Shown in pieces: positions 1-64,000 of a DNA stretch of 64,000 nucleotides. Source of the DNA: Dyella sedimenti (GTDB lineage Bacteria > Pseudomonadota > Gammaproteobacteria > Xanthomonadales > Rhodanobacteraceae). A model generated the notes under the pieces. The model was given only the letters and a program-made list of their open reading frames with translations. It had not been told where the DNA came from and searched no databases. Numbering within the stretch: position 1 is the stretch's first letter; each line of letters starts with the position of its first letter. The stretch covers positions 930,001 through 994,000 of the forward strand of contig NZ_JAKWJO010000001.1 in assembly GCF_022760995.1 (NCBI RefSeq). The letters run 5' to 3'. The translations under genes and the position numbers were made by a program.

Positions 1-1012
1 TAAATGCCAGTTGCCGTCCAAGGGGATCGGTCACCGTCAGCAAAAGGTCCGCAGCCGGGGCGATGTTCGTGGGCGTCGAGGTATCGCTGTAGGTGAGGAC
101 GGTGAGCTGCTTGTTGACGTCGGTAATGGAAAGTAAGCGGCCTTGTGCGTCGTAGTCTTCCAGTTCGCGTGTTGCTGCGTTGGTGTAGAACCAGCCTGCC
201 AAGCTGCTGCTTGCAGCGTCATAGATTGGCGAAAGCGTATCGGCGACATCCGAGTCGGTAACCCAGGAACCCGACTGGAGTGTAAAGACGACTTGCAGTC
301 CATCTGGACGGTAAATCGTCACTACACCATTTGTAGAGTCACTTAGATATTCAAGGTTGCGGTCAAATGTATGGCGCCAGTGCTTGCCAATATGGGAGGT
401 AGCGGTAGCTGCATGACTGTTGTAGTGGCGATGCAAGCTTAAGGAAGTAAGCGCTATGTCGACATCGTCGCGATACTCGTTGCCTGTACCGAAGTTGATA
501 GGGTCTCCAACACAGTTGCAAGGCTTGCCTGTGGTCTTACCTGGTTTATAGAGATAGGCGGTCCCGGTGACTCGTCCCCAGCCACCACACTGGCCATGTA
601 GGGGCATGATGGCCACATTTCCGACCCTGCCATCCATATTGTTGGAAGAGGTTGGGTCGGTAAGGGTCACACTATAAGAACACTGTGCCTCGGTCACATG
701 ATAGTAAAGCAAATAGTCTGGCCACCAAATCGATATGGCTTCACTTATGGAGTCCCAGGGGCCGTAATTACGATAACCGTATTGGTAGTAAGGAGGACCG
801 TAATAAGTAGTGTTGTTCGTTGTCGCCAGCGATGTGGTGTGCGGCTGTGATTTCGTGATGTTTATTGAGAATTTTCCCGCACGATTTGATGCAGTTGAAG
901 CATGGGCAGGTTCGTTGCCATCTGTTGCAGATGGTGTCGTATGGACGAGTGATGTCCATAATCCGAGCACGACGAAAAAGCAGACGCCCAACGCTGCGCG
1001 ACGAACGAACAT
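1..1012 (-). CDS. RHS/YD-repeat protein, N-terminal part (runs off left edge)
   Basis: An uninterrupted reading frame runs leftward from an ATG at 1012 for 337 codons and leaves the window, so only the N-terminus is seen. The first ~25 residues (MFVRRAALGVCFFVVLG...) look like a signal peptide. About residues 170-200 contain DPINFGTGNEYRDDVDI followed by LSLHRHYNS, typical of the region preceding RHS repeats (DUF6531-like). Further on, DYDAQGRLLSITD and TDPLGRQLAF are recognisable YD/RHS repeat units. A ribosome-binding site AGGGGA lies about 7 nt before the ATG. RHS proteins are large secreted or surface proteins that often carry a variable C-terminal toxin, which would lie outside this window. 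Base composition is clearly AT-richer than the genes to the right, which fits horizontally acquired DNA. The family call is firm; function and toxin content cannot be judged. Confidence 0.85.
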   Translation of the reverse strand, partial: MFVRRAALGVCFFVVLGLWTSLVHTTPSATDGNEPAHASTASNRAGKFSINITKSQPHTTSLATTNNTTYYGPPYYQYGYRNYGPWDSISEAISIWWPDYLLYYHVTEAQCSYSVTLTDPTSSNNMDGRVGNVAIMPLHGQCGGWGRVTGTAYLYKPGKTTGKPCNCVGDPINFGTGNEYRDDVDIALTSLSLHRHYNSHAATATSHIGKHWRHTFDRNLEYLSDSTNGVVTIYRPDGLQVVFTLQSGSWVTDSDVADTLSPIYDAASSSLAGWFYTNAATRELEDYDAQGRLLSITDVNKQLTVLTYSDTSTPTNIAPAADLLLTVTDPLGRQLAF

Positions 1013-1231
1013 GTCTGAGTCCCCTGTGTGACATCCGAGTTGTCTGCGCCGTATGGGCGCCCCGTAGTGAGATATAGCAAACACTTGTGTTAAGAGAGCA
1101 TCAATACTGATGCGTTATTCGTCACGTTTCTAACGATGAGTGGTGATTCCCTACATGCCGGATATCGTGCGTACGTGTGTGCTAAGTGTCGCCGGCCATG
1201 ACTTCAGGCCCATGCACTAGTGTTAACTCAA

Positions 1232-1253
1232 TACTATGGTGTACTCCATGGTA
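1232..1253. promoter_or_regulatory. Candidate PadR operator
   Basis: A 22-bp near-perfect palindrome with left half TACTATGG and right half CCATGGTA around a central GTAC; 18 of 22 positions match the reverse complement. It sits just upstream of the PadR gene. Known PadR-family operators have a similar TACTATG or ATGT-N8-ACAT dyad. Its left edge TACTAT could also serve as a -10 box. Autoregulation is an inference. Confidence 0.55.
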
Positions 1254-1273
1254 AGCAGCAGTGCGGGTGGGTT

Positions 1274-1639
1274 GTGGACGACAACGCGGGCCATCTGAAG
1301 AAATTCCAGAAGGAGCTGTCGGCGGGCACCGTGTCATTGGTGCTGCTGGCGGTGCTGGGGCAGTCGCGGCGGCCGATGTACGGCTACCAGATCGCCAAGC
1401 GGCTGGAAGAGGTGGGCGAGGGCGTGTTGGCAGGCAAGCAGAGCGCGCTGTATCCCGTGCTGCGCAACCTTGAAGGGGCTGGGTTGCTGGCGAGCGAGGT
1501 GGAGCCTTCCGTCAGCGGGCCGCCGCGCCGCTATTACCGCATTACCAAGCAGGGGCGCGAGGTGCTGCGCGACTGGGTGGAAGCCTGGAACGCCACGCGC
1601 GATTCCGTCGATGCCGTCTTGCAAGGAGGGGTGTCATGA
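1274..1639 (+). CDS. PadR family transcriptional regulator
   Basis: A small winged-helix repressor of the PadR type, about 121 residues from the GTG at 1274. The segment LSAGTVSLVLLAVLGQSRRPMYGYQIAKRLEE carries the characteristic YGYQI motif of the recognition helix. QSALYPVLRNLEGAGLL and RRYYRITKQGREVL form the rest of the wing and dimer region. The frame is also open from an ATG at 1220, but that start would place the 22-bp palindrome inside the gene. The GTG at 1274 gives a normal PadR N-terminus (MDDNAGHLKKFQKEL), so I prefer it. The stop overlaps the next gene by ATGA, so the pair is probably translationally coupled. PadR plus a HAAS/DUF1700-type membrane protein is a common pairing in bacteria. 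The ligand is unknown. Confidence 0.85.
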   Translation: MDDNAGHLKKFQKELSAGTVSLVLLAVLGQSRRPMYGYQIAKRLEEVGEGVLAGKQSALYPVLRNLEGAGLLASEVEPSVSGPPRRYYRITKQGREVLRDWVEAWNATRDSVDAVLQGGVS

Positions 1640-2550
1640 ACAGTACGCCGCGTACGATCGCCGAATACCTCAAGCAGTTGCGCGTCGCGTTGCGCGGGGC
1701 GGACCCGGCATTGATCCAGGATGCGCTGTACGACGCGGAGGAGCACCTGCGTTCGGAGCTGGCGGAGAACCCGCAGCGCAGCGAGGCCGAGATGCTGGCC
1801 CATGTGGTGGGCACCTACGGCGCGCCGGAGGAAGTGGCGGACATCTACCGCGACCAGGAGGTCAAGATCCAGCGCGCGTTGCGCCCGCCGCCGCCGCCCA
1901 GGCACCGCTCCGCCTTGGGGCGCTTCTTCGGGGTGGCTGCCGATTCGCACACCTGGGGCGCCTTGTTCTACATGCTGCTGGTCCTGGCCACGGGCATCTT
2001 CTATTTCACCTGGGCGGTGACCGGCATCTCGCTGTCGCTGGGCCTGGCGGTGCTGATCATCGGCATCCCGTTCGTGATCCTGTTCCTGGGCACGGTGCGC
2101 GCGCTATCGCTGCTGGAAGGCCGCATCGTGGAAACCATGCTGGGCGTGCGCATGCCCAGGCGCCCGCCATATCCGCTCCATACCGGCACGTCGCTGGGCC
2201 AGCGCATCGGCGCGATCTTCACCGACGCCCGCACCTGGACCACGCTGTTCTACATGGTGCTGCTGCTGCCGCTGGGCATCGTCTACTTCACCTTGACGGT
2301 GGTGATGCTGTGCCTGTCGCTGGGCCTGATCGCCACGCCGGTGCTCAAGGTCCTGGACGACATCGACGTGCTTATCTGGAACTGCGGCGGCCCCGACTGG
2401 CTGTGCGGCGGCAACAACTGGTGGCTGACGATCCTGGCCTGCGCGCTCGGCATCGTGCTGTTGTTCGCCACGCTGCACCTGGTCCGTGGCCTGGGCAAGC
2501 TGCATGGCGCCATCGCCAAGGGCCTGCTGGTGCGTTCGGTCGAGGACTGA
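1636..2550 (+). CDS. HAAS/DUF1700 domain plus duplicated sensor-domain membrane protein
   Basis: A 304-residue inner-membrane protein coupled to the PadR gene by a 4-nt overlap. Residues ~5-75 (IAEYLKQLRVALRGADPALI... YGAPEEVADIY) are a HAAS/DUF1700-like cytosolic helical domain. Residues ~95-175 and ~200-290 are two copies of a 'putative sensor' module, each with paired hydrophobic helices (FYMLLVLATGIFYFTWAVTG and FYMVLLLPLGIVYFTLTVVM, followed by a second helix pair). The repeat is visible as DSHTWGALFYMLL against DARTWTTLFYMVL. Members of this family sit beside PadR regulators and probably signal envelope state to them. That role is an inference, and no enzymatic motif is visible. It converges with the DUF1501 gene one base away. 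Confidence 0.75.
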   Translation: MNSTPRTIAEYLKQLRVALRGADPALIQDALYDAEEHLRSELAENPQRSEAEMLAHVVGTYGAPEEVADIYRDQEVKIQRALRPPPPPRHRSALGRFFGVAADSHTWGALFYMLLVLATGIFYFTWAVTGISLSLGLAVLIIGIPFVILFLGTVRALSLLEGRIVETMLGVRMPRRPPYPLHTGTSLGQRIGAIFTDARTWTTLFYMVLLLPLGIVYFTLTVVMLCLSLGLIATPVLKVLDDIDVLIWNCGGPDWLCGGNNWWLTILACALGIVLLFATLHLVRGLGKLHGAIAKGLLVRSVED

Positions 2551-2551
2551 A

Positions 2552-3751
2552 TCACACCAGTTGCAGGTCCACGGTGCGCGCGCCGGGGAATACGGATTGC
2601 AACTGGCTGCCGGATAGTCCCCACATGCGCCCCAGCAGTCCGCCCAGCAGGTCGCGGTAGTTGGTGAGCACGGGATAGTCGCGGTTCTGCAGCAGGTTCG
2701 CCGCATCCACCGCTACCTGCGGCCCGGCGATGCGACCGCCGTTCACCTGGCCGCCCAGCACCCAGTACACGGTGCCATGGCCATGGTCGGTGCCCTTGTT
2801 ACCGTTCTCGCGGAAGGTGCGGCCGAACTCGGAAACCACCACCACCACGGTGTTGTTCCATTCCGCGCCCAGTGCATCGGCGTAGGCGGCCAGGCCCCGG
2901 CCAAGGTTGGCGAGGTTGTTGGCCAACGGACCGCTGGCACCGCCCTGGTTGACGTGGGTGTCCCAGCCGCCCACGTCGACGAAGCCCAGCCGGTACTGGT
3001 CGCGCATCAGGGTGGCGATGCGCTGGGTTTCCTCGGCGAAATTCTTCGCGTTCGGCGCGCCACGGTTGGCCTTGGTCATTTCGTCCTGCAATTCCCTGGA
3101 TACGTTCTGGCGCAGCTCCAGCCCGTCGGAGGCGGCCGAGGCCAGCGCGGTGTCCTTGTACATGCCGGCCAGGATGCTGGCCTGCCGCTGGTCGAACACA
3201 GGCTTGGGATTGCCGCGCAGCGAGATATTGGGAATATCGCGCGCGCCGCCCTGGAAACTCAGCGGCAGGGCATCGGTGAAGGCGATGGAAGGCGTGTTGG
3301 CCATCTGTCCCGACAGGCGCGCCATGAAGCCGGACCGGAAATCGCCGCGCCGGTCGGTGGGCTCGCCCGCCTCGATATTGTCCTGTGTCTCGAAATGGCT
3401 GCGCGACAGGTCGTCGGTACCGGCGAATGGTACGAAAGCCAGCTGCCGTTTCTGCCACAGCGGATAGATCGAGTCGCGCAGTGCCGGGTGCAGTCCCCAG
3501 GTGCCGTCTAGGGCGATGGCGCTGTTGGCGTTGGCTGGGTCGGGCCTGGCGATGGCGAGCGTGGGGCGCGCGGCGTAGTAGAAATCGCTGGCGTAGGGCA
3601 CCAGCAGGTGGTTGCAGTCGTAGCCGCCGCGCAGGAACACCAGCAGGAAGCGCGGGCTTCCCGCGGGCGCGGCAAACAGCCTGCCGGAGAAGCTGAAGGC
3701 AGGCGCGATGGCGGCAGCAGCGGCGGCGAGCAGGAATTGGCGACGATTCAT
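2552..3751 (-). CDS. DUF1501 family protein, Tat-exported
   Basis: A 399-residue protein of the DUF1501 (sulfatase-like fold) family. It begins with a twin-arginine type signal, MNRRQFLLAAAAAAIAPA, so it should be exported folded. Visible family motifs are FLRGGYDCNHLLVPY, FVDVGGWDTHVNQGG, VVVSEFGRTFRENGN, and KGTDHGHGTVYWVLGG; the Asp/His residues of the last three resemble an alkaline-phosphatase-superfamily metal site. The gene lies 10 nt downstream of a DUF1800 gene on the same strand. The DUF1800-DUF1501 pair is widespread and nearly always adjacent in bacteria, and its substrate is unknown. Length and start are normal. Confidence 0.85.
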   Translation of the reverse strand: MNRRQFLLAAAAAAIAPAFSFSGRLFAAPAGSPRFLLVFLRGGYDCNHLLVPYASDFYYAARPTLAIARPDPANANSAIALDGTWGLHPALRDSIYPLWQKRQLAFVPFAGTDDLSRSHFETQDNIEAGEPTDRRGDFRSGFMARLSGQMANTPSIAFTDALPLSFQGGARDIPNISLRGNPKPVFDQRQASILAGMYKDTALASAASDGLELRQNVSRELQDEMTKANRGAPNAKNFAEETQRIATLMRDQYRLGFVDVGGWDTHVNQGGASGPLANNLANLGRGLAAYADALGAEWNNTVVVVVSEFGRTFRENGNKGTDHGHGTVYWVLGGQVNGGRIAGPQVAVDAANLLQNRDYPVLTNYRDLLGGLLGRMWGLSGSQLQSVFPGARTVDLQLV

Positions 3752-3761
3752 GCGGTCGGCC

Positions 3762-5315
3762 TCAGCGATAATTGAAGTCGGGGGAGGACAGCAGGAAGGT
3801 GTTCCATTCCTGCTGCGAGGTGGCCTTGGCCAGCGCGTCGCGCGTGGCCGTACCCAGTCGCGGGTCGAAGGTGTCGTAGTACAGGCGCGTGGCCAGCATG
3901 GGGAAGTCGCCGCCGCGCTTGGGCTGGCCCTCGGGCGTCAGCAGGCGGTTGTTGCCGGTGCCGATGGCGCCGGCGATCTCGAAGCGCTTGGCCATCTGCC
4001 CGGAACTGGACCAGCCGCTGGCATCCAGTGGCCAACCGTCCGGCGTCAGGCGGCCGAACACCGGCTCGCCCAACTGGTTGAGCCAGTTGAGCAGCGGCCT
4101 GGCATTGGCGATGGGCTTGCCGTCGTAGGCCAGGCGCACCGAGGACACCACGAATTGCATGGGGTCCTTGAATTTCCGGCCGTAGCTGGTGGCCAGCGCC
4201 TTCGATTCGAACAGGGTGCGCAGCACCTCGGCGATGTCGCCGTCGCTGCGCTGGAAGGTGCGTGCCATCTTCGCCACCAGCTCGGGCGGCGGATCGTCGG
4301 CCACGAAATACTCCGCCAGCTTGCGTGAGATGAATTGCGCGCAGGCTGGCTGGCGTGTGATGAGGTCCACCGCCTGGGTCACTTCGTCGAAGCCGCCGCC
4401 CTTGATGGCATGGCCCAGCAAGGTCTTGTCGCTGAAGTCGTGGCGCGCGGGATTGAATTCGAACAGGCCGTCCTGCACGAACAGGGCGGCATCCTTCGGT
4501 GGCCTTGGCGGTGTGGGGTGGTCGCGCTGCGGCGCGATGCCCGCGCCGGTGAGGATCAGGGCCAACTGCTGCACGTCCTGCTGGGTATAGCCCGAGCCCA
4601 CGCCCAGGGTGTGCAGTTCCATCAGTTCGCGCGCGTAGTTCTCGTTGACGTGGCCCTTGGCGTTCTGCGCGTTGTCCAGGTATTCCAGCATGGCCGGGCT
4701 TTCCAGCGTGGCCATCACCAGGTCGCGGAACTTGCCCAGCGCGTGCGGGCGGATGGCGTGCTCCACGTAGTCGGCCGCCACCCAGCGTACGCGGCCCTTG
4801 GCGCCGTACACGCTGAAGTGGTTGAGCCAGAACCACACCATCTGTTCCTTCAGTTGGTTCTCGCCGTACACGGCATGCAGCAGTTCCATCTGCTGGGCCT
4901 GTTGCAGCAGGTCGTTGGCGTGCTGCTGCTGGGCCTTCTGGGCGGCGGCCTTGTCGGGGCCATCGGGCATGGCCTTGATCGTCTCCTGCGTCTGGCGCAG
5001 GTTCGCCAGCAACTGCCCAGCCGGTGTGCTGGCGGCTTCATAGCTGCCGATCAAGGCGGCGATCGGCGCGGGCAGCGCATCGTCGTCGCGGCTCTCCAAC
5101 TGCTGGTCGAGGAAACGGGAGCGACCCAGCTCGCGGTAGCGGGCCACGGTGGCGCTATCCAGGTCGAAGCCGTCGCGTCGCAGCCACGCCACGTCGTCCG
5201 GTGAGAGCGGATGCTCCCGTGCGATGGCGGCGTCCTGGCCCAGCGCAAGGACCAGGCCGAACAGGACAGGCAAGGCGCGCTTGCCGTGGGAAAGGCGGTT
5301 CGGCGTGTCACGCAT
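3762..5315 (-). CDS. DUF1800 family protein
   Basis: A 517-residue protein with the DUF1800 signature. MVWFWLNHFSVYG, RPHALGKFRDLVMATLESPAML, and YARELMELHTLGVGSGYTQQDVQQLALILTG are the family landmarks. The N-terminal stretch RALPVLFGLVLALGQDAAIA suggests an export signal. The family pairs with DUF1501, encoded immediately downstream, and the two probably act together in the periplasm or at the surface. The function is not established. Promoter signals are not obvious in the 170 bp upstream, which contain nothing else recognisable. Confidence 0.85.
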   Translation of the reverse strand: MRDTPNRLSHGKRALPVLFGLVLALGQDAAIAREHPLSPDDVAWLRRDGFDLDSATVARYRELGRSRFLDQQLESRDDDALPAPIAALIGSYEAASTPAGQLLANLRQTQETIKAMPDGPDKAAAQKAQQQHANDLLQQAQQMELLHAVYGENQLKEQMVWFWLNHFSVYGAKGRVRWVAADYVEHAIRPHALGKFRDLVMATLESPAMLEYLDNAQNAKGHVNENYARELMELHTLGVGSGYTQQDVQQLALILTGAGIAPQRDHPTPPRPPKDAALFVQDGLFEFNPARHDFSDKTLLGHAIKGGGFDEVTQAVDLITRQPACAQFISRKLAEYFVADDPPPELVAKMARTFQRSDGDIAEVLRTLFESKALATSYGRKFKDPMQFVVSSVRLAYDGKPIANARPLLNWLNQLGEPVFGRLTPDGWPLDASGWSSSGQMAKRFEIAGAIGTGNNRLLTPEGQPKRGGDFPMLATRLYYDTFDPRLGTATRDALAKATSQQEWNTFLLSSPDFNYR

Positions 5316-5489
5316 GCGTCGGGATTCCTGGCGGCAAGGTCGAACGACGGCGTAGGCCTGGTCATGTCAACGCGGTCGCCGCCGCAAGGCTTACCCGGCG
5401 GGTGGGCTTGTTCGGCGCGGATTCATGCGTGTGGACAGGCATCGTGGCGGAATTGACCCTCATCCCGGCGGGAAGAAGGCAGCAACAGC

Positions 5490-5777
5490 CTAGAACTCGT
5501 CCACGAACTCCACCACCGCGCCCAGCAGCCCGGATTCCACTTCCGTGACGGCGCGCACGGCGTCGGCGTGCAGGTTGTCGGAAGCCTGCACCTCGATCAG
5601 GAACAGCTCACTGCCGTTGTCGTCGACCAGCTCGCTGGAGCTGGAGTCGTCATCGGGATATTCATCCGGAATATCGATTTCCTCGACGTGTTCGATGCCA
5701 TCGATGCCGTGCAGTGTCGTCAGCAGGGTGTCCGCGTCGTCGCGGCTGCCGGTCAGGCGAATGCGGATCGTGGGCAT
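5490..5777 (-). CDS. Small acidic hypothetical protein
   Basis: About 95 residues from the ATG at 5777, preceded by a strong GGAGG. A longer open frame starts 33 nt upstream but lacks such a site. The N-terminus MPTIRIRLTGSRDDADTLLTTLHGIDGIEHVEEID reads like a ferredoxin-like alpha/beta fold with a glycine-aspartate hinge. A very acidic low-complexity middle (YPDDDSSSSELVDDNGSEL) follows, then a second alpha/beta half (FLIEVQASDNLHADAVRAVTEVESGLLGAVVEFVDEF). Conserved proteins of this kind are annotated as hypothetical in Xanthomonadales. No signal peptide or catalytic motif is visible, and no function is proposed. Confidence 0.7.
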   Translation of the reverse strand: MPTIRIRLTGSRDDADTLLTTLHGIDGIEHVEEIDIPDEYPDDDSSSSELVDDNGSELFLIEVQASDNLHADAVRAVTEVESGLLGAVVEFVDEF

Positions 5778-5865
5778 GGGGCGGTCCTCCCAGGTTCCAG
5801 CGGCCGCCATGCTGGCTCAAGCCATGTCCACGCCAGGTGATTCCGGCAAGGGAGCGCGCAGGCCG

Positions 5866-5871
5866 TAGAAT
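5866..5871 (+). promoter_or_regulatory. Candidate -10 box (TAGAAT) of the methyltransferase gene
   Basis: TAGAAT within GGCCGTAGAATGCCCC, 24 nt before the GTG start. The same core with GC-rich flanks recurs at several other gene starts in the window. No good -35 is visible. Confidence 0.35.
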
Positions 5872-5894
5872 GCCCCGTTTGCTGGAGATGCCAC

Positions 5895-6503
5895 GTGCCC
5901 AAAGTCTACGACCGCGCCTATTTCGACAAGTGGTACCGCCACCCCGACCATGCGGTGGGTTCGCCAGCGGAACTGCGGCGCAAGGTGGCGATGGTGGTGG
6001 GGCAGGCCGAGTACTATCTCGGGCGTACGGTGCGCAGCGTGCTGGACGTGGGCTGCGGCGAGGCCACCTGGCGCGCGCCGCTGCGCGCCCTGCGGCCAGG
6101 CATCCATTACCAGGGGCTGGACGCCAGCGAATACGCGGTGGCCCGCTATGGGCGCCGCCGCAACATCGGCCTGGCGCGCTTCGGGCAGCTGCAATACCTG
6201 CGTTTCGACCGCCGCTTCGACGTCATCGTATGCACCGACGTGCTGCATTACCTCAAGCCGGCGGAGATCCGCGCGGGGCTCGTCGGCATCGGCGACATGC
6301 TGGAAGGCGTGGCCTTCCTCGAGGTGTTCACCAGCAAGGATGGCGTGGCCGGCGACCTGGAAGGCTTCCATGCGCGCGCGCCCGCCTGGTACCTCAAGGC
6401 GTTCTCCGAGGCGGGCCTGATGCCATGCGGCTCGCACTGCTATCTGGGCCCGCGCCTGGAGCGCCGCGTGGCGGCATTGGAGCGGGCGCAACTACCGGCC
6501 TGA
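5895..6503 (+). CDS. Class I SAM-dependent methyltransferase
   Basis: A 202-residue protein with a Rossmann-type methyltransferase core. VLDVGCGEATWRAPL (residues ~50-65) is the SAM-binding motif I, YQGLDASEYAV carries the acidic residue after strand 2, and FDVIVCTDVLHYL is motif IV/post-motif IV. It begins with a GTG, MPKVYDRAYFDKWYRHP. The YFDKWYR beginning is typical of small methyltransferases that act on unidentified small molecules. No extra substrate domain is present, so the substrate cannot be guessed. It converges with the porin gene. Confidence 0.85.
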   Translation: MPKVYDRAYFDKWYRHPDHAVGSPAELRRKVAMVVGQAEYYLGRTVRSVLDVGCGEATWRAPLRALRPGIHYQGLDASEYAVARYGRRRNIGLARFGQLQYLRFDRRFDVIVCTDVLHYLKPAEIRAGLVGIGDMLEGVAFLEVFTSKDGVAGDLEGFHARAPAWYLKAFSEAGLMPCGSHCYLGPRLERRVAALERAQLPA

Positions 6504-6511
6504 CGGTTGTG

Positions 6512-6535
6512 TGTAAGAGCGCACCCAGTGCGCGA
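6512..6535. repeat. REP-like half element
   Basis: One arm only (GAGCGCACCCAGTGCGCGA with a TGTAA lead) of the dispersed palindromic repeat, lying between the convergent methyltransferase and porin genes. Confidence 0.6.
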
Positions 6536-6546
6536 TTCCACGTGCT

Positions 6547-7881
6547 TCAGAACTCCACGTGCGCGCGAACGGCGGCGAAGCGTGCGGGACCGCGGTCGCG
6601 GTTGTAGCCAGGATTGCGGATGAACTGGAAGTCCGGGCTCAACGTCAGGTGCGCGAACACCGCGAAGTTGTAGTACGCCTCGATGATCTGCTCGTGGCCA
6701 TAGTGCAGCGCGCCATCGCCCAGCACGAAGCCATTGCCGCCCAGGGCCAGGTAGTCGCGGTGCGCCGGCGACAGCATGTCGATGACACCGGCGATGGCGA
6801 GGTGGTCGTCGGGCCGGCCCCAGTGCGTCCCCGACAGCTGGAAGCCGCCGCTGACCGTGCGGTCCACCTCGGTGAACGCGAACGATTCGGTGCGCCCGTC
6901 GTTCCAGCCGGCCCGCATGAACAGGCCGGTGTCGCCGTGGTCGGCCAGCGGCAGCTCGCCGTTCACCGTGAAGCCGTACTTGTGGCGGCCGGGTGCATCG
7001 TCGGCCACGATGTCGGGCACCTGGCCGGTGGCCTGCGCGATGGCGATGGCATCGCGGTAGATGCCCATGCGGGCCTCGTTGCGGAAGGCCAGCAGGCGCA
7101 GCGCCCAGCCATCGGCGCGCGGCTGCAGCGTCAGCTCGATCTGCTGGCCGCTGGCGCTGCCCAGCGCAGGTACCAGCCTCTGGCCGTTGGCCTCGTAGGG
7201 CATGCGGTAGATGCCATAGCGCAGGGCCCAGGTCGGGTTGATCCAGGCGATCATCACGCCATCGGTGTAGCCGCGCGTATCGGCCGCGAAGTCCCAGGCG
7301 GTGTTGTTGAACAGCGCCCAGTTCATGAACTGCGTGCGCGTGCTGTTGGCGTAGCGGTTCTTGTCGAAATCGTCGCTGACGGCCATCTTGCCCAGCTTCA
7401 CGTCGATGCGCCGCACCGCCTCCTTGCCGGGCAACTGGTCCTGCGCGCCTTCCACGTCTTCCGTCTCGTCGCCCAGCGGCAGCGACCAGCGCAGGAAGCG
7501 GCGCGCTACGTACGGCTTCTTGGGCAGGCCGGCGCTGCCGGAGCGGATCACGTCGCCATTGGTCAGGCCGCCCAGTCCGGTGGCGCCGGAGACGCCCTCG
7601 CCCTTGAACATCTCCACGTCGAAGTAGATCTGCAGGTGCATCGGCAGGTTCACGCCGGTGTAGGCGCCGAAGGTGTGCGAGCGCGCGGTGTCGCCCTGCG
7701 GGCGTAAGCTCAGCTCGCCCTGATAGGGCGAGTGCAGCGAATACTGGTGCTGGTCGATGAAGGTGTACTGCGCGCCCAGCCACTGCGGGACGAAATACTT
7801 GTCGTCGGTGCCGTCATCGGCACGCGCCAGCGCCGGGATGGCGGCCAGGCAGGCGGCCAGGAGGGTGAGTGCGGTTTTCAT
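6547..7881 (-). CDS. OprB-type carbohydrate-selective porin
   Basis: A 444-residue outer-membrane protein with signal peptide MKTALTLLAACLAAIPALARA. The body fits the OprB/carbohydrate porin family: FVPQWLGAQYTFIDQHQYSLHSPYQG near the N-terminus, LGKMAVSDDFDKNRYANSTRTQFMNWALFNNTAWDFAADTRG in the middle, and an aromatic terminal strand ending AHVEF. Strands rich in alternating hydrophobic residues run throughout. Such porins pass sugars or other small polar molecules. No sugar operon is adjacent, so the substrate is unknown. A possible -35 TTGACA lies on the minus strand ~210 nt upstream of the start, but no matching -10 is convincing. Confidence 0.8.
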   Translation of the reverse strand: MKTALTLLAACLAAIPALARADDGTDDKYFVPQWLGAQYTFIDQHQYSLHSPYQGELSLRPQGDTARSHTFGAYTGVNLPMHLQIYFDVEMFKGEGVSGATGLGGLTNGDVIRSGSAGLPKKPYVARRFLRWSLPLGDETEDVEGAQDQLPGKEAVRRIDVKLGKMAVSDDFDKNRYANSTRTQFMNWALFNNTAWDFAADTRGYTDGVMIAWINPTWALRYGIYRMPYEANGQRLVPALGSASGQQIELTLQPRADGWALRLLAFRNEARMGIYRDAIAIAQATGQVPDIVADDAPGRHKYGFTVNGELPLADHGDTGLFMRAGWNDGRTESFAFTEVDRTVSGGFQLSGTHWGRPDDHLAIAGVIDMLSPAHRDYLALGGNGFVLGDGALHYGHEQIIEAYYNFAVFAHLTLSPDFQFIRNPGYNRDRGPARFAAVRAHVEF

Positions 7882-8114
7882 CGCTCATTCCGTGCATGGG
7901 CACGGTCACGAGCGGACCCGTCAGGACGGAAGGCCGCTCACGGCCGTGCCGTGATCGTGGTCGAGGCGTGCCGACGCTCGCGCAGGCGAAGCGTGCGGAC
8001 ACGGCTGGCAGGGTCGCTGTCCATGGGTCAGGTCATTTCTTGGGGGCGCCCCGGTACAGGGCGCGCGCATGGTGACTATGCCGCGGGCTTGTGTCAACGC
8101 TTTGTCAGCGCTGC

Positions 8115-8150
8115 GCGAAAAAACGAAAGGCCACCGCAAGGTGGCCTTTC
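8115..8150 (-). terminator. Intrinsic terminator of typA
   Basis: Reading the minus strand, GAAAGGCCACC, a TTGC loop, and GGTGGCCTTTC form an 11-bp stem followed by GTTTTTTCG. It lies 26 nt after the typA stop. Confidence 0.9.
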
Positions 8151-8175
8151 GCAACGGCTGCCGATGGCGGGGCAA

Positions 8176-10005
<1,830 letters not shown>

Positions 10006-10064
10006 GAGGTCGGCTCGGGCGGCACGAGGCCGCCGCGTGAGGTTTCTGTAGGGATAACCCGTCG

Positions 10065-10070
10065 ATTATA
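10065..10070 (-). promoter_or_regulatory. Candidate -10 box of typA
   Basis: A perfect TATAAT on the minus strand, 60 nt upstream of the typA ATG. The -35 region at suitable spacing is weak (AGGCAA). Confidence 0.45.
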
Positions 10071-10194
10071 CGGACTTATGTGACAACTTGCCTGGATGGC
10101 TGTTCAACAAGGTGTTTCGGGCAGATTGCCCAAGAAGCCCACTGGAATCGCAAAATATTACGATATGTTGCCCGGCAGCGCCCACGTATGCCTC

Positions 10195-10276
10195 TGTGGG
10201 AGCGCACCCTGTGCGCGACAAGCCTACGGAGCGGCACGCTGCCATGCCTGGTCGCGCACAGGGTGCGCTCCCACAG
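10195..10276. repeat. REP-like palindromic element (copy A, left of the cassette)
   Basis: Arms TGTGGGAGCGCACCCTGTGC and its inverted partner flank a ~40-bp spacer with AGCCTACGGAGCGGCACGCT. It is nearly identical, spacer included, to the copy at 11690-11770. Confidence 0.9.
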
Positions 10277-10298
10277 GGGCCGGGGCTGAAGCCGGGCC

Positions 10299-10373
10299 GG
10301 CCAGTATCACCGCGAGTACTGCCAGGATCCTGATGACGGTCCGGCGAAGACGTCGCGGCAGGACTGGCGATGG
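10299..10373 (-). pseudogene. Degenerate duplicate of the gntP 3' end
   Basis: This 75-bp segment aligns along its whole length with 11809-11884, the last codons of the downstream gntP-type gene, with roughly 80 percent identity by eye and one 1-nt indel. Shared runs include GATGACGGT and AGGACTGGCG. It sits in the same orientation and the same position relative to a REP element as the intact copy. It is therefore a decayed duplicate, not a gene in its own right. Confidence 0.75.
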
Positions 10374-10384
10374 ATTTGCAATGA

Positions 10385-10400
10385 GGACGTTTAGACGTCC
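10385..10400. promoter_or_regulatory. Short perfect hairpin upstream of leader peptide gene
   Basis: GGACGT, loop TTAG, ACGTCC, 195 nt before the leader-peptide gene. It may be an operator or an RNA hairpin. The remaining ~200 bp up to the gene show no other clear signal. Confidence 0.3.
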
Positions 10401-10594
10401 GATGTCATCCAAGGCATGCCCTTACAAGAGTTCCTGGTTTTTCCTGATTTCGTGGCCCTGGAGGCTATGGCCTAGTGCTGTCTCTGGCCATGGCATGCGA
10501 GACATAAGCGATATGCCAAGGGCCGGCGCCTTGCCGGCGATGCGCCCCGCCGGACATGCGGCCCGAAGGGCGCTCGCTTCAAAGGAGATGGAAC

Positions 10595-10780
10595 ATGCAA
10601 GAACTGACGCTGCAGGAAACCGACCAGGTCTCGGGTGGTGACGGTGTGACGGCCGGGGCCTTTGGTATTGGCCTTGGGACTTCACTGCTTATCGGCGCCT
10701 CTTTGGGGCCCGTTGGAATAGTCACCGCAGCAGGAACTTACATCGTTGTCTATACCGCGGCGCGTCTAATGGCCGCGTAA
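10595..10780 (+). CDS. Double-glycine leader, bacteriocin-like peptide
   Basis: A 61-residue peptide starting at ATG 10595 after a strong AAGGAG. The N-terminus MQELTLQETDQVSGG fits a double-glycine leader: Leu at -12, Glu at -8, Val at -4 and GG at -2/-1 relative to the cut. The predicted mature part (~46 residues) is glycine-rich and hydrophobic with GxxxG spacing (GAFGIGLGTSLLIG, then GPVGIVTAAG), like class IIb bacteriocins of the lactobin/cerein type. A hairpin terminator follows, then two small membrane-protein genes that could provide immunity. No C39-type ABC exporter is nearby, so export would rely on a transporter elsewhere. Bacteriocin activity is an inference; a signalling or membrane-active peptide is possible. 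Confidence 0.7.
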   Translation: MQELTLQETDQVSGGDGVTAGAFGIGLGTSLLIGASLGPVGIVTAAGTYIVVYTAARLMAA

Positions 10781-10790
10781 CCCATTAAAA

Positions 10791-10821
10791 GCGAAGCGGG
10801 GGTAATTCCCGCTTCGCATTT
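10791..10821 (+). terminator. Terminator or attenuator after the leader peptide gene
   Basis: GCGAAGCGGG and CCCGCTTCGC form a 10-bp stem with a short loop, followed by ATTTTC. It separates the peptide gene from the two membrane genes and could set their relative expression. Confidence 0.7.
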
Positions 10822-10843
10822 TCAATCGAATACCAGTTCAATC

Positions 10844-11188
10844 ATGACAAAAAGAACCGTATTGCCCATGCAGCTTGCCATCCATCCAGTGGCAAGGCGC
10901 TTAATGCTGGCGCTGGCCTTCGTTAACGGAGTTGCTACTTGCACTATTGTGGTCCTTTTCGTGGTGAAAAAGGTCCAGGCGATTGAGATCGCGACTGATA
11001 TCATAGTCCACATGGTCCTTGGTTTTCTCATACTGCCATTCACCACCGCGCTGGTATTCGTGCCCGCCATTCTGAATCGATATCCTGCCTGGGTGGTCCG
11101 GATTTTCGGCGAGTCCTACCTGACCAGGTTGCGGTTCGAGGCTGACCTGGCGTGGAAGATGATCGTCAGGGGCACGCGATGGGAATAA
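10844..11188 (+). CDS. Small membrane protein, possible immunity protein
   Basis: A 114-residue protein with two strong transmembrane helices (~residues 19-41, LMLALAFVNGVATCTIVVLFVV; and ~50-77, IIVHMVLGFLILPFTTALVFVPAIL) and a basic C-terminal tail. I do not recognise the family. It lies 63 nt after the leader-peptide gene, beyond a hairpin, and overlaps the next gene by 10 nt. Small two-helix membrane proteins downstream of class II bacteriocins often confer immunity; that is the only basis for the guess. The ribosome-binding site is weak. An internal ATG at 10868 is an alternative start. Confidence 0.6.
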   Translation: MTKRTVLPMQLAIHPVARRLMLALAFVNGVATCTIVVLFVVKKVQAIEIATDIIVHMVLGFLILPFTTALVFVPAILNRYPAWVVRIFGESYLTRLRFEADLAWKMIVRGTRWE

Positions 11189-11670
11189 GCCATGGCGGCG
11201 CCGTGCCAGCCATGCTCACGGCGCTTGTCCTGTTGTCGATGATGCTTGGCTACCGGTTCGCGCCGGATCTCCAGGCAGGCATCCATGAAGGCAAGCGGCA
11301 GTGGCTACTGTTGCTTGCGGAGCTCCCCATCGCTGGCCCTGGCGTGATCTTTTTCAACACCGAGAATGTGCCCCTGCGGGTGGTGATAGTCCTGGTCACC
11401 TTGGCCTACCTGCTCTTCACGGTCTTTGGCGTCCATGTAAACCTGGCCAGGAGGTACCAGGTGGCGGTTGCTATTGCCGGATGCGCGGTGGCGGCAATGT
11501 CCGCCGTCCTGTTCATGGGCGTCCTGATGGCGACCTATTTCCTGTTCGTCATGTTCCTGTTCGGGCCGCTGGATCGCCGTTCCGACGGGTTGGTGTGGTG
11601 GTCCGCGATGTTCGCCACGTTCCTGATCGGCCTGTCCAGGTCGTACTTCCGCGTATTGGCGGACGCCTGA
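11179..11670 (+). CDS. Polytopic membrane protein of the leader-peptide cassette
   Basis: A 163-residue protein from the ATG at 11179, which lies inside the end of the previous gene (10-nt overlap), indicating coupling. A longer frame upstream would overlap further and is less likely. Five to six hydrophobic helices are visible: MLTALVLLSMMLGYRF, WLLLLAELPIAGPGVIFF, VVIVLVTLAYLLFTVFGVHV, a long VAVAIAGCAVAAMSAVLFMG segment probably containing two helices, and WSAMFATFLIGLSRSYF. No known family is recognised. Its position suggests an accessory or immunity role for the upstream peptide. The REP element at 11690 begins 20 nt after its stop. Confidence 0.6.
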   Translation: MGISHGGAVPAMLTALVLLSMMLGYRFAPDLQAGIHEGKRQWLLLLAELPIAGPGVIFFNTENVPLRVVIVLVTLAYLLFTVFGVHVNLARRYQVAVAIAGCAVAAMSAVLFMGVLMATYFLFVMFLFGPLDRRSDGLVWWSAMFATFLIGLSRSYFRVLADA

Positions 11671-11689
11671 GACCAAGGGCCGGCGAATC

Positions 11690-11770
11690 TGTGGGAGCGC
11701 ACCCTGTGCGCGACCAGCCTACGCAGCGGCACGCTGCCATGGCTGGTCGCGCACAGGGTGCGCTCCCACA
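11690..11770. repeat. REP-like palindromic element (copy B, right of the cassette)
   Basis: Near-identical partner of 10195-10276, including the spacer AGCCTACGCAGCGGCACGCT. It lies directly downstream of the intact gntP 3' end. Confidence 0.9.
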
Positions 11771-11784
11771 GGGGAAGGGTTGTC

Positions 11785-13182
11785 TCAAACCAGCCCGGTG
11801 AGGCCGTAGGCCAGGATCACCACGAACACCGCCAGGGTCTTGATGACGGTGACCGCGAAGATGTCGCGGTAGGACTGGCGGTGGGTGAGGCCGGTGACGG
11901 CGAGCAGGGTGATCACCGCGCCGTTGTGGGGCAGGGTGTCCATGCCGCCGGAGGCCATGGCGGCTACGCGGTGCAGCACTTCCATCGGGATGCCGGCGGC
12001 CTGGGCGTTGTGGATGAAGGTGTCGGCCATGGCGGCCAAAGCGATGCTCATGCCGCCGGAGGCTGAGCCGGTGATGCCGGCCAGCGCGGTGACGGTGACC
12101 GCCTCGTTGACCAGCGGATGAGGAATGGCGTGCAGGGCGTTGGCGATCGCCTTGAAGCCGGGCAGGGCGGCGATCACGGCGCCGAAGCCGTATTCGGAGG
12201 CGGTGTTCATCGAAGCCAGCAGGGCGCCGGCCACCGCGGTCTTGCTGCCCTCGGCGAAGCGCCGCGCCACCGGGCGCCAGGCGAACGCCAGCACGCATAC
12301 GATGCCCAGCAGCAGCGCACCCTCCACCGCCCAGATGGCGGCGACCTTGGACACCTCCTGCACCACCGGCCTGGCGTCGCCGATCACGGCGGGCATGAAG
12401 GACTGGCTGGAGCCATACCAGCGGGGAATCGCATCGCCGAGCAGCTTGTTGAACACGCCCACCAGCACCAGCGGCAGCAGCGCGATGAGGGGATGGGCCA
12501 GGCGTCCGCCTTCGAATGGCGCCGGTTCGTTGGCCAGGCTGCCGCCATAGCCTTCGCCGGCGGCTACTGCGGCGCGGCGGCGTGATTCCAGGTAGAGCAG
12601 CCCGGTGACCAGGATGAACGCCGCGCCCAGCGTGCCCAGCCATGGCGCGGCCCAGGCGTTGGTGCCGAAGAACGCGGTGGGGATGATGTTCTGGATCTGC
12701 GGCGTGCCGGGCAGCGAGTCCATGGTGAAGGTGAAGGCGCCCAGCGCGATGGTGCCGGGGATCAGCCGCTTGGGAATGGCCGACTGGCGAAACAGCTCGG
12801 CCGCGAACGGGTACACGGCGAACACCACCACGAACAGCGACACGCCGCCGTAGGTGAGCAGGGCGCATACGATCACGATGGAGAGCATGGCGCGGCCGCG
12901 GCCGACCAGCCCGATGGTGGCCGCCACGATGGACTGCGAGAAGCCCGACAGCTCGATCAGCTTGCCGAACAGCGCGCCGAGCATGAACACCGGGAAATAC
13001 AGCTTGAGGAAGCCGACCATCTTGTCCATGAACAGGCCGGTGAACATGGGCGCCACCAGCGACGGCTCGGTCAACAGCACCGCGCCCAGCGCGGCGAGCG
13101 GCGCAAACAGGATCACGCTGTAGCCACGGTAGGCCGCCAGCATCAGAAAGCACAGCGCGGCCAGCACGATCAGAAAAGCCAT
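11785..13182 (-). CDS. GntP-family permease (probable 3-hydroxybutyrate or gluconate:H+ symporter)
   Basis: A 465-residue inner-membrane transporter of the GntP/SLC13-like class starting MAFLIVLAALCFLMLAAYRG. Around twelve hydrophobic helices are visible, with the family signatures FMLGALFGKLIE, TYGGVSLFVVVFAVYPFA, SLPGTPQIQNIIPTAFFGT, and GITGSASGGMSIAL. A frame continues upstream of this start but contains no plausible transporter sequence, so ATG 13182 is chosen. The gene is divergent from a TonB receptor and near a secreted PHB depolymerase. That makes 3-hydroxybutyrate, a known substrate of some GntP members, more likely than gluconate. This substrate assignment is inferred from context. 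Confidence 0.85.
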   Translation of the reverse strand: MAFLIVLAALCFLMLAAYRGYSVILFAPLAALGAVLLTEPSLVAPMFTGLFMDKMVGFLKLYFPVFMLGALFGKLIELSGFSQSIVAATIGLVGRGRAMLSIVIVCALLTYGGVSLFVVVFAVYPFAAELFRQSAIPKRLIPGTIALGAFTFTMDSLPGTPQIQNIIPTAFFGTNAWAAPWLGTLGAAFILVTGLLYLESRRRAAVAAGEGYGGSLANEPAPFEGGRLAHPLIALLPLVLVGVFNKLLGDAIPRWYGSSQSFMPAVIGDARPVVQEVSKVAAIWAVEGALLLGIVCVLAFAWRPVARRFAEGSKTAVAGALLASMNTASEYGFGAVIAALPGFKAIANALHAIPHPLVNEAVTVTALAGITGSASGGMSIALAAMADTFIHNAQAAGIPMEVLHRVAAMASGGMDTLPHNGAVITLLAVTGLTHRQSYRDIFAVTVIKTLAVFVVILAYGLTGLV

Positions 13183-13252
13183 GGTCGATTCCCGGGACAC
13201 CCATCGTGGGCATCGTTGAGCGGCGAGTATCGGAAGCATCGCGCGTCGGCGG

Positions 13253-13273
13253 CACTGTACGAAGGTACAAGTG
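13253..13273. promoter_or_regulatory. Candidate operator between gntP and the TonB receptor
   Basis: CACTGTAC, GAAG, GTACAAGTG: an inverted repeat centred in the 169-bp divergent region (TGTAC at 13256-13260, GTACA at 13265-13269). A TTCGTAC core shared with this site occurs at 20994-21000 before the oligomer hydrolase gene. NarL/LuxR-type regulators bind TAC-containing dyads. Binding by the local response regulator is a hypothesis. Confidence 0.4.
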
Positions 13274-13351
13274 TGGCCGCGCATGGCGCTGCCTAAGCTC
13301 CACGGCATTCGGCATCCTGCGTACCCAGGATGCGTCCAAGCGAGGGGAGCT

Positions 13352-15583
13352 ATGAAACGCACGCATCTGAGTCTGGCGATCGGCCTGGTGATGGGCCTGT
13401 CCTTCACGGCCTTCGCGCATGCGGACGACGCACCGCAACAAAGCGGCAACCCTGCCGCGCCGGCCCCCAATCCGGCCAACGTGACCCAACTGGAAGGCGT
13501 GAAGGTCACTGCCCGCAAGCGCGAGGAAACGCTGCAGGACGTGCCGATCGCGGTGAGCGCGTTCACCGCGCAGACCTTGTTCAACCAGAACGTGCAGAAC
13601 CTCGCCGACCTGCAGGGCAAGGTGCCGACGCTGCAGATCTATGCCGCGCGCGGTTCCAACACCACGCTCACCGCCTACCTGCGCGGTATCGGCCAGGCCG
13701 ACCCGACCTGGGGTTTCGATCCGGCGGTGGGCATCTACCTGGACGACGTCTACATGGCCCGCCCGCAGGGCACCATGCTCGACGTGTTCGACGTCAACCG
13801 CATCGAGGTGCTGCGTGGCCCGCAGGGTTCGCTGTACGGCAAGAACACCATCGGTGGCGCGATCAAGTACGTCTCCAACCCGCTGCCCACCAAGACCCAG
13901 GGCTCGGTGGAGGCCACGGTGGGCACGCACGGCGAGAAGGACATCAAGGCCGCCCTCGGCGGCGCCTCGTCCGATGGCGTGTGGCGCGGACGCATCGCCT
14001 ACGCCAGCGAGCACAACGATGGCTACGGCAAGGACCAGCTCAACGACAGCCGCAACGGCGACAAGAACACCAACGCGGCGCGCGCCTCGCTGGGTTTCTT
14101 CCCCAGCTCCGACTTCAACGCCCAGCTGTCGGTGGATGGCCTGCGCGACAATTCCAACCCGCGCGGCGCCAAGCTGCTGACGGTCAACTCGTTCGATCCC
14201 GGCTACGCGCCGCTGTCCAACAACTACGACACGCGCAGCGGCATGGCCCAGCTCAACCACACCACGCTGTGGGGCACCTCGCTGACCTTGAACTGGATCG
14301 TCAACCAGGACTGGACGCTCAAGTCCATCTCGGCCTATCGCGGTTCCTCCACCGAAAGCAACATCGACTTCGATACGCTGCCGGAGAAGATCGCCGACGT
14401 CTACGCGGTGTACAAGGACCACCAGTTCAGCCAGGAATTCCAGGCCAACTACGACAACGGCGGCGCCGTGCACGGCGTGTTCGGCCTGTACTACTTCGAC
14501 GGTACCGCCAAGGGCGCCATCGACAATATCTTCCTGGGATCGCCGCCGTACTACCCCGCGTTCTCGCAGTACGGCAGCACCGGCGGCAGCATCGGCACCA
14601 AGAGCTATGCCGGCTACGGCGACTTCACCTGGGACATCGACCCGCAGTGGAGTCTGGACCTGGGCGTGCGCTACACCAGCGAGAAGAAGTCGGCGGTGAT
14701 CCAGAACTATGGGTTCGCCGACGAGACCTTCACCACGCCGATCTCCACCCTGGCGGACTTTTCCGGATCGCACACCTCGCACAACGTCTCGCCCAAGCTG
14801 TCGCTGGACTATGCGGCCACCGACCAGATCAAGCTGTATGCCAGCTTCAGCCAGGGCTTCCATTCCGGCGGTTACAACATCCGCGCCAACTGCTCGGCGA
14901 TTCCCGAGTCGTGCCGGCCGATCGCCGACGAGAAGGTGACCTCGTACGAGCTGGGCAGCAAGATGTCGTTCTTCGACGACACGCTGATGATGAATACCGC
15001 GCTGTTCCACAACATCTACTCGAACATCCAGTTGTCGGTGTTCACCTCCTACACCTTGCCGAACGGCACGCAGGGCTTCTTCGGCGACTTCACCAACGCC
15101 GGCAAGGGCCATATCGACGGCTGGGAAGAGGAGTTCGCCTGGAAGCCGGCGGAGAACTGGACCTTCAGCGGCAACTGGGCCTACCTGCACACCAAGTACA
15201 CCGACTTCGAAAGCGGCGGCGTCAACATCGCCGACACGCAGCGGTTCACCAACGCGCCGAAATGGTCGGGCGGGCTGAACCTGGAGCACACCATCCCGCT
15301 GGACAACGGCGGCAGCATCAGCGGACGCATCAACTACACCTACCAGACCGGCGTGTATCCGGAGACCACGCTGTCGCCGCTGATCTACCAGCCTTCCTAC
15401 GGCTTGTGGAATGCCGGTATCGTCTGGCAGATCGACCAGCCGTGGACGCTGAGCCTGCAGGGCAGCAACCTGGCCAACAAAGCCTACCGCACCACCGGCT
15501 ACAACATCGCCGCGCTCGGCATCGTCACCGGCTTCTACGGCCCGCCGCGAATGGTGACGTTGACGGCCCGCTATACCTTCTGA
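13352..15583 (+). CDS. TonB-dependent receptor of the PHB locus
   Basis: A 743-residue outer-membrane receptor starting at ATG 13352 after GAGGGGAG. The signal peptide is MKRTHLSLAIGLVMGLSFTAFAHA. The plug domain begins at GVKVTARKREETLQDVPIAV and contains RGIGQADPTWGFDPAVGIYLDDVY and IEVLRGPQGSLYGKNTIGG. The rest is the 22-strand barrel, ending with the aromatic motif LTARYTF. The family imports ligands using TonB energy; this iron-complex-like subfamily is common for polymer breakdown products in Xanthomonadales. It lies 22 nt upstream of the depolymerase gene and is probably co-transcribed with it. The natural cargo would be 3-hydroxybutyrate oligomers, inferred from neighbours only. Confidence 0.93.
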   Translation: MKRTHLSLAIGLVMGLSFTAFAHADDAPQQSGNPAAPAPNPANVTQLEGVKVTARKREETLQDVPIAVSAFTAQTLFNQNVQNLADLQGKVPTLQIYAARGSNTTLTAYLRGIGQADPTWGFDPAVGIYLDDVYMARPQGTMLDVFDVNRIEVLRGPQGSLYGKNTIGGAIKYVSNPLPTKTQGSVEATVGTHGEKDIKAALGGASSDGVWRGRIAYASEHNDGYGKDQLNDSRNGDKNTNAARASLGFFPSSDFNAQLSVDGLRDNSNPRGAKLLTVNSFDPGYAPLSNNYDTRSGMAQLNHTTLWGTSLTLNWIVNQDWTLKSISAYRGSSTESNIDFDTLPEKIADVYAVYKDHQFSQEFQANYDNGGAVHGVFGLYYFDGTAKGAIDNIFLGSPPYYPAFSQYGSTGGSIGTKSYAGYGDFTWDIDPQWSLDLGVRYTSEKKSAVIQNYGFADETFTTPISTLADFSGSHTSHNVSPKLSLDYAATDQIKLYASFSQGFHSGGYNIRANCSAIPESCRPIADEKVTSYELGSKMSFFDDTLMMNTALFHNIYSNIQLSVFTSYTLPNGTQGFFGDFTNAGKGHIDGWEEEFAWKPAENWTFSGNWAYLHTKYTDFESGGVNIADTQRFTNAPKWSGGLNLEHTIPLDNGGSISGRINYTYQTGVYPETTLSPLIYQPSYGLWNAGIVWQIDQPWTLSLQGSNLANKAYRTTGYNIAALGIVTGFYGPPRMVTLTARYTF

Positions 15584-15605
15584 CCCACCGTTCAAGGAGA
15601 TGCCC

Positions 15606-16616
15606 ATGCGACGCTGGTCCGGCCTGATCTGTACTGTGTTGCTGGCGAGCACCGCATGGGCAGCGGATACGCCATTGCCGCGGCTCGCGCTGGATGCCTC
15701 GCGCGTTGCCGTGGCGGGGTTGTCCTCGGGCGCGTACATGGCCACCCAGGCGCAACTGGCCTATCCGGAACGCTTCCCCTCGGCGGCGCTGGTTGCCGGC
15801 GGTCCCTACGGCTGCGCGGCCGGCCGGCTGGACCTGGCGCTCAGCACCTGCATGAAGGGCGTGCCCGTGCCCGATGCCGCCGCGCTGGCGGACAAGGCAC
15901 GGCAGCGCTCGCAGGCCGGCGAGATCGGGCCGCTGAAGGATCTGGCCCATGGCCGCGTCTACCTGCTGCACGGCAAGGACGACGCGGTGGTAGCGCCGGT
16001 GGTGGCCGAGTCGGCCGCGCGCTTCTACACCCTGCTGCGCGAAGGCGATCCCGCGTTGAAAGCGTTCGAGGTGCACGACGACGGCGGGCGCACCTTCGCG
16101 CACAACCTGCCGGTCGCCGCGACCGGCGACGATTGCGACAAGTCCGTGTCGCCCTACCTCGGCCATTGCGGCTTCGATGCGGCGGGGGAAATCTTCCGCC
16201 AGCTTTACGGCAAGCCCGCGCATGCGGCCGGCGAGGCCAAGGGCGAGCTGCGGCGTTTCAACCAGGATGCCTACCGTCCCGATGGCGCGGACGCCTTCCT
16301 CGCGCCGGAAGGCTATGTCTACCTGCCGCCGGACTGCCTGGCCGGCAAGCGCTGCGGCCTGCTGGTGGCCTTCCATGGCTGCAAGCAGAACGCGGACGCG
16401 GTAGGTGAGGCTTTCGTGAAGGACGCCGGCTTCAACCGCTGGGCCGACGTCTACGACGTGGCGGTCCTGTATCCTCAGACCCGCGCGAGCACCGCGCCCT
16501 TGAATCCGCAAGCATGCTGGGACTGGTGGGGCTATTCCGGGGACGACTACGACAGCCGCCAGGGCGTGCAGCTGCGCTGGTTGATAGGCGCCGTCAAGGC
16601 GCTGGGGCTGCCCTGA
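15606..16616 (+). CDS. Secreted poly(3-hydroxybutyrate) depolymerase
   Basis: A 336-residue esterase. AAGGAG is directly followed by an ATG at 15600 that is too close; the ATG at 15606 has a 6-nt spacing and is chosen. The signal peptide is MRRWSGLICTVLLASTAWAA. The lipase box is G-L-S-S-G at residues 38-42, with Ser40 the likely nucleophile. CGLLVAFHGCKQNADAVGEAF and a C-terminal PQACWDWWGYSGDDYDSRQG are hallmarks of PHB depolymerases with a type-2 catalytic arrangement. Cysteine pairs suit an exported protein. No substrate-binding domain is attached. It would hydrolyse PHB to oligomers outside the cell or in the periplasm, feeding the oligomer hydrolase at 21038. Confidence 0.9.
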   Translation: MRRWSGLICTVLLASTAWAADTPLPRLALDASRVAVAGLSSGAYMATQAQLAYPERFPSAALVAGGPYGCAAGRLDLALSTCMKGVPVPDAAALADKARQRSQAGEIGPLKDLAHGRVYLLHGKDDAVVAPVVAESAARFYTLLREGDPALKAFEVHDDGGRTFAHNLPVAATGDDCDKSVSPYLGHCGFDAAGEIFRQLYGKPAHAAGEAKGELRRFNQDAYRPDGADAFLAPEGYVYLPPDCLAGKRCGLLVAFHGCKQNADAVGEAFVKDAGFNRWADVYDVAVLYPQTRASTAPLNPQACWDWWGYSGDDYDSRQGVQLRWLIGAVKALGLP

Positions 16617-16640
16617 TTGCAAGGCACCACGTTTGCGGCC

Positions 16641-16666
16641 GTCACCCCGGCCTGCGCCGGGATGAC
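16641..16666. repeat. Second REP family, copy 1
   Basis: GTCACCCCGGC, CTGC, GCCGGGATGAC: a 26-nt stem-loop between the depolymerase and kinase genes. It is the same family as 43907-43932 and could act as a transcript end or mRNA stabiliser. Confidence 0.7.
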
Positions 16667-16722
16667 GAGCATGGAGTGGAGCGACATGGCGTGATCGGTC
16701 ATCGATGGGCTGGTGTCGCTCC

Positions 16723-19700
16723 ATGCTGACCGCCCCCACTATCGCCACCGCCGCGCTGGTCTGGCTCGGCCTGCTGTTCGGCGTGGCGGTGATCGGCGAG
16801 CGGCGGCCGGCGCTGTTCGAGCGGCGCTGGGCCGTCGTGTATGCGCTGTCGCTGGCCATCCACTGCACCTCGTGGACCTTCTACGGCACCGTCACCCAGG
16901 CTAGCCGTTCCGGCTGGTGGCTGCCGCCGACCTTCGTCGGCGCGATCCTGATGTATGTGTTCGGCGTGACCGTGCTGCGACGGCTGGTACAGCTGGCGCG
17001 CGACTACAACGCGGGCTCACTGGCTGACCTGATCGCGGTGCGGCTGGGGCGTCACACCGGCCTGGCCGCGCTGGTCACCGCGGTAGTGGTGATCGGCATC
17101 GTGCCCTACATCGCCTTGCAGCTGAAGGCGGTGGCGATGAGCTACGGCATGCTCAGCCGGGGGCAATTGTCCGAGGCCGATCCCTGGCAGGACAGCGCGC
17201 TCTACGTGGCATTGCTGATGGCGCTGTTCGCCATGCTGTTCGGCACGCGCCGCGCCTCGGCGATGGCGCACAACCGCGGGCTGGTGCTGGCGATGGCGTT
17301 CGAGTCGCTTTTCAAGCTGGGCGCGATGCTGGCGCTGGGTACGCTGGTGTTGTCGCCGGCCAGCCATCGCCTGATGGCCGGCACGGCGAGCCAACAGGAC
17401 AGCACCGGCTTTCCCGCGCTGATCCTGCTCGGCGCGCTGGCCATGTTCACCTTGCCGCACCAGTTCCACGCGGGCGTGGTGGAGTGCCGCGATGGCGCGC
17501 ATTTGCGCACCGCGCGCTGGCTGTTCCCGCTCTACATGATGGTGATCGCGCTGCCCATCCTGCCGCTGGCGCGGCTGGGCGACGCCTGGCTGGGGCCGGG
17601 CGGCGTGCCGTCGGACCTGTACGTGCTCGCGCTGCCGCTGGCGCGCGGGCAGCACGGGTTGGCATTGCTGGCCTTCCTCGGCGGGCTCAGCGCGGCGACC
17701 AGCATGGTGGTGGTGGCGACGCTGGCGTTGAGCCTGATGATCGTCAACCACTTCATCGCGCCGCTGCGCGTGCGCGCGGGCTGGGGCCGCGACGAGCAGG
17801 GCGACCTGCGCGGCGAGGTGCTCAACCAGCGGCGCGTGGCGATCCTCGCGATCATCCTGCTGGCGTGGTGCTACAGCCGCGTGCTGGCGCGCAATGACGC
17901 GCTGGCCGATATCGGCGCGATTTCGTTCTCCGCGCTGGCCGGCCTGGGGCCGGCGCTGCTGGCGGCGGTGTACCGGCCGCAGCTGGGCCCGCGCGCGGTG
18001 GCGGCGGGCTTGGCGGTGGGCACGCTGGTGTGGCTGTACGTGCTGTTGCCCTCGATGCAGCGGCATGGACCGGCCTGGTGGCACGAGGGGCCCTTCGGTT
18101 GGTCGTGGCTGTCGCCGGATGGCCTGCTGGGGCTGGACGACTGGAGCCGTCTCGGCCGCGCTGTGGTGTTGAGCCTGGTCGCCAATACGGCGGTGATGTT
18201 CGCGGTGGCGGGTTCACGCCTGGGCCGCTCGCCGCGTTCGGCCAGCGTGGGCGATATCGGCGTGATGGAACTGCGCGCGCTGGCCTCGCGCTTCCTGCCG
18301 CCGGAACGGGTGACGCACCTGTTCGACGATGCCCCGGCCAGCGGCGTGGCCGGCGGCGCGCGCATCGCCGCGGTGGAGCACGAGCTGGCGGCGGTGATCG
18401 GCGCCTCGTCCGCGCGATTGCTGCTGGAAGTGGTGCGGCGGCAGCGCCGCGACGAGCTGGATACCGTCGCCGCCATCGTCGGCGAGGCGGCGCAGGACCT
18501 GCGCTTCAACCAGCGCGTGCTGGAGGCGGCACTGGAGAACATGAGCCAGGGCATCTGCGTGGTCGATGCCGAGCTGCGCCTGGTGGCGTGGAACGGCCGC
18601 TACGCCAGCCTGTTCGGCTACCCGCCCGAATTGCTGCGGGTGGGACGCCCGGTGGCCGACCTCACGCGCTACAACATCGAGCGCGGCATGATCGGCCCGG
18701 GCGAGCCGGAGGCGCGCGTGCAGCGGCGGCTCACGCATATGCGCGCCGGTACGCGGCATCTTTCCGAGCGGCGCTTTCCCGACGGCACCATGGTCGAGAT
18801 CCGCGGCAACCCGATGCCCGGCGGTGGCTTCGTGGCCACCTTCACCGACGTCACCGCCTTCCGCCAGGCCGAGCAGGCGCTCAAGCGCGCCAACGAGACG
18901 CTGGAGCTGCGCGTGGAGGAGCGCACCTTCGCGCTGGCCGCCGCCACCCAGGAGGCCCAGCGCGCGAACGAGGCGAAGAGCCGTTTCCTGGCCGCGGTGA
19001 GCCACGACCTGATGCAGCCGCTGCACGCGGCCCAGCTGTTCGCGCACACGCTGGCCGAGCGCGGCAGCGATGGCGAGACGGCACGCCACCTGCACGGCGC
19101 GCTGGCCGCCACGGAAGGACTGCTGGCCGGCCTGCTCGACATGGCGCGCCTGGAATCGGGCCGCCTGCAGCCACAGCCGCGCGATTTCCCGCTGGCCGAC
19201 GTGCTCGACCCGTTGGCGGCGGAATTCCGCGCGATGGCGGCCGATCGCGGCATCCGCTTCGACGTGGTGGGCAATCGCCAGTGGGTGCGTTCCGATCCGC
19301 AGCTGCTGCGTCGCGTGCTGCAGAACTTCTTGTCCAACGCGCTGCGCTACGCCGAACGCGGCCGCGTGCTGCTGGGCGTGCGCCGCCAGGGCGAACGCCT
19401 GCAATTGCAGGTATGGGACAATGGGCCGGGCATCGCGCCTGGCGAGCAGCGCTTCATCTTCGAGGAGTTCCGTCGCGGCAGTGCTTCCGGCGGGCAGGGG
19501 CTGGGATTGGGCCTGTCGATCGCGCAGCGCATGGCGGCCTTGCTGGGCCATCCGATCGGGCTGCGCTCGTGGCTGGGGCAGGGCAGCGTGTTCGAGCTGG
19601 CGGTGCCGCGCGCCCGCGCGGCCGTGCCGGCCATGATGGCGGTAGCCGAGCCGCAACCGCTGCCCGCCGGCCGGGCCCTGGTGCTCGACAACGAGCCTGC

Positions 19701-20028
19701 CGCGCTTTCCGCGTTGAGCGTGCTGCTGGCCAACTGGGGCTGGCAGGTGCATGCCGCGCGCACGCTGGAGCAGGCGCGCGCCGCGCCGTGGCGGCCGGAC
19801 CTGCAACTCTTCGACTATCACCTGGACGCGGGGTGCACCGGGCTCGACGTGCTGCAATCGCTGGGCGAGGCGGCACGCGACGTGCCTACCGTGATCCTCA
19901 CCGCCGACCGCGATGGCGACCTGCGCCAGCGCCTGCTCGACCAGGGCCTGGGCGTGCTCTACAAGCCGCTCAAGCCGCTGGCGCTACGGCAGGTGTTGCA
20001 GCGCGTGGCCGTGGCGCGCCATCTGTAG
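16723..20028 (+). CDS. Hybrid sensor kinase with SLC5 transporter-like N-terminus (CrbS/MxtR-like)
   Basis: About 1101 residues from ATG 16723 (an in-frame ATG lies 18 nt upstream). Residues 1-480 are a multi-helix SLC5/sodium-solute-symporter-like domain (YALSLAIHCTSWTFYGTVTQ, YNAGSLADLIAVRLGR, ATSMVVVATLALSLMIVNHF). A PAS domain follows at ~605-720. HisKA has SHDLMQPLH with phospho-acceptor His761, the ATPase has QNFLSNALRYAERG, WDNGPGIAPGE, and GQGLGLGLS, and the C-terminal receiver has acceptor Asp1031 (LQLFDYHLD). This architecture is that of CbrA/CrbS/MxtR kinases, which control acetate and related carbon use. The TAG stop lies inside a REP element. It is convergent with the LuxR-type regulator at 20249, its probable partner. 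Confidence 0.93.
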   Translation: MLTAPTIATAALVWLGLLFGVAVIGERRPALFERRWAVVYALSLAIHCTSWTFYGTVTQASRSGWWLPPTFVGAILMYVFGVTVLRRLVQLARDYNAGSLADLIAVRLGRHTGLAALVTAVVVIGIVPYIALQLKAVAMSYGMLSRGQLSEADPWQDSALYVALLMALFAMLFGTRRASAMAHNRGLVLAMAFESLFKLGAMLALGTLVLSPASHRLMAGTASQQDSTGFPALILLGALAMFTLPHQFHAGVVECRDGAHLRTARWLFPLYMMVIALPILPLARLGDAWLGPGGVPSDLYVLALPLARGQHGLALLAFLGGLSAATSMVVVATLALSLMIVNHFIAPLRVRAGWGRDEQGDLRGEVLNQRRVAILAIILLAWCYSRVLARNDALADIGAISFSALAGLGPALLAAVYRPQLGPRAVAAGLAVGTLVWLYVLLPSMQRHGPAWWHEGPFGWSWLSPDGLLGLDDWSRLGRAVVLSLVANTAVMFAVAGSRLGRSPRSASVGDIGVMELRALASRFLPPERVTHLFDDAPASGVAGGARIAAVEHELAAVIGASSARLLLEVVRRQRRDELDTVAAIVGEAAQDLRFNQRVLEAALENMSQGICVVDAELRLVAWNGRYASLFGYPPELLRVGRPVADLTRYNIERGMIGPGEPEARVQRRLTHMRAGTRHLSERRFPDGTMVEIRGNPMPGGGFVATFTDVTAFRQAEQALKRANETLELRVEERTFALAAATQEAQRANEAKSRFLAAVSHDLMQPLHAAQLFAHTLAERGSDGETARHLHGALAATEGLLAGLLDMARLESGRLQPQPRDFPLADVLDPLAAEFRAMAADRGIRFDVVGNRQWVRSDPQLLRRVLQNFLSNALRYAERGRVLLGVRRQGERLQLQVWDNGPGIAPGEQRFIFEEFRRGSASGGQGLGLGLSIAQRMAALLGHPIGLRSWLGQGSVFELAVPRARAAVPAMMAVAEPQPLPAGRALVLDNEPAALSALSVLLANWGWQVHAARTLEQARAAPWRPDLQLFDYHLDAGCTGLDVLQSLGEAARDVPTVILTADRDGDLRQRLLDQGLGVLYKPLKPLALRQVLQRVAVARHL

Positions 20029-20096
20029 GAGCGCACCCTGTGCGCGACCGCGGCGGCATGGCGCTACCGCTCCGCGCACAGGGTGCGCTCCCATAG
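20024..20096. repeat. REP-like element providing the kinase stop codon
   Basis: TGTAGGAGCGCACCCTGTGC and its inverted arm with a short spacer. The TAG of the arm is the stop of the sensor-kinase gene. Confidence 0.9.
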
Positions 20097-20151
20097 GAGG
20101 GGACATTGCGGGTTTGCCGGGTGCAATCCATCGCGCGCCGCATTGGCTTTC

Positions 20152-20234
20152 TGTGGGAGCGCACCTTGTGCGCGACTGTGGCGACATGGCGTTACCGCAC
20201 CGTAGGCTTGTCGCGCACAGGGCGCGCTCCCACA
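20152..20234. repeat. REP-like element in the kinase-regulator gap
   Basis: Arms TGTGGGAGCGCACCTTGTGC and GCGCACAGGGCGCGCTCCCA around a 35-nt spacer. It lies between the convergent kinase and regulator genes. Confidence 0.9.
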
Positions 20235-20248
20235 GAGACCGATACTGG

Positions 20249-20905
20249 TCAGGGGCGCATCGAATCGCCAAGGTCCAATGACCGCAGCAGCACGCCGGCC
20301 TGCGTGCGGTTGCGCACGCCGAGCTTCTCGAAGATCGCCGTCACGTGCGCCTTCACCGTGCGCTCCTGGATGGTGAGCCGGTCGGCGATCTGCTTGTTGA
20401 GCAGGCCTTCGCCCAGCAGGGCGAGCACGCGGTATTGCTGCTCGGTCAGTCGCGCCAGGCGGCCGGCGAGGTCGACGTCGGCGGGATCGGCGGGCAGGGC
20501 GGCCACGGCCCTGGCCAAGCCTGCCGGCAGCCAGCTGCCGCAGCCGAGCACGTTGCGGATCGCTTCGGCGATCTCCGCCGGGCTGGCGCTCTTGGGAATG
20601 AAGCCGGCGGCGCCGTGGTCGAGCGCGCGGCGTACCGTGCGCGGCTCGTCGTGCGCCGACACTACCAGCACCGCCGCCGTCGGGAACTGCCCGCGCAGGG
20701 CCGCCAGCCCGGACAGGCCCTGGCTGCCGGGCATGTGCAGGTCCAGCAGCACCAGGTCGATCTCGGGGTCGGCCGCCAGGGCGTCGAGCGCGCCGGCCAG
20801 GTCGGCGGCCTCGATCACCTCGCAGCCGTCCACGCTTTCGTTGGCGGCCTGGCGCAATGCAGCACGGAACAGCGGATGGTCGTCGGCGATCAGCAGGCGT
20901 GTCAT
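20249..20905 (-). CDS. LuxR/NarL-type response regulator (CrbR/ErdR-like)
   Basis: 218 residues from ATG 20905. The receiver domain MTRLLIADDHPLFRAALRQA has the acidic pair at D8/D9, acceptor Asp55 in LVLLDLHMPG, and the switch Lys in GFIPKSA. The C-terminal helix-turn-helix, LTEQQYRVLALLGEGLLNKQIADRLTIQERTVKAHVTAIFEKLGV, matches the CrbR/ErdR family (LNKQIA, TVKAHVTAI). Frames extend further upstream, but only this start gives a complete receiver. In other Gammaproteobacteria, regulators of this kind pair with SLC5-type kinases and activate acetyl-CoA synthetase. Here the neighbours suggest control of 3-hydroxybutyrate polymer use. It is divergent from the oligomer hydrolase gene. Confidence 0.9.
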   Translation of the reverse strand: MTRLLIADDHPLFRAALRQAANESVDGCEVIEAADLAGALDALAADPEIDLVLLDLHMPGSQGLSGLAALRGQFPTAAVLVVSAHDEPRTVRRALDHGAAGFIPKSASPAEIAEAIRNVLGCGSWLPAGLARAVAALPADPADVDLAGRLARLTEQQYRVLALLGEGLLNKQIADRLTIQERTVKAHVTAIFEKLGVRNRTQAGVLLRSLDLGDSMRP

Positions 20906-21037
20906 GGACGCCGACGTTAGCCGGGGCGACGGCCTGCGTCGAGTTCGGAAAGTCACGGCGCCACCCGGCGACGGCAGCCTGCCGTGCTGGACTTTCGTAC
21001 GATGGCGGGAACCTTCCCGAGGGTTATGGTGGCGGGC

Positions 21038-22894
21038 ATGACCAATCGACCTTTCCGCTGGATGGTGTGGCTGGCGCCGTTGCTCGCGTCGTGCGGCACC
21101 GCAAGCGCTCCCAAGGAGCCCGGCATGTCCATTCCCGATTTCGTGCGCGGCGATGTGCGCGTCACCGAGCACCGCGCGGGCGACGACCTGCTCAGCGCCG
21201 GCCTGGGCCTCGCCGGCCTGGCCGCCGCCCCCGAGCCATTCGCCGACCCATCGTCGCCCACGCCCGCCGAACTGCGCCGGCGCGCGATCCAGGCCAGTTG
21301 GAAAGGCATCGCCGACCTCGGGCCGCTGGGCGGCTATGGCAGCGTCTATGGCGCCGTGCCGGACGTGTCGGGCCGCGAATACCAGGCCTTCGCCTGGATT
21401 CCCGGCGCGCAGTCGCCGCATCGCGTGCTGCTACAGGTACCGGACCACTTCGACCAGGCACGGCGATGCCTGGTGGTGACGGCATCCTCCGGATCGCGCG
21501 GCATCTATGGTGCCATCGCGCTGGCCGGCGCCTGGGGCTTGCCGCGTGGCTGCGCGGTGGCCTATACGGACAAAGGCACCGGCGCCGGCTATTTCGATCC
21601 CGCCGACGATACCGGCGTGGCGCTGGACGGCACGCGCGCCAGACGCGGCAGCGCGGCGCTGGAATTCGAGCCGCCGGCAGGCATCCACCACCTGGCGGTG
21701 AAGCACGCGCATTCCGGCGACAACCCCGAGGCCGACTGGGGCCGCCACGTGCTGCAGGCGGCCCGCTTCGGCCTGGCCATGCTGGACCGCGCCTTTCCCG
21801 GGCAGGCACCGTTCACCGCGCAGAACACGCGCATCATCGCCACCGGGCTTTCCAACGGCGGCGGCGCGGTGCTGCAGGCGGCCGGGCTGGACGACGCGCA
21901 CCTGCTGGCGGGCGTGGTCGCGCTGGAGCCCAACGTGCGCGCGCCGGACCAGGGGCGCGCCCTGTTCGACTATGCCACCGAGGCTTCGATCTGGCTGCCC
22001 TGCGCACTGACCGACAACCATTTCCAGGATGTCCCGCTGGCGCGCACGCCGAAGGGCGAGCTGCCGCCCGCCTGGGCACAGCGCTGCCAGCAACTGCACC
22101 TGCACGGCATGGTGAGCGGTTCGGCCATCGCCACCCAGGCCGCGCAGGCGCTGGAGCACCTGCGGGCCTCGGGCTGGACCGACGAGGCCATGGCCACCGC
22201 CGCCTCCACCACCGCCTTCGACCTGTGGCGGGCGATCAGCGCGGCCTATGCCTCGGCCTATATGCGCCGCGGCGCGGACGACATGCCTTGCGGCTTCCAC
22301 TACGACGCCACCGGTGCCGGCGGTGCGCCTGGCGTGGCGACGGCGCCGCTGCGCGCCGGCTGGTGGGCCGACGCCTCGGGCATCCCGCCCGGCAATGGCG
22401 TAGGCTTGTATGGCGGCACCGATCATTCGGCCGACCCGACCCTGCCGGGCGCGCTGTGCCTGCGCTCGCTGTGGGAGGACACCGACGCCAGCACCCAGGC
22501 GCTGCGCGACGGCGTGGCCGCCACCGCGGTGAAGCCGCCGCGCGCGAGCCTGCCCCTGTGGGTAGTGCATGGCGCCTCCGACGGCCTGCTCGCCACCGCC
22601 TTCACCTCTGAGCCCTATGTGGCCTGGCTGCGCGCCAACGGTGCGCATCCGCTGTACTGGAAGGTGCCCTATGCGCAGCATTTCGACGCCTTCCTGGCGT
22701 TGCCGGGCTTCGGCGACAGGCACGTGCCGCTGCTGCCGTACGGCTATGCCGCGCTGGACCGGCTGTGGGCGCACCTGTACCAGGGCGCGCCCTGGCCGGC
22801 GGTGGCGCCTGCGCCGACGCCCCGGCCACGCGGTCCGGCCGCGTTGACCCAAGCCATGCTGGGGCTGCCTTCGGCGTGGACCGTGGGCCCCTGA
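21038..22894 (+). CDS. D-(-)-3-hydroxybutyrate oligomer hydrolase, predicted lipoprotein
   Basis: 618 residues from ATG 21038. The N-terminus MTNRPFRWMVWLAPLLASCG ends in a lipobox (L-A-S-C), so the enzyme is predicted to be a lipoprotein. The body matches the 3HB-oligomer hydrolase family: LLQVPDHFDQARRCLVVTAS, SGSRGIYGAI, AYTDKGTGAGYFD, the nucleophile elbow G-L-S-N-G with Ser272, and WVVHGASDGLLATAFTSEPY plus YAQHFDAFLAL near the C-terminus for the Asp/His partners. Length is close to the family norm. It would cut soluble oligomers released by the depolymerase to 3-hydroxybutyrate. Longer in-frame starts upstream lack a better signal sequence. Confidence 0.9.
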   Translation: MTNRPFRWMVWLAPLLASCGTASAPKEPGMSIPDFVRGDVRVTEHRAGDDLLSAGLGLAGLAAAPEPFADPSSPTPAELRRRAIQASWKGIADLGPLGGYGSVYGAVPDVSGREYQAFAWIPGAQSPHRVLLQVPDHFDQARRCLVVTASSGSRGIYGAIALAGAWGLPRGCAVAYTDKGTGAGYFDPADDTGVALDGTRARRGSAALEFEPPAGIHHLAVKHAHSGDNPEADWGRHVLQAARFGLAMLDRAFPGQAPFTAQNTRIIATGLSNGGGAVLQAAGLDDAHLLAGVVALEPNVRAPDQGRALFDYATEASIWLPCALTDNHFQDVPLARTPKGELPPAWAQRCQQLHLHGMVSGSAIATQAAQALEHLRASGWTDEAMATAASTTAFDLWRAISAAYASAYMRRGADDMPCGFHYDATGAGGAPGVATAPLRAGWWADASGIPPGNGVGLYGGTDHSADPTLPGALCLRSLWEDTDASTQALRDGVAATAVKPPRASLPLWVVHGASDGLLATAFTSEPYVAWLRANGAHPLYWKVPYAQHFDAFLALPGFGDRHVPLLPYGYAALDRLWAHLYQGAPWPAVAPAPTPRPRGPAALTQAMLGLPSAWTVGP

Positions 22895-23007
22895 TCGCCG
22901 GGCTTCTCCGGGGGCAAGATCGGCCGATGACGCCGGCTGGAGTATCCTTGCCGGCCCGCAGTGCGCCCGTCGTTGCGGCCTGTCTTTGAAAAACCCAAGG
23001 ATTTCCG

Positions 23008-23517
23008 ATGACCATCCACGTCACCCTGACCACCAACCGCGGCCCCATCCACCTGCGCCTGCACGACGACAAGACCCCGGTGACCGTGGCCAGCTTCGTC
23101 AACCTGGCCCGCCGTGGCTACTACGATGGCCTGTCGTTCCACCGCGTGATCGCCGACTTCATGATCCAGGGCGGCTGCCCCGAAGGCAGCGGCCGCGGCG
23201 GCCCGGGCTACCGTTTCGAGGACGAGTTCGATCCCTCGTTGCGCCATGACAAGCCGGGCGTGCTGTCGATGGCCAATGCCGGCCCGCGCACCAACGGCAG
23301 CCAGTTCTTCATCACCCATGGCGCCACGCCGTGGCTGGACGGCAAGCACAGCGTGTTCGGCGAAGTGGTGGGCGCGGAGGACCAGGCCGTGGTCGACGCC
23401 ATCCGCCAGGGCGACGTCATCGAGAAGGTCGCCGTCGACGGCGACGTGGACGCGCTGCTGGCCGCCCAGGCCGACCGCGTGGAGGAATGGAACGCGGTGC
23501 TCGATCAGCGCGGCTGA
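23008..23517 (+). CDS. Cyclophilin-type peptidyl-prolyl isomerase
   Basis: 169 residues with a complete cyclophilin core: [34 protein letters not shown] (catalytic Arg in FHRVI), [31 protein letters not shown], and [11 protein letters not shown]. There is no signal peptide, so it is cytoplasmic, similar to PpiB but with a shortened loop region. It assists proline isomerisation during folding. A strong terminator follows. Confidence 0.93.
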
Positions 23518-23539
23518 GCCATTCGCCAGTGGGGTTTCG

Positions 23540-23571
23540 AAGCCGCCGTTCGCGAGGACGGCGGCTTTTTT
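23540..23571 (+). terminator. Intrinsic terminator of the cyclophilin gene
   Basis: AAGCCGCCGT, loop, ACGGCGGCTT with a run of T, 23 nt after the stop. Confidence 0.9.
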
Positions 23572-23672
23572 CATGGCCTGATTTCACGAAGCGGTATCTA
23601 TGGGCGGCCTAAGATCGGGTGGCTACACGCGGCACGCGACGTATGTCATCCCATTCCCAAGGAGATGTAGCC

Positions 23673-24098
23673 ATGTCATTCCTCAATGATCTGCTTGGCG
23701 CCGTGCAGGGCGGCCAGGCCGGCGGTTCCTCGCTGGTATCGATTGCCGGCCAGTTGATTGAGAAAGCGGGCGGTGTGCAAGGCCTGGTGGCCATACTCCA
23801 GCAGCACGGGCTGGGCGAGGCCGCGCAGTCCTGGGTCGGCACCGGCGCCAACCAGCCAGTGTCCGGCGACCAGTTGGGACAGGCCCTGCAGAACGGCGGG
23901 CTGGGGCCGCTGGTGCAGGAGGCGGCGGGCAAGCTGGGCGTCGATCCGGGCCAGTTGCTGGGCCAGCTCTCGCAGGTGCTGCCGCACGCGGTCGACCATC
24001 TCACCCCTGACGGCCAGGCGCCGGCGCAGGGACAGGGCGGGTTCGACCTGGGTTCGCTGGCCTCGCTGGCGGGCAAGCTGTTCGGCAGCGCGGCCTGA
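23673..24098 (+). CDS. YidB-like (DUF937) protein
   Basis: 141 residues from ATG 23673 after AAGGAGATG. It begins MSFLNDLLGAVQGGQAGG and continues with LIEKAGGVQGLVAILQQHGLG, PVSGDQLGQALQNGGL, and LASLAGKLFG, the pattern of YidB/DUF937 proteins: alternating Gly-rich turns and amphipathic helices. The role is unknown; the family is widespread and cytoplasmic. Upstream in-frame starts lack a ribosome-binding site. Confidence 0.85.
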   Translation: MSFLNDLLGAVQGGQAGGSSLVSIAGQLIEKAGGVQGLVAILQQHGLGEAAQSWVGTGANQPVSGDQLGQALQNGGLGPLVQEAAGKLGVDPGQLLGQLSQVLPHAVDHLTPDGQAPAQGQGGFDLGSLASLAGKLFGSAA

Positions 24099-24113
24099 AG
24101 GTTCACACTCCGA

Positions 24114-24144
24114 TCCCCGGCGGCGCGCAAGGCGCCGCCGGGGA
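24114..24144. terminator. Bidirectional GC-rich hairpin between convergent genes
   Basis: TCCCCGGCGGCGC and GCGCCGCCGGGGA with a short GCAAG loop. It lacks a T-run, so it is a weak or factor-assisted terminator for the YidB-like and GlsB-like genes. Confidence 0.45.
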
Positions 24145-24152
24145 CGACGGCG

Positions 24153-24410
24153 TCACGAAGTGGCGCCGCGGCGGAACAATGCGTGATAGATCACCAGCAG
24201 GATCACCGCCCCGCCGATCGATCCGAGGAAGTGCACGAAGCCGGTCTCACCCCACCATCCCAGCTTTTCGCCGATGAAGGTGGAGATGAACGAGCCCACG
24301 ATGCCGAGGATGGCGGTGATGATGAAGCCCATCGCCTCCTTGCCAGGGGTCAGCGCCTTGGCAATCACACCTACGACCAGACCGACAATGAATACCCATA
24401 GCCAGTGCAT
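24153..24410 (-). CDS. GlsB/YeaQ/YmgE family membrane protein
   Basis: 85 residues from ATG 24410. Three transmembrane helices carry the family's glycine zippers: WLWVFIVGLVVGVIAKALTPG, MGFIITAILGIVGSFISTFIG, and LGSIGGAVILLVIYHALF. The KALTPG turn after the first helix is diagnostic. These small inner-membrane proteins are induced by general stress in many bacteria; their biochemical role is unresolved. A much longer open frame on this strand is only a GC-driven extension. Confidence 0.9.
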   Translation of the reverse strand: MHWLWVFIVGLVVGVIAKALTPGKEAMGFIITAILGIVGSFISTFIGEKLGWWGETGFVHFLGSIGGAVILLVIYHALFRRGATS

Positions 24411-24616
24411 ATTCGCGTGTCCTTGGTGAGTGTTCGTAAGGTTTTCCGGGCCGTCCTGCCGAGCTGTCTCGGGCCCGGCCATCTCCGCCGCCATCCTCTC
24501 TCCCGGCCGGACTGCGGCGGCTTGCGCATCATGCCACCGCCATCCTCCGGTCGCGCGTGAAGGCGGGCGAGGCGGGGTCGACCATCGGACGACGGGGATG
24601 CCGCGCCGCTGCATGC

Positions 24617-24622
24617 TAAAAT
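24617..24622 (+). promoter_or_regulatory. Candidate -10 box (TAAAAT) of the aminotransferase
   Basis: TAAAAT in GCATGCTAAAATCGCCC, 43 nt before the ATG. No strong -35. Confidence 0.4.
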
Positions 24623-24659
24623 CGCCCGGTTTGCTGTCTTCGTCCCCACCGAGGAAGTC

Positions 24660-25859
24660 ATGCCCCCACTCGCCCAGCGCGTTGGTCGCGCCAAGCCCAG
24701 CGCGATCATGGTCATCGCCGAGAAGGCCAGGCAGCTCAAGGCTGCCGGGCGCGACATCATCAGTTTCTCCATCGGCGTACCCAATTTCCTGCCGGGTGAG
24801 CACGTCTATGCCGCGGCCCGCGAGGCGCTTGAACATGACTCCGGCCAGTACGGCAGCAACCGCGGCGCCGATGCGCTGCTCGACGCCTTCCTGGCGCATA
24901 TCGGAAAGCTGGGCTTCGCCGGCTACGGCCGCGCGAACCTCTCGGTCGGCATCGGCGCCAAGCAGGTGCTGTACAACCTGGCCGAGGCGCTGATGGACGA
25001 GGGCGACGAGATCGCCTTCGCCGCGCCGTACTGGACCACCTACCGCGACATCGCCGACATCGTGGGCGCACGGGCCAACGTGCTGCACTGCGGCCCGGAG
25101 CAGAACTACAAGCTGGCGCCCGCGCAACTGGAAGCCGCGCTGGCACGTGGCCCCAAGGTGTTCCTGTTCAACAACCCGTCCAACCCCACCGGCATGGTCT
25201 ATGCGCGCGAGGAAATCGCCGCGCTGGCCGAGGTGCTGGCGAGATATCCGGATACCTGGATCGTCACCGACGACATCTACAACGCGATGGTGTTCGATGG
25301 GCTGGGCTACCACAACTTCGTGCACATCAAGCCGGAGCTGAAGGAGCGGCTGGTGTTCGTCGATTCGGTGTCCAAGACCTACGGCATGCCGGGCTGGCGT
25401 GTGGGCCTGATCGCCGGTCCCGAGCATGTGGCCAGGGCCGTCACCACGCTCAATTCCAACCACATCACCAGCCTGCCGGAAGTGATCGCCGCTGCCGCGG
25501 TGGCCGCGTTCGCCGGTCCACAGGACATCCCGCGCGCCAAGTGCGAGGAATTCGCCGCCAAGCGCGACCTCGTGGTCGCCGCGCTGCGTGCGATTCCCGG
25601 TGTGGCGTGCCCCTATCCGCAGGGCGCGTTTTATGCCTTTCCCGATATTTCCGTCGCGTTCGGCAAGCGCCACGGCGACGTGCGCATCGACAGCGACGTC
25701 GACCTGTGCGCCGCGCTGCTGGAAGCCAAGGGCGTGGCGTGCGTGCCCGGCTCGGCCTTCGGCGAGCCGCGCGCCATGCGCATTTCCTATACCTGCCCGT
25801 CCGCACAATTGCGGCCCGGGCTGGAACGCATCCAGGCGTTCTTCGATGAACTGACCTGA
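24660..25859 (+). CDS. Class I/II aminotransferase (aspartate aminotransferase-like)
   Basis: 399 residues of a fold-type I PLP enzyme. Substrate and cofactor landmarks are GVPNFLPGEHV, NNPSNPTGMVY, VTDDIYNAMVF, and SVSKTYGMPGWRVGLI with the PLP-binding lysine. The C-terminal MRISYTCP holds the arginine that grips the substrate carboxylate. The family interconverts amino acids and 2-oxoacids; aspartate/2-oxoglutarate is the most likely pair, but aromatic or methionine activity cannot be excluded. It is followed by a terminator, so it is separate from mdh, although an aspartate aminotransferase beside malate dehydrogenase is a sensible metabolic neighbour. Confidence 0.88.
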   Translation: MPPLAQRVGRAKPSAIMVIAEKARQLKAAGRDIISFSIGVPNFLPGEHVYAAAREALEHDSGQYGSNRGADALLDAFLAHIGKLGFAGYGRANLSVGIGAKQVLYNLAEALMDEGDEIAFAAPYWTTYRDIADIVGARANVLHCGPEQNYKLAPAQLEAALARGPKVFLFNNPSNPTGMVYAREEIAALAEVLARYPDTWIVTDDIYNAMVFDGLGYHNFVHIKPELKERLVFVDSVSKTYGMPGWRVGLIAGPEHVARAVTTLNSNHITSLPEVIAAAAVAAFAGPQDIPRAKCEEFAAKRDLVVAALRAIPGVACPYPQGAFYAFPDISVAFGKRHGDVRIDSDVDLCAALLEAKGVACVPGSAFGEPRAMRISYTCPSAQLRPGLERIQAFFDELT

Positions 25860-25868
25860 TGGTCTTGG

Positions 25869-25901
25869 GGCCCGTGCCGCATGGCATGGGCCTCGTTTTT
25901 T
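25869..25901 (+). terminator. Terminator after the aminotransferase
   Basis: GGCCCGTGCC and GGCATGGGCC pair around GCAT-type loop bases, followed by TCGTTTTTT. Confidence 0.85.
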
Positions 25902-25931
25902 GTACTCGCCTATGTTGAAGGAGTTTCCCCG

Positions 25932-26918
<987 letters not shown>

Positions 26919-26944
26919 GCCACGCCTCCGCGATGGCGTCGACT

Positions 26945-26978
26945 GGAATGGGCGGCCCTGGCCGCCCATTCCGCTTTT
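26945..26978 (+). terminator. Terminator of mdh
   Basis: GGAATGGGCGGCC and GGCCGCCCATTCC form a 12-13 bp stem followed by GCTTTTCG. Confidence 0.85.
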
Positions 26979-27016
26979 CGGGCATGGCCATCCCTGGCGG
27001 CCACGCCGAGGATCGG

Positions 27017-27022
27017 TAGAAT
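27017..27022 (+). promoter_or_regulatory. Candidate -10 box (TAGAAT) of the lipoprotein gene
   Basis: TAGAAT in ATCGGTAGAATGCCCC, 28 nt before the ATG. The same context appears at 5866. Confidence 0.4.
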
Positions 27023-27049
27023 GCCCCGAGCACCGACTGGAACCCCGAC

Positions 27050-27391
27050 ATGAAGCGATTTCTTGCCTCCTCCCTCTGCATCCTGCTCGCCGCCTGCGGC
27101 GGCATGCACGGCATGCGCGACAACCTGCCCAAGATGAGCAGCCGCACCAACAAGGACATCCCGACCTACCTGGAGTGCGTGCATGCGAAGTGGGCCGAGA
27201 TGGGCGAGGTGAGCCTGTCGGACAAGAAGAAGGAAGAGGGTACGCTGACCGGCTCCAACAAGGAGGGCGCCCGCGAGATGCTCAGCGTGACGCCGGATGG
27301 CACCGGCGCGCAGGTGATGATGTACGAGACCCAGAATCCCAAGAAGGACTACAACCCGGCGTACCGCGACGCCGCCGTGTCCTGCCTCTGA
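27050..27391 (+). CDS. Small hypothetical lipoprotein
   Basis: 113 residues with a type II signal MKRFLASSLCILLAACGG; the lipobox L-A-A-C predicts lipid attachment. The mature part is short, with NKDIPTYLECVHAKWAEMG and a C-terminal AVSCL, so two cysteines may form a disulfide. No family is recognised. It is monocistronic between mdh and prpE. Confidence 0.75.
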   Translation: MKRFLASSLCILLAACGGMHGMRDNLPKMSSRTNKDIPTYLECVHAKWAEMGEVSLSDKKKEEGTLTGSNKEGAREMLSVTPDGTGAQVMMYETQNPKKDYNPAYRDAAVSCL

Positions 27392-27488
27392 CGCCTCAAA
27401 GGCTGCGGCTCGACCAAGGTCGCAAGGTCCACTCCGTGCCGCTGGTCTAGGCTAGGTCCTGACCCGCGGCAGCCGGAGGAAGGGAGCG

Positions 27489-29384
27489 ATGCGGTACGAG
27501 GCGTTCTACCAGCGTTCGATCGAGCAGCCGGAAGCGTTCTGGGGCGAGCAGGCCCAACGCATCCACTGGCATACGCCGCCACGGAAGATACTGGATGTTT
27601 CCGCCCCGCCGTTCCGGCGCTGGTTCGTCGGCGGCACCACCAACCTCTGCTACAACGCGGTGGACCGGCACCTGGCGGCGCGCGGCGGTCAGTTGGCGCT
27701 GGTGGCCGTCTCCACCGAAACCGGGGTCACCCGCGAGCTGACCTATCGCGACCTCTATCGCGAGGTGAATACGTTCGCCGCCGTGCTCGCCTCGCTGGGC
27801 GTGGGCCAGGGCGATCGCGTGGTGATCTACCTGCCCAACATCGCCGAGGCAGTGTTCGCCATGCTGGCCTGCGCGCGCATCGGCGCGATCCACTCGGTGG
27901 TGTTCGGCGGCTTCGCCGCGCACAATCTGGCGCTGCGCATCGAGGACGCGCAGCCCAAACTGCTGGTCGCGGCCGACGCGGGCATGCGCGGCGGCAAGGT
28001 CATTCCCTACAAGCCGCTGGTCGATGCGGCGCTGGAGGAGGCCAGCCACAAGCCGCCGCACGTGCTGATCGTGGATCGCGGGCTCGATCCGCAGATGACC
28101 CGCGTGGCGGGACGCGACCTTGACTACGCCAGCCTGCGCGCTTCCTACGAGGGCGCCGAGGTGCCGGTGGCCTGGCTGGAATCGAACGAGCCCAGCTACC
28201 TGCTCTACACCTCCGGCACCACCGGCCGGCCCAAGGGCATCCAGCGCGACGTGGGCGGCTATGCGGTGGCGATGGCCATGTCCATCGCCGACATCTTCGA
28301 CATCGCGCCGGGGCAGGTGATGTTCTCCACCTCCGACGTGGGCTGGGCGGTGGGGCATTCGTACAACGTGTACGGCCCGCTGGTCGGCGGCGCCACCTCG
28401 CTGTTGTACGAGGGGCTGCCCACCCATCCCGATCCCGGCGTCTGGTGGCGGCTGTGCGAGCGCTATGGCGTGCGCACCATGTTCTCCTCGCCCACCGGTA
28501 TCCGCGTGCTGAAGAAGCAGGACCCTGGCTGGCTGAAGAAGTACGACCTGTCCAGGCTCAAATGGCTGTTCCTCGCCGGCGAGCCGCTGGACGAGCCCAC
28601 CGCGCAGTGGATCACCGAGGGATTGGGCGTGCCGGTGATCGACAACTACTGGCAAACCGAGACGGGCTGGCCGGCGATCACCCTGATGCCGGGCCTGGAC
28701 CTCAAGCCCGTGAAGTTCGGCTCGCCCGGGCTGCCCAGTCCCGGCTATCGCCTGAAGGTGATCGACGAGACCACCGGCGAGGAACTGCCACCGTACCGCA
28801 AGGGCGTGCTGGTGTTCGAGCCGCCGCTGCCGCCCGGCTGCCTGACCACCGTGTGGCGCGACGACGAGCGCTACGTCAACAGCTATTTCAGCCACTTCAA
28901 GGAGCTGCTCTACAGCTCGCTGGACTGGGCCATCCGCGACGAGAACGGCTACACCACCATCCTCGGCCGCACCGACGATGTGATCAACGTGGCCGGGCAC
29001 CGCCTGGGCACGCGGGAGATCGAGGAGTCGGTCGCCACCCATCCCGCCTGCGCCGAGGCGGCGGTGGTGGGCGTACAGGACGAGTTGAAGGGCCAGGTGC
29101 CGGTGGTGTTCGCTACCCTCAAGCAGGGCGTGGGCGAACCGGCCGCGACGGTGGCGAAGGCGATGCAGCAGCGCGTGGTGGAACAGCTTGGCGGCGTGGC
29201 CAGGCCGGCGCGGGTGTACGTGGTCAACGCCTTGCCCAAGACGCGCTCGGGCAAGCTGCTGCGCCGCTCGCTGCAGGCGCTGGTGCAGCATACCGATCCG
29301 GGCGACCTGTCCACCCTGGACGATCCCAACGCCCTGGACGAAGTGCGCCGCGCGCTGGATCGCGGCCCGGACCAGGGCACCTGA
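27489..29384 (+). CDS. prpE: Propionyl-CoA synthetase
   Basis: 631 residues of an ANL-superfamily acyl-CoA ligase. The N-terminal [22 protein letters not shown], the P-loop [48 protein letters not shown], and the catalytic lysine in [13 protein letters not shown] are visible. [13 protein letters not shown] and the [10 protein letters not shown] box are PrpE-like rather than Acs-like. It makes propionyl-CoA from propionate, CoA and ATP. It stands upstream of prpB and prpC with a REP element in the gap, so it is probably a separate transcript of the same pathway. Acetate could be a minor substrate. Confidence 0.92.
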
Positions 29385-29396
29385 CCTACGCTTCCC

Positions 29397-29474
29397 TGTA
29401 GGAGCGCAGTGCGCGACCGCGGCGTTTCGACGCCCCATTCCGCGGATTTGTCGCGCACAGGGTGCGCTCCTACA
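29397..29474. repeat. REP-like element downstream of prpE
   Basis: The left arm TGTAGGAGCGCAGTGCGCGA lacks the central CCCT; the right arm GTCGCGCACAGGGTGCGCTC is complete. Confidence 0.85.
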
Positions 29475-29518
29475 AGACGCGGGGAAGAAAGCCCTCGCCC
29501 CTGAAGCAACATCTCATA

Positions 29519-29542
29519 CAGCATGCGAAACCTTTCATGCTG
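29519..29542. promoter_or_regulatory. Inverted repeat upstream of prpB
   Basis: CAGCATG, 10 nt, CATGCTG, located 60-83 nt before the prpB ATG and just upstream of a TAAAAT box. A candidate activator or repressor site for the methylcitrate genes; no regulator gene is adjacent. Confidence 0.35.
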
Positions 29543-29573
29543 CCGCGCAACAGGGTGTAAACGCGCGCTGCGG

Positions 29574-29579
29574 TAAAAT
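29574..29579 (+). promoter_or_regulatory. Candidate -10 box (TAAAAT) of prpB
   Basis: TAAAAT in TGCGGTAAAATTGC, 23 nt before the prpB start. Confidence 0.4.
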
Positions 29580-29601
29580 TGCTGTTTTACGCGGAGGTTC
29601 C

Positions 29602-30489
29602 ATGGCCCACATCGCATCCCCCGGCGCGGCATTCCGCGCTGCCCTCGCGGCCGAGCACCCCTTGCAGGTGATCGGCGCCATCAACGCGAACCATGCCCTG
29701 CTCGCCAAGCGCGCAGGCTATCGCGCCATCTATCTCTCGGGCGGCGGCGTGGCGGCCGGCTCGCTGGGCCTGCCGGACCTCGGCATCAATACGCTGGACG
29801 ACGTGCTCACCGACGTGCGTCGCATCACCGACGTCTGCGACCTGCCGCTGCTGGTGGACATCGACACCGGCTTCGGTCCCAGCGCCTTCAATATCGCGCG
29901 CACGGTGAAAAGCCTTATCAAGTTCGGCGCGGCCGCCTGCCATATCGAGGACCAGGTGGGCGCCAAGCGCTGTGGCCACCGTCCGGGCAAGGAGATCGTC
30001 CCGGTCAGCGAAATGGCCGATCGCGTGAAGGCGGCGGCCGATGCCAAGACCGATCCGGATTTCTTCCTGATCGCCCGCACCGACGCCATCGCCGTGGACG
30101 GCGTGGACGCCGCCATCGAGCGCGCCATCGCCTGCGTGGAGGCCGGCGCCGACGGCATCTTCGCCGAGGCGGCCTACGACCTGCCGACCTACCGCCGCTT
30201 CGTCGACGCGGTGAAGGTGCCGGTGCTGGCCAACATCACCGAGTTCGGCAAGACGCCGCTGTTCAGCGTGCAGGAACTGGCCACCGCCGGGGTGGGCATC
30301 GTGCTCTATCCGCTCTCGGCCTTCCGCGCCATGAACAAGGCCGCCGAGAACGTCTACGAGGCCATTCGCCGCGACGGTCACCAGCGCAACGTCATCGACA
30401 CGATGCAGACGCGCGAGGAGCTGTACGACCGCATCGGCTACCACGACTACGAGCGCCGCCTGGACGAGCTCTTCGCCAGGAAGGGCTGA
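29602..30489 (+). CDS. prpB: Methylisocitrate lyase
   Basis: 295 residues from ATG 29602 (site GGAGG). This member of the isocitrate lyase/PEP mutase family has [55 protein letters not shown] (the catalytic KRCGH loop) and [10 protein letters not shown]. It splits 2-methylisocitrate into pyruvate and succinate. It is 61 nt upstream of prpC, presumably in one operon. The start is clear because longer frames upstream run through the REP element. Confidence 0.97.
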
Positions 30490-30550
30490 CCGCGGCCCCC
30501 GTTCCACCTGATCCGTTTTCGACGCTGCACGTCTTCAGGAGAAGCACCGA

Positions 30551-31699
30551 ATGACCGAGCAAACCACCCTCCCCAAGCCCAAGAAATCCGTTGCCCTCTC
30601 GGGCGTGGCCGCGGGCAACACCGCGCTGTGCACGGTCGGCCGCAGCGGCAACGACCTGCACTATCGCGGCTACGACATCCACGACCTGGCGGCCAAGGGT
30701 TGCTTCGAGGAAGTGGCCTACCTGCTGGTGTACGGCGTGCTGCCGAACTGGGCGGAACTGAACGCCTACCGCGCCAGGCTCAAGCGCCTGCGCGGCCTGC
30801 CGGCCCCGGTGAAGGGCGCGCTGGAGCTGCTGCCGGCCGCCACCCATCCGATGGACGTGCTGCGCACGGGTTGCTCGATGCTGGGCACCGTGCTGCCGGA
30901 GAAGGACGACCACAACGTCACCGGCGCCCGTGACATCGCCGATCGCCTGATGGCCAGTTTCGGCTCGATGCTGCTGTACTGGTACCACTTCAGCCACAAC
31001 GGCAAGCGCATCGAGACGGAGACCGACGACGAGTCGATCGCGGCCCACTTCCTGCACCTGCTGCACGGCAAGCGGCCGAGCGACCTGCACGCGCAGTCGC
31101 TGGACAAGTCGCTGGTGCTGTACGCCGAGCATGAGTTCAATGCCTCCACCTTCACCGCCCGCGTGATCGCCGGCACCGGCTCGGACATGTACTCGGCCAT
31201 CACCGGCGCCATCGGCGCGCTGCGCGGTCCCAAGCACGGCGGCGCCAACGAGGTGGCGATGGAGATCATCGCGCGCTACCGCAGCGCGGCCGAGGCGGAC
31301 GCGGACATCCGCGCCCGGGTGGATCGCAAGGAGATCATCATCGGCTTCGGCCACCCGGTCTACACCGTGTCCGACCCGCGCAACGAGATCATCAAGGAGA
31401 TCTCTCGCAAGCTCTGCACCGAGGGTGGCAACCCGACCCTGTTCGACGTGTCGGAGAAGATCGAGAAGCTGATGTGGGAGCAGAAGAAGATGTTCCCCAA
31501 CCTCGACTGGTACTCGGCCAGCGCCTACCACATGATGGGCGTGCCCACCGCCATGTTCACCCCGCTGTTCGTGATCTCGCGTACCTCCGGCTGGAGCGCT
31601 CACGTGATCGAGCAGCGCCAGGACGGCAAGATCATCCGCCCCAGCGCCAACTACACGGGGCCGGAAGACCAGGCCTACGTGCCGATCGAGAAGCGCTGA
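30551..31699 (+). CDS. prpC: 2-methylcitrate synthase
   Basis: 382 residues of the citrate synthase family with the shorter PrpC layout. [30 protein letters not shown] active-site helix ([18 protein letters not shown]), [13 protein letters not shown] (catalytic His) and [13 protein letters not shown] (second His) are present. It condenses propionyl-CoA with oxaloacetate. It ends at a strong terminator; prpD is not next but 5.7 kb further on, beyond the amyloid-like operon. Confidence 0.96.
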
Positions 31700-31726
31700 T
31701 CGCATCGACGGCGCGGCGCAAGGAAG

Positions 31727-31750
31727 AGGGAGCGAAAGCTCCCTTTTTCT
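31727..31750 (+). terminator. Terminator of prpBC
   Basis: AGGGAGC, GAAA tetraloop, GCTCCCT, then TTTTC. Confidence 0.88.
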
Positions 31751-32148
31751 TTGCCGTCTTTCGTTTCGGTTCAGGACCCTGTACGACATTGCTATCGTTT
31801 CGTGCGCATCGGTGTAACAGGCCTGTTACGCCTGTTCCACAGCGAGGTGCGTTGTGCGCTAGGTGCCGCAAGCCGCTGATCGCCCGACTCATGTCCGCGC
31901 GGTTATGAACGCAGCCCCGCGCCTGCCATTCCGGCAGGTGTAACAGCCGTGCGCCAGCCGGAGCCCGCGGGCGATTCGCCCTGGCCGGCCCCGGGAGGAA
32001 AGAGTCTTTTCAAGTCACTGATTTCGCAGCCGTCGCAGGCATGCTTGCGCCAATCCGGTGCATGGCATGCATGTTGCGATAAAGGCGTGCTGGATGGCGC
32101 AACGCCAGCACTACAGGGGGTCACCGCATCGTTCCAGGAGTAATGACT
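31751..32148. other. Leader region of the amyloid-like operon
   Basis: 398 bp without a gene, less GC-rich than its surroundings. It contains a perfect 16-bp palindrome at 31814-31829, a related GTGTAACAG copy at about 31938, and the operon's ribosome-binding site AGGAG at 32138. A long 5' leader with regulatory input is likely. No sigma-54 or sigma-70 box is convincing. Confidence 0.5.
31814..31829. promoter_or_regulatory. Perfect palindrome upstream of the amyloid-like operon
   Basis: GTAACAGGCCTGTTAC, 320 nt before the first gene. A candidate operator; the regulator is unknown. Confidence 0.4.
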
Positions 32149-33105
32149 ATGCGTAAGACTCTAATCGCGACCGCGATCGTACTGGGATTGGGATTGGCCC
32201 TCCCGGCCTTCGCGGATGACAACACCTCCCATGGCAGCAGCACGTTGACCGACTCGAGCACGCACACCAACTCGAGCACGCATACCAAGACTTTTACTGA
32301 TGCCTTCAACCCAGGCGATGCGACCACTTCGGGTGAGGGCACCGCGGCGGCCAACAATGGCGGCACCGCTACCGCGACGTTCTCCGATTCGTTCAACACC
32401 AACATCGCGGTGGCCAACAGCGAGCTTTCCGGCTCCGTCAGCGATGTCGGCGTCAGCGGCATCGGCAACTGGGCGCAGAACAACGGCGCGGCCAGCGGCG
32501 GCCGTGGCGGCAGCGGCGGCAAGGGCATCGGCGGCAAGGCGATCGGCGGCAACGGCGCCAGCGGCGGCGATGGCGGCAACGCCTTTTCGCACAGCGGCCG
32601 GGCCGGCGGATCGGGCGCCGATTCGGGCGATGCCGGCGCCTTGAGCGCCTCGCTGGGCGGCTTCTCCAACGGCGGCAGCTCCGGCGATGCCGACAGCCAT
32701 GCGCACAACCGTGGCGCCGGTTCGGCAGGCGGCGGCACCAACAGCTCGGGCGCCGGCGGCGAATCGACCGGTGGCGCGGGCGGCGCCGGCACCTCGACCG
32801 GCACCAGCGGCTATGCGAGCGCGACGGGCGGCACCAGCGGCGCATCCACGGCGGATGCCGGTGGCGGTGGCGCGGGTGGCTCGGGCTCGGGCGGCACCGG
32901 CGGTGCCGGTTCGGGCGGCTCGGGTGGCGCGGGCGGTACGGGCGGCACGGCCTATGCCGATGCCGGCACGTTCGACATGTCCAACCAGATGAACAATGCC
33001 GCAGCGGCTGCCGCGGGCGTCACGATCATGGCGCAGAACAGCGGTGCGGCATCGCTGGTTCAGCAGAGCGTGAACGTCCAGGCCAACCTCAACCTCGGCC
33101 ACTGA
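32149..33105 (+). CDS. Gly/Ser-rich exported protein, candidate amyloid-like major subunit
   Basis: 318 residues from ATG 32149, which has correct spacing to AGGAG; the ATG at 32143 is too close. The signal peptide is MRKTLIATAIVLGLGLALPAFA. After a Thr/Ser-rich stretch with repeated STHT units comes a motif GNWAQNNGAAS (~residues 107-117). A ~175-residue low-complexity Gly/Ala/Ser linker follows, and then a second copy of the motif near the C-terminus (IMAQNSGAASLVQQSVNVQ). Two Gln/Asn repeats separated by a disordered linker is the layout of FapC-type functional amyloids, although I see no direct FapC identity. It is first in a five-gene operon with a C39 peptidase and an FapF-like exporter. 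Confidence 0.7.
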   Translation: MRKTLIATAIVLGLGLALPAFADDNTSHGSSTLTDSSTHTNSSTHTKTFTDAFNPGDATTSGEGTAAANNGGTATATFSDSFNTNIAVANSELSGSVSDVGVSGIGNWAQNNGAASGGRGGSGGKGIGGKAIGGNGASGGDGGNAFSHSGRAGGSGADSGDAGALSASLGGFSNGGSSGDADSHAHNRGAGSAGGGTNSSGAGGESTGGAGGAGTSTGTSGYASATGGTSGASTADAGGGGAGGSGSGGTGGAGSGGSGGAGGTGGTAYADAGTFDMSNQMNNAAAAAAGVTIMAQNSGAASLVQQSVNVQANLNLGH

Positions 33106-33234
33106 AATCCGCGGGACCCGCACGGTGGGGCGCTTGCGCCCCGCCGTGCCGGATGCGGATCGCGAAAGCCTGACGGAAAGGGCAGGAGCGTTTGCATCCC
33201 TGCCGTGGCGACAACCGAAGCTGGGAGGTAGGCC

Positions 33235-33657
33235 GTGCAAGCTCTCCAATGGACGCTTGGTTTTACTCTTGCCTGTGCGGCTGCGGTACCGGCCGGAGCC
33301 TGCGCGGAAGACGCGCCTGCGCCCGCCGGCTATCTCGCGACAGGCGCGGATTCGCCCATCGCCGTCTATGCGTCGGCGGCGCAGGCGGATGGCGAGGCGG
33401 CGATGGATGCAGGGCTGGGCGAGCGCGTGGACAACGCCGCGCTGGCCGGCATGAGCGGCGGCACCATGGTGATCCAGCACACCGCGCTCACCGGCACCGT
33501 CTCCAACGACACGGCGAACCACGTGGTCACCGGTGACAACGTCATCATGGGCAGTTCGTTCGCCGGCGAGGCCGGCATCCCGGTGGTGATCCAGAACTCC
33601 GGCAACAACGTGCTGATCCAGAACGCCACCGTCCTCAACGTGCAATTCAAGCCATGA
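33235..33657 (+). CDS. Small exported protein with GG site and IQN repeat, candidate minor subunit
   Basis: 140 residues from a GTG at 33235 preceded by GGGAGG. A signal-like N-terminus (MQALQWTLGFTLACAAAVPAGACA) leads to a ~45-residue spacer ending VDNAALAGMSGG at residues 65-76. Relative to the GG this has Val at -12, Leu at -7 and Met at -4, like a C39 cleavage site. The rest is beta-rich with IQHTALTGTVSN and a terminal IQNSGNNVLIQNATVLN that resembles the C-terminal motif of the first gene. It overlaps the C39 peptidase gene by ATGA. It may be a nucleator (FapB-like) or minor fibre subunit; this is inference. Confidence 0.65.
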   Translation: MQALQWTLGFTLACAAAVPAGACAEDAPAPAGYLATGADSPIAVYASAAQADGEAAMDAGLGERVDNAALAGMSGGTMVIQHTALTGTVSNDTANHVVTGDNVIMGSSFAGEAGIPVVIQNSGNNVLIQNATVLNVQFKP

Positions 33658-34340
33658 ACAGGTGGGCGGTGCTGCTGATGGGACTGGCGGCACTGCCGCT
33701 CGGAAGCCTTGCTTCCACGCCCATGGGCGTGGTCAGCCCGGGGGCGGGCACCTTCACGGTGCACCTGACGAGCCTGAAGGAGGCGCGCTACAAGAGCACC
33801 ATCCACCAGAAGTACGACTTCAGCTGCGGCTCGGCGGCCGTGGCCACGCTGCTCACCTACCAGTACGGCTACCCGGTGAACGAGCAGGTCGCCTTCGAGC
33901 AGATGTACGTGCATGGCGACCGCGCCAAGATCACCAGGGAAGGCTTCTCGCTGCTCGACATCAAGCGTTTCCTGGCGGCCAACGGCTTCGATGCCGACGG
34001 CTTCCGCGTGCCGCTGGACAAGCTGGCGCAGGAACGGCTGCCGGCCATCGTGCTGATCGACGAGAAGGGCTACCACCACTTCGTGGTCATCAAGGGCCTG
34101 CGCAACGAGCGTGTGCTGGTTGGCGATCCGGCGCGGGGCACGCGGGTGATCGCGCGCGCGCGCTTCATGGCCATGTGGAAGAACGGGCTGGTGTTCGTCA
34201 TCCACAACCGGCGCGACCTGGCGGTGTTCAACAGCCTGGGCGACTGGAAGGTGGCGCCGCCCGCGCCATTGGATACCGCCGTCGACCGCAACAGCACTTT
34301 CAACCTCGTGATGCCCAAGAAAGGGCCGGACGATCTCTGA
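33654..34340 (+). CDS. C39-family peptidase (FapD-like), exported
   Basis: 228 residues with N-terminal signal MNRWAVLLMGLAALPLGSLA, so it is periplasmic rather than fused to an ABC exporter. The papain-like C39 core is complete: Cys58 in KYDFSCGSAAVATLLTYQYG, His142 in GYHHFVVIKGL and Asp158 in VLVGDPARG. C39 enzymes cut after double-glycine leaders, and a stand-alone exported C39 protein is the FapD component of functional amyloid operons. It is translationally coupled to the preceding subunit gene, and both flanking genes encode proteins with GG sites. These proteins are the likely substrates, by inference. Confidence 0.85.
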   Translation: MNRWAVLLMGLAALPLGSLASTPMGVVSPGAGTFTVHLTSLKEARYKSTIHQKYDFSCGSAAVATLLTYQYGYPVNEQVAFEQMYVHGDRAKITREGFSLLDIKRFLAANGFDADGFRVPLDKLAQERLPAIVLIDEKGYHHFVVIKGLRNERVLVGDPARGTRVIARARFMAMWKNGLVFVIHNRRDLAVFNSLGDWKVAPPAPLDTAVDRNSTFNLVMPKKGPDDL

Positions 34341-34351
34341 GGGACCCGACG

Positions 34352-34876
34352 ATGCGAGCCACGACACGCGTGATCTGTCTCGGTACGGCCTTTGTCGCCG
34401 CCGGCACCTGGGGCCTTGGCGCCAGGGCGCAGGCCGCGGCCGCCGTGGCGGGCCTTGCCGACTGGACGGCGCCGGTGAGCCAGCAGACGCTGGCGGAGAC
34501 GCGGGGCGGCTTCGACGTGGGCAACGGCCTGATGGCGTCGTTCGGCATCGACCGCGCTGTCTACGTCAACGGCGACCTGGTCGCCTCGACCAGCTTCAAC
34601 ATCCCCGACATCGCGCGCATGACCCAGGCGCAGGCGGCGGCGATGGCGACCGCGCTCAATGCGATGTCGCTGACCCAGGTCGGGCCCAACAACACCTTCG
34701 ATCCCTCGGCGCTCGGCCAGACCTCCGCCGGTACGGTGATCCAGAACACGCTGGACAACCAGAACATCCAGAGCATCACCACGCTCAACACCTCGGTCAA
34801 CTCGCTCAATGCGTTCCGCGATGCGAACTTCCAGAGCGCGTTGCAGCAGGCGCAACTGCAGTCCCTGGGACATTGA
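34352..34876 (+). CDS. Exported protein with GG site, FapE-like position
   Basis: 174 residues from ATG 34352. The signal region MRATTRVICLGTAFVAAG is followed by VSQQTLAETRGGFDVGNGL, where GG falls at residues 52-53 with Leu at -7 and Val at -12, resembling a C39 site. Downstream are a beta-rich segment (ASFGIDRAVYVNGDLVAS) and Gln/Asn-rich stretches (GTVIQNTLDNQNIQSITTLN). It lies between the C39 peptidase and the exporter, the place of fapE in Pseudomonas. No direct family match can be claimed. Confidence 0.6.
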   Translation: MRATTRVICLGTAFVAAGTWGLGARAQAAAAVAGLADWTAPVSQQTLAETRGGFDVGNGLMASFGIDRAVYVNGDLVASTSFNIPDIARMTQAQAAAMATALNAMSLTQVGPNNTFDPSALGQTSAGTVIQNTLDNQNIQSITTLNTSVNSLNAFRDANFQSALQQAQLQSLGH

Positions 34877-34984
34877 GATGGGACGCGCGCCACCGCCAGC
34901 CGTTTCCATCCACGGGCGCGCCGCGGCCGATACCCGCGGCGTGTTCGTCTGCGCACGAAGGCATACCGGGAATCATGGGGAAGC

Positions 34985-36412
34985 ATGATGCGACACGCAG
35001 CGTGGCGGTATCTTTGGTCGTCGGGATGTGCCGGGCTGGCCCTGCTCGGCGCGCCGGTCGCGGCGCAGGAACCACCGCCGCCGGCGGGAGCGGCGGCCCC
35101 GGCATCATCGGTCCCGCCGGATGAGCTGCGCAGGCAAGTCCAGGAGCAGGGCGAGCGCATCGAGGCGATGCGCAGCCAGATCAGCGCGCAGATCGAGCAG
35201 CTCGACGCCATGAAGCGCGCGCTGGCGCAGCAGGAAGCGGACTACCAGTCGCTGCGGCACGCGGTAGGCATGGACGAGCTGGACAAGCAGCGCGCGGGCA
35301 GCATCGCCGCTGGCGGTCCGCTGGCCTCGGCCCTGCCCATGCCCGCCTCGGAAGCGGTAGCGTCCAATGCGCCGTCGCCCGATCCGCAGTCGGCCCAGCA
35401 GCCAGTCGGGCAGGCGCCGAAGCAGGACACGCGGCCGCCGGAAGTGGCGCCGATCTTCCAGCAACCCGGCGTGCTCACGCCCAAGGGCAAGTTCATCATC
35501 GAGCCGGCCTACCAGTACCAGTATTCCTCGGTCGATCGCGTGGCGCTGGTCGGCTATACGGTGATCCCGGCCATCCTGATCGGCCTGATCGATGCGCGCC
35601 AGGTCAAGGACACCACCCAGATCGGCTGGTTGACGGGACGCTACGGCATCACCAACCGGCTGGAGGTGGAGCTGCGCGTGCCCTACGTCTATGCGCACCA
35701 GGACACGGTCAGCCGCGAGATCTTCACCGGCGCCGCCACCGACAACGCGTTCGGCTCGAGCGGCCACGGCCTGGGCGACATCGAGGCGACCGCGCGCTAC
35801 CAGCTCAACGTGGGCGGGCCGGACAAGGCGTTCTACGTGGGCTGGCTGCGCGTGAAGTCGCGCACCGGCAAGGACCCGTTCCAGGTCACCACCGACTGCG
35901 TCCAGCGCTGCGTGGAGAACGTCATCGACACGGTGGATCTCTCCGCCACCGGCACCGGCCTGCCGCTGCAGCAGCCGACAGGCTCGGGCTTCTGGTCGAT
36001 CCAGCCCGGCGTCACCTGGCTCTATCCCTCCGATCCGGTGGTGTTCTTCGGCAACGTGAGCTACCTGTACAACGTGGCGCGCGACAACGTGAGCCGGAAA
36101 ATCCTGCTCGGCGGCACCGAGTACCTGGGCAAGGTCAAGGTGGGCGACGTGGCCGACGTGAGCGTGGGCATGGGCCTTTCGCTCAACGAGAAGGCCTCGA
36201 TCAGCATCGGCTACGACCAGAGCTTCGTAGGCATCACCAAGCAGAACAACAAGACCGTGCCCGGCTCGGTAAAGACCGTGCTGGGCACGCTGCTGATCGG
36301 CGGTTCGTGGCGCTTCAGCGACAAGCGCACGCTCAACTTCACCCTGGGCGTCGGCGTCACGCGCGATTCGCCCGATGCGACGGTGACCGTGCGTGTGCCG
36401 ATGATGTTCTAG
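34985..36412 (+). CDS. FapF-like outer-membrane exporter with N-terminal coiled coil
   Basis: 475 residues. The signal peptide spans about residues 1-27 (to VAAQ). A predicted coiled coil at ~40-95 (ELRRQVQEQGERIEAMRSQI, ALAQQEADYQSLRHAVG) precedes a Pro/Ala-rich hinge. The remainder is a beta-barrel starting at GKFIIEPAYQYQYSSVDRVAL and ending VTVRVPMMF. This coiled coil plus barrel layout and length match FapF, the trimeric pore that secretes Fap amyloid subunits. The MetA-pathway phenol degradation/'transporter' barrel families look similar, so FapF identity rests on the layout and the C39 neighbour. Its TAG stop overlaps the stop of the convergent TerC gene. Confidence 0.75.
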   Translation: MMRHAAWRYLWSSGCAGLALLGAPVAAQEPPPPAGAAAPASSVPPDELRRQVQEQGERIEAMRSQISAQIEQLDAMKRALAQQEADYQSLRHAVGMDELDKQRAGSIAAGGPLASALPMPASEAVASNAPSPDPQSAQQPVGQAPKQDTRPPEVAPIFQQPGVLTPKGKFIIEPAYQYQYSSVDRVALVGYTVIPAILIGLIDARQVKDTTQIGWLTGRYGITNRLEVELRVPYVYAHQDTVSREIFTGAATDNAFGSSGHGLGDIEATARYQLNVGGPDKAFYVGWLRVKSRTGKDPFQVTTDCVQRCVENVIDTVDLSATGTGLPLQQPTGSGFWSIQPGVTWLYPSDPVVFFGNVSYLYNVARDNVSRKILLGGTEYLGKVKVGDVADVSVGMGLSLNEKASISIGYDQSFVGITKQNNKTVPGSVKTVLGTLLIGGSWRFSDKRTLNFTLGVGVTRDSPDATVTVRVPMMF

Positions 36413-37107
36413 TGTTCTTTGGAGCCTCCATCCCCGCGCGGAGACCGGGAACAGCGCGCCAGCCAGCCGCCCGCGCACACGCCGGCCACCAGCAGCGCGT
36501 CGAGCACATACATCGCCCAGGGGCGCGCGTCGAACCAGGGAGCCAGCCAATGGTCGTGGGCGATCATACGCGCCGAGGTCCAGGCGATCGCCGCCGCGCC
36601 GATGTACACGATGACCGGAAAGCGCTCGATCAGGCGCAGGATCAGCGACGAGCCCCACACCACCAGCGGCACGCTGATGGCGAGGCCGAGGGCCACCAGC
36701 AGCATGTGGCCTTTCGCCGCACCGGCGATCGCCAGCACATTGTCCAGGCCCATCAGCGCGTCGGCCACCACGATCGTGCGCATGGCGGCCCAGAAGTTGC
36801 CGGCGGCATCGACCTCGTGCGGCGGCCTGGATTCCTGCCGCAGCAGCTTCCAGGCGATCGGCAGCAGCAACAGGCCGCCCGCCAGCATCAGGCCGGGCAA
36901 TTCGAGCAGGTAGATCACCACCGCGGTCAGCGCCAGGCGCACCGCCACGGCGCCCATCGTGCCCCACAGCACGGCCTTGCGCTGGATGTGGCGGGGCAGG
37001 TTGCGCGCGGCCAGCGCGATCACGATGGCGTTGTCGCCCGCCAGCACCAGGTCCAGCAGCACGATGGCCAGCAGGCCAGAGAGGAAGTCGGTACCCGTCA
37101 GTTCCAT
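36409..37107 (-). CDS. TerC/YjbE-family membrane protein
   Basis: 232 residues, seven to eight helices. The family's acidic intramembrane motifs are clear: LLDLVLAGDNAIVIALAARNL and VVADALMGLDNVLAIAGAAKGH. TerC relatives of the YjbE/YkoY type handle Mn2+ (efflux or metalation of exported proteins). That role is supported here by a yybP-ykoY riboswitch directly upstream. The C-terminal tail is hydrophilic (RSPRGDGGSKEH). The stop codon shares the tetranucleotide CTAG with the stop of the amyloid-exporter gene. Confidence 0.9.
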   Translation of the reverse strand: MELTGTDFLSGLLAIVLLDLVLAGDNAIVIALAARNLPRHIQRKAVLWGTMGAVAVRLALTAVVIYLLELPGLMLAGGLLLLPIAWKLLRQESRPPHEVDAAGNFWAAMRTIVVADALMGLDNVLAIAGAAKGHMLLVALGLAISVPLVVWGSSLILRLIERFPVIVYIGAAAIAWTSARMIAHDHWLAPWFDARPWAMYVLDALLVAGVCAGGWLARCSRSPRGDGGSKEH

Positions 37108-37167
37108 GCATCGGTCTCCGCGCGTCGGACGAATGCAGCGGCGACGGACGCGCGCGGCCCGTCGCTA

Positions 37168-37288
37168 CTGCAAAAGTCTCGTTCGCGGCGTGGCCGCCGC
37201 GGTGACCGGAGCGTGTGGTTCGCTCGTGATGACGGCCGCCGCGTGGGCACGAAAGGACACGTGCCCGGAACTACTCCCTTTTGGAGTC
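37168..37288 (-). promoter_or_regulatory. yybP-ykoY manganese riboswitch
   Basis: On the minus strand, ~60 nt before the TerC gene, the conserved landmarks appear in order: AAAGGGAGTAG, then GGCGGCCGTCATCACG, a variable hairpin, and GAGACTTTTGCA near the 3' end of the aptamer. The pairing of the two GGCGGCC/GGCCGCC-type segments gives the basal stem. The class senses Mn2+ and usually turns on Mn2+ exporters or TerC proteins. Recognition is from memory of the consensus; a covariance search would settle it. Confidence 0.8.
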
Positions 37289-37339
37289 AGTGTTCGACCA
37301 TTGTCGATGTCAGCGTGCATACCAGTCAAGGCAAGCCGC

Positions 37340-37368
37340 TTAAGAAGCAGGCTTTCTCCCGTTACAAT
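37340..37368 (+). promoter_or_regulatory. Candidate sigma-70 promoter of prpD
   Basis: TTAAGA, 17 nt, TACAAT, with the gene starting 24 nt later. This suggests prpD is transcribed independently of prpBC. Confidence 0.5.
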
Positions 37369-37391
37369 GGCGGTTTCCCCGTTGCCACGAG

Positions 37392-38852
37392 ATGAGCCCC
37401 ATGAGCGCGCATGACATCCGTTCCGCCAAGCGTCCCGATCCCGACCAGCCCATGGTCGATGTCGCCAACTATGTCGCCGACTACACGATCGACTCGACCG
37501 AGGCGTACGACACCGCGCGCTACATGCTGCTGGACTCGCTCGCCACCGCGATGATGGCGATGAAGTTTCCCGAGTGCGTCAAGCACCTGGGGCCGGTCGT
37601 GCCGGGCGCGACCCTGCCGGGCGGCGCCCGCGTGCCGGGCACCAGCCACGAACTGGACCCGGTGCAGGCCGCGTTCGCCATCGGCACGCAGATCCGCTGG
37701 CTCGACTTCAACGACACCTGGCTGGCCGCCGAGTGGGGCCACCCGTCGGACAACCTCGGCGCGATCCTGGCCGTGGCCGACTACCTCGGCCGCCAGGCCG
37801 AGCGCACCGGCGGCACCTCGCTGACCGTGCGCGACGTGCTCGGCTATGCCATCAAGGCGCATGAGATCCAGGGCTGCTACGCGCTGAAGAACAGCTTCAA
37901 CCGGGTCGGCCAGGACCACGTGATCCTGGTCCGCCTGGCCTCCACCGCCGTGGCCACCGCCATGCTGGGTGGCAGCAAGGAGCAGATCGTCACCGCTGTG
38001 TCGCACAGCTGGATCGACAACGGCGCCCTGCGCACCTACCGCCACGCGCCCAACACCGGGCCGCGCAAGAGCTGGGCCGCCGGCGACGCCTGCCGTCGCG
38101 CGGTCACCCACGCCATCAACGCGGTGTATCGCGGCGTGGTGGGCTACCCGTCGGCGCTCTCGGCCAAGACCTGGGGCTTCTACGACGTGGCCTTCAAGGG
38201 CAACGCGTTCGAGTTCGAGCGCCCGTTCGGCAGCTACGTGATGGAGAACGTGCTGTTCAAGATCAGCTACCCGGCCGAGTTCCATGCCCAGACCGCGGTG
38301 GAGTGCGCCATGAAGCTGCACGGTGCGGTGGCCGGCAAGCTCGACCAGGTCGAAAAGGTGGTGATCGAGACCCAGGAAGCGGGCGTGCGCATCATCGACA
38401 AGACCGGTCCGCTGGCCAACTACGCCGACCGCGACCATTGCATCCAGTACATGGTGGCGGTGCCGCTGATCTTCGGCCGCCTGGAGGCTTCCGACTACAA
38501 CGACGAGGTCGCCGCCGACCCGCGCATCGATGCGCTGCGCGAGAAGATGGTGGTCAGCGAGAACCCGCAGTTCACCAAGGACTACTTCGATCCGGACAAG
38601 CGCTACATCGGCAACTCGGTGCAGGTGTTCTTCAAGGACGGCACCAGCACCGAGAAGGTCTCCATCGACTATCCGATCGGCCACCGCAAGCGCCGCGCCG
38701 AGGGCATCCCGGTGCTGCTGAAGAAGTTCGAGGCGGCCATGCGCGGCCACTTGCCGGCCCACCGGGTCAAGGCCATCCTGGAAGCCACGGCGGACCCGGC
38801 AAAGCTGGACGCCATGCCGGTTCAGGCCTTCCTGGGTCTCTTCACGCTGTAA
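37392..38852 (+). CDS. prpD: 2-methylcitrate dehydratase
   Basis: 486 residues (an alternative ATG is 9 nt downstream). This PrpD/MmgE-family protein begins with VDVANYVADYTIDSTEAYDTARYMLLDSLA and has GTQIRWLDFNDTWLAAEWGHPSDNLGAILA, AIKAHEIQGCYALKNSFNRVGQDHV, and SYPAEFHAQTAVECAM. It dehydrates 2-methylcitrate, between PrpC and PrpB in the cycle. This is the PrpD route rather than AcnD/PrpF. It is separated from prpBC by the amyloid-like operon and the TerC gene and has its own promoter. Confidence 0.95.
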   Translation: MSPMSAHDIRSAKRPDPDQPMVDVANYVADYTIDSTEAYDTARYMLLDSLATAMMAMKFPECVKHLGPVVPGATLPGGARVPGTSHELDPVQAAFAIGTQIRWLDFNDTWLAAEWGHPSDNLGAILAVADYLGRQAERTGGTSLTVRDVLGYAIKAHEIQGCYALKNSFNRVGQDHVILVRLASTAVATAMLGGSKEQIVTAVSHSWIDNGALRTYRHAPNTGPRKSWAAGDACRRAVTHAINAVYRGVVGYPSALSAKTWGFYDVAFKGNAFEFERPFGSYVMENVLFKISYPAEFHAQTAVECAMKLHGAVAGKLDQVEKVVIETQEAGVRIIDKTGPLANYADRDHCIQYMVAVPLIFGRLEASDYNDEVAADPRIDALREKMVVSENPQFTKDYFDPDKRYIGNSVQVFFKDGTSTEKVSIDYPIGHRKRRAEGIPVLLKKFEAAMRGHLPAHRVKAILEATADPAKLDAMPVQAFLGLFTL

Positions 38853-39062
38853 AGACGGCGTGAGCCGAAAATGAACGGGCGTTTGGGGTCGATTTGCAAT
38901 TGTTTAACTTTTGCTAAGCTACTCCGCGCCCGTTTCGGGTAAATCAAGCTTCAAGGGTTCGAAGGTCAAATCCGTGGGTTCGAGAGGAGTGGCGATCCAC
39001 GGCTGATGTATTTCCCGTCTGGGGTGAACGGACGCGTACACCAATAAACGAGGAGACACCTG

Positions 39063-40178
39063 ATGAAACGTAAGGGCTTGTACATCCTGATTGCCCTGGC
39101 CCTGGGCGGCGCAGGCGCCGTTCATGCGCAGGACAACACTTCCAGCTCCACGCCGACCTCGACGACGACGACCTCCTACGATGATCGCTGGTACATCGCG
39201 CCGACGGTGGGCGGCTACTACAACGATACCGATCGTCACACCAACAGCCGCCAGTTCTACTATGGCCTGGGCTTCGGCCGGTTCTTCTCGCCGAACTTCT
39301 CGCTGGACTTCTTCTTCGACCGTACCAAGCGCACGATCGACGACAGTGCCGGCGGCGGCCGCTGGTTCAACAACAATTACGGCGTGGCCGCCCGCTACTA
39401 CTTCCTCGGCTGGACCGACTGGCGCCCGTACATCCTGGGCGGCGTGATCGGCAGCGATCACCACAACCCGTACGACAGCGGCTGGGATCCGGCCGCCGAG
39501 CTGGGCGTGGGCCTGTCCAAGACCATCACCGACAGTTCGGACTTCCGCGTGGAAGCCGGCTACCGCTACGACTGGGACGACAAGTCACAGCCGAGCAAGA
39601 ACGGCTATGGCGACTGGTTCCTGGGCTTCAGCATCGTCTCGCGCCTCGGGCCGCCGCCGGCCGCCCCGGCGCCGCCGCCGCCGCCGCCGGCTGCGCCGGA
39701 CTGCTCCAAGCAGTTCCGCAACGGCGTGAACCTGTGCGACAACAAGTGCCCGGATCTGCCGGAAGGCACGATCGTGGGTCCGGATGGCTGCCCGCAGAAG
39801 GTGGTGATCGACCTGCGCGGCGTGAACTTCAAGTTCGACCGTCCGAAGAAGGGCGAGACCGACATCGCCAAATCGCTGGCCGAACCGACCAAGGACTCGC
39901 TGGCGATCCTCGACCAGGCCGTGGATACCCTGCAGCGCTATCCGCAGGTTCGCGTCACCGTTGCCGGCTACACCGACGGCATCGGTACGGCCCAGTACAA
40001 CCAGGGCCTGTCGGAGCGCCGCGCGAAGATCGTGTACGACTACCTGACCGCGCACGGCATCGCCGCCAGCCGTCTGGATGGCCCGATCGGCCATGGCAAG
40101 AACGACCCGATCGACACCAACGACACGGAAGCCGGCCGCGCCCGCAACCGCCGCACCGAGCTGCAGGTGGAGCAGTAA
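39063..40178 (+). CDS. OmpA-family outer-membrane protein 1
   Basis: 371 residues. The signal peptide is MKRKGLYILIALALGGAGAVHA. An eight-stranded barrel spans ~25-195 (RWYIAPTVGGYYNDTDRHTNS to GYGDWFLGFSIVSRL), then a Pro-rich hinge (APPPPPPPAAP). A Cys-containing TSP3-like segment follows (CSKQFRNGVNLCDNKCPDL), and a C-terminal OmpA peptidoglycan-binding domain ends the protein (VTVAGYTDGIGTAQYNQGLSERRAKIVYDYL, GRARNRRTELQVEQ). It links the outer membrane to the cell wall. It is a tandem paralogue of the next gene. GAGGAGA provides a strong ribosome-binding site. Confidence 0.95.
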   Translation: MKRKGLYILIALALGGAGAVHAQDNTSSSTPTSTTTTSYDDRWYIAPTVGGYYNDTDRHTNSRQFYYGLGFGRFFSPNFSLDFFFDRTKRTIDDSAGGGRWFNNNYGVAARYYFLGWTDWRPYILGGVIGSDHHNPYDSGWDPAAELGVGLSKTITDSSDFRVEAGYRYDWDDKSQPSKNGYGDWFLGFSIVSRLGPPPAAPAPPPPPPAAPDCSKQFRNGVNLCDNKCPDLPEGTIVGPDGCPQKVVIDLRGVNFKFDRPKKGETDIAKSLAEPTKDSLAILDQAVDTLQRYPQVRVTVAGYTDGIGTAQYNQGLSERRAKIVYDYLTAHGIAASRLDGPIGHGKNDPIDTNDTEAGRARNRRTELQVEQ

Positions 40179-40200
40179 CAGGTTCCATCAGGGACGAAGA

Positions 40201-40233
40201 GAAAAGCCCGGCGCAAGCCGGGCTTTTCTTTTG
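40201..40233 (+). terminator. Terminator of OmpA-family gene 1
   Basis: AAAAGCCCGGC, GCAA tetraloop, GCCGGGCTTTT, then CTTTTG; the same stem-loop as after the second copy. Confidence 0.92.
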
Positions 40234-40559
40234 GGGGGAGCGCCCTCGCACAGGGTCGGGGGATAAGCAATAGCGTTTTAGGTGGGCCGAGACGCGACAT
40301 GTTGTCGCATCAAGGGTGTTTCAAGGCAACCCATGCAATGCCAGCCTGAACCATGCTTCACCGGCGTCGTCTCTGCAGGCGTGCGATGGCCTTAACGGTT
40401 TTGCTACACTTCGCCCCGCTTTGAATCTTGTGACACTTTCTCGATCGGGACGCAAAGCGCAGGGCAGTGGTTGGGTCCTGCAAGTGGAAGTCAGTTTTGA
40501 TGCGCGTTTTCCGTCTGGGGTGGAACGGACGCGAATACCAATAAATAAGGAGACACCTG
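40234..40559. other. Promoter and leader region between OmpA paralogues
   Basis: 326 bp without a gene. It holds a GCGACATGTTGTCGC hairpin near 40292. A box CTTAACGGTTTTGCTACACT at ~40391-40410 resembles TTTAACTTTTGCTAAGCT upstream of the first copy. The last 60 bp (GTCTGGGGTGGAACGGACGC onward) closely match the leader of the first copy. The leader is therefore part of the duplicated unit. Confidence 0.6.
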
Positions 40560-41666
40560 ATGAATCGTAAGGGCTTGTATTTCCTGATTGCCCTAGCCCT
40601 GGGCGGCGTAGGTGCCGTTCACGCGCAAGACAACACTGCCGGCGCCACGACCGCGCCGGGCTACGACGGCCGCTGGTACATCGCGCCGACCGTTGGCGGC
40701 TACTACAACGACACCGATCGCAACACCAACAGCCGCCAGGTCTACTACGGCCTGGGCTTTGGTCGCTTCATCGCCCCGAACACCTCGATCGACCTGTTCT
40801 TCGATCGTACCAAGCGCGACGTGGACAACTCGCTGGGTGGCGGTCGCTGGGCGAACAACAACTACGGCGTGGCCGCCCGCTTCTACTACGGCGACTGGAA
40901 CGCATGGCGTCCGTACGCCCTCGTGGGCGTGATGGGCAGCTACCACCAGAACGCGTCGGACAACGGCTGGTCGCCGGCCGCCGAGGTGGGCGTGGGCCTG
41001 TCCAAGACCATCACCGACAGCACGGACTTCCGCGTGGAAGCCGGCTATCGCTACGATTGGGACGACAAGACCCAGCCGAGCCAGAACGGCTACGGCGACT
41101 GGTTCCTGGGCTTCAGCATCGTGTCGCGCTTCGGCGAGCCCGCTGCCGCCCCGGCCCCGGCTCCCGCCCCGGCCCCGGCCGCGCCGGACTGCTCCAAGCA
41201 GTTCCGCAACGGCGTGAACCTGTGCGACAACAAGTGCCCGGATCTGCCGGAAGGCACGATCGTGGGTCCGGATGGCTGCCCGCAGAAGGTGGTGATCGAC
41301 CTGCGCGGCGTGAACTTCAAGTTCGACCGTCCGAAGAAGGGCGAGACCGACATCAAGAAGGCGCTGGCTGAGCCGACCGCCGACTCCGTCGCCATCCTCG
41401 ACCAGGCCGTGGACACCCTGCAGCGTTACCCGCAGGTCCGCGTGACCGTCGCCGGCTACACCGACGCGGTGGGCACCGATGCCTACAACCAGTCGCTGTC
41501 GGAGCGCCGCGCGAAGATCGTGTACGACTACCTGACCGCGCACGGCATCGCCGCCAGCCGTCTGGATGGCCCGATCGGCCATGGCAAGAACGACCCGATC
41601 GACACCAACGACACGGATGCCGGCCGCGCCCGCAACCGTCGTACGGAGCTGCAGGTCCAGCAGTAA
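40560..41666 (+). CDS. OmpA-family outer-membrane protein 2
   Basis: 368 residues. Same architecture as the preceding gene: signal peptide MNRKGLYFLIALALGGVGAVHA, eight-strand barrel, a hinge of Ala-Pro repeats (APAPAPAPAPAAP) instead of poly-Pro, the same Cys-containing segment, and an OmpA C-terminal domain (VTVAGYTDAVGTDAYNQSLS). The C-terminal half is almost identical in DNA to copy 1, while the barrels and hinges differ. It has its own leader and terminator. The two may be expressed under different conditions. Confidence 0.95.
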   Translation: MNRKGLYFLIALALGGVGAVHAQDNTAGATTAPGYDGRWYIAPTVGGYYNDTDRNTNSRQVYYGLGFGRFIAPNTSIDLFFDRTKRDVDNSLGGGRWANNNYGVAARFYYGDWNAWRPYALVGVMGSYHQNASDNGWSPAAEVGVGLSKTITDSTDFRVEAGYRYDWDDKTQPSQNGYGDWFLGFSIVSRFGEPAAAPAPAPAPAPAAPDCSKQFRNGVNLCDNKCPDLPEGTIVGPDGCPQKVVIDLRGVNFKFDRPKKGETDIKKALAEPTADSVAILDQAVDTLQRYPQVRVTVAGYTDAVGTDAYNQSLSERRAKIVYDYLTAHGIAASRLDGPIGHGKNDPIDTNDTDAGRARNRRTELQVQQ

Positions 41667-41689
41667 TCGGACTTGTCCGCAGCCGTACC

Positions 41690-41721
41690 GAAAAGCCCGG
41701 CGCAAGCCGGGCTTTTCTTTT
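41690..41721 (+). terminator. Terminator of OmpA-family gene 2
   Basis: GAAAAGCCCGGC, GCAA, GCCGGGCTTTTC, TTTTG. Confidence 0.92.
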
Positions 41722-41790
41722 GCATGACGCGCGCCACGGCGTGCGATCGCCTACCATGCCGTGGTGTCCACCGTGCCTCCGCCTCGCTCC

Positions 41791-42546
41791 ATGCGTCCAG
41801 CCCGCCCACCCATGCGTTCCCCTGCGACGCAAGCCCCGCGCCATGGGCTGGCGCGCGTGCTGAGCAAGCTGGGCGTGTGCTCGCGCAGCCAGGCGGAGAA
41901 GGCGATACGGGCAGGCATGGTCAGCGTGGATGGCAGGGTGGTACTCGACCCCGAGCGGCCCGCCGACCCGCAACGCCAGCGCATCGTTCTCGACGGCGGG
42001 ATGGTGGCGGCCAGCGAGCGCATCTATATCGCGCTCAACAAGCCGCGCGGCATCGTGGTGAGCGCGGCGGACGAGCGCGGCCGCGATACCGTGTACGACC
42101 TGCTCCGCGATGCCGGCCTGCCATGGCTGGGGCCGGTGGGGCGGTTGGACAAGGCCAGCGAGGGCCTGCTGCTGCTCAGCAATGACAGCGCATGGTCGGC
42201 GCGCCTGACCGAGCCCAGTCACCACGTGGATAAGACCTATCACGTGCAGGTGGATGCGATACCGGATCAGGCCTTGCTCGACGCGCTGGTCGCTGGCGTG
42301 GTGGAGCAGGGGGAGCGCCTGGCGGCGCGGCGTGCCGTGCTGCTGCGCCAGGGCGAGAAGAACGCCTGGCTGGAGATCGTGCTGGACGAGGGGCGCAACC
42401 GGCACATCCGCCGCCTGCTGGCGGCGCATGGCATCGCCGTGATGCGGCTGGTTCGCGTGGCGATCGGTCCGCTGGCGCTGGGCGACCTGGCCAAGGGGCA
42501 GTGGCGCCACCTCAGCGAAGCCGAGGTGCAGGCGCTAGGCCTGTAG
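41791..42546 (+). CDS. RsuA/RluB-family pseudouridine synthase
   Basis: 251 residues from ATG 41791 (a GTG at 41761 in frame is an alternative). The N-terminal S4 RNA-binding domain is LARVLSKLGVCSRSQAEKAIRAGMVSVDGRVV. The synthase core follows with YIALNKPRGIVVS and the catalytic Asp in GPVGRLDKASEGLLLLSND. LDEGRNRHIRRLLAAHGIAV is the RsuA-type C-terminal motif. It modifies uridine in rRNA (16S or 23S); the exact site cannot be assigned. Its TAG stop lies in a REP half element. Confidence 0.9.
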   Translation: MRPARPPMRSPATQAPRHGLARVLSKLGVCSRSQAEKAIRAGMVSVDGRVVLDPERPADPQRQRIVLDGGMVAASERIYIALNKPRGIVVSAADERGRDTVYDLLRDAGLPWLGPVGRLDKASEGLLLLSNDSAWSARLTEPSHHVDKTYHVQVDAIPDQALLDALVAGVVEQGERLAARRAVLLRQGEKNAWLEIVLDEGRNRHIRRLLAAHGIAVMRLVRVAIGPLALGDLAKGQWRHLSEAEVQALGL

Positions 42547-42567
42547 GAGCGCACCCTGTGCGCGACC
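42542..42567. repeat. REP-like half element at the pseudouridine synthase stop
   Basis: TGTAGGAGCGCACCCTGTGC, left arm only; the TAG is the gene's stop codon. Confidence 0.8.
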
Positions 42568-42641
42568 GCTTTTCGCGGACACGTTAGCTTTTTGAGGGGC
42601 GGAAGAGGGCTCGTCAAAGCCCTCTTCATGGCGCTGTCTGC

Positions 42642-43835
42642 TCAGATCACGCCGAGCTTCCTGCCCACCTTGGTGAACGCGGCGATGGCCTGGTCGAGGT
42701 GCTCGCGGGTATGCGCCGCGCTCATCTGCGTGCGGATGCGGGCCTGGCCCTGCGGCACCACCGGGTAGAAGAAGCCGGTGACGTAGATACCTTCGTCCAG
42801 TAGCTCGGTCGCCATGGCCTGGGCCTTCTTGGCGTCGTAGATCATTACCGGCACGATCGGGTGCACGCCCGGCTTGATGTCGAAGCCGGCCTTGCCCATC
42901 TGCTCGCGGAAATAGGCGGTGTTGGCCTTGACCTGGTCGCGCAGGTCGCCGGCGGCCGAAAGCATGTCGAACACCTTGATGCCCGCGGCCACCACGTGCG
43001 GCGGCAGCGAGTTGGAGAACAGGTAGGGGCGCGAGCGCTGGCGCAGCATCTCGATCACCTCGCGGTGGCCGGTGGTGAAGCCGCCCAGCGCGCCGCCCAG
43101 CGCCTTGCCCAGGGTGCCGGTGATGATGTCGATCTTGTCCAGCACGCCGTTGACCTCGGCCGAGCCGCGGCCGGTGTCGCCGAGGAAGCCGGTACAATGG
43201 CATTCGTCGATGTGCACCAGCGCGCCGTACTTCTCGGCCAGCGCGGTGATCTTGTCCAGTGGGGCGATGAAGCCGTCCATGGAGAACGCGCCGTCGGTGG
43301 TGATCAGCTTGGTGCGCGCGCCGGCGGCGTCGGCCGCCTGCAGCTGCTTCTCCAGGTCGGCCATGTCGCAGTTGGCGTAGCGGAAGCGCTTGGCCTTGCA
43401 CAGGCGGATGCCGTCGATGATCGAGGCATGGTTGAGCGCGTCGGAGATGATCGCATCCTCCTCGCCCAGCAGCGGCTCGAACAGGCCGCCGTTGGCGTCG
43501 AAGCAGGCGGCGTAGAGGATGGTGTCCTCGGTGCCGAAGAATTCGGCGATCTTCTTCTCCAGTGCCTTGTGCAGGTCCTGGGTGCCGCAGATGAAGCGCA
43601 CCGAGGCCATGCCGAAGCCATGGGTGTCCAGCGCTTCCTTGGCGGCCTGGATCACCGCCGGATGGTCCGCCAGGCCAAGGTAGTTGTTGGCGCAGAAGTT
43701 GAGTACTTCCTTGCCGCTGTCGAGGCGGATCTTCGCTGACTGCGGCGAGACGATGATGCGCTCGGCCTTGAACAGGCCCTGCTCGCGGATGGATTCGAGT
43801 TCGGCGGCGAAGCGCGACTGGCCGGGGTAGCTCAT
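42642..43835 (-). CDS. kbl: 2-amino-3-ketobutyrate CoA ligase (glycine C-acetyltransferase)
   Basis: 397 residues from ATG 43835 (a TTG 21 nt upstream is possible but less usual). A PLP enzyme of the alpha-oxoamine synthase family: [56 protein letters not shown], and [15 protein letters not shown] with the PLP lysine. It converts 2-amino-3-ketobutyrate plus CoA to glycine and acetyl-CoA, the second step of threonine breakdown. Length equals E. coli Kbl within one residue. Its usual partner tdh lies 4.2 kb away on the same strand. Confidence 0.96.
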
Positions 43836-43906
43836 CGGGACGTTCCAGGTAGGCAAAGGGCTATTTTGATCCCTCGCGGCCGGGCTGTGAAGGAAGTCGC
43901 CCAGCC

Positions 43907-43932
43907 GTCATTCCGGCCTGCGCCGGAATGAC
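43907..43932. repeat. Second REP family, copy 2
   Basis: GTCATTCCGGC, CTGC, GCCGGAATGAC: a perfect 11-bp stem between the DUF748 gene and kbl. Confidence 0.8.
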
Positions 43933-43958
43933 GGTCTTGAAGGCCGTTCCGCCAACCG

Positions 43959-46900
43959 TCACTGATGCAGCCCGAACTCCACCCGCGTGGTCGCGCCCTT
44001 GTCGTCGATGCCGTCGGCGTTGAGCTTGGGGCTGCCCAGCGACACGCGCTTGTCGTCCAGCTTGCCCTTCAGCCAGGCCTGCACCGCGGTGGCGCGGCGC
44101 TGGGCCAGTTCGCGCATGGCGTTGTCGTCCACCGCGACGTTGGTTTCCATCAGGCTGCGCATCTCGTCCGGCTCCAGCGATTTCTTCAGGCCGATGATGT
44201 TCTTCGGTTTGCCCTTAAAGTCGTCGTTCTTGTAGGCGCGCTTGAGATATTTCTCGTACTGGTCAGGCGTCACGTTGACCTTGGCCAGCGCGGCGTTGGA
44301 GGTGTCGGCCTGCTTGCCGGAATCGTCCAGCGCCTTTTCACGGCGCACCATCATGTCCACGGTGAACTTGCGCAGGCCGTCCTGGTCCTTGGCGGGATCG
44401 GCGCGGCCGATGATGTCCAGGTTGAGCGAGGTCTTCTGGTTAAGCATGGCCACGACCTTGCCCAGGCGTTCCTGCGCCGCGGCGTTGAGCACGTCCGAGC
44501 CCGGGTCGAACTCCACGTAGCCCAGGTCCTCGTGGTTGCCGCCGCCGAACGCCGCGCCGAGCAGGCGGAACGGGGCGGTGGCCGCCTTCGCGATCAGGTT
44601 GCCGATGGCGCGCCAGATCAGGCCGCCCATGCTGAACTGGGGATCGTCCAGCGAGCCGGACACCGGCACGTTCACGTCGATGTTGCCCTGGGTGTCCTTC
44701 AGCAGCGCGACCGCCAGCTTCACCGGCAGGTGCTTGATGCCGGGGCTTTCGTCACGGTCGCCGAAGGTGAGCTGGGTGATGAAGATGTGGTTGTCGGCAT
44801 TGAGCTTGCGGTTGTCCAGCATGTAGTGGACGTCCACGGTGAGCTTGCCGGCGGTGATCGGATAGCCAGTGTACTTGGTGGAATAAGCGGTGAGCCGGGT
44901 CAGCTCCACGCCATCGGCCTTGCCCTTGATGTCGAGGAAGGCCACCGGCTGCAGCGGGTTGATGGTGCCGTCGATGTCCACCGGCGAGTTGTCGTCGAGC
45001 GCCGCCTGCACCGACAGGTCGGCCGGCGGGTCGCCGGGCTTGGTGCCGAAAGCGCCGATCTTGCCGGTGAGCTTGGTGAGGTTGGCGGTGTAGTTGGGCT
45101 TGATGAAATTGTCGGTGTAGTTGAGCTGGCCGTTGACCAGGGTGATGCCGCCGAGATGGATGTCGGCCGCGGGCGTTTCCGGCGCCGCCGGCGCGGGGAC
45201 CGCGGCGGTGGCGTTGCCGGCCGGTGGTGGCGGCTTGGGAGCTTCAGGCGCGGGCGCGGACGGTGTCTCGGCGCGCGTCACCGATACCGGCGCCTGTTCC
45301 GGATTGGCCACCACGTCGGACAGGTTCAGCTTGCCGTCCGCGTTGACGATCATGCGCGCATAGAACGAGCTGAGCACCAGGCCGCCGATATGCAGGCGGG
45401 GTGTGCCTGGGCCGTAGTCCACGTTGACGCCGGAGCCGCTGAGCGTGCGCCAGCGCAGGAAGTCGTCCCCGGTGAGCTTGTCCTGCACGCGGACCTGTTC
45501 GAGCGCCACGTTGCCCCGGTAGGCGAGCTTCGGCGTCTTGCCGCGGCCGTCGTAGTGCAGCTTGCCGTTGCTGCTCAGGCGCGCGCTGGAGATGGTCACG
45601 TTGAGCGGCACGCTGATGTAGGACTCGAACAGTGAGATGTCCAGTTGCCTGGTGGCGAGCTGCAGGTCGGCCACGGCGGGGATGGGCTGCACCTTGCCGG
45701 TGACGTTGAAACTGCCGCGGCCGGCCTGGCCCTCCAGTTTCATCGCGCGCGGCTCGTTGAGCCGGTCGCTGAGGTCGTCCACGCCGCCCTTGAGCGATTG
45801 CAGCTTGATCTTCACCGGCTGGGGACCGGCAGCCAGGTCGGTAAAGGCGACCGAGGCGTCGTCCAGCACCAGGTGGGCGATGCTCCAATGCCAGGGCGGG
45901 CCGCTCTCGCCTGCCGGCGCGGCCTTGTGGCCGGTGGGCTTGGCGGCGACCAGGTCCAGCAGGTCGATGCTCTTGTTGGCGCGGCGGCGGACGTCCAGGC
46001 CCAGCCCGCTCAGCGTCACGGTGCCCAACTGGGCCTGGCGGCTGGCCAGGTCGATGAGGGGAATCTCCACGGCCAGCGTGTTCCAGGCCACCGGTGCGTC
46101 ATGGCCCTTGGGTGGCGGTTCCAGCGCGAAGTCGCTCGCCGTGGCATGGGCGTTGGCGAGATGCACATTGAAGGCCTTGCCCCAGGTCAGCTGAAGCTGA
46201 CCGTCGGCATCGAGCTTGCCCTTGGCCAGGCGGGCGGACATCGAGGAGGCGGCCAGCGCCTGCAGGGGCGCCATGTCCACGCCCTTGAGGCCCAGCGTCG
46301 CGGACATCTGGGAGGCGGCCAGGTCCAGCGGGCCCTTGGCGGTCACGTCGCCGCCGAACAGCTGACCGGCCAGGTCCAGCCTGCCCGCCGGCGCGGGGAG
46401 CAGGCTGAGGCCTTGCAGGCTGCCATGCAGGTTGGTCAGGTCCAGCTTGTTCTGCGCGGCGTCGGTGTAGTGCACGGCGCTGTCGCTCAACTGCAGCGCG
46501 GCGATGCGCAGGTCGGTGGGCGTGGCCTGCTTGCCGGCATCCGCGGGCGCGGGGGAAGAGGCGGTCAGCGTGTCGACATTGCCGTGTCCGTCGGCGTCCA
46601 GGGTGTAGTAGAGCTGCGCCTGGTCCAGCTTGAGCGCGCGCAAGTGGTAGCGCGAAGCCAGTGGCTGCACGTCCTCCAGGTCCGCGCTGCCATGGCCTAG
46701 TTGCACGATCGCCTCGCCACGGCTGCTGTCGAGGACGAAATCGTCCAGCTGCAGGCTGCCGGTGAGCTGCAGCTGCGGGGTGGGCTTGGCTTGCACGAAA
46801 TGCAGGTCCAGCGCGCCGCTGAGCTGGCCCTTGGGAATCGCCACCGGCAGCTTGGCCGGCACGTAGCCCAGGTAGCGGGCGAGGTCCAGGTGGTCCAGCT

Positions 46901-47624
46901 GGAAGTGGACGGTCGAGTCGAGGGTATCGGCGAACGGCTTGGTCTGTCCCACGATGCGCAGCGCGCTGCCGTCCACCTTCATCGACAGCAGCGGCTGCAC
47001 GAACACGTCGGCGTCGCTGGGCAGGTTGGCGATGAAGGGGATGCCGAGCTCCAACTGCTCGACATGGTGGCTGGCCTTCATCGCCTCGTCGTCGAACTGG
47101 ATGTCGCCGTCGTGCACGCTGATGTTGGAGAGGGCGAAGCGCGCGGGCGAGGCGTTCGGGTCGGAAGGCTGGGAAGCGTAGCGGTCGATGATGTCGCTGA
47201 AGTTGAAGCGCTGGTCGCCGGTGCGCACGATGTGGATGCGCGGGCGCTGCAGGGACAGCTGGTCCAGCACCGGCGCCAGGCGGAACACCGACGACCACGA
47301 GGTATTGATGACGGCCTGGTCGATGTCCACGAACGGCGATTTGCCGTCGCGGTCGGCGATATGCAGCCGGTCCAGCTGCAGGCGCAGCGTATAGGGATTG
47401 AGGTGCACCGCGCCCAGCGTCACCGGGCGCGCGAGGGCCGCGCTGGCGCGCTTCTCGATCTGGCCGCGGATGATCGACGGCGCCGCGAGGAAGCCGAGCA
47501 GGCCAAAGACCACCAGCACGATGGCCAGGATCAGCAGCGCCTTGCGCATGCGGTGGGACCGATAGACGGCGAGGGCGCGGTCGCGTCCTGCGGCCAGACG
47601 GGGATTGCTGAACAGATCAGCCAT
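43959..47624 (-). CDS. Giant DUF748/AsmA-like envelope protein
   Basis: 1221 residues from ATG 47624 (a longer frame exists but this start has GGGAG and precedes the membrane anchor). One N-terminal helix (ALLILAIVLVVFGLLGFLAA) anchors a very long periplasmic part. LARPVTLGAVHLNPYTLRLQLDRLHIAD is the DUF748/AsmA beta-repeat signature, and further repeats follow. A Pro/Ala linker lies at ~810-850 (APAPEAPKPPPPAGNATAA). The C-terminal ~170 residues (LGYVEFDPGSDVLNAAAQERLGKVV) look OmpA-domain-like. Large AsmA-type proteins bridge the periplasm and are implicated in phospholipid transport; DUF748 itself is uncharacterised. Confidence 0.85.
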   Translation of the reverse strand: MADLFSNPRLAAGRDRALAVYRSHRMRKALLILAIVLVVFGLLGFLAAPSIIRGQIEKRASAALARPVTLGAVHLNPYTLRLQLDRLHIADRDGKSPFVDIDQAVINTSWSSVFRLAPVLDQLSLQRPRIHIVRTGDQRFNFSDIIDRYASQPSDPNASPARFALSNISVHDGDIQFDDEAMKASHHVEQLELGIPFIANLPSDADVFVQPLLSMKVDGSALRIVGQTKPFADTLDSTVHFQLDHLDLARYLGYVPAKLPVAIPKGQLSGALDLHFVQAKPTPQLQLTGSLQLDDFVLDSSRGEAIVQLGHGSADLEDVQPLASRYHLRALKLDQAQLYYTLDADGHGNVDTLTASSPAPADAGKQATPTDLRIAALQLSDSAVHYTDAAQNKLDLTNLHGSLQGLSLLPAPAGRLDLAGQLFGGDVTAKGPLDLAASQMSATLGLKGVDMAPLQALAASSMSARLAKGKLDADGQLQLTWGKAFNVHLANAHATASDFALEPPPKGHDAPVAWNTLAVEIPLIDLASRQAQLGTVTLSGLGLDVRRRANKSIDLLDLVAAKPTGHKAAPAGESGPPWHWSIAHLVLDDASVAFTDLAAGPQPVKIKLQSLKGGVDDLSDRLNEPRAMKLEGQAGRGSFNVTGKVQPIPAVADLQLATRQLDISLFESYISVPLNVTISSARLSSNGKLHYDGRGKTPKLAYRGNVALEQVRVQDKLTGDDFLRWRTLSGSGVNVDYGPGTPRLHIGGLVLSSFYARMIVNADGKLNLSDVVANPEQAPVSVTRAETPSAPAPEAPKPPPPAGNATAAVPAPAAPETPAADIHLGGITLVNGQLNYTDNFIKPNYTANLTKLTGKIGAFGTKPGDPPADLSVQAALDDNSPVDIDGTINPLQPVAFLDIKGKADGVELTRLTAYSTKYTGYPITAGKLTVDVHYMLDNRKLNADNHIFITQLTFGDRDESPGIKHLPVKLAVALLKDTQGNIDVNVPVSGSLDDPQFSMGGLIWRAIGNLIAKAATAPFRLLGAAFGGGNHEDLGYVEFDPGSDVLNAAAQERLGKVVAMLNQKTSLNLDIIGRADPAKDQDGLRKFTVDMMVRREKALDDSGKQADTSNAALAKVNVTPDQYEKYLKRAYKNDDFKGKPKNIIGLKKSLEPDEMRSLMETNVAVDDNAMRELAQRRATAVQAWLKGKLDDKRVSLGSPKLNADGIDDKGATTRVEFGLHQ

Positions 47625-47813
47625 GCCGGCGATGCTCCCTTGGTCATCGCGAGCCGACCATGCCCGGCCTTGCAGGCCTGGCAACGCATGATCCTGATGG
47701 TGCTGTCGGCGCGCCCTGGTGCGAGTGTACTAGGGCGACCGCCGGGGTAGCAGGCTTTTCCGCCGGGCCATGCCGGCGTAAAAACCGATTATGTGATGGT
47801 TTCGTGGATGCTT

Positions 47814-48080
47814 AGAGCCTGTTCACGATCTCCACGTAGCCCGCGTTGAGTCGGTGTGCCCGCCAGGGAGTGGTGCGTGGCGAAGCGCCTGACTGGCCGT
47901 CAGGTCGAGCCGCGCGCGGCTTCCTGGCGGGCACACCGGCGCAACCCTCCGGGCCGGGTCTGTTTGCCCCCAGGCCGGCGTCATCGCTCGGTCGTGTACG
48001 GACGTACACTCCCTCGCTCTTCCTTGCCCTGCGCGCAAACAGCTCCCGGCGCGGGCCACGCGGAGATCGTGAACAGGCTC
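47814..48080. mobile_element. MITE-like element with 20-bp terminal inverted repeats
   Basis: About 266 bp with ends AGAGCCTGTTCACGATCTCC and its exact inverse (20 of 20), followed by CG-rich semi-matching bases. It is flanked by TTA on both sides, consistent with a 3-bp target duplication of the IS5 type. Inside is a second inverted pair, GGTGTGCCCGCCAGG at 47854 and CCTGGCGGGCACACC near 47922. No transposase is encoded. The right end touches the stop codon of tdh. Confidence 0.75.
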
Positions 48081-49115
48081 TTAGACCCAGGAGCACACCA
48101 CCTTGCCGCACTTGCCCGCGTCCATCAGGTCGAAGCCCTTCTGGAAGTCGTCGATATGGATCTGGTGGGTGAGCACCTTCTGCAGCGGGAAGCCGGTGAG
48201 CACCATCTGGGTCATCTTGTACCAGGTCTCGTACATCCTGCGGCCGTAGATGCCCTGCAGGGTGAGGCCCTTGAAGATCACCTTGTCCCAGTCGATGCCG
48301 GCGCCCTTGGGCAGGATGCCGAGCAGGGCGACCTTGCCGCCGTGGTACATGCAGTCGAGCATGTCGTTGAAGGCGCGCGGGTTGCCGCTCATCTCCAGGC
48401 CCACGTCGAAGCCCTCCATGTGCAGGTCCTTCATCACGTCCTTCAGCGACTGGTTGGCCACGTTCACCACGCGGGTGGCGCCCATGTCGGCCGCCAGCTT
48501 CAGGCGGTAGTCGTTGACGTCGGTGACCACCACGTTGCGCGCGCCCACGTGCTTGGCGATGCCGGCGGCGATGACGCCGATCGGGCCGGCGCCGGTGATC
48601 AGCACGTCCTCGCCGATCAGGTCGAATTCCAGCGCGCAGTGCGCGGCATTGCCGTAGGGATCGAAGAAGGCGGCCAGCTCGGAGGGGATCTGGTCGGGGA
48701 TCGGCCACAGGTTGGAGGCCGGCATGGTCATGTATTCGGCGAAGGCGCCGTTGCGGTTCACGCCGATGCCGATGGTGTTCGGGCACAGGTGCTGACGGCC
48801 GGCACGGCAGTTGCGGCAATGGCCGCACACGATGTGGCCTTCCGCCGAGACGCGGTCGCCCACCTTGTAGCCGGTGACGCCCGGGCCGATCTCCACGATG
48901 CGGCCGACGAACTCGTGGCCGATGGTGAGGCCGGGCTTGATGGTCCGCTGCGACCACTCGTCCCACTTGTAGATGTGCAGGTCGGTGCCGCAGATCGCGG
49001 TCTTTTCCAGCTTGATCAACACCTCGTTGGGGCCGACCTCGGGAACGGGCACTTCTTCCATCCAGATGCCCTGCTCGGGCTTGCGCTTGACCAGGGCTTT
49101 CATCGTCTGAGGCAT
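48081..49115 (-). CDS. tdh: L-threonine 3-dehydrogenase
   Basis: 344 residues from ATG 49115 ([12 protein letters not shown]; the second ATG at 49103 would match E. coli Tdh more closely). A zinc-dependent medium-chain dehydrogenase: catalytic zinc ligands in [16 protein letters not shown] and [12 protein letters not shown], structural zinc cysteines in [15 protein letters not shown], and NAD site [18 protein letters not shown]. It oxidises threonine to 2-amino-3-ketobutyrate, the substrate of Kbl. The TAA stop abuts the MITE-like element. The 123-bp gap to divergent miaA holds both promoters. Confidence 0.97.
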
Positions 49116-49225
49116 GGGATTTCCGTGGGGAAGGGCGGGTAAACCGCCATTATAGGAGGCGGGAGGGGCGCCGGCTTCATGCAGTGCAGCGTCGCCCCGG
49201 CCGCCGGAGGGGACGGGGCGCCCGC

Positions 49226-49231
49226 TACAAT
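49226..49231 (+). promoter_or_regulatory. Candidate -10 box (TACAAT) of miaA
   Basis: TACAAT 7 nt before the chosen ATG. If used, the transcript would start at or next to the start codon (leaderless). Confidence 0.35.
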
Positions 49232-49237
49232 GACCGG

Positions 49238-50182
49238 ATGCCGATCGACCAGCGCCCGCTTGCCGTGTTCCTGATGGGCCCGACGGCGTCGGGCAAGACG
49301 GCGCTCGCCTGTGCCTTGAGCGACCGGTTTCCGGTGGAACTGGTGAGCGTGGACTCCGCGCTGGTCTATCGCGGCATGGACATCGGTACGGCCAAGCCCG
49401 ACGCGGCGACCCTGCAGCGCTACCCGCACCGCCTGATCGATATCCGCGATCCCGCCGAGCCCTATTCGGCGGCCGATTTCCGCGCCGGCGCCATCGAGGC
49501 GATGCGCGATATCGCCTCGCGGGGACGGGTGCCGCTGCTGGTGGGCGGCACCGGACTCTATTTCCGCGCCTTGCAGCAAGGGTTGTCGCCATTGCCGGAA
49601 GCAGACGCCGCCATCCGCGAGCGGCTGGGCGCCGAGGCTGCGCGCATCGGCTGGCCGGCGCTGCACGAGCGCCTGCGGCAGCTCGATCCCGCGGCGGCCG
49701 CGCGCATCGGTCCCAATGATGCCCAGCGCATCCAGCGCGCGCTGGAAGTGATCGAGCTGACCGGACGGCCGCTGTCCGAGCAGCAGCGGGGTGGCAATGG
49801 TGCGCGCTTCCTCTGGCGGGTGCTCAAGCTGGCCTTGCTGCCGGCGGACCGCGCGCCGCTGCATGCGCGCATCGCCCAGCGCTTCGATGCCATGCTCGCC
49901 GCAGGATTTCTCGACGAGGTGCGCGCACTGCGCGAGCGCGGCGACCTGCACGCCGACCTGCCGGCCATCCGCGCCGTCGGCTATCGCCAGGCCTGGGAGC
50001 ATCTGGACGGCCAGACCGATGCGGCCCAATTCCGTGATCGCGGCGTGTTCGCCACGCGCCAGCTCGCCAAGCGGCAGATCACCTGGCTACGTGGCGAGTT
50101 GGATGCGAGGACGCTGGACCCGGAGCGCAGCGGCCTGCTTGAACGTGCCCTGGATGCGCTGGCGCTGTTTCTCGATGCGTGA
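49238..50182 (+). CDS. miaA: tRNA dimethylallyltransferase
   Basis: 314 residues from ATG 49238. Walker [18 protein letters not shown], the substrate motif [34 protein letters not shown], and [13 protein letters not shown] define MiaA. It adds a dimethylallyl group to A37 of tRNAs reading UNN codons. It leads the conserved miaA-hfq-hflX-hflK-hflC block. The 170-bp gap to hfq includes TTTCAT-18-TAATAT, a possible hfq promoter. Confidence 0.97.
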
Positions 50183-50352
50183 GCGAGTGCCTTCGACGGC
50201 TTGGCCTGAACGTCTTTTTTACACCCGGCGAAAGCTCGCATTGAGTCTTTCATCAACGATTTAAAAGTGGTTAATATTCATGCCGTCTTGGGCCGGGGCG
50301 TCGTGCACGCCTTTTTCTCCGGCCCGTCCGTTTCGCGAGGGGAGAACAAGAA

Positions 50353-50619
50353 ATGTCCAAAGGGCAATCGTTGCAGGATCCGTTTCTCAATGCACTGCGC
50401 CGGGAGCGCGTTCCGGTCGCCATCTACCTGGTCAATGGCATCAAGCTGCAGGGCACCATCGAATCCTTCGACCAGTTCGTGGTGCTGCTGCGCAACCAGG
50501 TGAGCCAGATGGTCTACAAGCATGCCATCTCCACCGTGGTGCCCAGCCGCAACGTGCGCGTCGGCAATGGCCATGAGGGCCATGCCGATGTCGCCACCGC
50601 CACCGACGCGGAAGGTTGA
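50353..50619 (+). CDS. hfq: RNA chaperone Hfq
   Basis: 88 residues. Sm1 ([38 protein letters not shown]) and Sm2 ([17 protein letters not shown], containing the YKHA motif) are intact. The proximal-face Gln8 and distal-face residues are present. The C-terminal tail is short ([18 protein letters not shown]). The hexamer pairs small RNAs with mRNAs. GAGGGGAGAAC upstream serves as the ribosome-binding site. Confidence 0.98.
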
Positions 50620-50771
50620 TTCGACGGACCGGCCACCCCATCTGGTAGGGGAAGAGGCCTGGCCCAGCGTCACGCTGCGATCAGGCCGTATCGGCATACA
50701 CTTCCCACTCCAGCCTGGCGCCGCGGCCCTGCCGCTCGCGGCACGGCGCTTCCATAGGTCCCTCCCCCCAC

Positions 50772-52088
50772 GTGTTTGATCGTCAAAAGAAAGGCGAGCG
50801 TGCCGTCCTGGTGCTTCCGCACTCCCGCGGCGAGGGCGATGCCGCGCGGCGCGCCGACGAGTTCGCCGAGCTGGCTCGCTCGGCTGGCGCCGAGATTCTC
50901 GCCACCATCGCGGCGCGCGTCGACGTGCCCAACCCCCGCTATTACATCGGTACCGGCAAGGCCGACGAGATCGCCGAGGCGGCCCGAGCGCTTGGCGCCG
51001 ACCTGGTCCTGGTCGACCACCTGCTTTCCCCGGTGCAGGAGCGCAACCTCGAGAAACTGCTCAACGTCCGCGTGGTCGACCGCGCCGGGCTGATCCTCGA
51101 CATCTTTGCCCAGCGCGCCCGTTCGCACGAAGGCAAGCTCGAGGTGGAGCTGGCTCAGCTCAAGCACCTGGCCACGCGCCTGGTGCGCGGCTGGACCCAC
51201 CTGGACGCCCAGCGCGGTGGCGCCATCGGCAACCGCGGCCCGGGCGAAACCCAGCTGGAAACCGACCGCCGCCTGCTCGCCGAGCGGGTGAAGATGCTGA
51301 CCAAGCGCCTGGAGAAGGTGCAGACCCAGCGCGGGCAGCAACGCCGTGCGCGCCTGCGCAACACGGTGCCGCGCGTGGCCCTGGTCGGCTACACCAATGC
51401 CGGCAAGTCCACCTTGTTCAATGCGCTCACCGAAGGCGAGGTGTTCGCCGCCGACCTGCTGTTCGCCACCCTGGACCCCACCGTGCGCAAGCTCGATGGC
51501 CTGTCCTGCGGCCCGGCGGTGCTGGCCGATACGGTGGGCTTCGTCCGCGACCTGCCGCACGACCTGGTGGCCGCGTTCCGCGGCACCCTGGCGGAGGCGC
51601 GCGACGCCGACCTGCTGCTGCACGTCAGCGATGCCGCCGACGAGGAGCGCGAGCGCCTGGCCAGCGTGGTGGACGGCGTGCTGGAGGAAATCGACGCCGG
51701 CGAGCTGCCGCAGCTGCGGGTGATGAACAAGATCGACCTGGCCGGGCTGGCGCCGCGCATCGACCGCGATGAGCAGGGGCGGCCGGTCACGGTGTGGCTG
51801 TCGGCTGCCACTGGCATCGGGCTGGACCTGCTGCGGCAGGCCCTGGGCGAACTGCTGGGCGGCGATCGCGTGCAGTCCGAGCTGCGCCTGCCGCTGTCCG
51901 CCGGTCGCCTGCATGCCCGCCTCAAGGCGGCCGGCGCCATCGCCGGCGAGGAAGTGGACGAGCAGGGCTGGCGGCTGAACATCGACGCGCCGCGCAGCGT
52001 GATCGCCCCCCTGAGCGGCGGTAGCGCCGACGAGGCCGCGCTGTTGCGAGGCTTGCTGGGTGCTGCCGAGGAACAGACGGCGCTATAG
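50772..52088 (+). CDS. hflX: GTPase HflX
   Basis: 438 residues from a GTG. An N-terminal HflX domain (IGTGKADEIAEAARALGADLVLVD), a coiled-coil linker with GAIGNRGPGETQLETDRRLL, then a GTPase domain: GYTNAGKSTLFNALT, ADTVGFVRDLPHDLVAAF, and NKIDLAGL. It splits stalled ribosomes under stress. Its stop (CTATAG) lies in the left arm of a REP-like element, so the last residues EEQTAL directly precede the repeat. Confidence 0.97.
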   Translation: MFDRQKKGERAVLVLPHSRGEGDAARRADEFAELARSAGAEILATIAARVDVPNPRYYIGTGKADEIAEAARALGADLVLVDHLLSPVQERNLEKLLNVRVVDRAGLILDIFAQRARSHEGKLEVELAQLKHLATRLVRGWTHLDAQRGGAIGNRGPGETQLETDRRLLAERVKMLTKRLEKVQTQRGQQRRARLRNTVPRVALVGYTNAGKSTLFNALTEGEVFAADLLFATLDPTVRKLDGLSCGPAVLADTVGFVRDLPHDLVAAFRGTLAEARDADLLLHVSDAADEERERLASVVDGVLEEIDAGELPQLRVMNKIDLAGLAPRIDRDEQGRPVTVWLSAATGIGLDLLRQALGELLGGDRVQSELRLPLSAGRLHARLKAAGAIAGEEVDEQGWRLNIDAPRSVIAPLSGGSADEAALLRGLLGAAEEQTAL

Positions 52089-52249
52089 GAGCGCACTCTG
52101 TGCGCGACAGGCAGGGGCTGTGGAGGCGGGGGGCGCAAGCTCGAAAGTCTGTCGCGGCATGCAAACTTGCTTCTGGTCGCCGGACTTGGCGCTCCCACTA
52201 CCCGTCCCCATTCCCCACACCATGGTCGCGCACAGGGTGCGCTCCTACA
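52085..52249. repeat. REP-like element with an extended spacer
   Basis: Left arm TATAGGAGCGCACTCTGTGC (providing the hflX stop) and right arm GTCGCGCACAGGGTGCGCTC are separated by 117 nt instead of ~40. The spacer has no recognisable content. Confidence 0.75.
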
Positions 52250-52293
52250 AGGCGACGGGTGCATCCGGGGAAGGAATCGCCATCAGGCTCTGG

Positions 52294-52299
52294 TAGAAT
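52294..52299 (+). promoter_or_regulatory. Candidate -10 box (TAGAAT) for hflKC
   Basis: TAGAAT in CTCTGGTAGAATGGC, 136 nt before the hflK start, downstream of the REP-like element. The rest of the 185-bp gap shows nothing else. Confidence 0.35.
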
Positions 52300-52434
52300 G
52301 GCAGGTGTTTGTGCGGCCTTCCGTGCCTGGGGCGGCGCATTGCACAGGACAAGCACCGACATCATGTCCAAACCCGTTCAACGCGTTTCCCGGCCAATGT
52401 TGCCGGCCTCCCAGCGGCCTCAAGGAGACTGACC

Positions 52435-53613
52435 ATGGCCTGGAACGAACCCGGCAACGGGCAACGTGATCCCTGGGGCAAGCATCGCCCTGCCGGCGGC
52501 AAGCCGGGCCTGGAGGATCTGCTCAGGCAATGGCGCAACCGCCTGGGGCGGCTCGGCGGCGGTCCCGGCGGCCTCTTCACCATCGTGCTGGCGTTCGCGC
52601 TGGTCTGGGTGGTCTACAGCAGCTATACCATCGTGGATGCCCGCCAGGCCGGCGTCGTGCTGCGCTTCGGCAAGTACGCGCGCACCCTGCCGCCGGGCTT
52701 CCACCTGAAGCTGCCCGGGCCGATCGAGACGGTTACCAAGGTCGGCACCACCGAGATCCGCTCGGTATCGGACAAGGTGCGCATGCTGACCAGCGATGAA
52801 AACATCATCTCGGTCGACTTCAACGTGCAGTACCAGGTTTCCGATGCCCGCAAGTACCTGTTCTCGCTGAGCGGCCCGCCGGAGGACACCCTGCGCCAGG
52901 CCGCCGAGGCCGCGGTGCGCACGGTGGTCGGCGCCAATGTGATGGACAACATCCTCACCAGCCAGACCGGCGCGCAGCAGGCCGCCGCGGCGCCGGCCAC
53001 GGCCAGCACCGCCGTCGTGCCGTCGGCCGAGGCCTCGGTGATGGCGACCTCGGCCGCCGCGGCCGCCGCCGCGCAGACGCGCGACACGCTGCAGCAGCAG
53101 ACCCGCGAGATCCTGCAGGCCACCCTCGACGAATACGACGCCGGCCTGGTGGTCACCGACGTCAGCTTCCAGAACGTGGCCCCGCCGCAGGAGGTGAAGG
53201 ACGCCTTCGACGACGTCAACGCCGCCCGCGAGGACAAGCAGGGTACCGAGAACAACGCCCGCGCCTACGCTAGCCAAGTGGTGCCGGTGGCCCGCGGCGA
53301 CGCCGCCCGCATTGCCGCCGAGGCACAGGGCTATGCCGCCCAGCGCGTGGCCACCGCTACCGGCGATGCCGACCGCTTCAATCTCATCCTCAAGGAATAC
53401 AAGGCCGCGCCGGACGTGACCCGCCGCCGCCTGTGGCTGGAAACGATCGAGGACGTGATGTCCAACAATCCCAAGGTGCTGGATGGTTCCGGCGGCCGCA
53501 ACATGATCTACCTGCCGCTCGATCGCGCCACCGGCAAGGACGTGCCGGGCGTGGGCGCGGTGATGCAGTCCGCGGGCAACGACGGCCTGGCCGGCAAGGA
53601 GAAGCAGCCATGA
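52435..53613 (+). CDS. hflK: HflK, membrane regulator of FtsH
   Basis: 392 residues from ATG 52435 with AAGGAG. A Gly/Pro/Arg-rich cytoplasmic N-terminus (MAWNEPGNGQRDPWGKHRP), one transmembrane helix (LFTIVLAFALVWVVYSSYTI), then the SPFH/band-7 domain (GVVLRFGKYARTLPPGFHLKLPGPIETV). A ~65-residue Ala-rich insertion (QQAAAAPATASTAVVPSAEA...) within the band-7 region is not standard for HflK and may be a lineage-specific loop. With HflC it forms the cage around FtsH. It overlaps hflC by ATGA. Confidence 0.95.
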   Translation: MAWNEPGNGQRDPWGKHRPAGGKPGLEDLLRQWRNRLGRLGGGPGGLFTIVLAFALVWVVYSSYTIVDARQAGVVLRFGKYARTLPPGFHLKLPGPIETVTKVGTTEIRSVSDKVRMLTSDENIISVDFNVQYQVSDARKYLFSLSGPPEDTLRQAAEAAVRTVVGANVMDNILTSQTGAQQAAAAPATASTAVVPSAEASVMATSAAAAAAAQTRDTLQQQTREILQATLDEYDAGLVVTDVSFQNVAPPQEVKDAFDDVNAAREDKQGTENNARAYASQVVPVARGDAARIAAEAQGYAAQRVATATGDADRFNLILKEYKAAPDVTRRRLWLETIEDVMSNNPKVLDGSGGRNMIYLPLDRATGKDVPGVGAVMQSAGNDGLAGKEKQP

Positions 53614-54479
53614 AGTTCGCCACCGGCATCGTTGCCGTGCTGCTCGTGCTGATCGGCTTCAACAGCCTGTTCGTGGTGCGCGAGGGCCAGACCGCCCTGG
53701 TGCTGCAGTTCGGCCGCATCGTGCGCACCGGCGACCAGCCCGGCCTGCACGCCAAGCTGCCGTTCGTGCAGCAGGTGATGACTTTCGACAACCGTATCCT
53801 CACCCTGGAAGCGCCGCCGGAGCGGTACTTCACCTCAGAGAAGAAGAGCGTCAACGTCGACTTCTACGTGAAGTGGCGCATCGCCGACAACGCCGCCTAC
53901 TACCGCGCCACCGCCGGCGACGAGCTACAGGCGGCCAACCGCCTGACGCCCATCGTCAAGGACGCGCTGCGCTTCGAGTTCAACGGCCGCACCCTGCAGG
54001 AACTGGTCGCTGCCGGGCGCAAGGACATCACCGAGCGCGTGCGCCGGCAGACCGACGCGGCCGCCAGCAAGAACCTGGGCATCACCGTGGTTGACGTGCG
54101 CATCAAGCGCATCGACCTGCCGGACGAGGTGAGCGAATCGGTCTACAAGCGCATGCGCGCCGAGCGCGCCCAGCTGGCCAACGAGCTGCGCTTCACCGGC
54201 CAGCAGGCCGCCGAGACGATCAAGGCCGACGCCGACCGCCAGGCCCAGGTCATCAAGGCCGAAGCCGAGCGCGACGCCGCCAAGGTGCGTGGCGAGGGCG
54301 ACGCCCAGGCCGCGGCGATCTATGCGCAGGCCTACGGGCAGGATCCGGAGTTCTTCGCGTTTTATCGAAGCCTGGCGGCGTACCGTAAGTCGTTCCAGGA
54401 CGGCAAGGGCGTGCTGGTGCTCAAGCCTGACTCGGAGTTCCTGAGGTACTTCAACGACGGCGCGTCGTCCAGGCATTGA
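53610..54479 (+). CDS. hflC: HflC, membrane regulator of FtsH
   Basis: 289 residues from ATG 53610, coupled to hflK. The N-terminal anchor is MKFATGIVAVLLVLIGFNSLFVV. The band-7 domain (LVLQFGRIVRTGDQPGLHAKLPFVQQV) and an alanine/glutamate-rich helical segment (ADADRQAQVIKAEAERDAAKVRGEGDAQAA) follow. The C-terminal YAQDPEFFAFYRSLAAYRKSF-type region is conserved. It partners with HflK. Confidence 0.97.
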   Translation: MKFATGIVAVLLVLIGFNSLFVVREGQTALVLQFGRIVRTGDQPGLHAKLPFVQQVMTFDNRILTLEAPPERYFTSEKKSVNVDFYVKWRIADNAAYYRATAGDELQAANRLTPIVKDALRFEFNGRTLQELVAAGRKDITERVRRQTDAAASKNLGITVVDVRIKRIDLPDEVSESVYKRMRAERAQLANELRFTGQQAAETIKADADRQAQVIKAEAERDAAKVRGEGDAQAAAIYAQAYGQDPEFFAFYRSLAAYRKSFQDGKGVLVLKPDSEFLRYFNDGASSRH

Positions 54480-54493
54480 GCGGGTGAGGGTCG

Positions 54494-54679
54494 ATGTCGC
54501 GTGAGCTGCTGGCCGCCTTGTGCCTGGTGCTGGTGATCGAGGGCCTGGTGCTGTTCGCCGCGCCGCGCGGTTGGCAGGCCACCATGCGCGAGGTGGTGAA
54601 GCTGAGCCCGCGCACGCTGCGCCTGTTCGGCGCGGTGGCGATCGGCATCGGACTGGTCGCGTTGCAGTTGATGCATTGA
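54494..54679 (+). CDS. DUF2065 (YjeT-like) small membrane protein
   Basis: 61 residues with two hydrophobic helices: LLAALCLVLVIEGLVLFAAP and LRLFGAVAIGIGLVALQLM, joined by RGWQATMREVVKLSPRT. This is the DUF2065/YjeT family, regularly found between hflC and purA. It lies 14 nt after hflC and is probably co-transcribed. The function is unknown. Confidence 0.85.
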   Translation: MSRELLAALCLVLVIEGLVLFAAPRGWQATMREVVKLSPRTLRLFGAVAIGIGLVALQLMH

Positions 54680-54684
54680 TGTGA

Positions 54685-56118
<1,434 letters not shown>

Positions 56119-56143
56119 TCGAGCGACCTCACGTGCAGAACCC

Positions 56144-56171
56144 AAAAAGCCCCGCATGGCGGGGCTTTTTG
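56144..56171 (+). terminator. Terminator of purA
   Basis: AAAAAGCCCCGC, ATG, GCGGGGCTTTTT. Confidence 0.92.
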
Positions 56172-56195
56172 TTGCGCCACGCACACGCCCTTCCT

Positions 56196-56278
56196 TGTAG
56201 GAGCGCACCCAGTGCGCGACCGCGGAGTCACGACGTCATCGCTCCGCCGGCTTTTCGCGCATTGGGTGCGCTCCTACA
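56196..56278. repeat. REP-like element between purA and the aminopeptidase
   Basis: Arms TGTAGGAGCGCACCCAGTGC and GCGCATTGGGTGCGCTCCTA with compensatory changes (CCCAGTG/CATTGGG), evidence that pairing is maintained. Confidence 0.9.
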
Positions 56279-56404
56279 GAAGGGGCGCGGTGCCGGCCCA
56301 CCATGACTTCCGGCCTTGTCGACTGGCGCCCGCATGCGCGACGATCGATGTGTTTTGCACCATTTCAGGGCCGCCCGCTTGGCCCACCAACGAGGGGATA
56401 CAAC

Positions 56405-59053
<2,649 letters not shown>

Positions 59054-59081
59054 CCGAAAGCGGTCCTCAGTATGTAGTAAA

Positions 59082-59115
59082 CAGAGGGCCCCGTTTGACG
59101 GGGCCCTCTGTTTTT
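59082..59115 (+). terminator. Terminator of the aminopeptidase
   Basis: CAGAGGGCCCCG, TTTGA, CGGGGCCCTCTG, TTTTT. It may work weakly for the convergent chitinase as well. Confidence 0.92.
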
Positions 59116-59140
59116 GGGTGTCCCCCTGGATCGATGGCGC

Positions 59141-60721
59141 TTATCTTCCCAGGTCGCTGAGGAAGCGCTTGGTGAACTGCAGGTTCGTGCTGGAGGGCAC
59201 GGAGTTGCAGGTGGGCGACGCGGTGGTCTGGTTGCACGGGTTGTCGCGATCGAGCGACCAGAAGTGCAGGCCGGCAAGGCCGTTGCTCACGGCATAGCTG
59301 GTGATGGCGTCGGCGTTGGCGACGGTGAAGTTCTCGCTGGAGACGTCGTTCACGCCGATCATCGGGGTCAGCTCGATCTTGTTGGGCGAGATGCCGTAGG
59401 TATGTTCCAGGTTCACCGCGGCCTGGATCGCCGTCTGGCCCATGTCGCACGATCCGCCCGACACCACGCAGACGCCGGCGCCGGCCGAGCCGTAGTCCAT
59501 CGTCATCAGGTTGATGGTGTAGTGGGTGAGCGAAGAGGCCTTGATGGCTCGCACCACCATGTCGCCCAGGCTGTTCACGCCGCCGTAGCTGCCGTCCGAT
59601 GCGCCGAGCGTGGCGAGCGTGAAGGAGAAGCGCAGGTTGGGATACAGCGACTGGCCGTAGACGGCCGCGGCGACCAGGTTGTCGATGGTCTGTTGCGACT
59701 GGCCACCCTCGATGTCGAAATCCACGCCCACCATCTGCGGCGACATGTAGCGCGACAGGAAGCTGGCGAAGCCGGCCGTGCTGCCGCAGGTGAACACGCC
59801 GGCCTGGCCGCCGGTGGAGACCACGTAGGGCAGGCCCGCGTTGGACAACGCGGTGATGTTGGCGCTGGCGAAGCTGGCGCCGGGCACGCCACCCCAGTTC
59901 TCGCTGCCGCATTCGCCGGTGGCGAAGGCGAGGGTGATGGCGCTCAGGTTGGATACGTAGTTCGCATACAGGCTGCCGCTGCCCACTACCGGGATGGATG
60001 CGCCGGTCGCGGCGGCGGTCTGCATCACGTTGGTGTTCCAGTTGAGGTTGATGGTGACGTCCTTGTAGGGACTGAACAGCAGGTTGGCGCCGGTGCCCGG
60101 TGGGTTGGCGGTGCCGCCGCCGCCCGAACCGCCACCGGAACCACCTCCCGAGCCACCACCGGAGCCACCACCGGAGCCACCGCCCGAGTCGCCACCACCG
60201 CCCGTACACGCGCCTTGCGAAGTCCAGGGCTCGGCCGAGCCAGTGGGACCGCTGCTGGTGGCCGGGTCATTGCCCTGGGTCCACCAGTTGGCCACGTAGT
60301 TGATGCCGTTCTCGCTGGCCACCTGGCCGCCGGTATAGACCTGCGTGGCGACCCAGGCCGCCGCGCAGGTGCCCGACGACCCACCGCCGCTGCCGCCGCC
60401 CGAGCCGCCTCCGGAACTGCCTCCGCAAGCGCCTTGCGAGGTCCAAGGCTGGCCCGAGCCGGTGGGGCCGCTGCTGGTGGCCGGGTCGTTGCCCTGGGTC
60501 CACCAGTTGGCTACGTAGTTGGTGCCGTTCTCGCTGACTACCGCACCACCCGAGTAGGCAGTGCCCGCATTCCAGGCGGCCGCGCAGGCGGGCGTGCTTT
60601 GTGCGTGCGCTACCTGCATGGGTGCCATCGTCATCAGGCTCATCGCCATCGCGCCGCCGGCCATGCTTGCCAGGGCATGCAGCGCCGTCCGTACCGACAT
60701 CACCGATTGCTTCATACGCAT
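59141..60721 (-). CDS. Secreted GH18 chitinase with two chitin-binding modules
   Basis: 526 residues from ATG 60721 after AGGAG. A signal peptide of ~40 residues ends ...MQVAHA. Two ~50-residue CBM5/12 modules (CAAAWNAGTAYSGGAVVSEN and CAAAWVATQVYTGGQVASEN, each ending QPWTSQGAC or EPWTSQGAC) are joined by Gly-Ser linkers (SGGGSGGGSGGGS). The catalytic GH18 domain has the D-F-D-I-E motif in MVGVDFDIEGG and YTINLMTMDYG. It resembles bacterial chitinases that attack insoluble chitin. Two identical LacI-type palindromes lie upstream. Confidence 0.93.
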   Translation of the reverse strand: MRMKQSVMSVRTALHALASMAGGAMAMSLMTMAPMQVAHAQSTPACAAAWNAGTAYSGGAVVSENGTNYVANWWTQGNDPATSSGPTGSGQPWTSQGACGGSSGGGSGGGSGGGSSGTCAAAWVATQVYTGGQVASENGINYVANWWTQGNDPATSSGPTGSAEPWTSQGACTGGGGDSGGGSGGGSGGGSGGGSGGGSGGGGTANPPGTGANLLFSPYKDVTINLNWNTNVMQTAAATGASIPVVGSGSLYANYVSNLSAITLAFATGECGSENWGGVPGASFASANITALSNAGLPYVVSTGGQAGVFTCGSTAGFASFLSRYMSPQMVGVDFDIEGGQSQQTIDNLVAAAVYGQSLYPNLRFSFTLATLGASDGSYGGVNSLGDMVVRAIKASSLTHYTINLMTMDYGSAGAGVCVVSGGSCDMGQTAIQAAVNLEHTYGISPNKIELTPMIGVNDVSSENFTVANADAITSYAVSNGLAGLHFWSLDRDNPCNQTTASPTCNSVPSSTNLQFTKRFLSDLGR

Positions 60722-60874
60722 AGGGTTTCTCCTGTGGCATTGCAACGTCAGGGTGAGTGTTAGGCGACGACCGGCCGATTCCCGATGGCCGTCAGGGACG
60801 GTTCGTTCCAGGTAGTCCTGTGCGCCGTGGCGGCAAGCCATGGTGGAGCGCTGTCGTCTTTGTGTCCCCAGGAT

Positions 60875-60886
60875 GACAACGTTGTC
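60875..60886. promoter_or_regulatory. LacI-type operator, proximal to the chitinase
   Basis: GACAACGTTGTC, a perfect 12-bp dyad preceded by T, ~155 nt upstream of the chitinase start. Confidence 0.6.
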
Positions 60887-61000
60887 CCCAATGGCTTGAA
60901 GGAACTGTGATGCCGGGCGGGGAAATGGCGGTCCGCGAAGGTCCTTATGGCAAAGAAGTTATGTACTGCGATGCAGCAATGACCGCCGTAAAGGAAAGCT

Positions 61001-61012
61001 GACAACGTTGTC
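61001..61012. promoter_or_regulatory. LacI-type operator, distal
   Basis: A second exact copy of GACAACGTTGTC (also preceded by T), 126 bp from the first centre to centre. It lies between the chitinase and gcvP 3' regions, and only the chitinase starts from this gap. Confidence 0.6.
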
Positions 61013-61034
61013 TGACTCTGTCCTTCGATCCCCT

Positions 61035-61110
61035 TGTGGGAGCGCACCCTGTGCGCGACCGCTGGGCCTCGACGCTCCACAGCTTGTCGCGCACTGGGGG
61101 CGCTCCTACA
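61035..61110. repeat. REP-like element between chitinase and gcvP
   Basis: Arms TGTGGGAGCGCACCCTGTGC and GTCGCGCACTGGGGGCGCTC with a ~30-nt spacer; the right arm is slightly degenerate. Confidence 0.88.
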
Positions 61111-61135
61111 GCGGAGAGGTGAGATGGGGGCATGA

Positions 61136-61163
61136 AAAAGGGCTCCGCATGCGGAGCCCTTTT
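61136..61163 (-). terminator. Terminator of gcvP
   Basis: On the minus strand, AAAGGGCTCCGC, AT, GCGGAGCCCTTT, then TTCATG. Confidence 0.9.
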
Positions 61164-61186
61164 GATGACAGCGCTGGGCAGGTCTT

Positions 61187-64000
<2,814 letters not shown>

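Follow-up and report, generated by a model that had tools for sequence, protein, structure and literature searches.

Which proteins would an exported C39 peptidase cut when its gene lies between those of two small exported proteins and ahead of a FapF-like outer-membrane pore, as in the 64,000-nucleotide stretch of Dyella sedimenti DNA analysed here (the window)? The question also bears on FapD, which is required for amyloid secretion in Pseudomonas and whose target was called unclear in 2017 and undetermined in 2018. FapE was proposed as a possible FapD target in 2017 (PMC5557850), and FapE and FapF are described as ‘thought to’ be processed by FapD in a 2025 review. The answer favoured here is that the two small proteins, designated S and E, carry double-glycine-type leaders behind Sec-like signals, and that these leaders are probably cut by the peptidase, D, in the periplasm before secretion by the pore. 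FapE and FapF had thus already been proposed as targets; what is new is the leader, its conservation and spread, and its register, the FapE leader not being named in the open-licence papers searched.

All genes of the operon lie on the + strand. The glycine-rich protein of 320 residues with a Sec-like start (32143..33105) has no Pfam or NCBIfam match, and we infer that it is the probable major subunit; its C-terminus, AAGVTIMAQNSGAASLVQQSVNVQANL, resembles by eye the amyloid repeat of small subunits, and no leader was seen in it. It is followed by S (140 residues, GTG start, Sec-like start, 33235..33657), likely a minor subunit and the first predicted substrate, by D (228 residues, 33654..34340), by the FapE-like protein E (174 residues, Sec-like start, 34352..34876), the second predicted substrate, and by the pore F (475 residues, 34985..36412), in which a coiled-coil-like N-terminal part precedes a barrel-like part. 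Against the FapF model NF058560, F scored 150.3 bits, below the cut-off of 700 for membership, while E gave no match to the FapE model NF058559 (cut-off 250 bits) at an E-value of up to 1, and no NCBIfam model matched S, E or the glycine-rich protein, none of which reached a family cut-off. The FapA, FapB and FapC genes of the NCBIfam Fap system were not found in the window, where repeat-like C-termini were recognized by eye only, and a promoter scan of 31600-36700 returned none. Further along, at 39063-40178 and 40560-41666, two adjacent and very similar OmpA-like proteins (371 and 368 residues) are encoded, likely a tandem duplication.

D belongs to the C39 domain family (PF03412, 73.6 bits against a cut-off of 22) and is FapD- and FilB-like, with scores of 139.5 bits for FapD (NF058616, cut-off 330) and 124.2 bits for FilB (NF050078), both below the membership cut-offs. 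It retains Gln52 together with Cys58 (33825-33827), His142 (34077-34079) and Asp158 (34125-34127), and the Cys-His-Asp triad is constant in 113 of 114 aligned rows, the remaining row being gapped. The top solved relative by sequence is 6mpz, the LahT double-glycine protease (53.4 bits), and the structure model of D (mean pLDDT 77.8) is closest to PCAT1, ComA and LahT. The nearest named relatives are found in Dyella species (79-81% identity at best), then in Rhodanobacter and Luteibacter.

Known double-glycine leaders follow the pattern LSxxELxxIxGG (PMC3897388). ComA requires Leu(-12)-x3-Glu(-8)-Leu(-7), and LahT offers hydrophobic pockets for positions -4, -7 and -12, with residues -4 to -11 of the leader forming a two-turn helix (PMC6363468). 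S carries a motif of this kind at residues 65-76 (VDNAALAGMSGG, 33427..33462, + strand), with Val at -12, Leu at -7, Met at -4 and a terminal Gly-Gly, exactly where the original prediction had put it. In E the motif occupies residues 42-53 (VSQQTLAETRGG, 34475..34510, + strand) and likewise ends at the residue predicted, 53, with Val at -12, Leu at -7 and Gly-Gly, but with Thr at both -4 and -8, and the cut is predicted before Phe54. The placing of these two genes on either side of a C39 gene, and of its active-site cysteine at residue 58, also proved correct. The estimate that the leaders come about 30-50 residues after the Sec signal was close: with Sec cleavage sites placed by eye near residues 24 (S) and 26 (E), the distance from there to the end of the leader is about 52 residues in S and 27 in E. 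The structure model of E is poor (mean pLDDT 57.9) and has a helix at residues 44-49 and coil at 51-55.

A site of this kind could arise by chance in alanine- or glycine-rich proteins, and one site taken alone would be weak evidence: a loose hydrophobic-x4-hydrophobic-x4-GG pattern no further than 100 residues from a signal-like start was found in 58 of 944 control ORFs, a set that includes non-genes and was filtered with a crude in-house rule for Sec signals. The strict form with R-G-[GRK] occurred in 10 of the 944, of which two belong to C39 loci themselves, and in 197 of 18,400 shuffles. Nevertheless, the S and E motifs are conserved across orthologues and are therefore not attributed to chance, and since conservation extends across FapE families, chance resemblance is very improbable and already contradicted by the counts that follow.

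The survey covered 114 D loci, comprising a first set of 29, 80 further regions, four records from plasmid collections and the window itself; near-copies of loci in the first set and a number of additional C39 places were left out. A FapE-type protein was detected by HMM 3' of D in 92 of the loci, the other 22 being 20 class-wide Fil-like loci, the Acinetobacter Fil locus and one broken locus (L155). All 92 FapE-type proteins carry the leader, 64 in the R-G-G form of the window (window type) and 28 in a Fap-type form (R-G-R in 24, R-G-K in 4); in four loci (L062, L067, L070 and L164) the first regular-expression match was an upstream chance match and the second was taken by hand. The surroundings are also shared: F is present in 105 of 109 D-bearing loci, S was detected in 63 of the 64 window-type loci, and a homologue of the glycine-rich protein occurs in 28 of the first 29.

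Conservation of the Gly-Gly positions in orthologues had been set beforehand as a condition for the original prediction, and at E it holds in full: Gly-Gly, and indeed R-G-G, is present in 64/64 window-type proteins, with Leu (63) or Met (1) at -7, although Glu at -8 is found in just 10. Across the window and the first 29 loci, Leu(-7), Arg(-3), Gly(-2) and Gly(-1) of E are each constant (30/30). For S the outcome is divided. Its leader is present in all 63 loci that have S (read by eye in L173, VSDAELGEVAGK), and Leu(-7) and Gly(-2) are invariant in the 30-locus set, where Gly(-1) reaches 28; however, Gly-Gly itself is kept in just 49 of the 63, GS, GK, GT, GM, GR, GQ, AM or AK standing in its place in the other 14. 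Mean identity in E rises from 14% over the 20 residues ahead of the leader to 53% in the leader and is 39% over the next 40 residues. Conservation extends about 20 residues beyond the predicted cut site, and part of it may for that reason serve the mature fold of E.

The same site is found in FapE proper. Among 119 Pseudomonadaceae genomes, which were located via the PrrF RNA, FapE was found in 32 (33 matches), and the 30 proteins examined, each above the curated FapE cut-off, all contain L/V/I-x3-E-[L/M]-x2-L-R-G-[R/K]-[Y/F], for example LKDQELAQLRGRY at residues 29-41, with Glu(-8) and Leu(-4) in 30/30 and with Arg (23) or Lys (7) at -1. In Fap-type and Pseudomonadaceae FapE the leader takes forms such as LSDxELxxLRG[R/K][F/Y] at the same place as in E, and fits positions -12, -8, -7 and -4 in the ComA/LahT register (PMC6363468, PMC10885120); over the whole comparison with that register the hydrophobic residues at -12, -7 and -4 are matched and Glu at -8 in part. 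The Fap-type loci are genuine relatives of Fap, with proteins that match the Fap models (FapE 70.9, FapB 86.7, FapC 183.9 and FapA 37.6 bits), still below their cut-offs; a locus of Aeromonas caviae with the same gene order carries LADGELAHLRGRY in its FapE-type protein (46.6 bits to NF058559). FapE-like proteins from databases have the leader in 56 of 57 cases, the 57th being annotated as starting at MRGRF. A matrix built from window-type leaders places its top-scoring window at this site in 28/28 Fap-type proteins, and a matrix built from Fap-type leaders does so in 63/64 window-type proteins, although only 46 of these 64 sites exceed the 99th percentile of the controls with it.

The original prediction expected a clear substrate for FapD-type enzymes, and the leader is indeed present in genuine FapE, but with Arg or Lys rather than Gly at -1; a small residue (Gly, Ala or Ser) was not found there, the 28 Fap-type proteins having Arg in 24 and Lys in 4. 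R-G-G is thus the form that the window's clade gives to a wider site. In 12 wider Pseudomonadaceae loci the leader is found in FapE and is absent from FapB and FapF. The FapB stretch IDGNALSGANGA was considered as a leader and rejected, as it is an amyloid repeat that recurs as DNAFQQVSGITQVQQNNG and similar forms. A looser look-alike, such as LSDGDFARIHTG or LNDNDFAAVTSG, was matched by a loose pattern in FapA-type ORFs of 11 of 40 Fap-type loci (L207, L208, L210, L211, L213-L215, L217, L067, L068 and L075), and could represent either mimicry of a leader or a second target of FapD.

Known C39 enzymes cut after GG, GA or GS, so the Arg or Lys of the Fap type (28/28) and the bulky residues of some S proteins (14/63) are a misfit. 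Either the enzymes of these loci accept a larger residue at -1, or the bond cut is the one after Gly(-2), and this is the main uncertainty. Arg, Lys and other bulky residues at -1 would also suit a different role, in which D binds the motif as a docking helix and serves as chaperone or delivery factor, making no cut there, much as some type I systems use C39-like domains that have no catalytic activity to tether their substrates (PMC6363468). We consider this unlikely, given that the triad is intact in every aligned row but the gapped one, that FapC secretion in an E. coli assay is abolished by the FapD C38A substitution (PMC5557850), and that Gly(-2) is retained in 92/92 FapE-type proteins.

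Cutting at the leader could also be doubted on the ground that the motif is the N-terminal edge of the mature FapE-like fold, with the C39 enzyme cutting something else, for example the pore. The conservation that reaches about +20 would agree with this, as would the profile alignment between the two FapE-type groups, which is confined to a single block made up of the leader and the 20 or so residues after it (probability 89), and the 2017 paper also suggests a cut in the FapF linker (PMC5557850). Yet S carries the motif common to both proteins although its mature part differs from that of E, the pattern is that of the C39 leader consensus in register, and the pores of Pseudomonadaceae and other Fap-type loci have no matching site even though FapD is needed there, which makes the fold-edge explanation improbable. 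Counted against periplasmic cutting of the leaders is also the statement in the 2017 paper that canonical C39 sequences are missing from Fap proteins (PMC5557850). Counted in its favour is the report, in the same paper, of FapE as the sole Fap protein for which no peptides covered the first ~70 residues.

The enzymes divide in the same way as the leaders. In a quick tree a branch with support 97 sets the 64 GG-type peptidases apart, and C39 position 155 (window 34116-34118), three residues ahead of the catalytic Asp, is Leu in 63 of the 64 and Glu (13), Tyr (7) or Phe (5) in most of the 28 RG[R/K]-type enzymes. This position is possibly in contact with leader residue -1, which is offered only as a lead. 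Covariation between the enzyme and the -1 residue was rejected as independent evidence, because the change between Arg/Lys and Gly coincides with a single split of the enzyme tree.

F may contain a third site, in addition to those of the original prediction, at residues 94-105 (VGMDELDKQRAG, 35264..35299, + strand), which ends in RAG and closes the coiled-coil-like part. Of the 64 window-type F proteins, 50 were counted by eye as having the pattern V/L/M-x4-L-x3-R-[G/A] at this place, and several relatives have RGG there, such as Cupriavidus metallidurans (L171, VDSESLARKRGG). A leader-like site as a general feature of Fap pores was rejected, as none of the 28 Fap-type pores and none of the Pseudomonadaceae FapF starts examined had a credible match; for this reason the F site is regarded as a lineage feature. 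As evidence it carries less weight, since it terminates a coiled-coil-like stretch, a setting with recurrent leucines. Its place recalls the published proposal of a FapD cut in the FapF linker, before the barrel (PMC5557850).

Sec export followed by a periplasmic cut at a double-glycine-type leader, the two-step maturation of the original prediction, is supported at the level of sequence, and a route can be outlined. S, D, E, F and the glycine-rich protein would be exported via Sec, as their Sec-like starts suggest. The leader, V/L-[S/D]-x3-L-x2-[M/V/x]-[R/S]-G-G, would then bind D as a short helix, in the manner of the LahA leader on LahT, to judge from the match of leader and enzyme class. 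Cleavage by D after Gly-Gly is predicted to leave a mature E beginning FDVG and a mature S beginning TMVI. Only trimmed minor subunits would enter or open the pore, a step suggested by the effect of FapD C38A on FapC secretion. Fap proper would work likewise: its substrate would be FapE, and R-G-[R/K] would replace R-G-G, the bond lying before or after the Arg or Lys.

The canonical Gly-Gly of the window's operon type exposes, by comparison, a FapE leader with Arg or Lys at -1, and on sequence grounds FapE is likely the long-sought substrate of FapD. The question of what FapD cuts is thereby narrowed to a single peptide, a single enzyme and some three or four residues. The comparison further suggests that C39 enzymes can act as a checkpoint in amyloid secretion outside the inner membrane, independently of any ABC transporter.

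The closest known system is Fap of Pseudomonas (FapA-F), which shares with the window the order of peptidase, FapE-type protein and FapF-type pore, an exported C39 enzyme and the position of the leader. It differs in having R-G-[R/K] where the window has R-G-G, whereas the window has a second leader-bearing protein, S; the window type further has the pore site in 50 of 64 loci and a peptidase branch of its own. The Fil system of Acinetobacter (FilA/DUF6160 and FilB) also has an exported C39 peptidase, to which D bears the resemblance scored above, and Fil-like loci encode neighbouring Sec-like proteins, the FilA type with DUF6160 included, that carry L-[S/T]-[D/E]-x2-[L/M]-x4-[G/A]-[G/Q]. Unlike the window, they have TGQ or TAG at the site and diverse substrates. 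Looser leader forms, such as LSDNQLDQMTAG and MDDAALSAATGQ, lie beside 21 C39 genes (20 class-wide and one in the Acinetobacter locus), and in 10 of these 21 loci a neighbour exceeds the 99th control percentile by either matrix, two of the ten (L117 and L121) not being leader-like by the second; leader-like forms in Fil-like loci are therefore only tentatively recognized. In L113, L111, L172 and other Fil-like loci, a DUF6160/FilA-type protein with a Sec-like start followed by L-x4-[L/M]-x4-G-Q adjoins the exported C39 gene, and in L129 a Sec-like protein with LSDGVLSGVRGRG (8182-8541) adjoins a short, possibly cut C39 frame (an open frame of 173 residues).

There is about an even chance that these systems share a Gram-negative two-ticket export code, in which a Sec signal and a double-glycine-type leader for exported C39 peptidases serve Fap (R-G-[R/K]), the GG type and Fil/DUF6160 (T-G-Q, T-A-G), the second cut licenses passage through a FapF-like pore, and FapE is the FapD substrate. 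Ax21 of Xanthomonas, initially a cautionary case, was dropped, as it has been published as a protein that has no GG leader. ComA, LahT and PCAT1, from bacteriocin and RiPP systems, share with the window the leader consensus in register and the C39 fold and triad. In those systems, in contrast, the peptidase sits N-terminally as a domain of an ABC transporter and acts on the cytosolic side, whereas both the enzyme and the leaders of the window stand behind Sec-like signals, and D is predicted to use a C39-type recognition sequence that normally serves inside cells to trim S and E outside the inner membrane.
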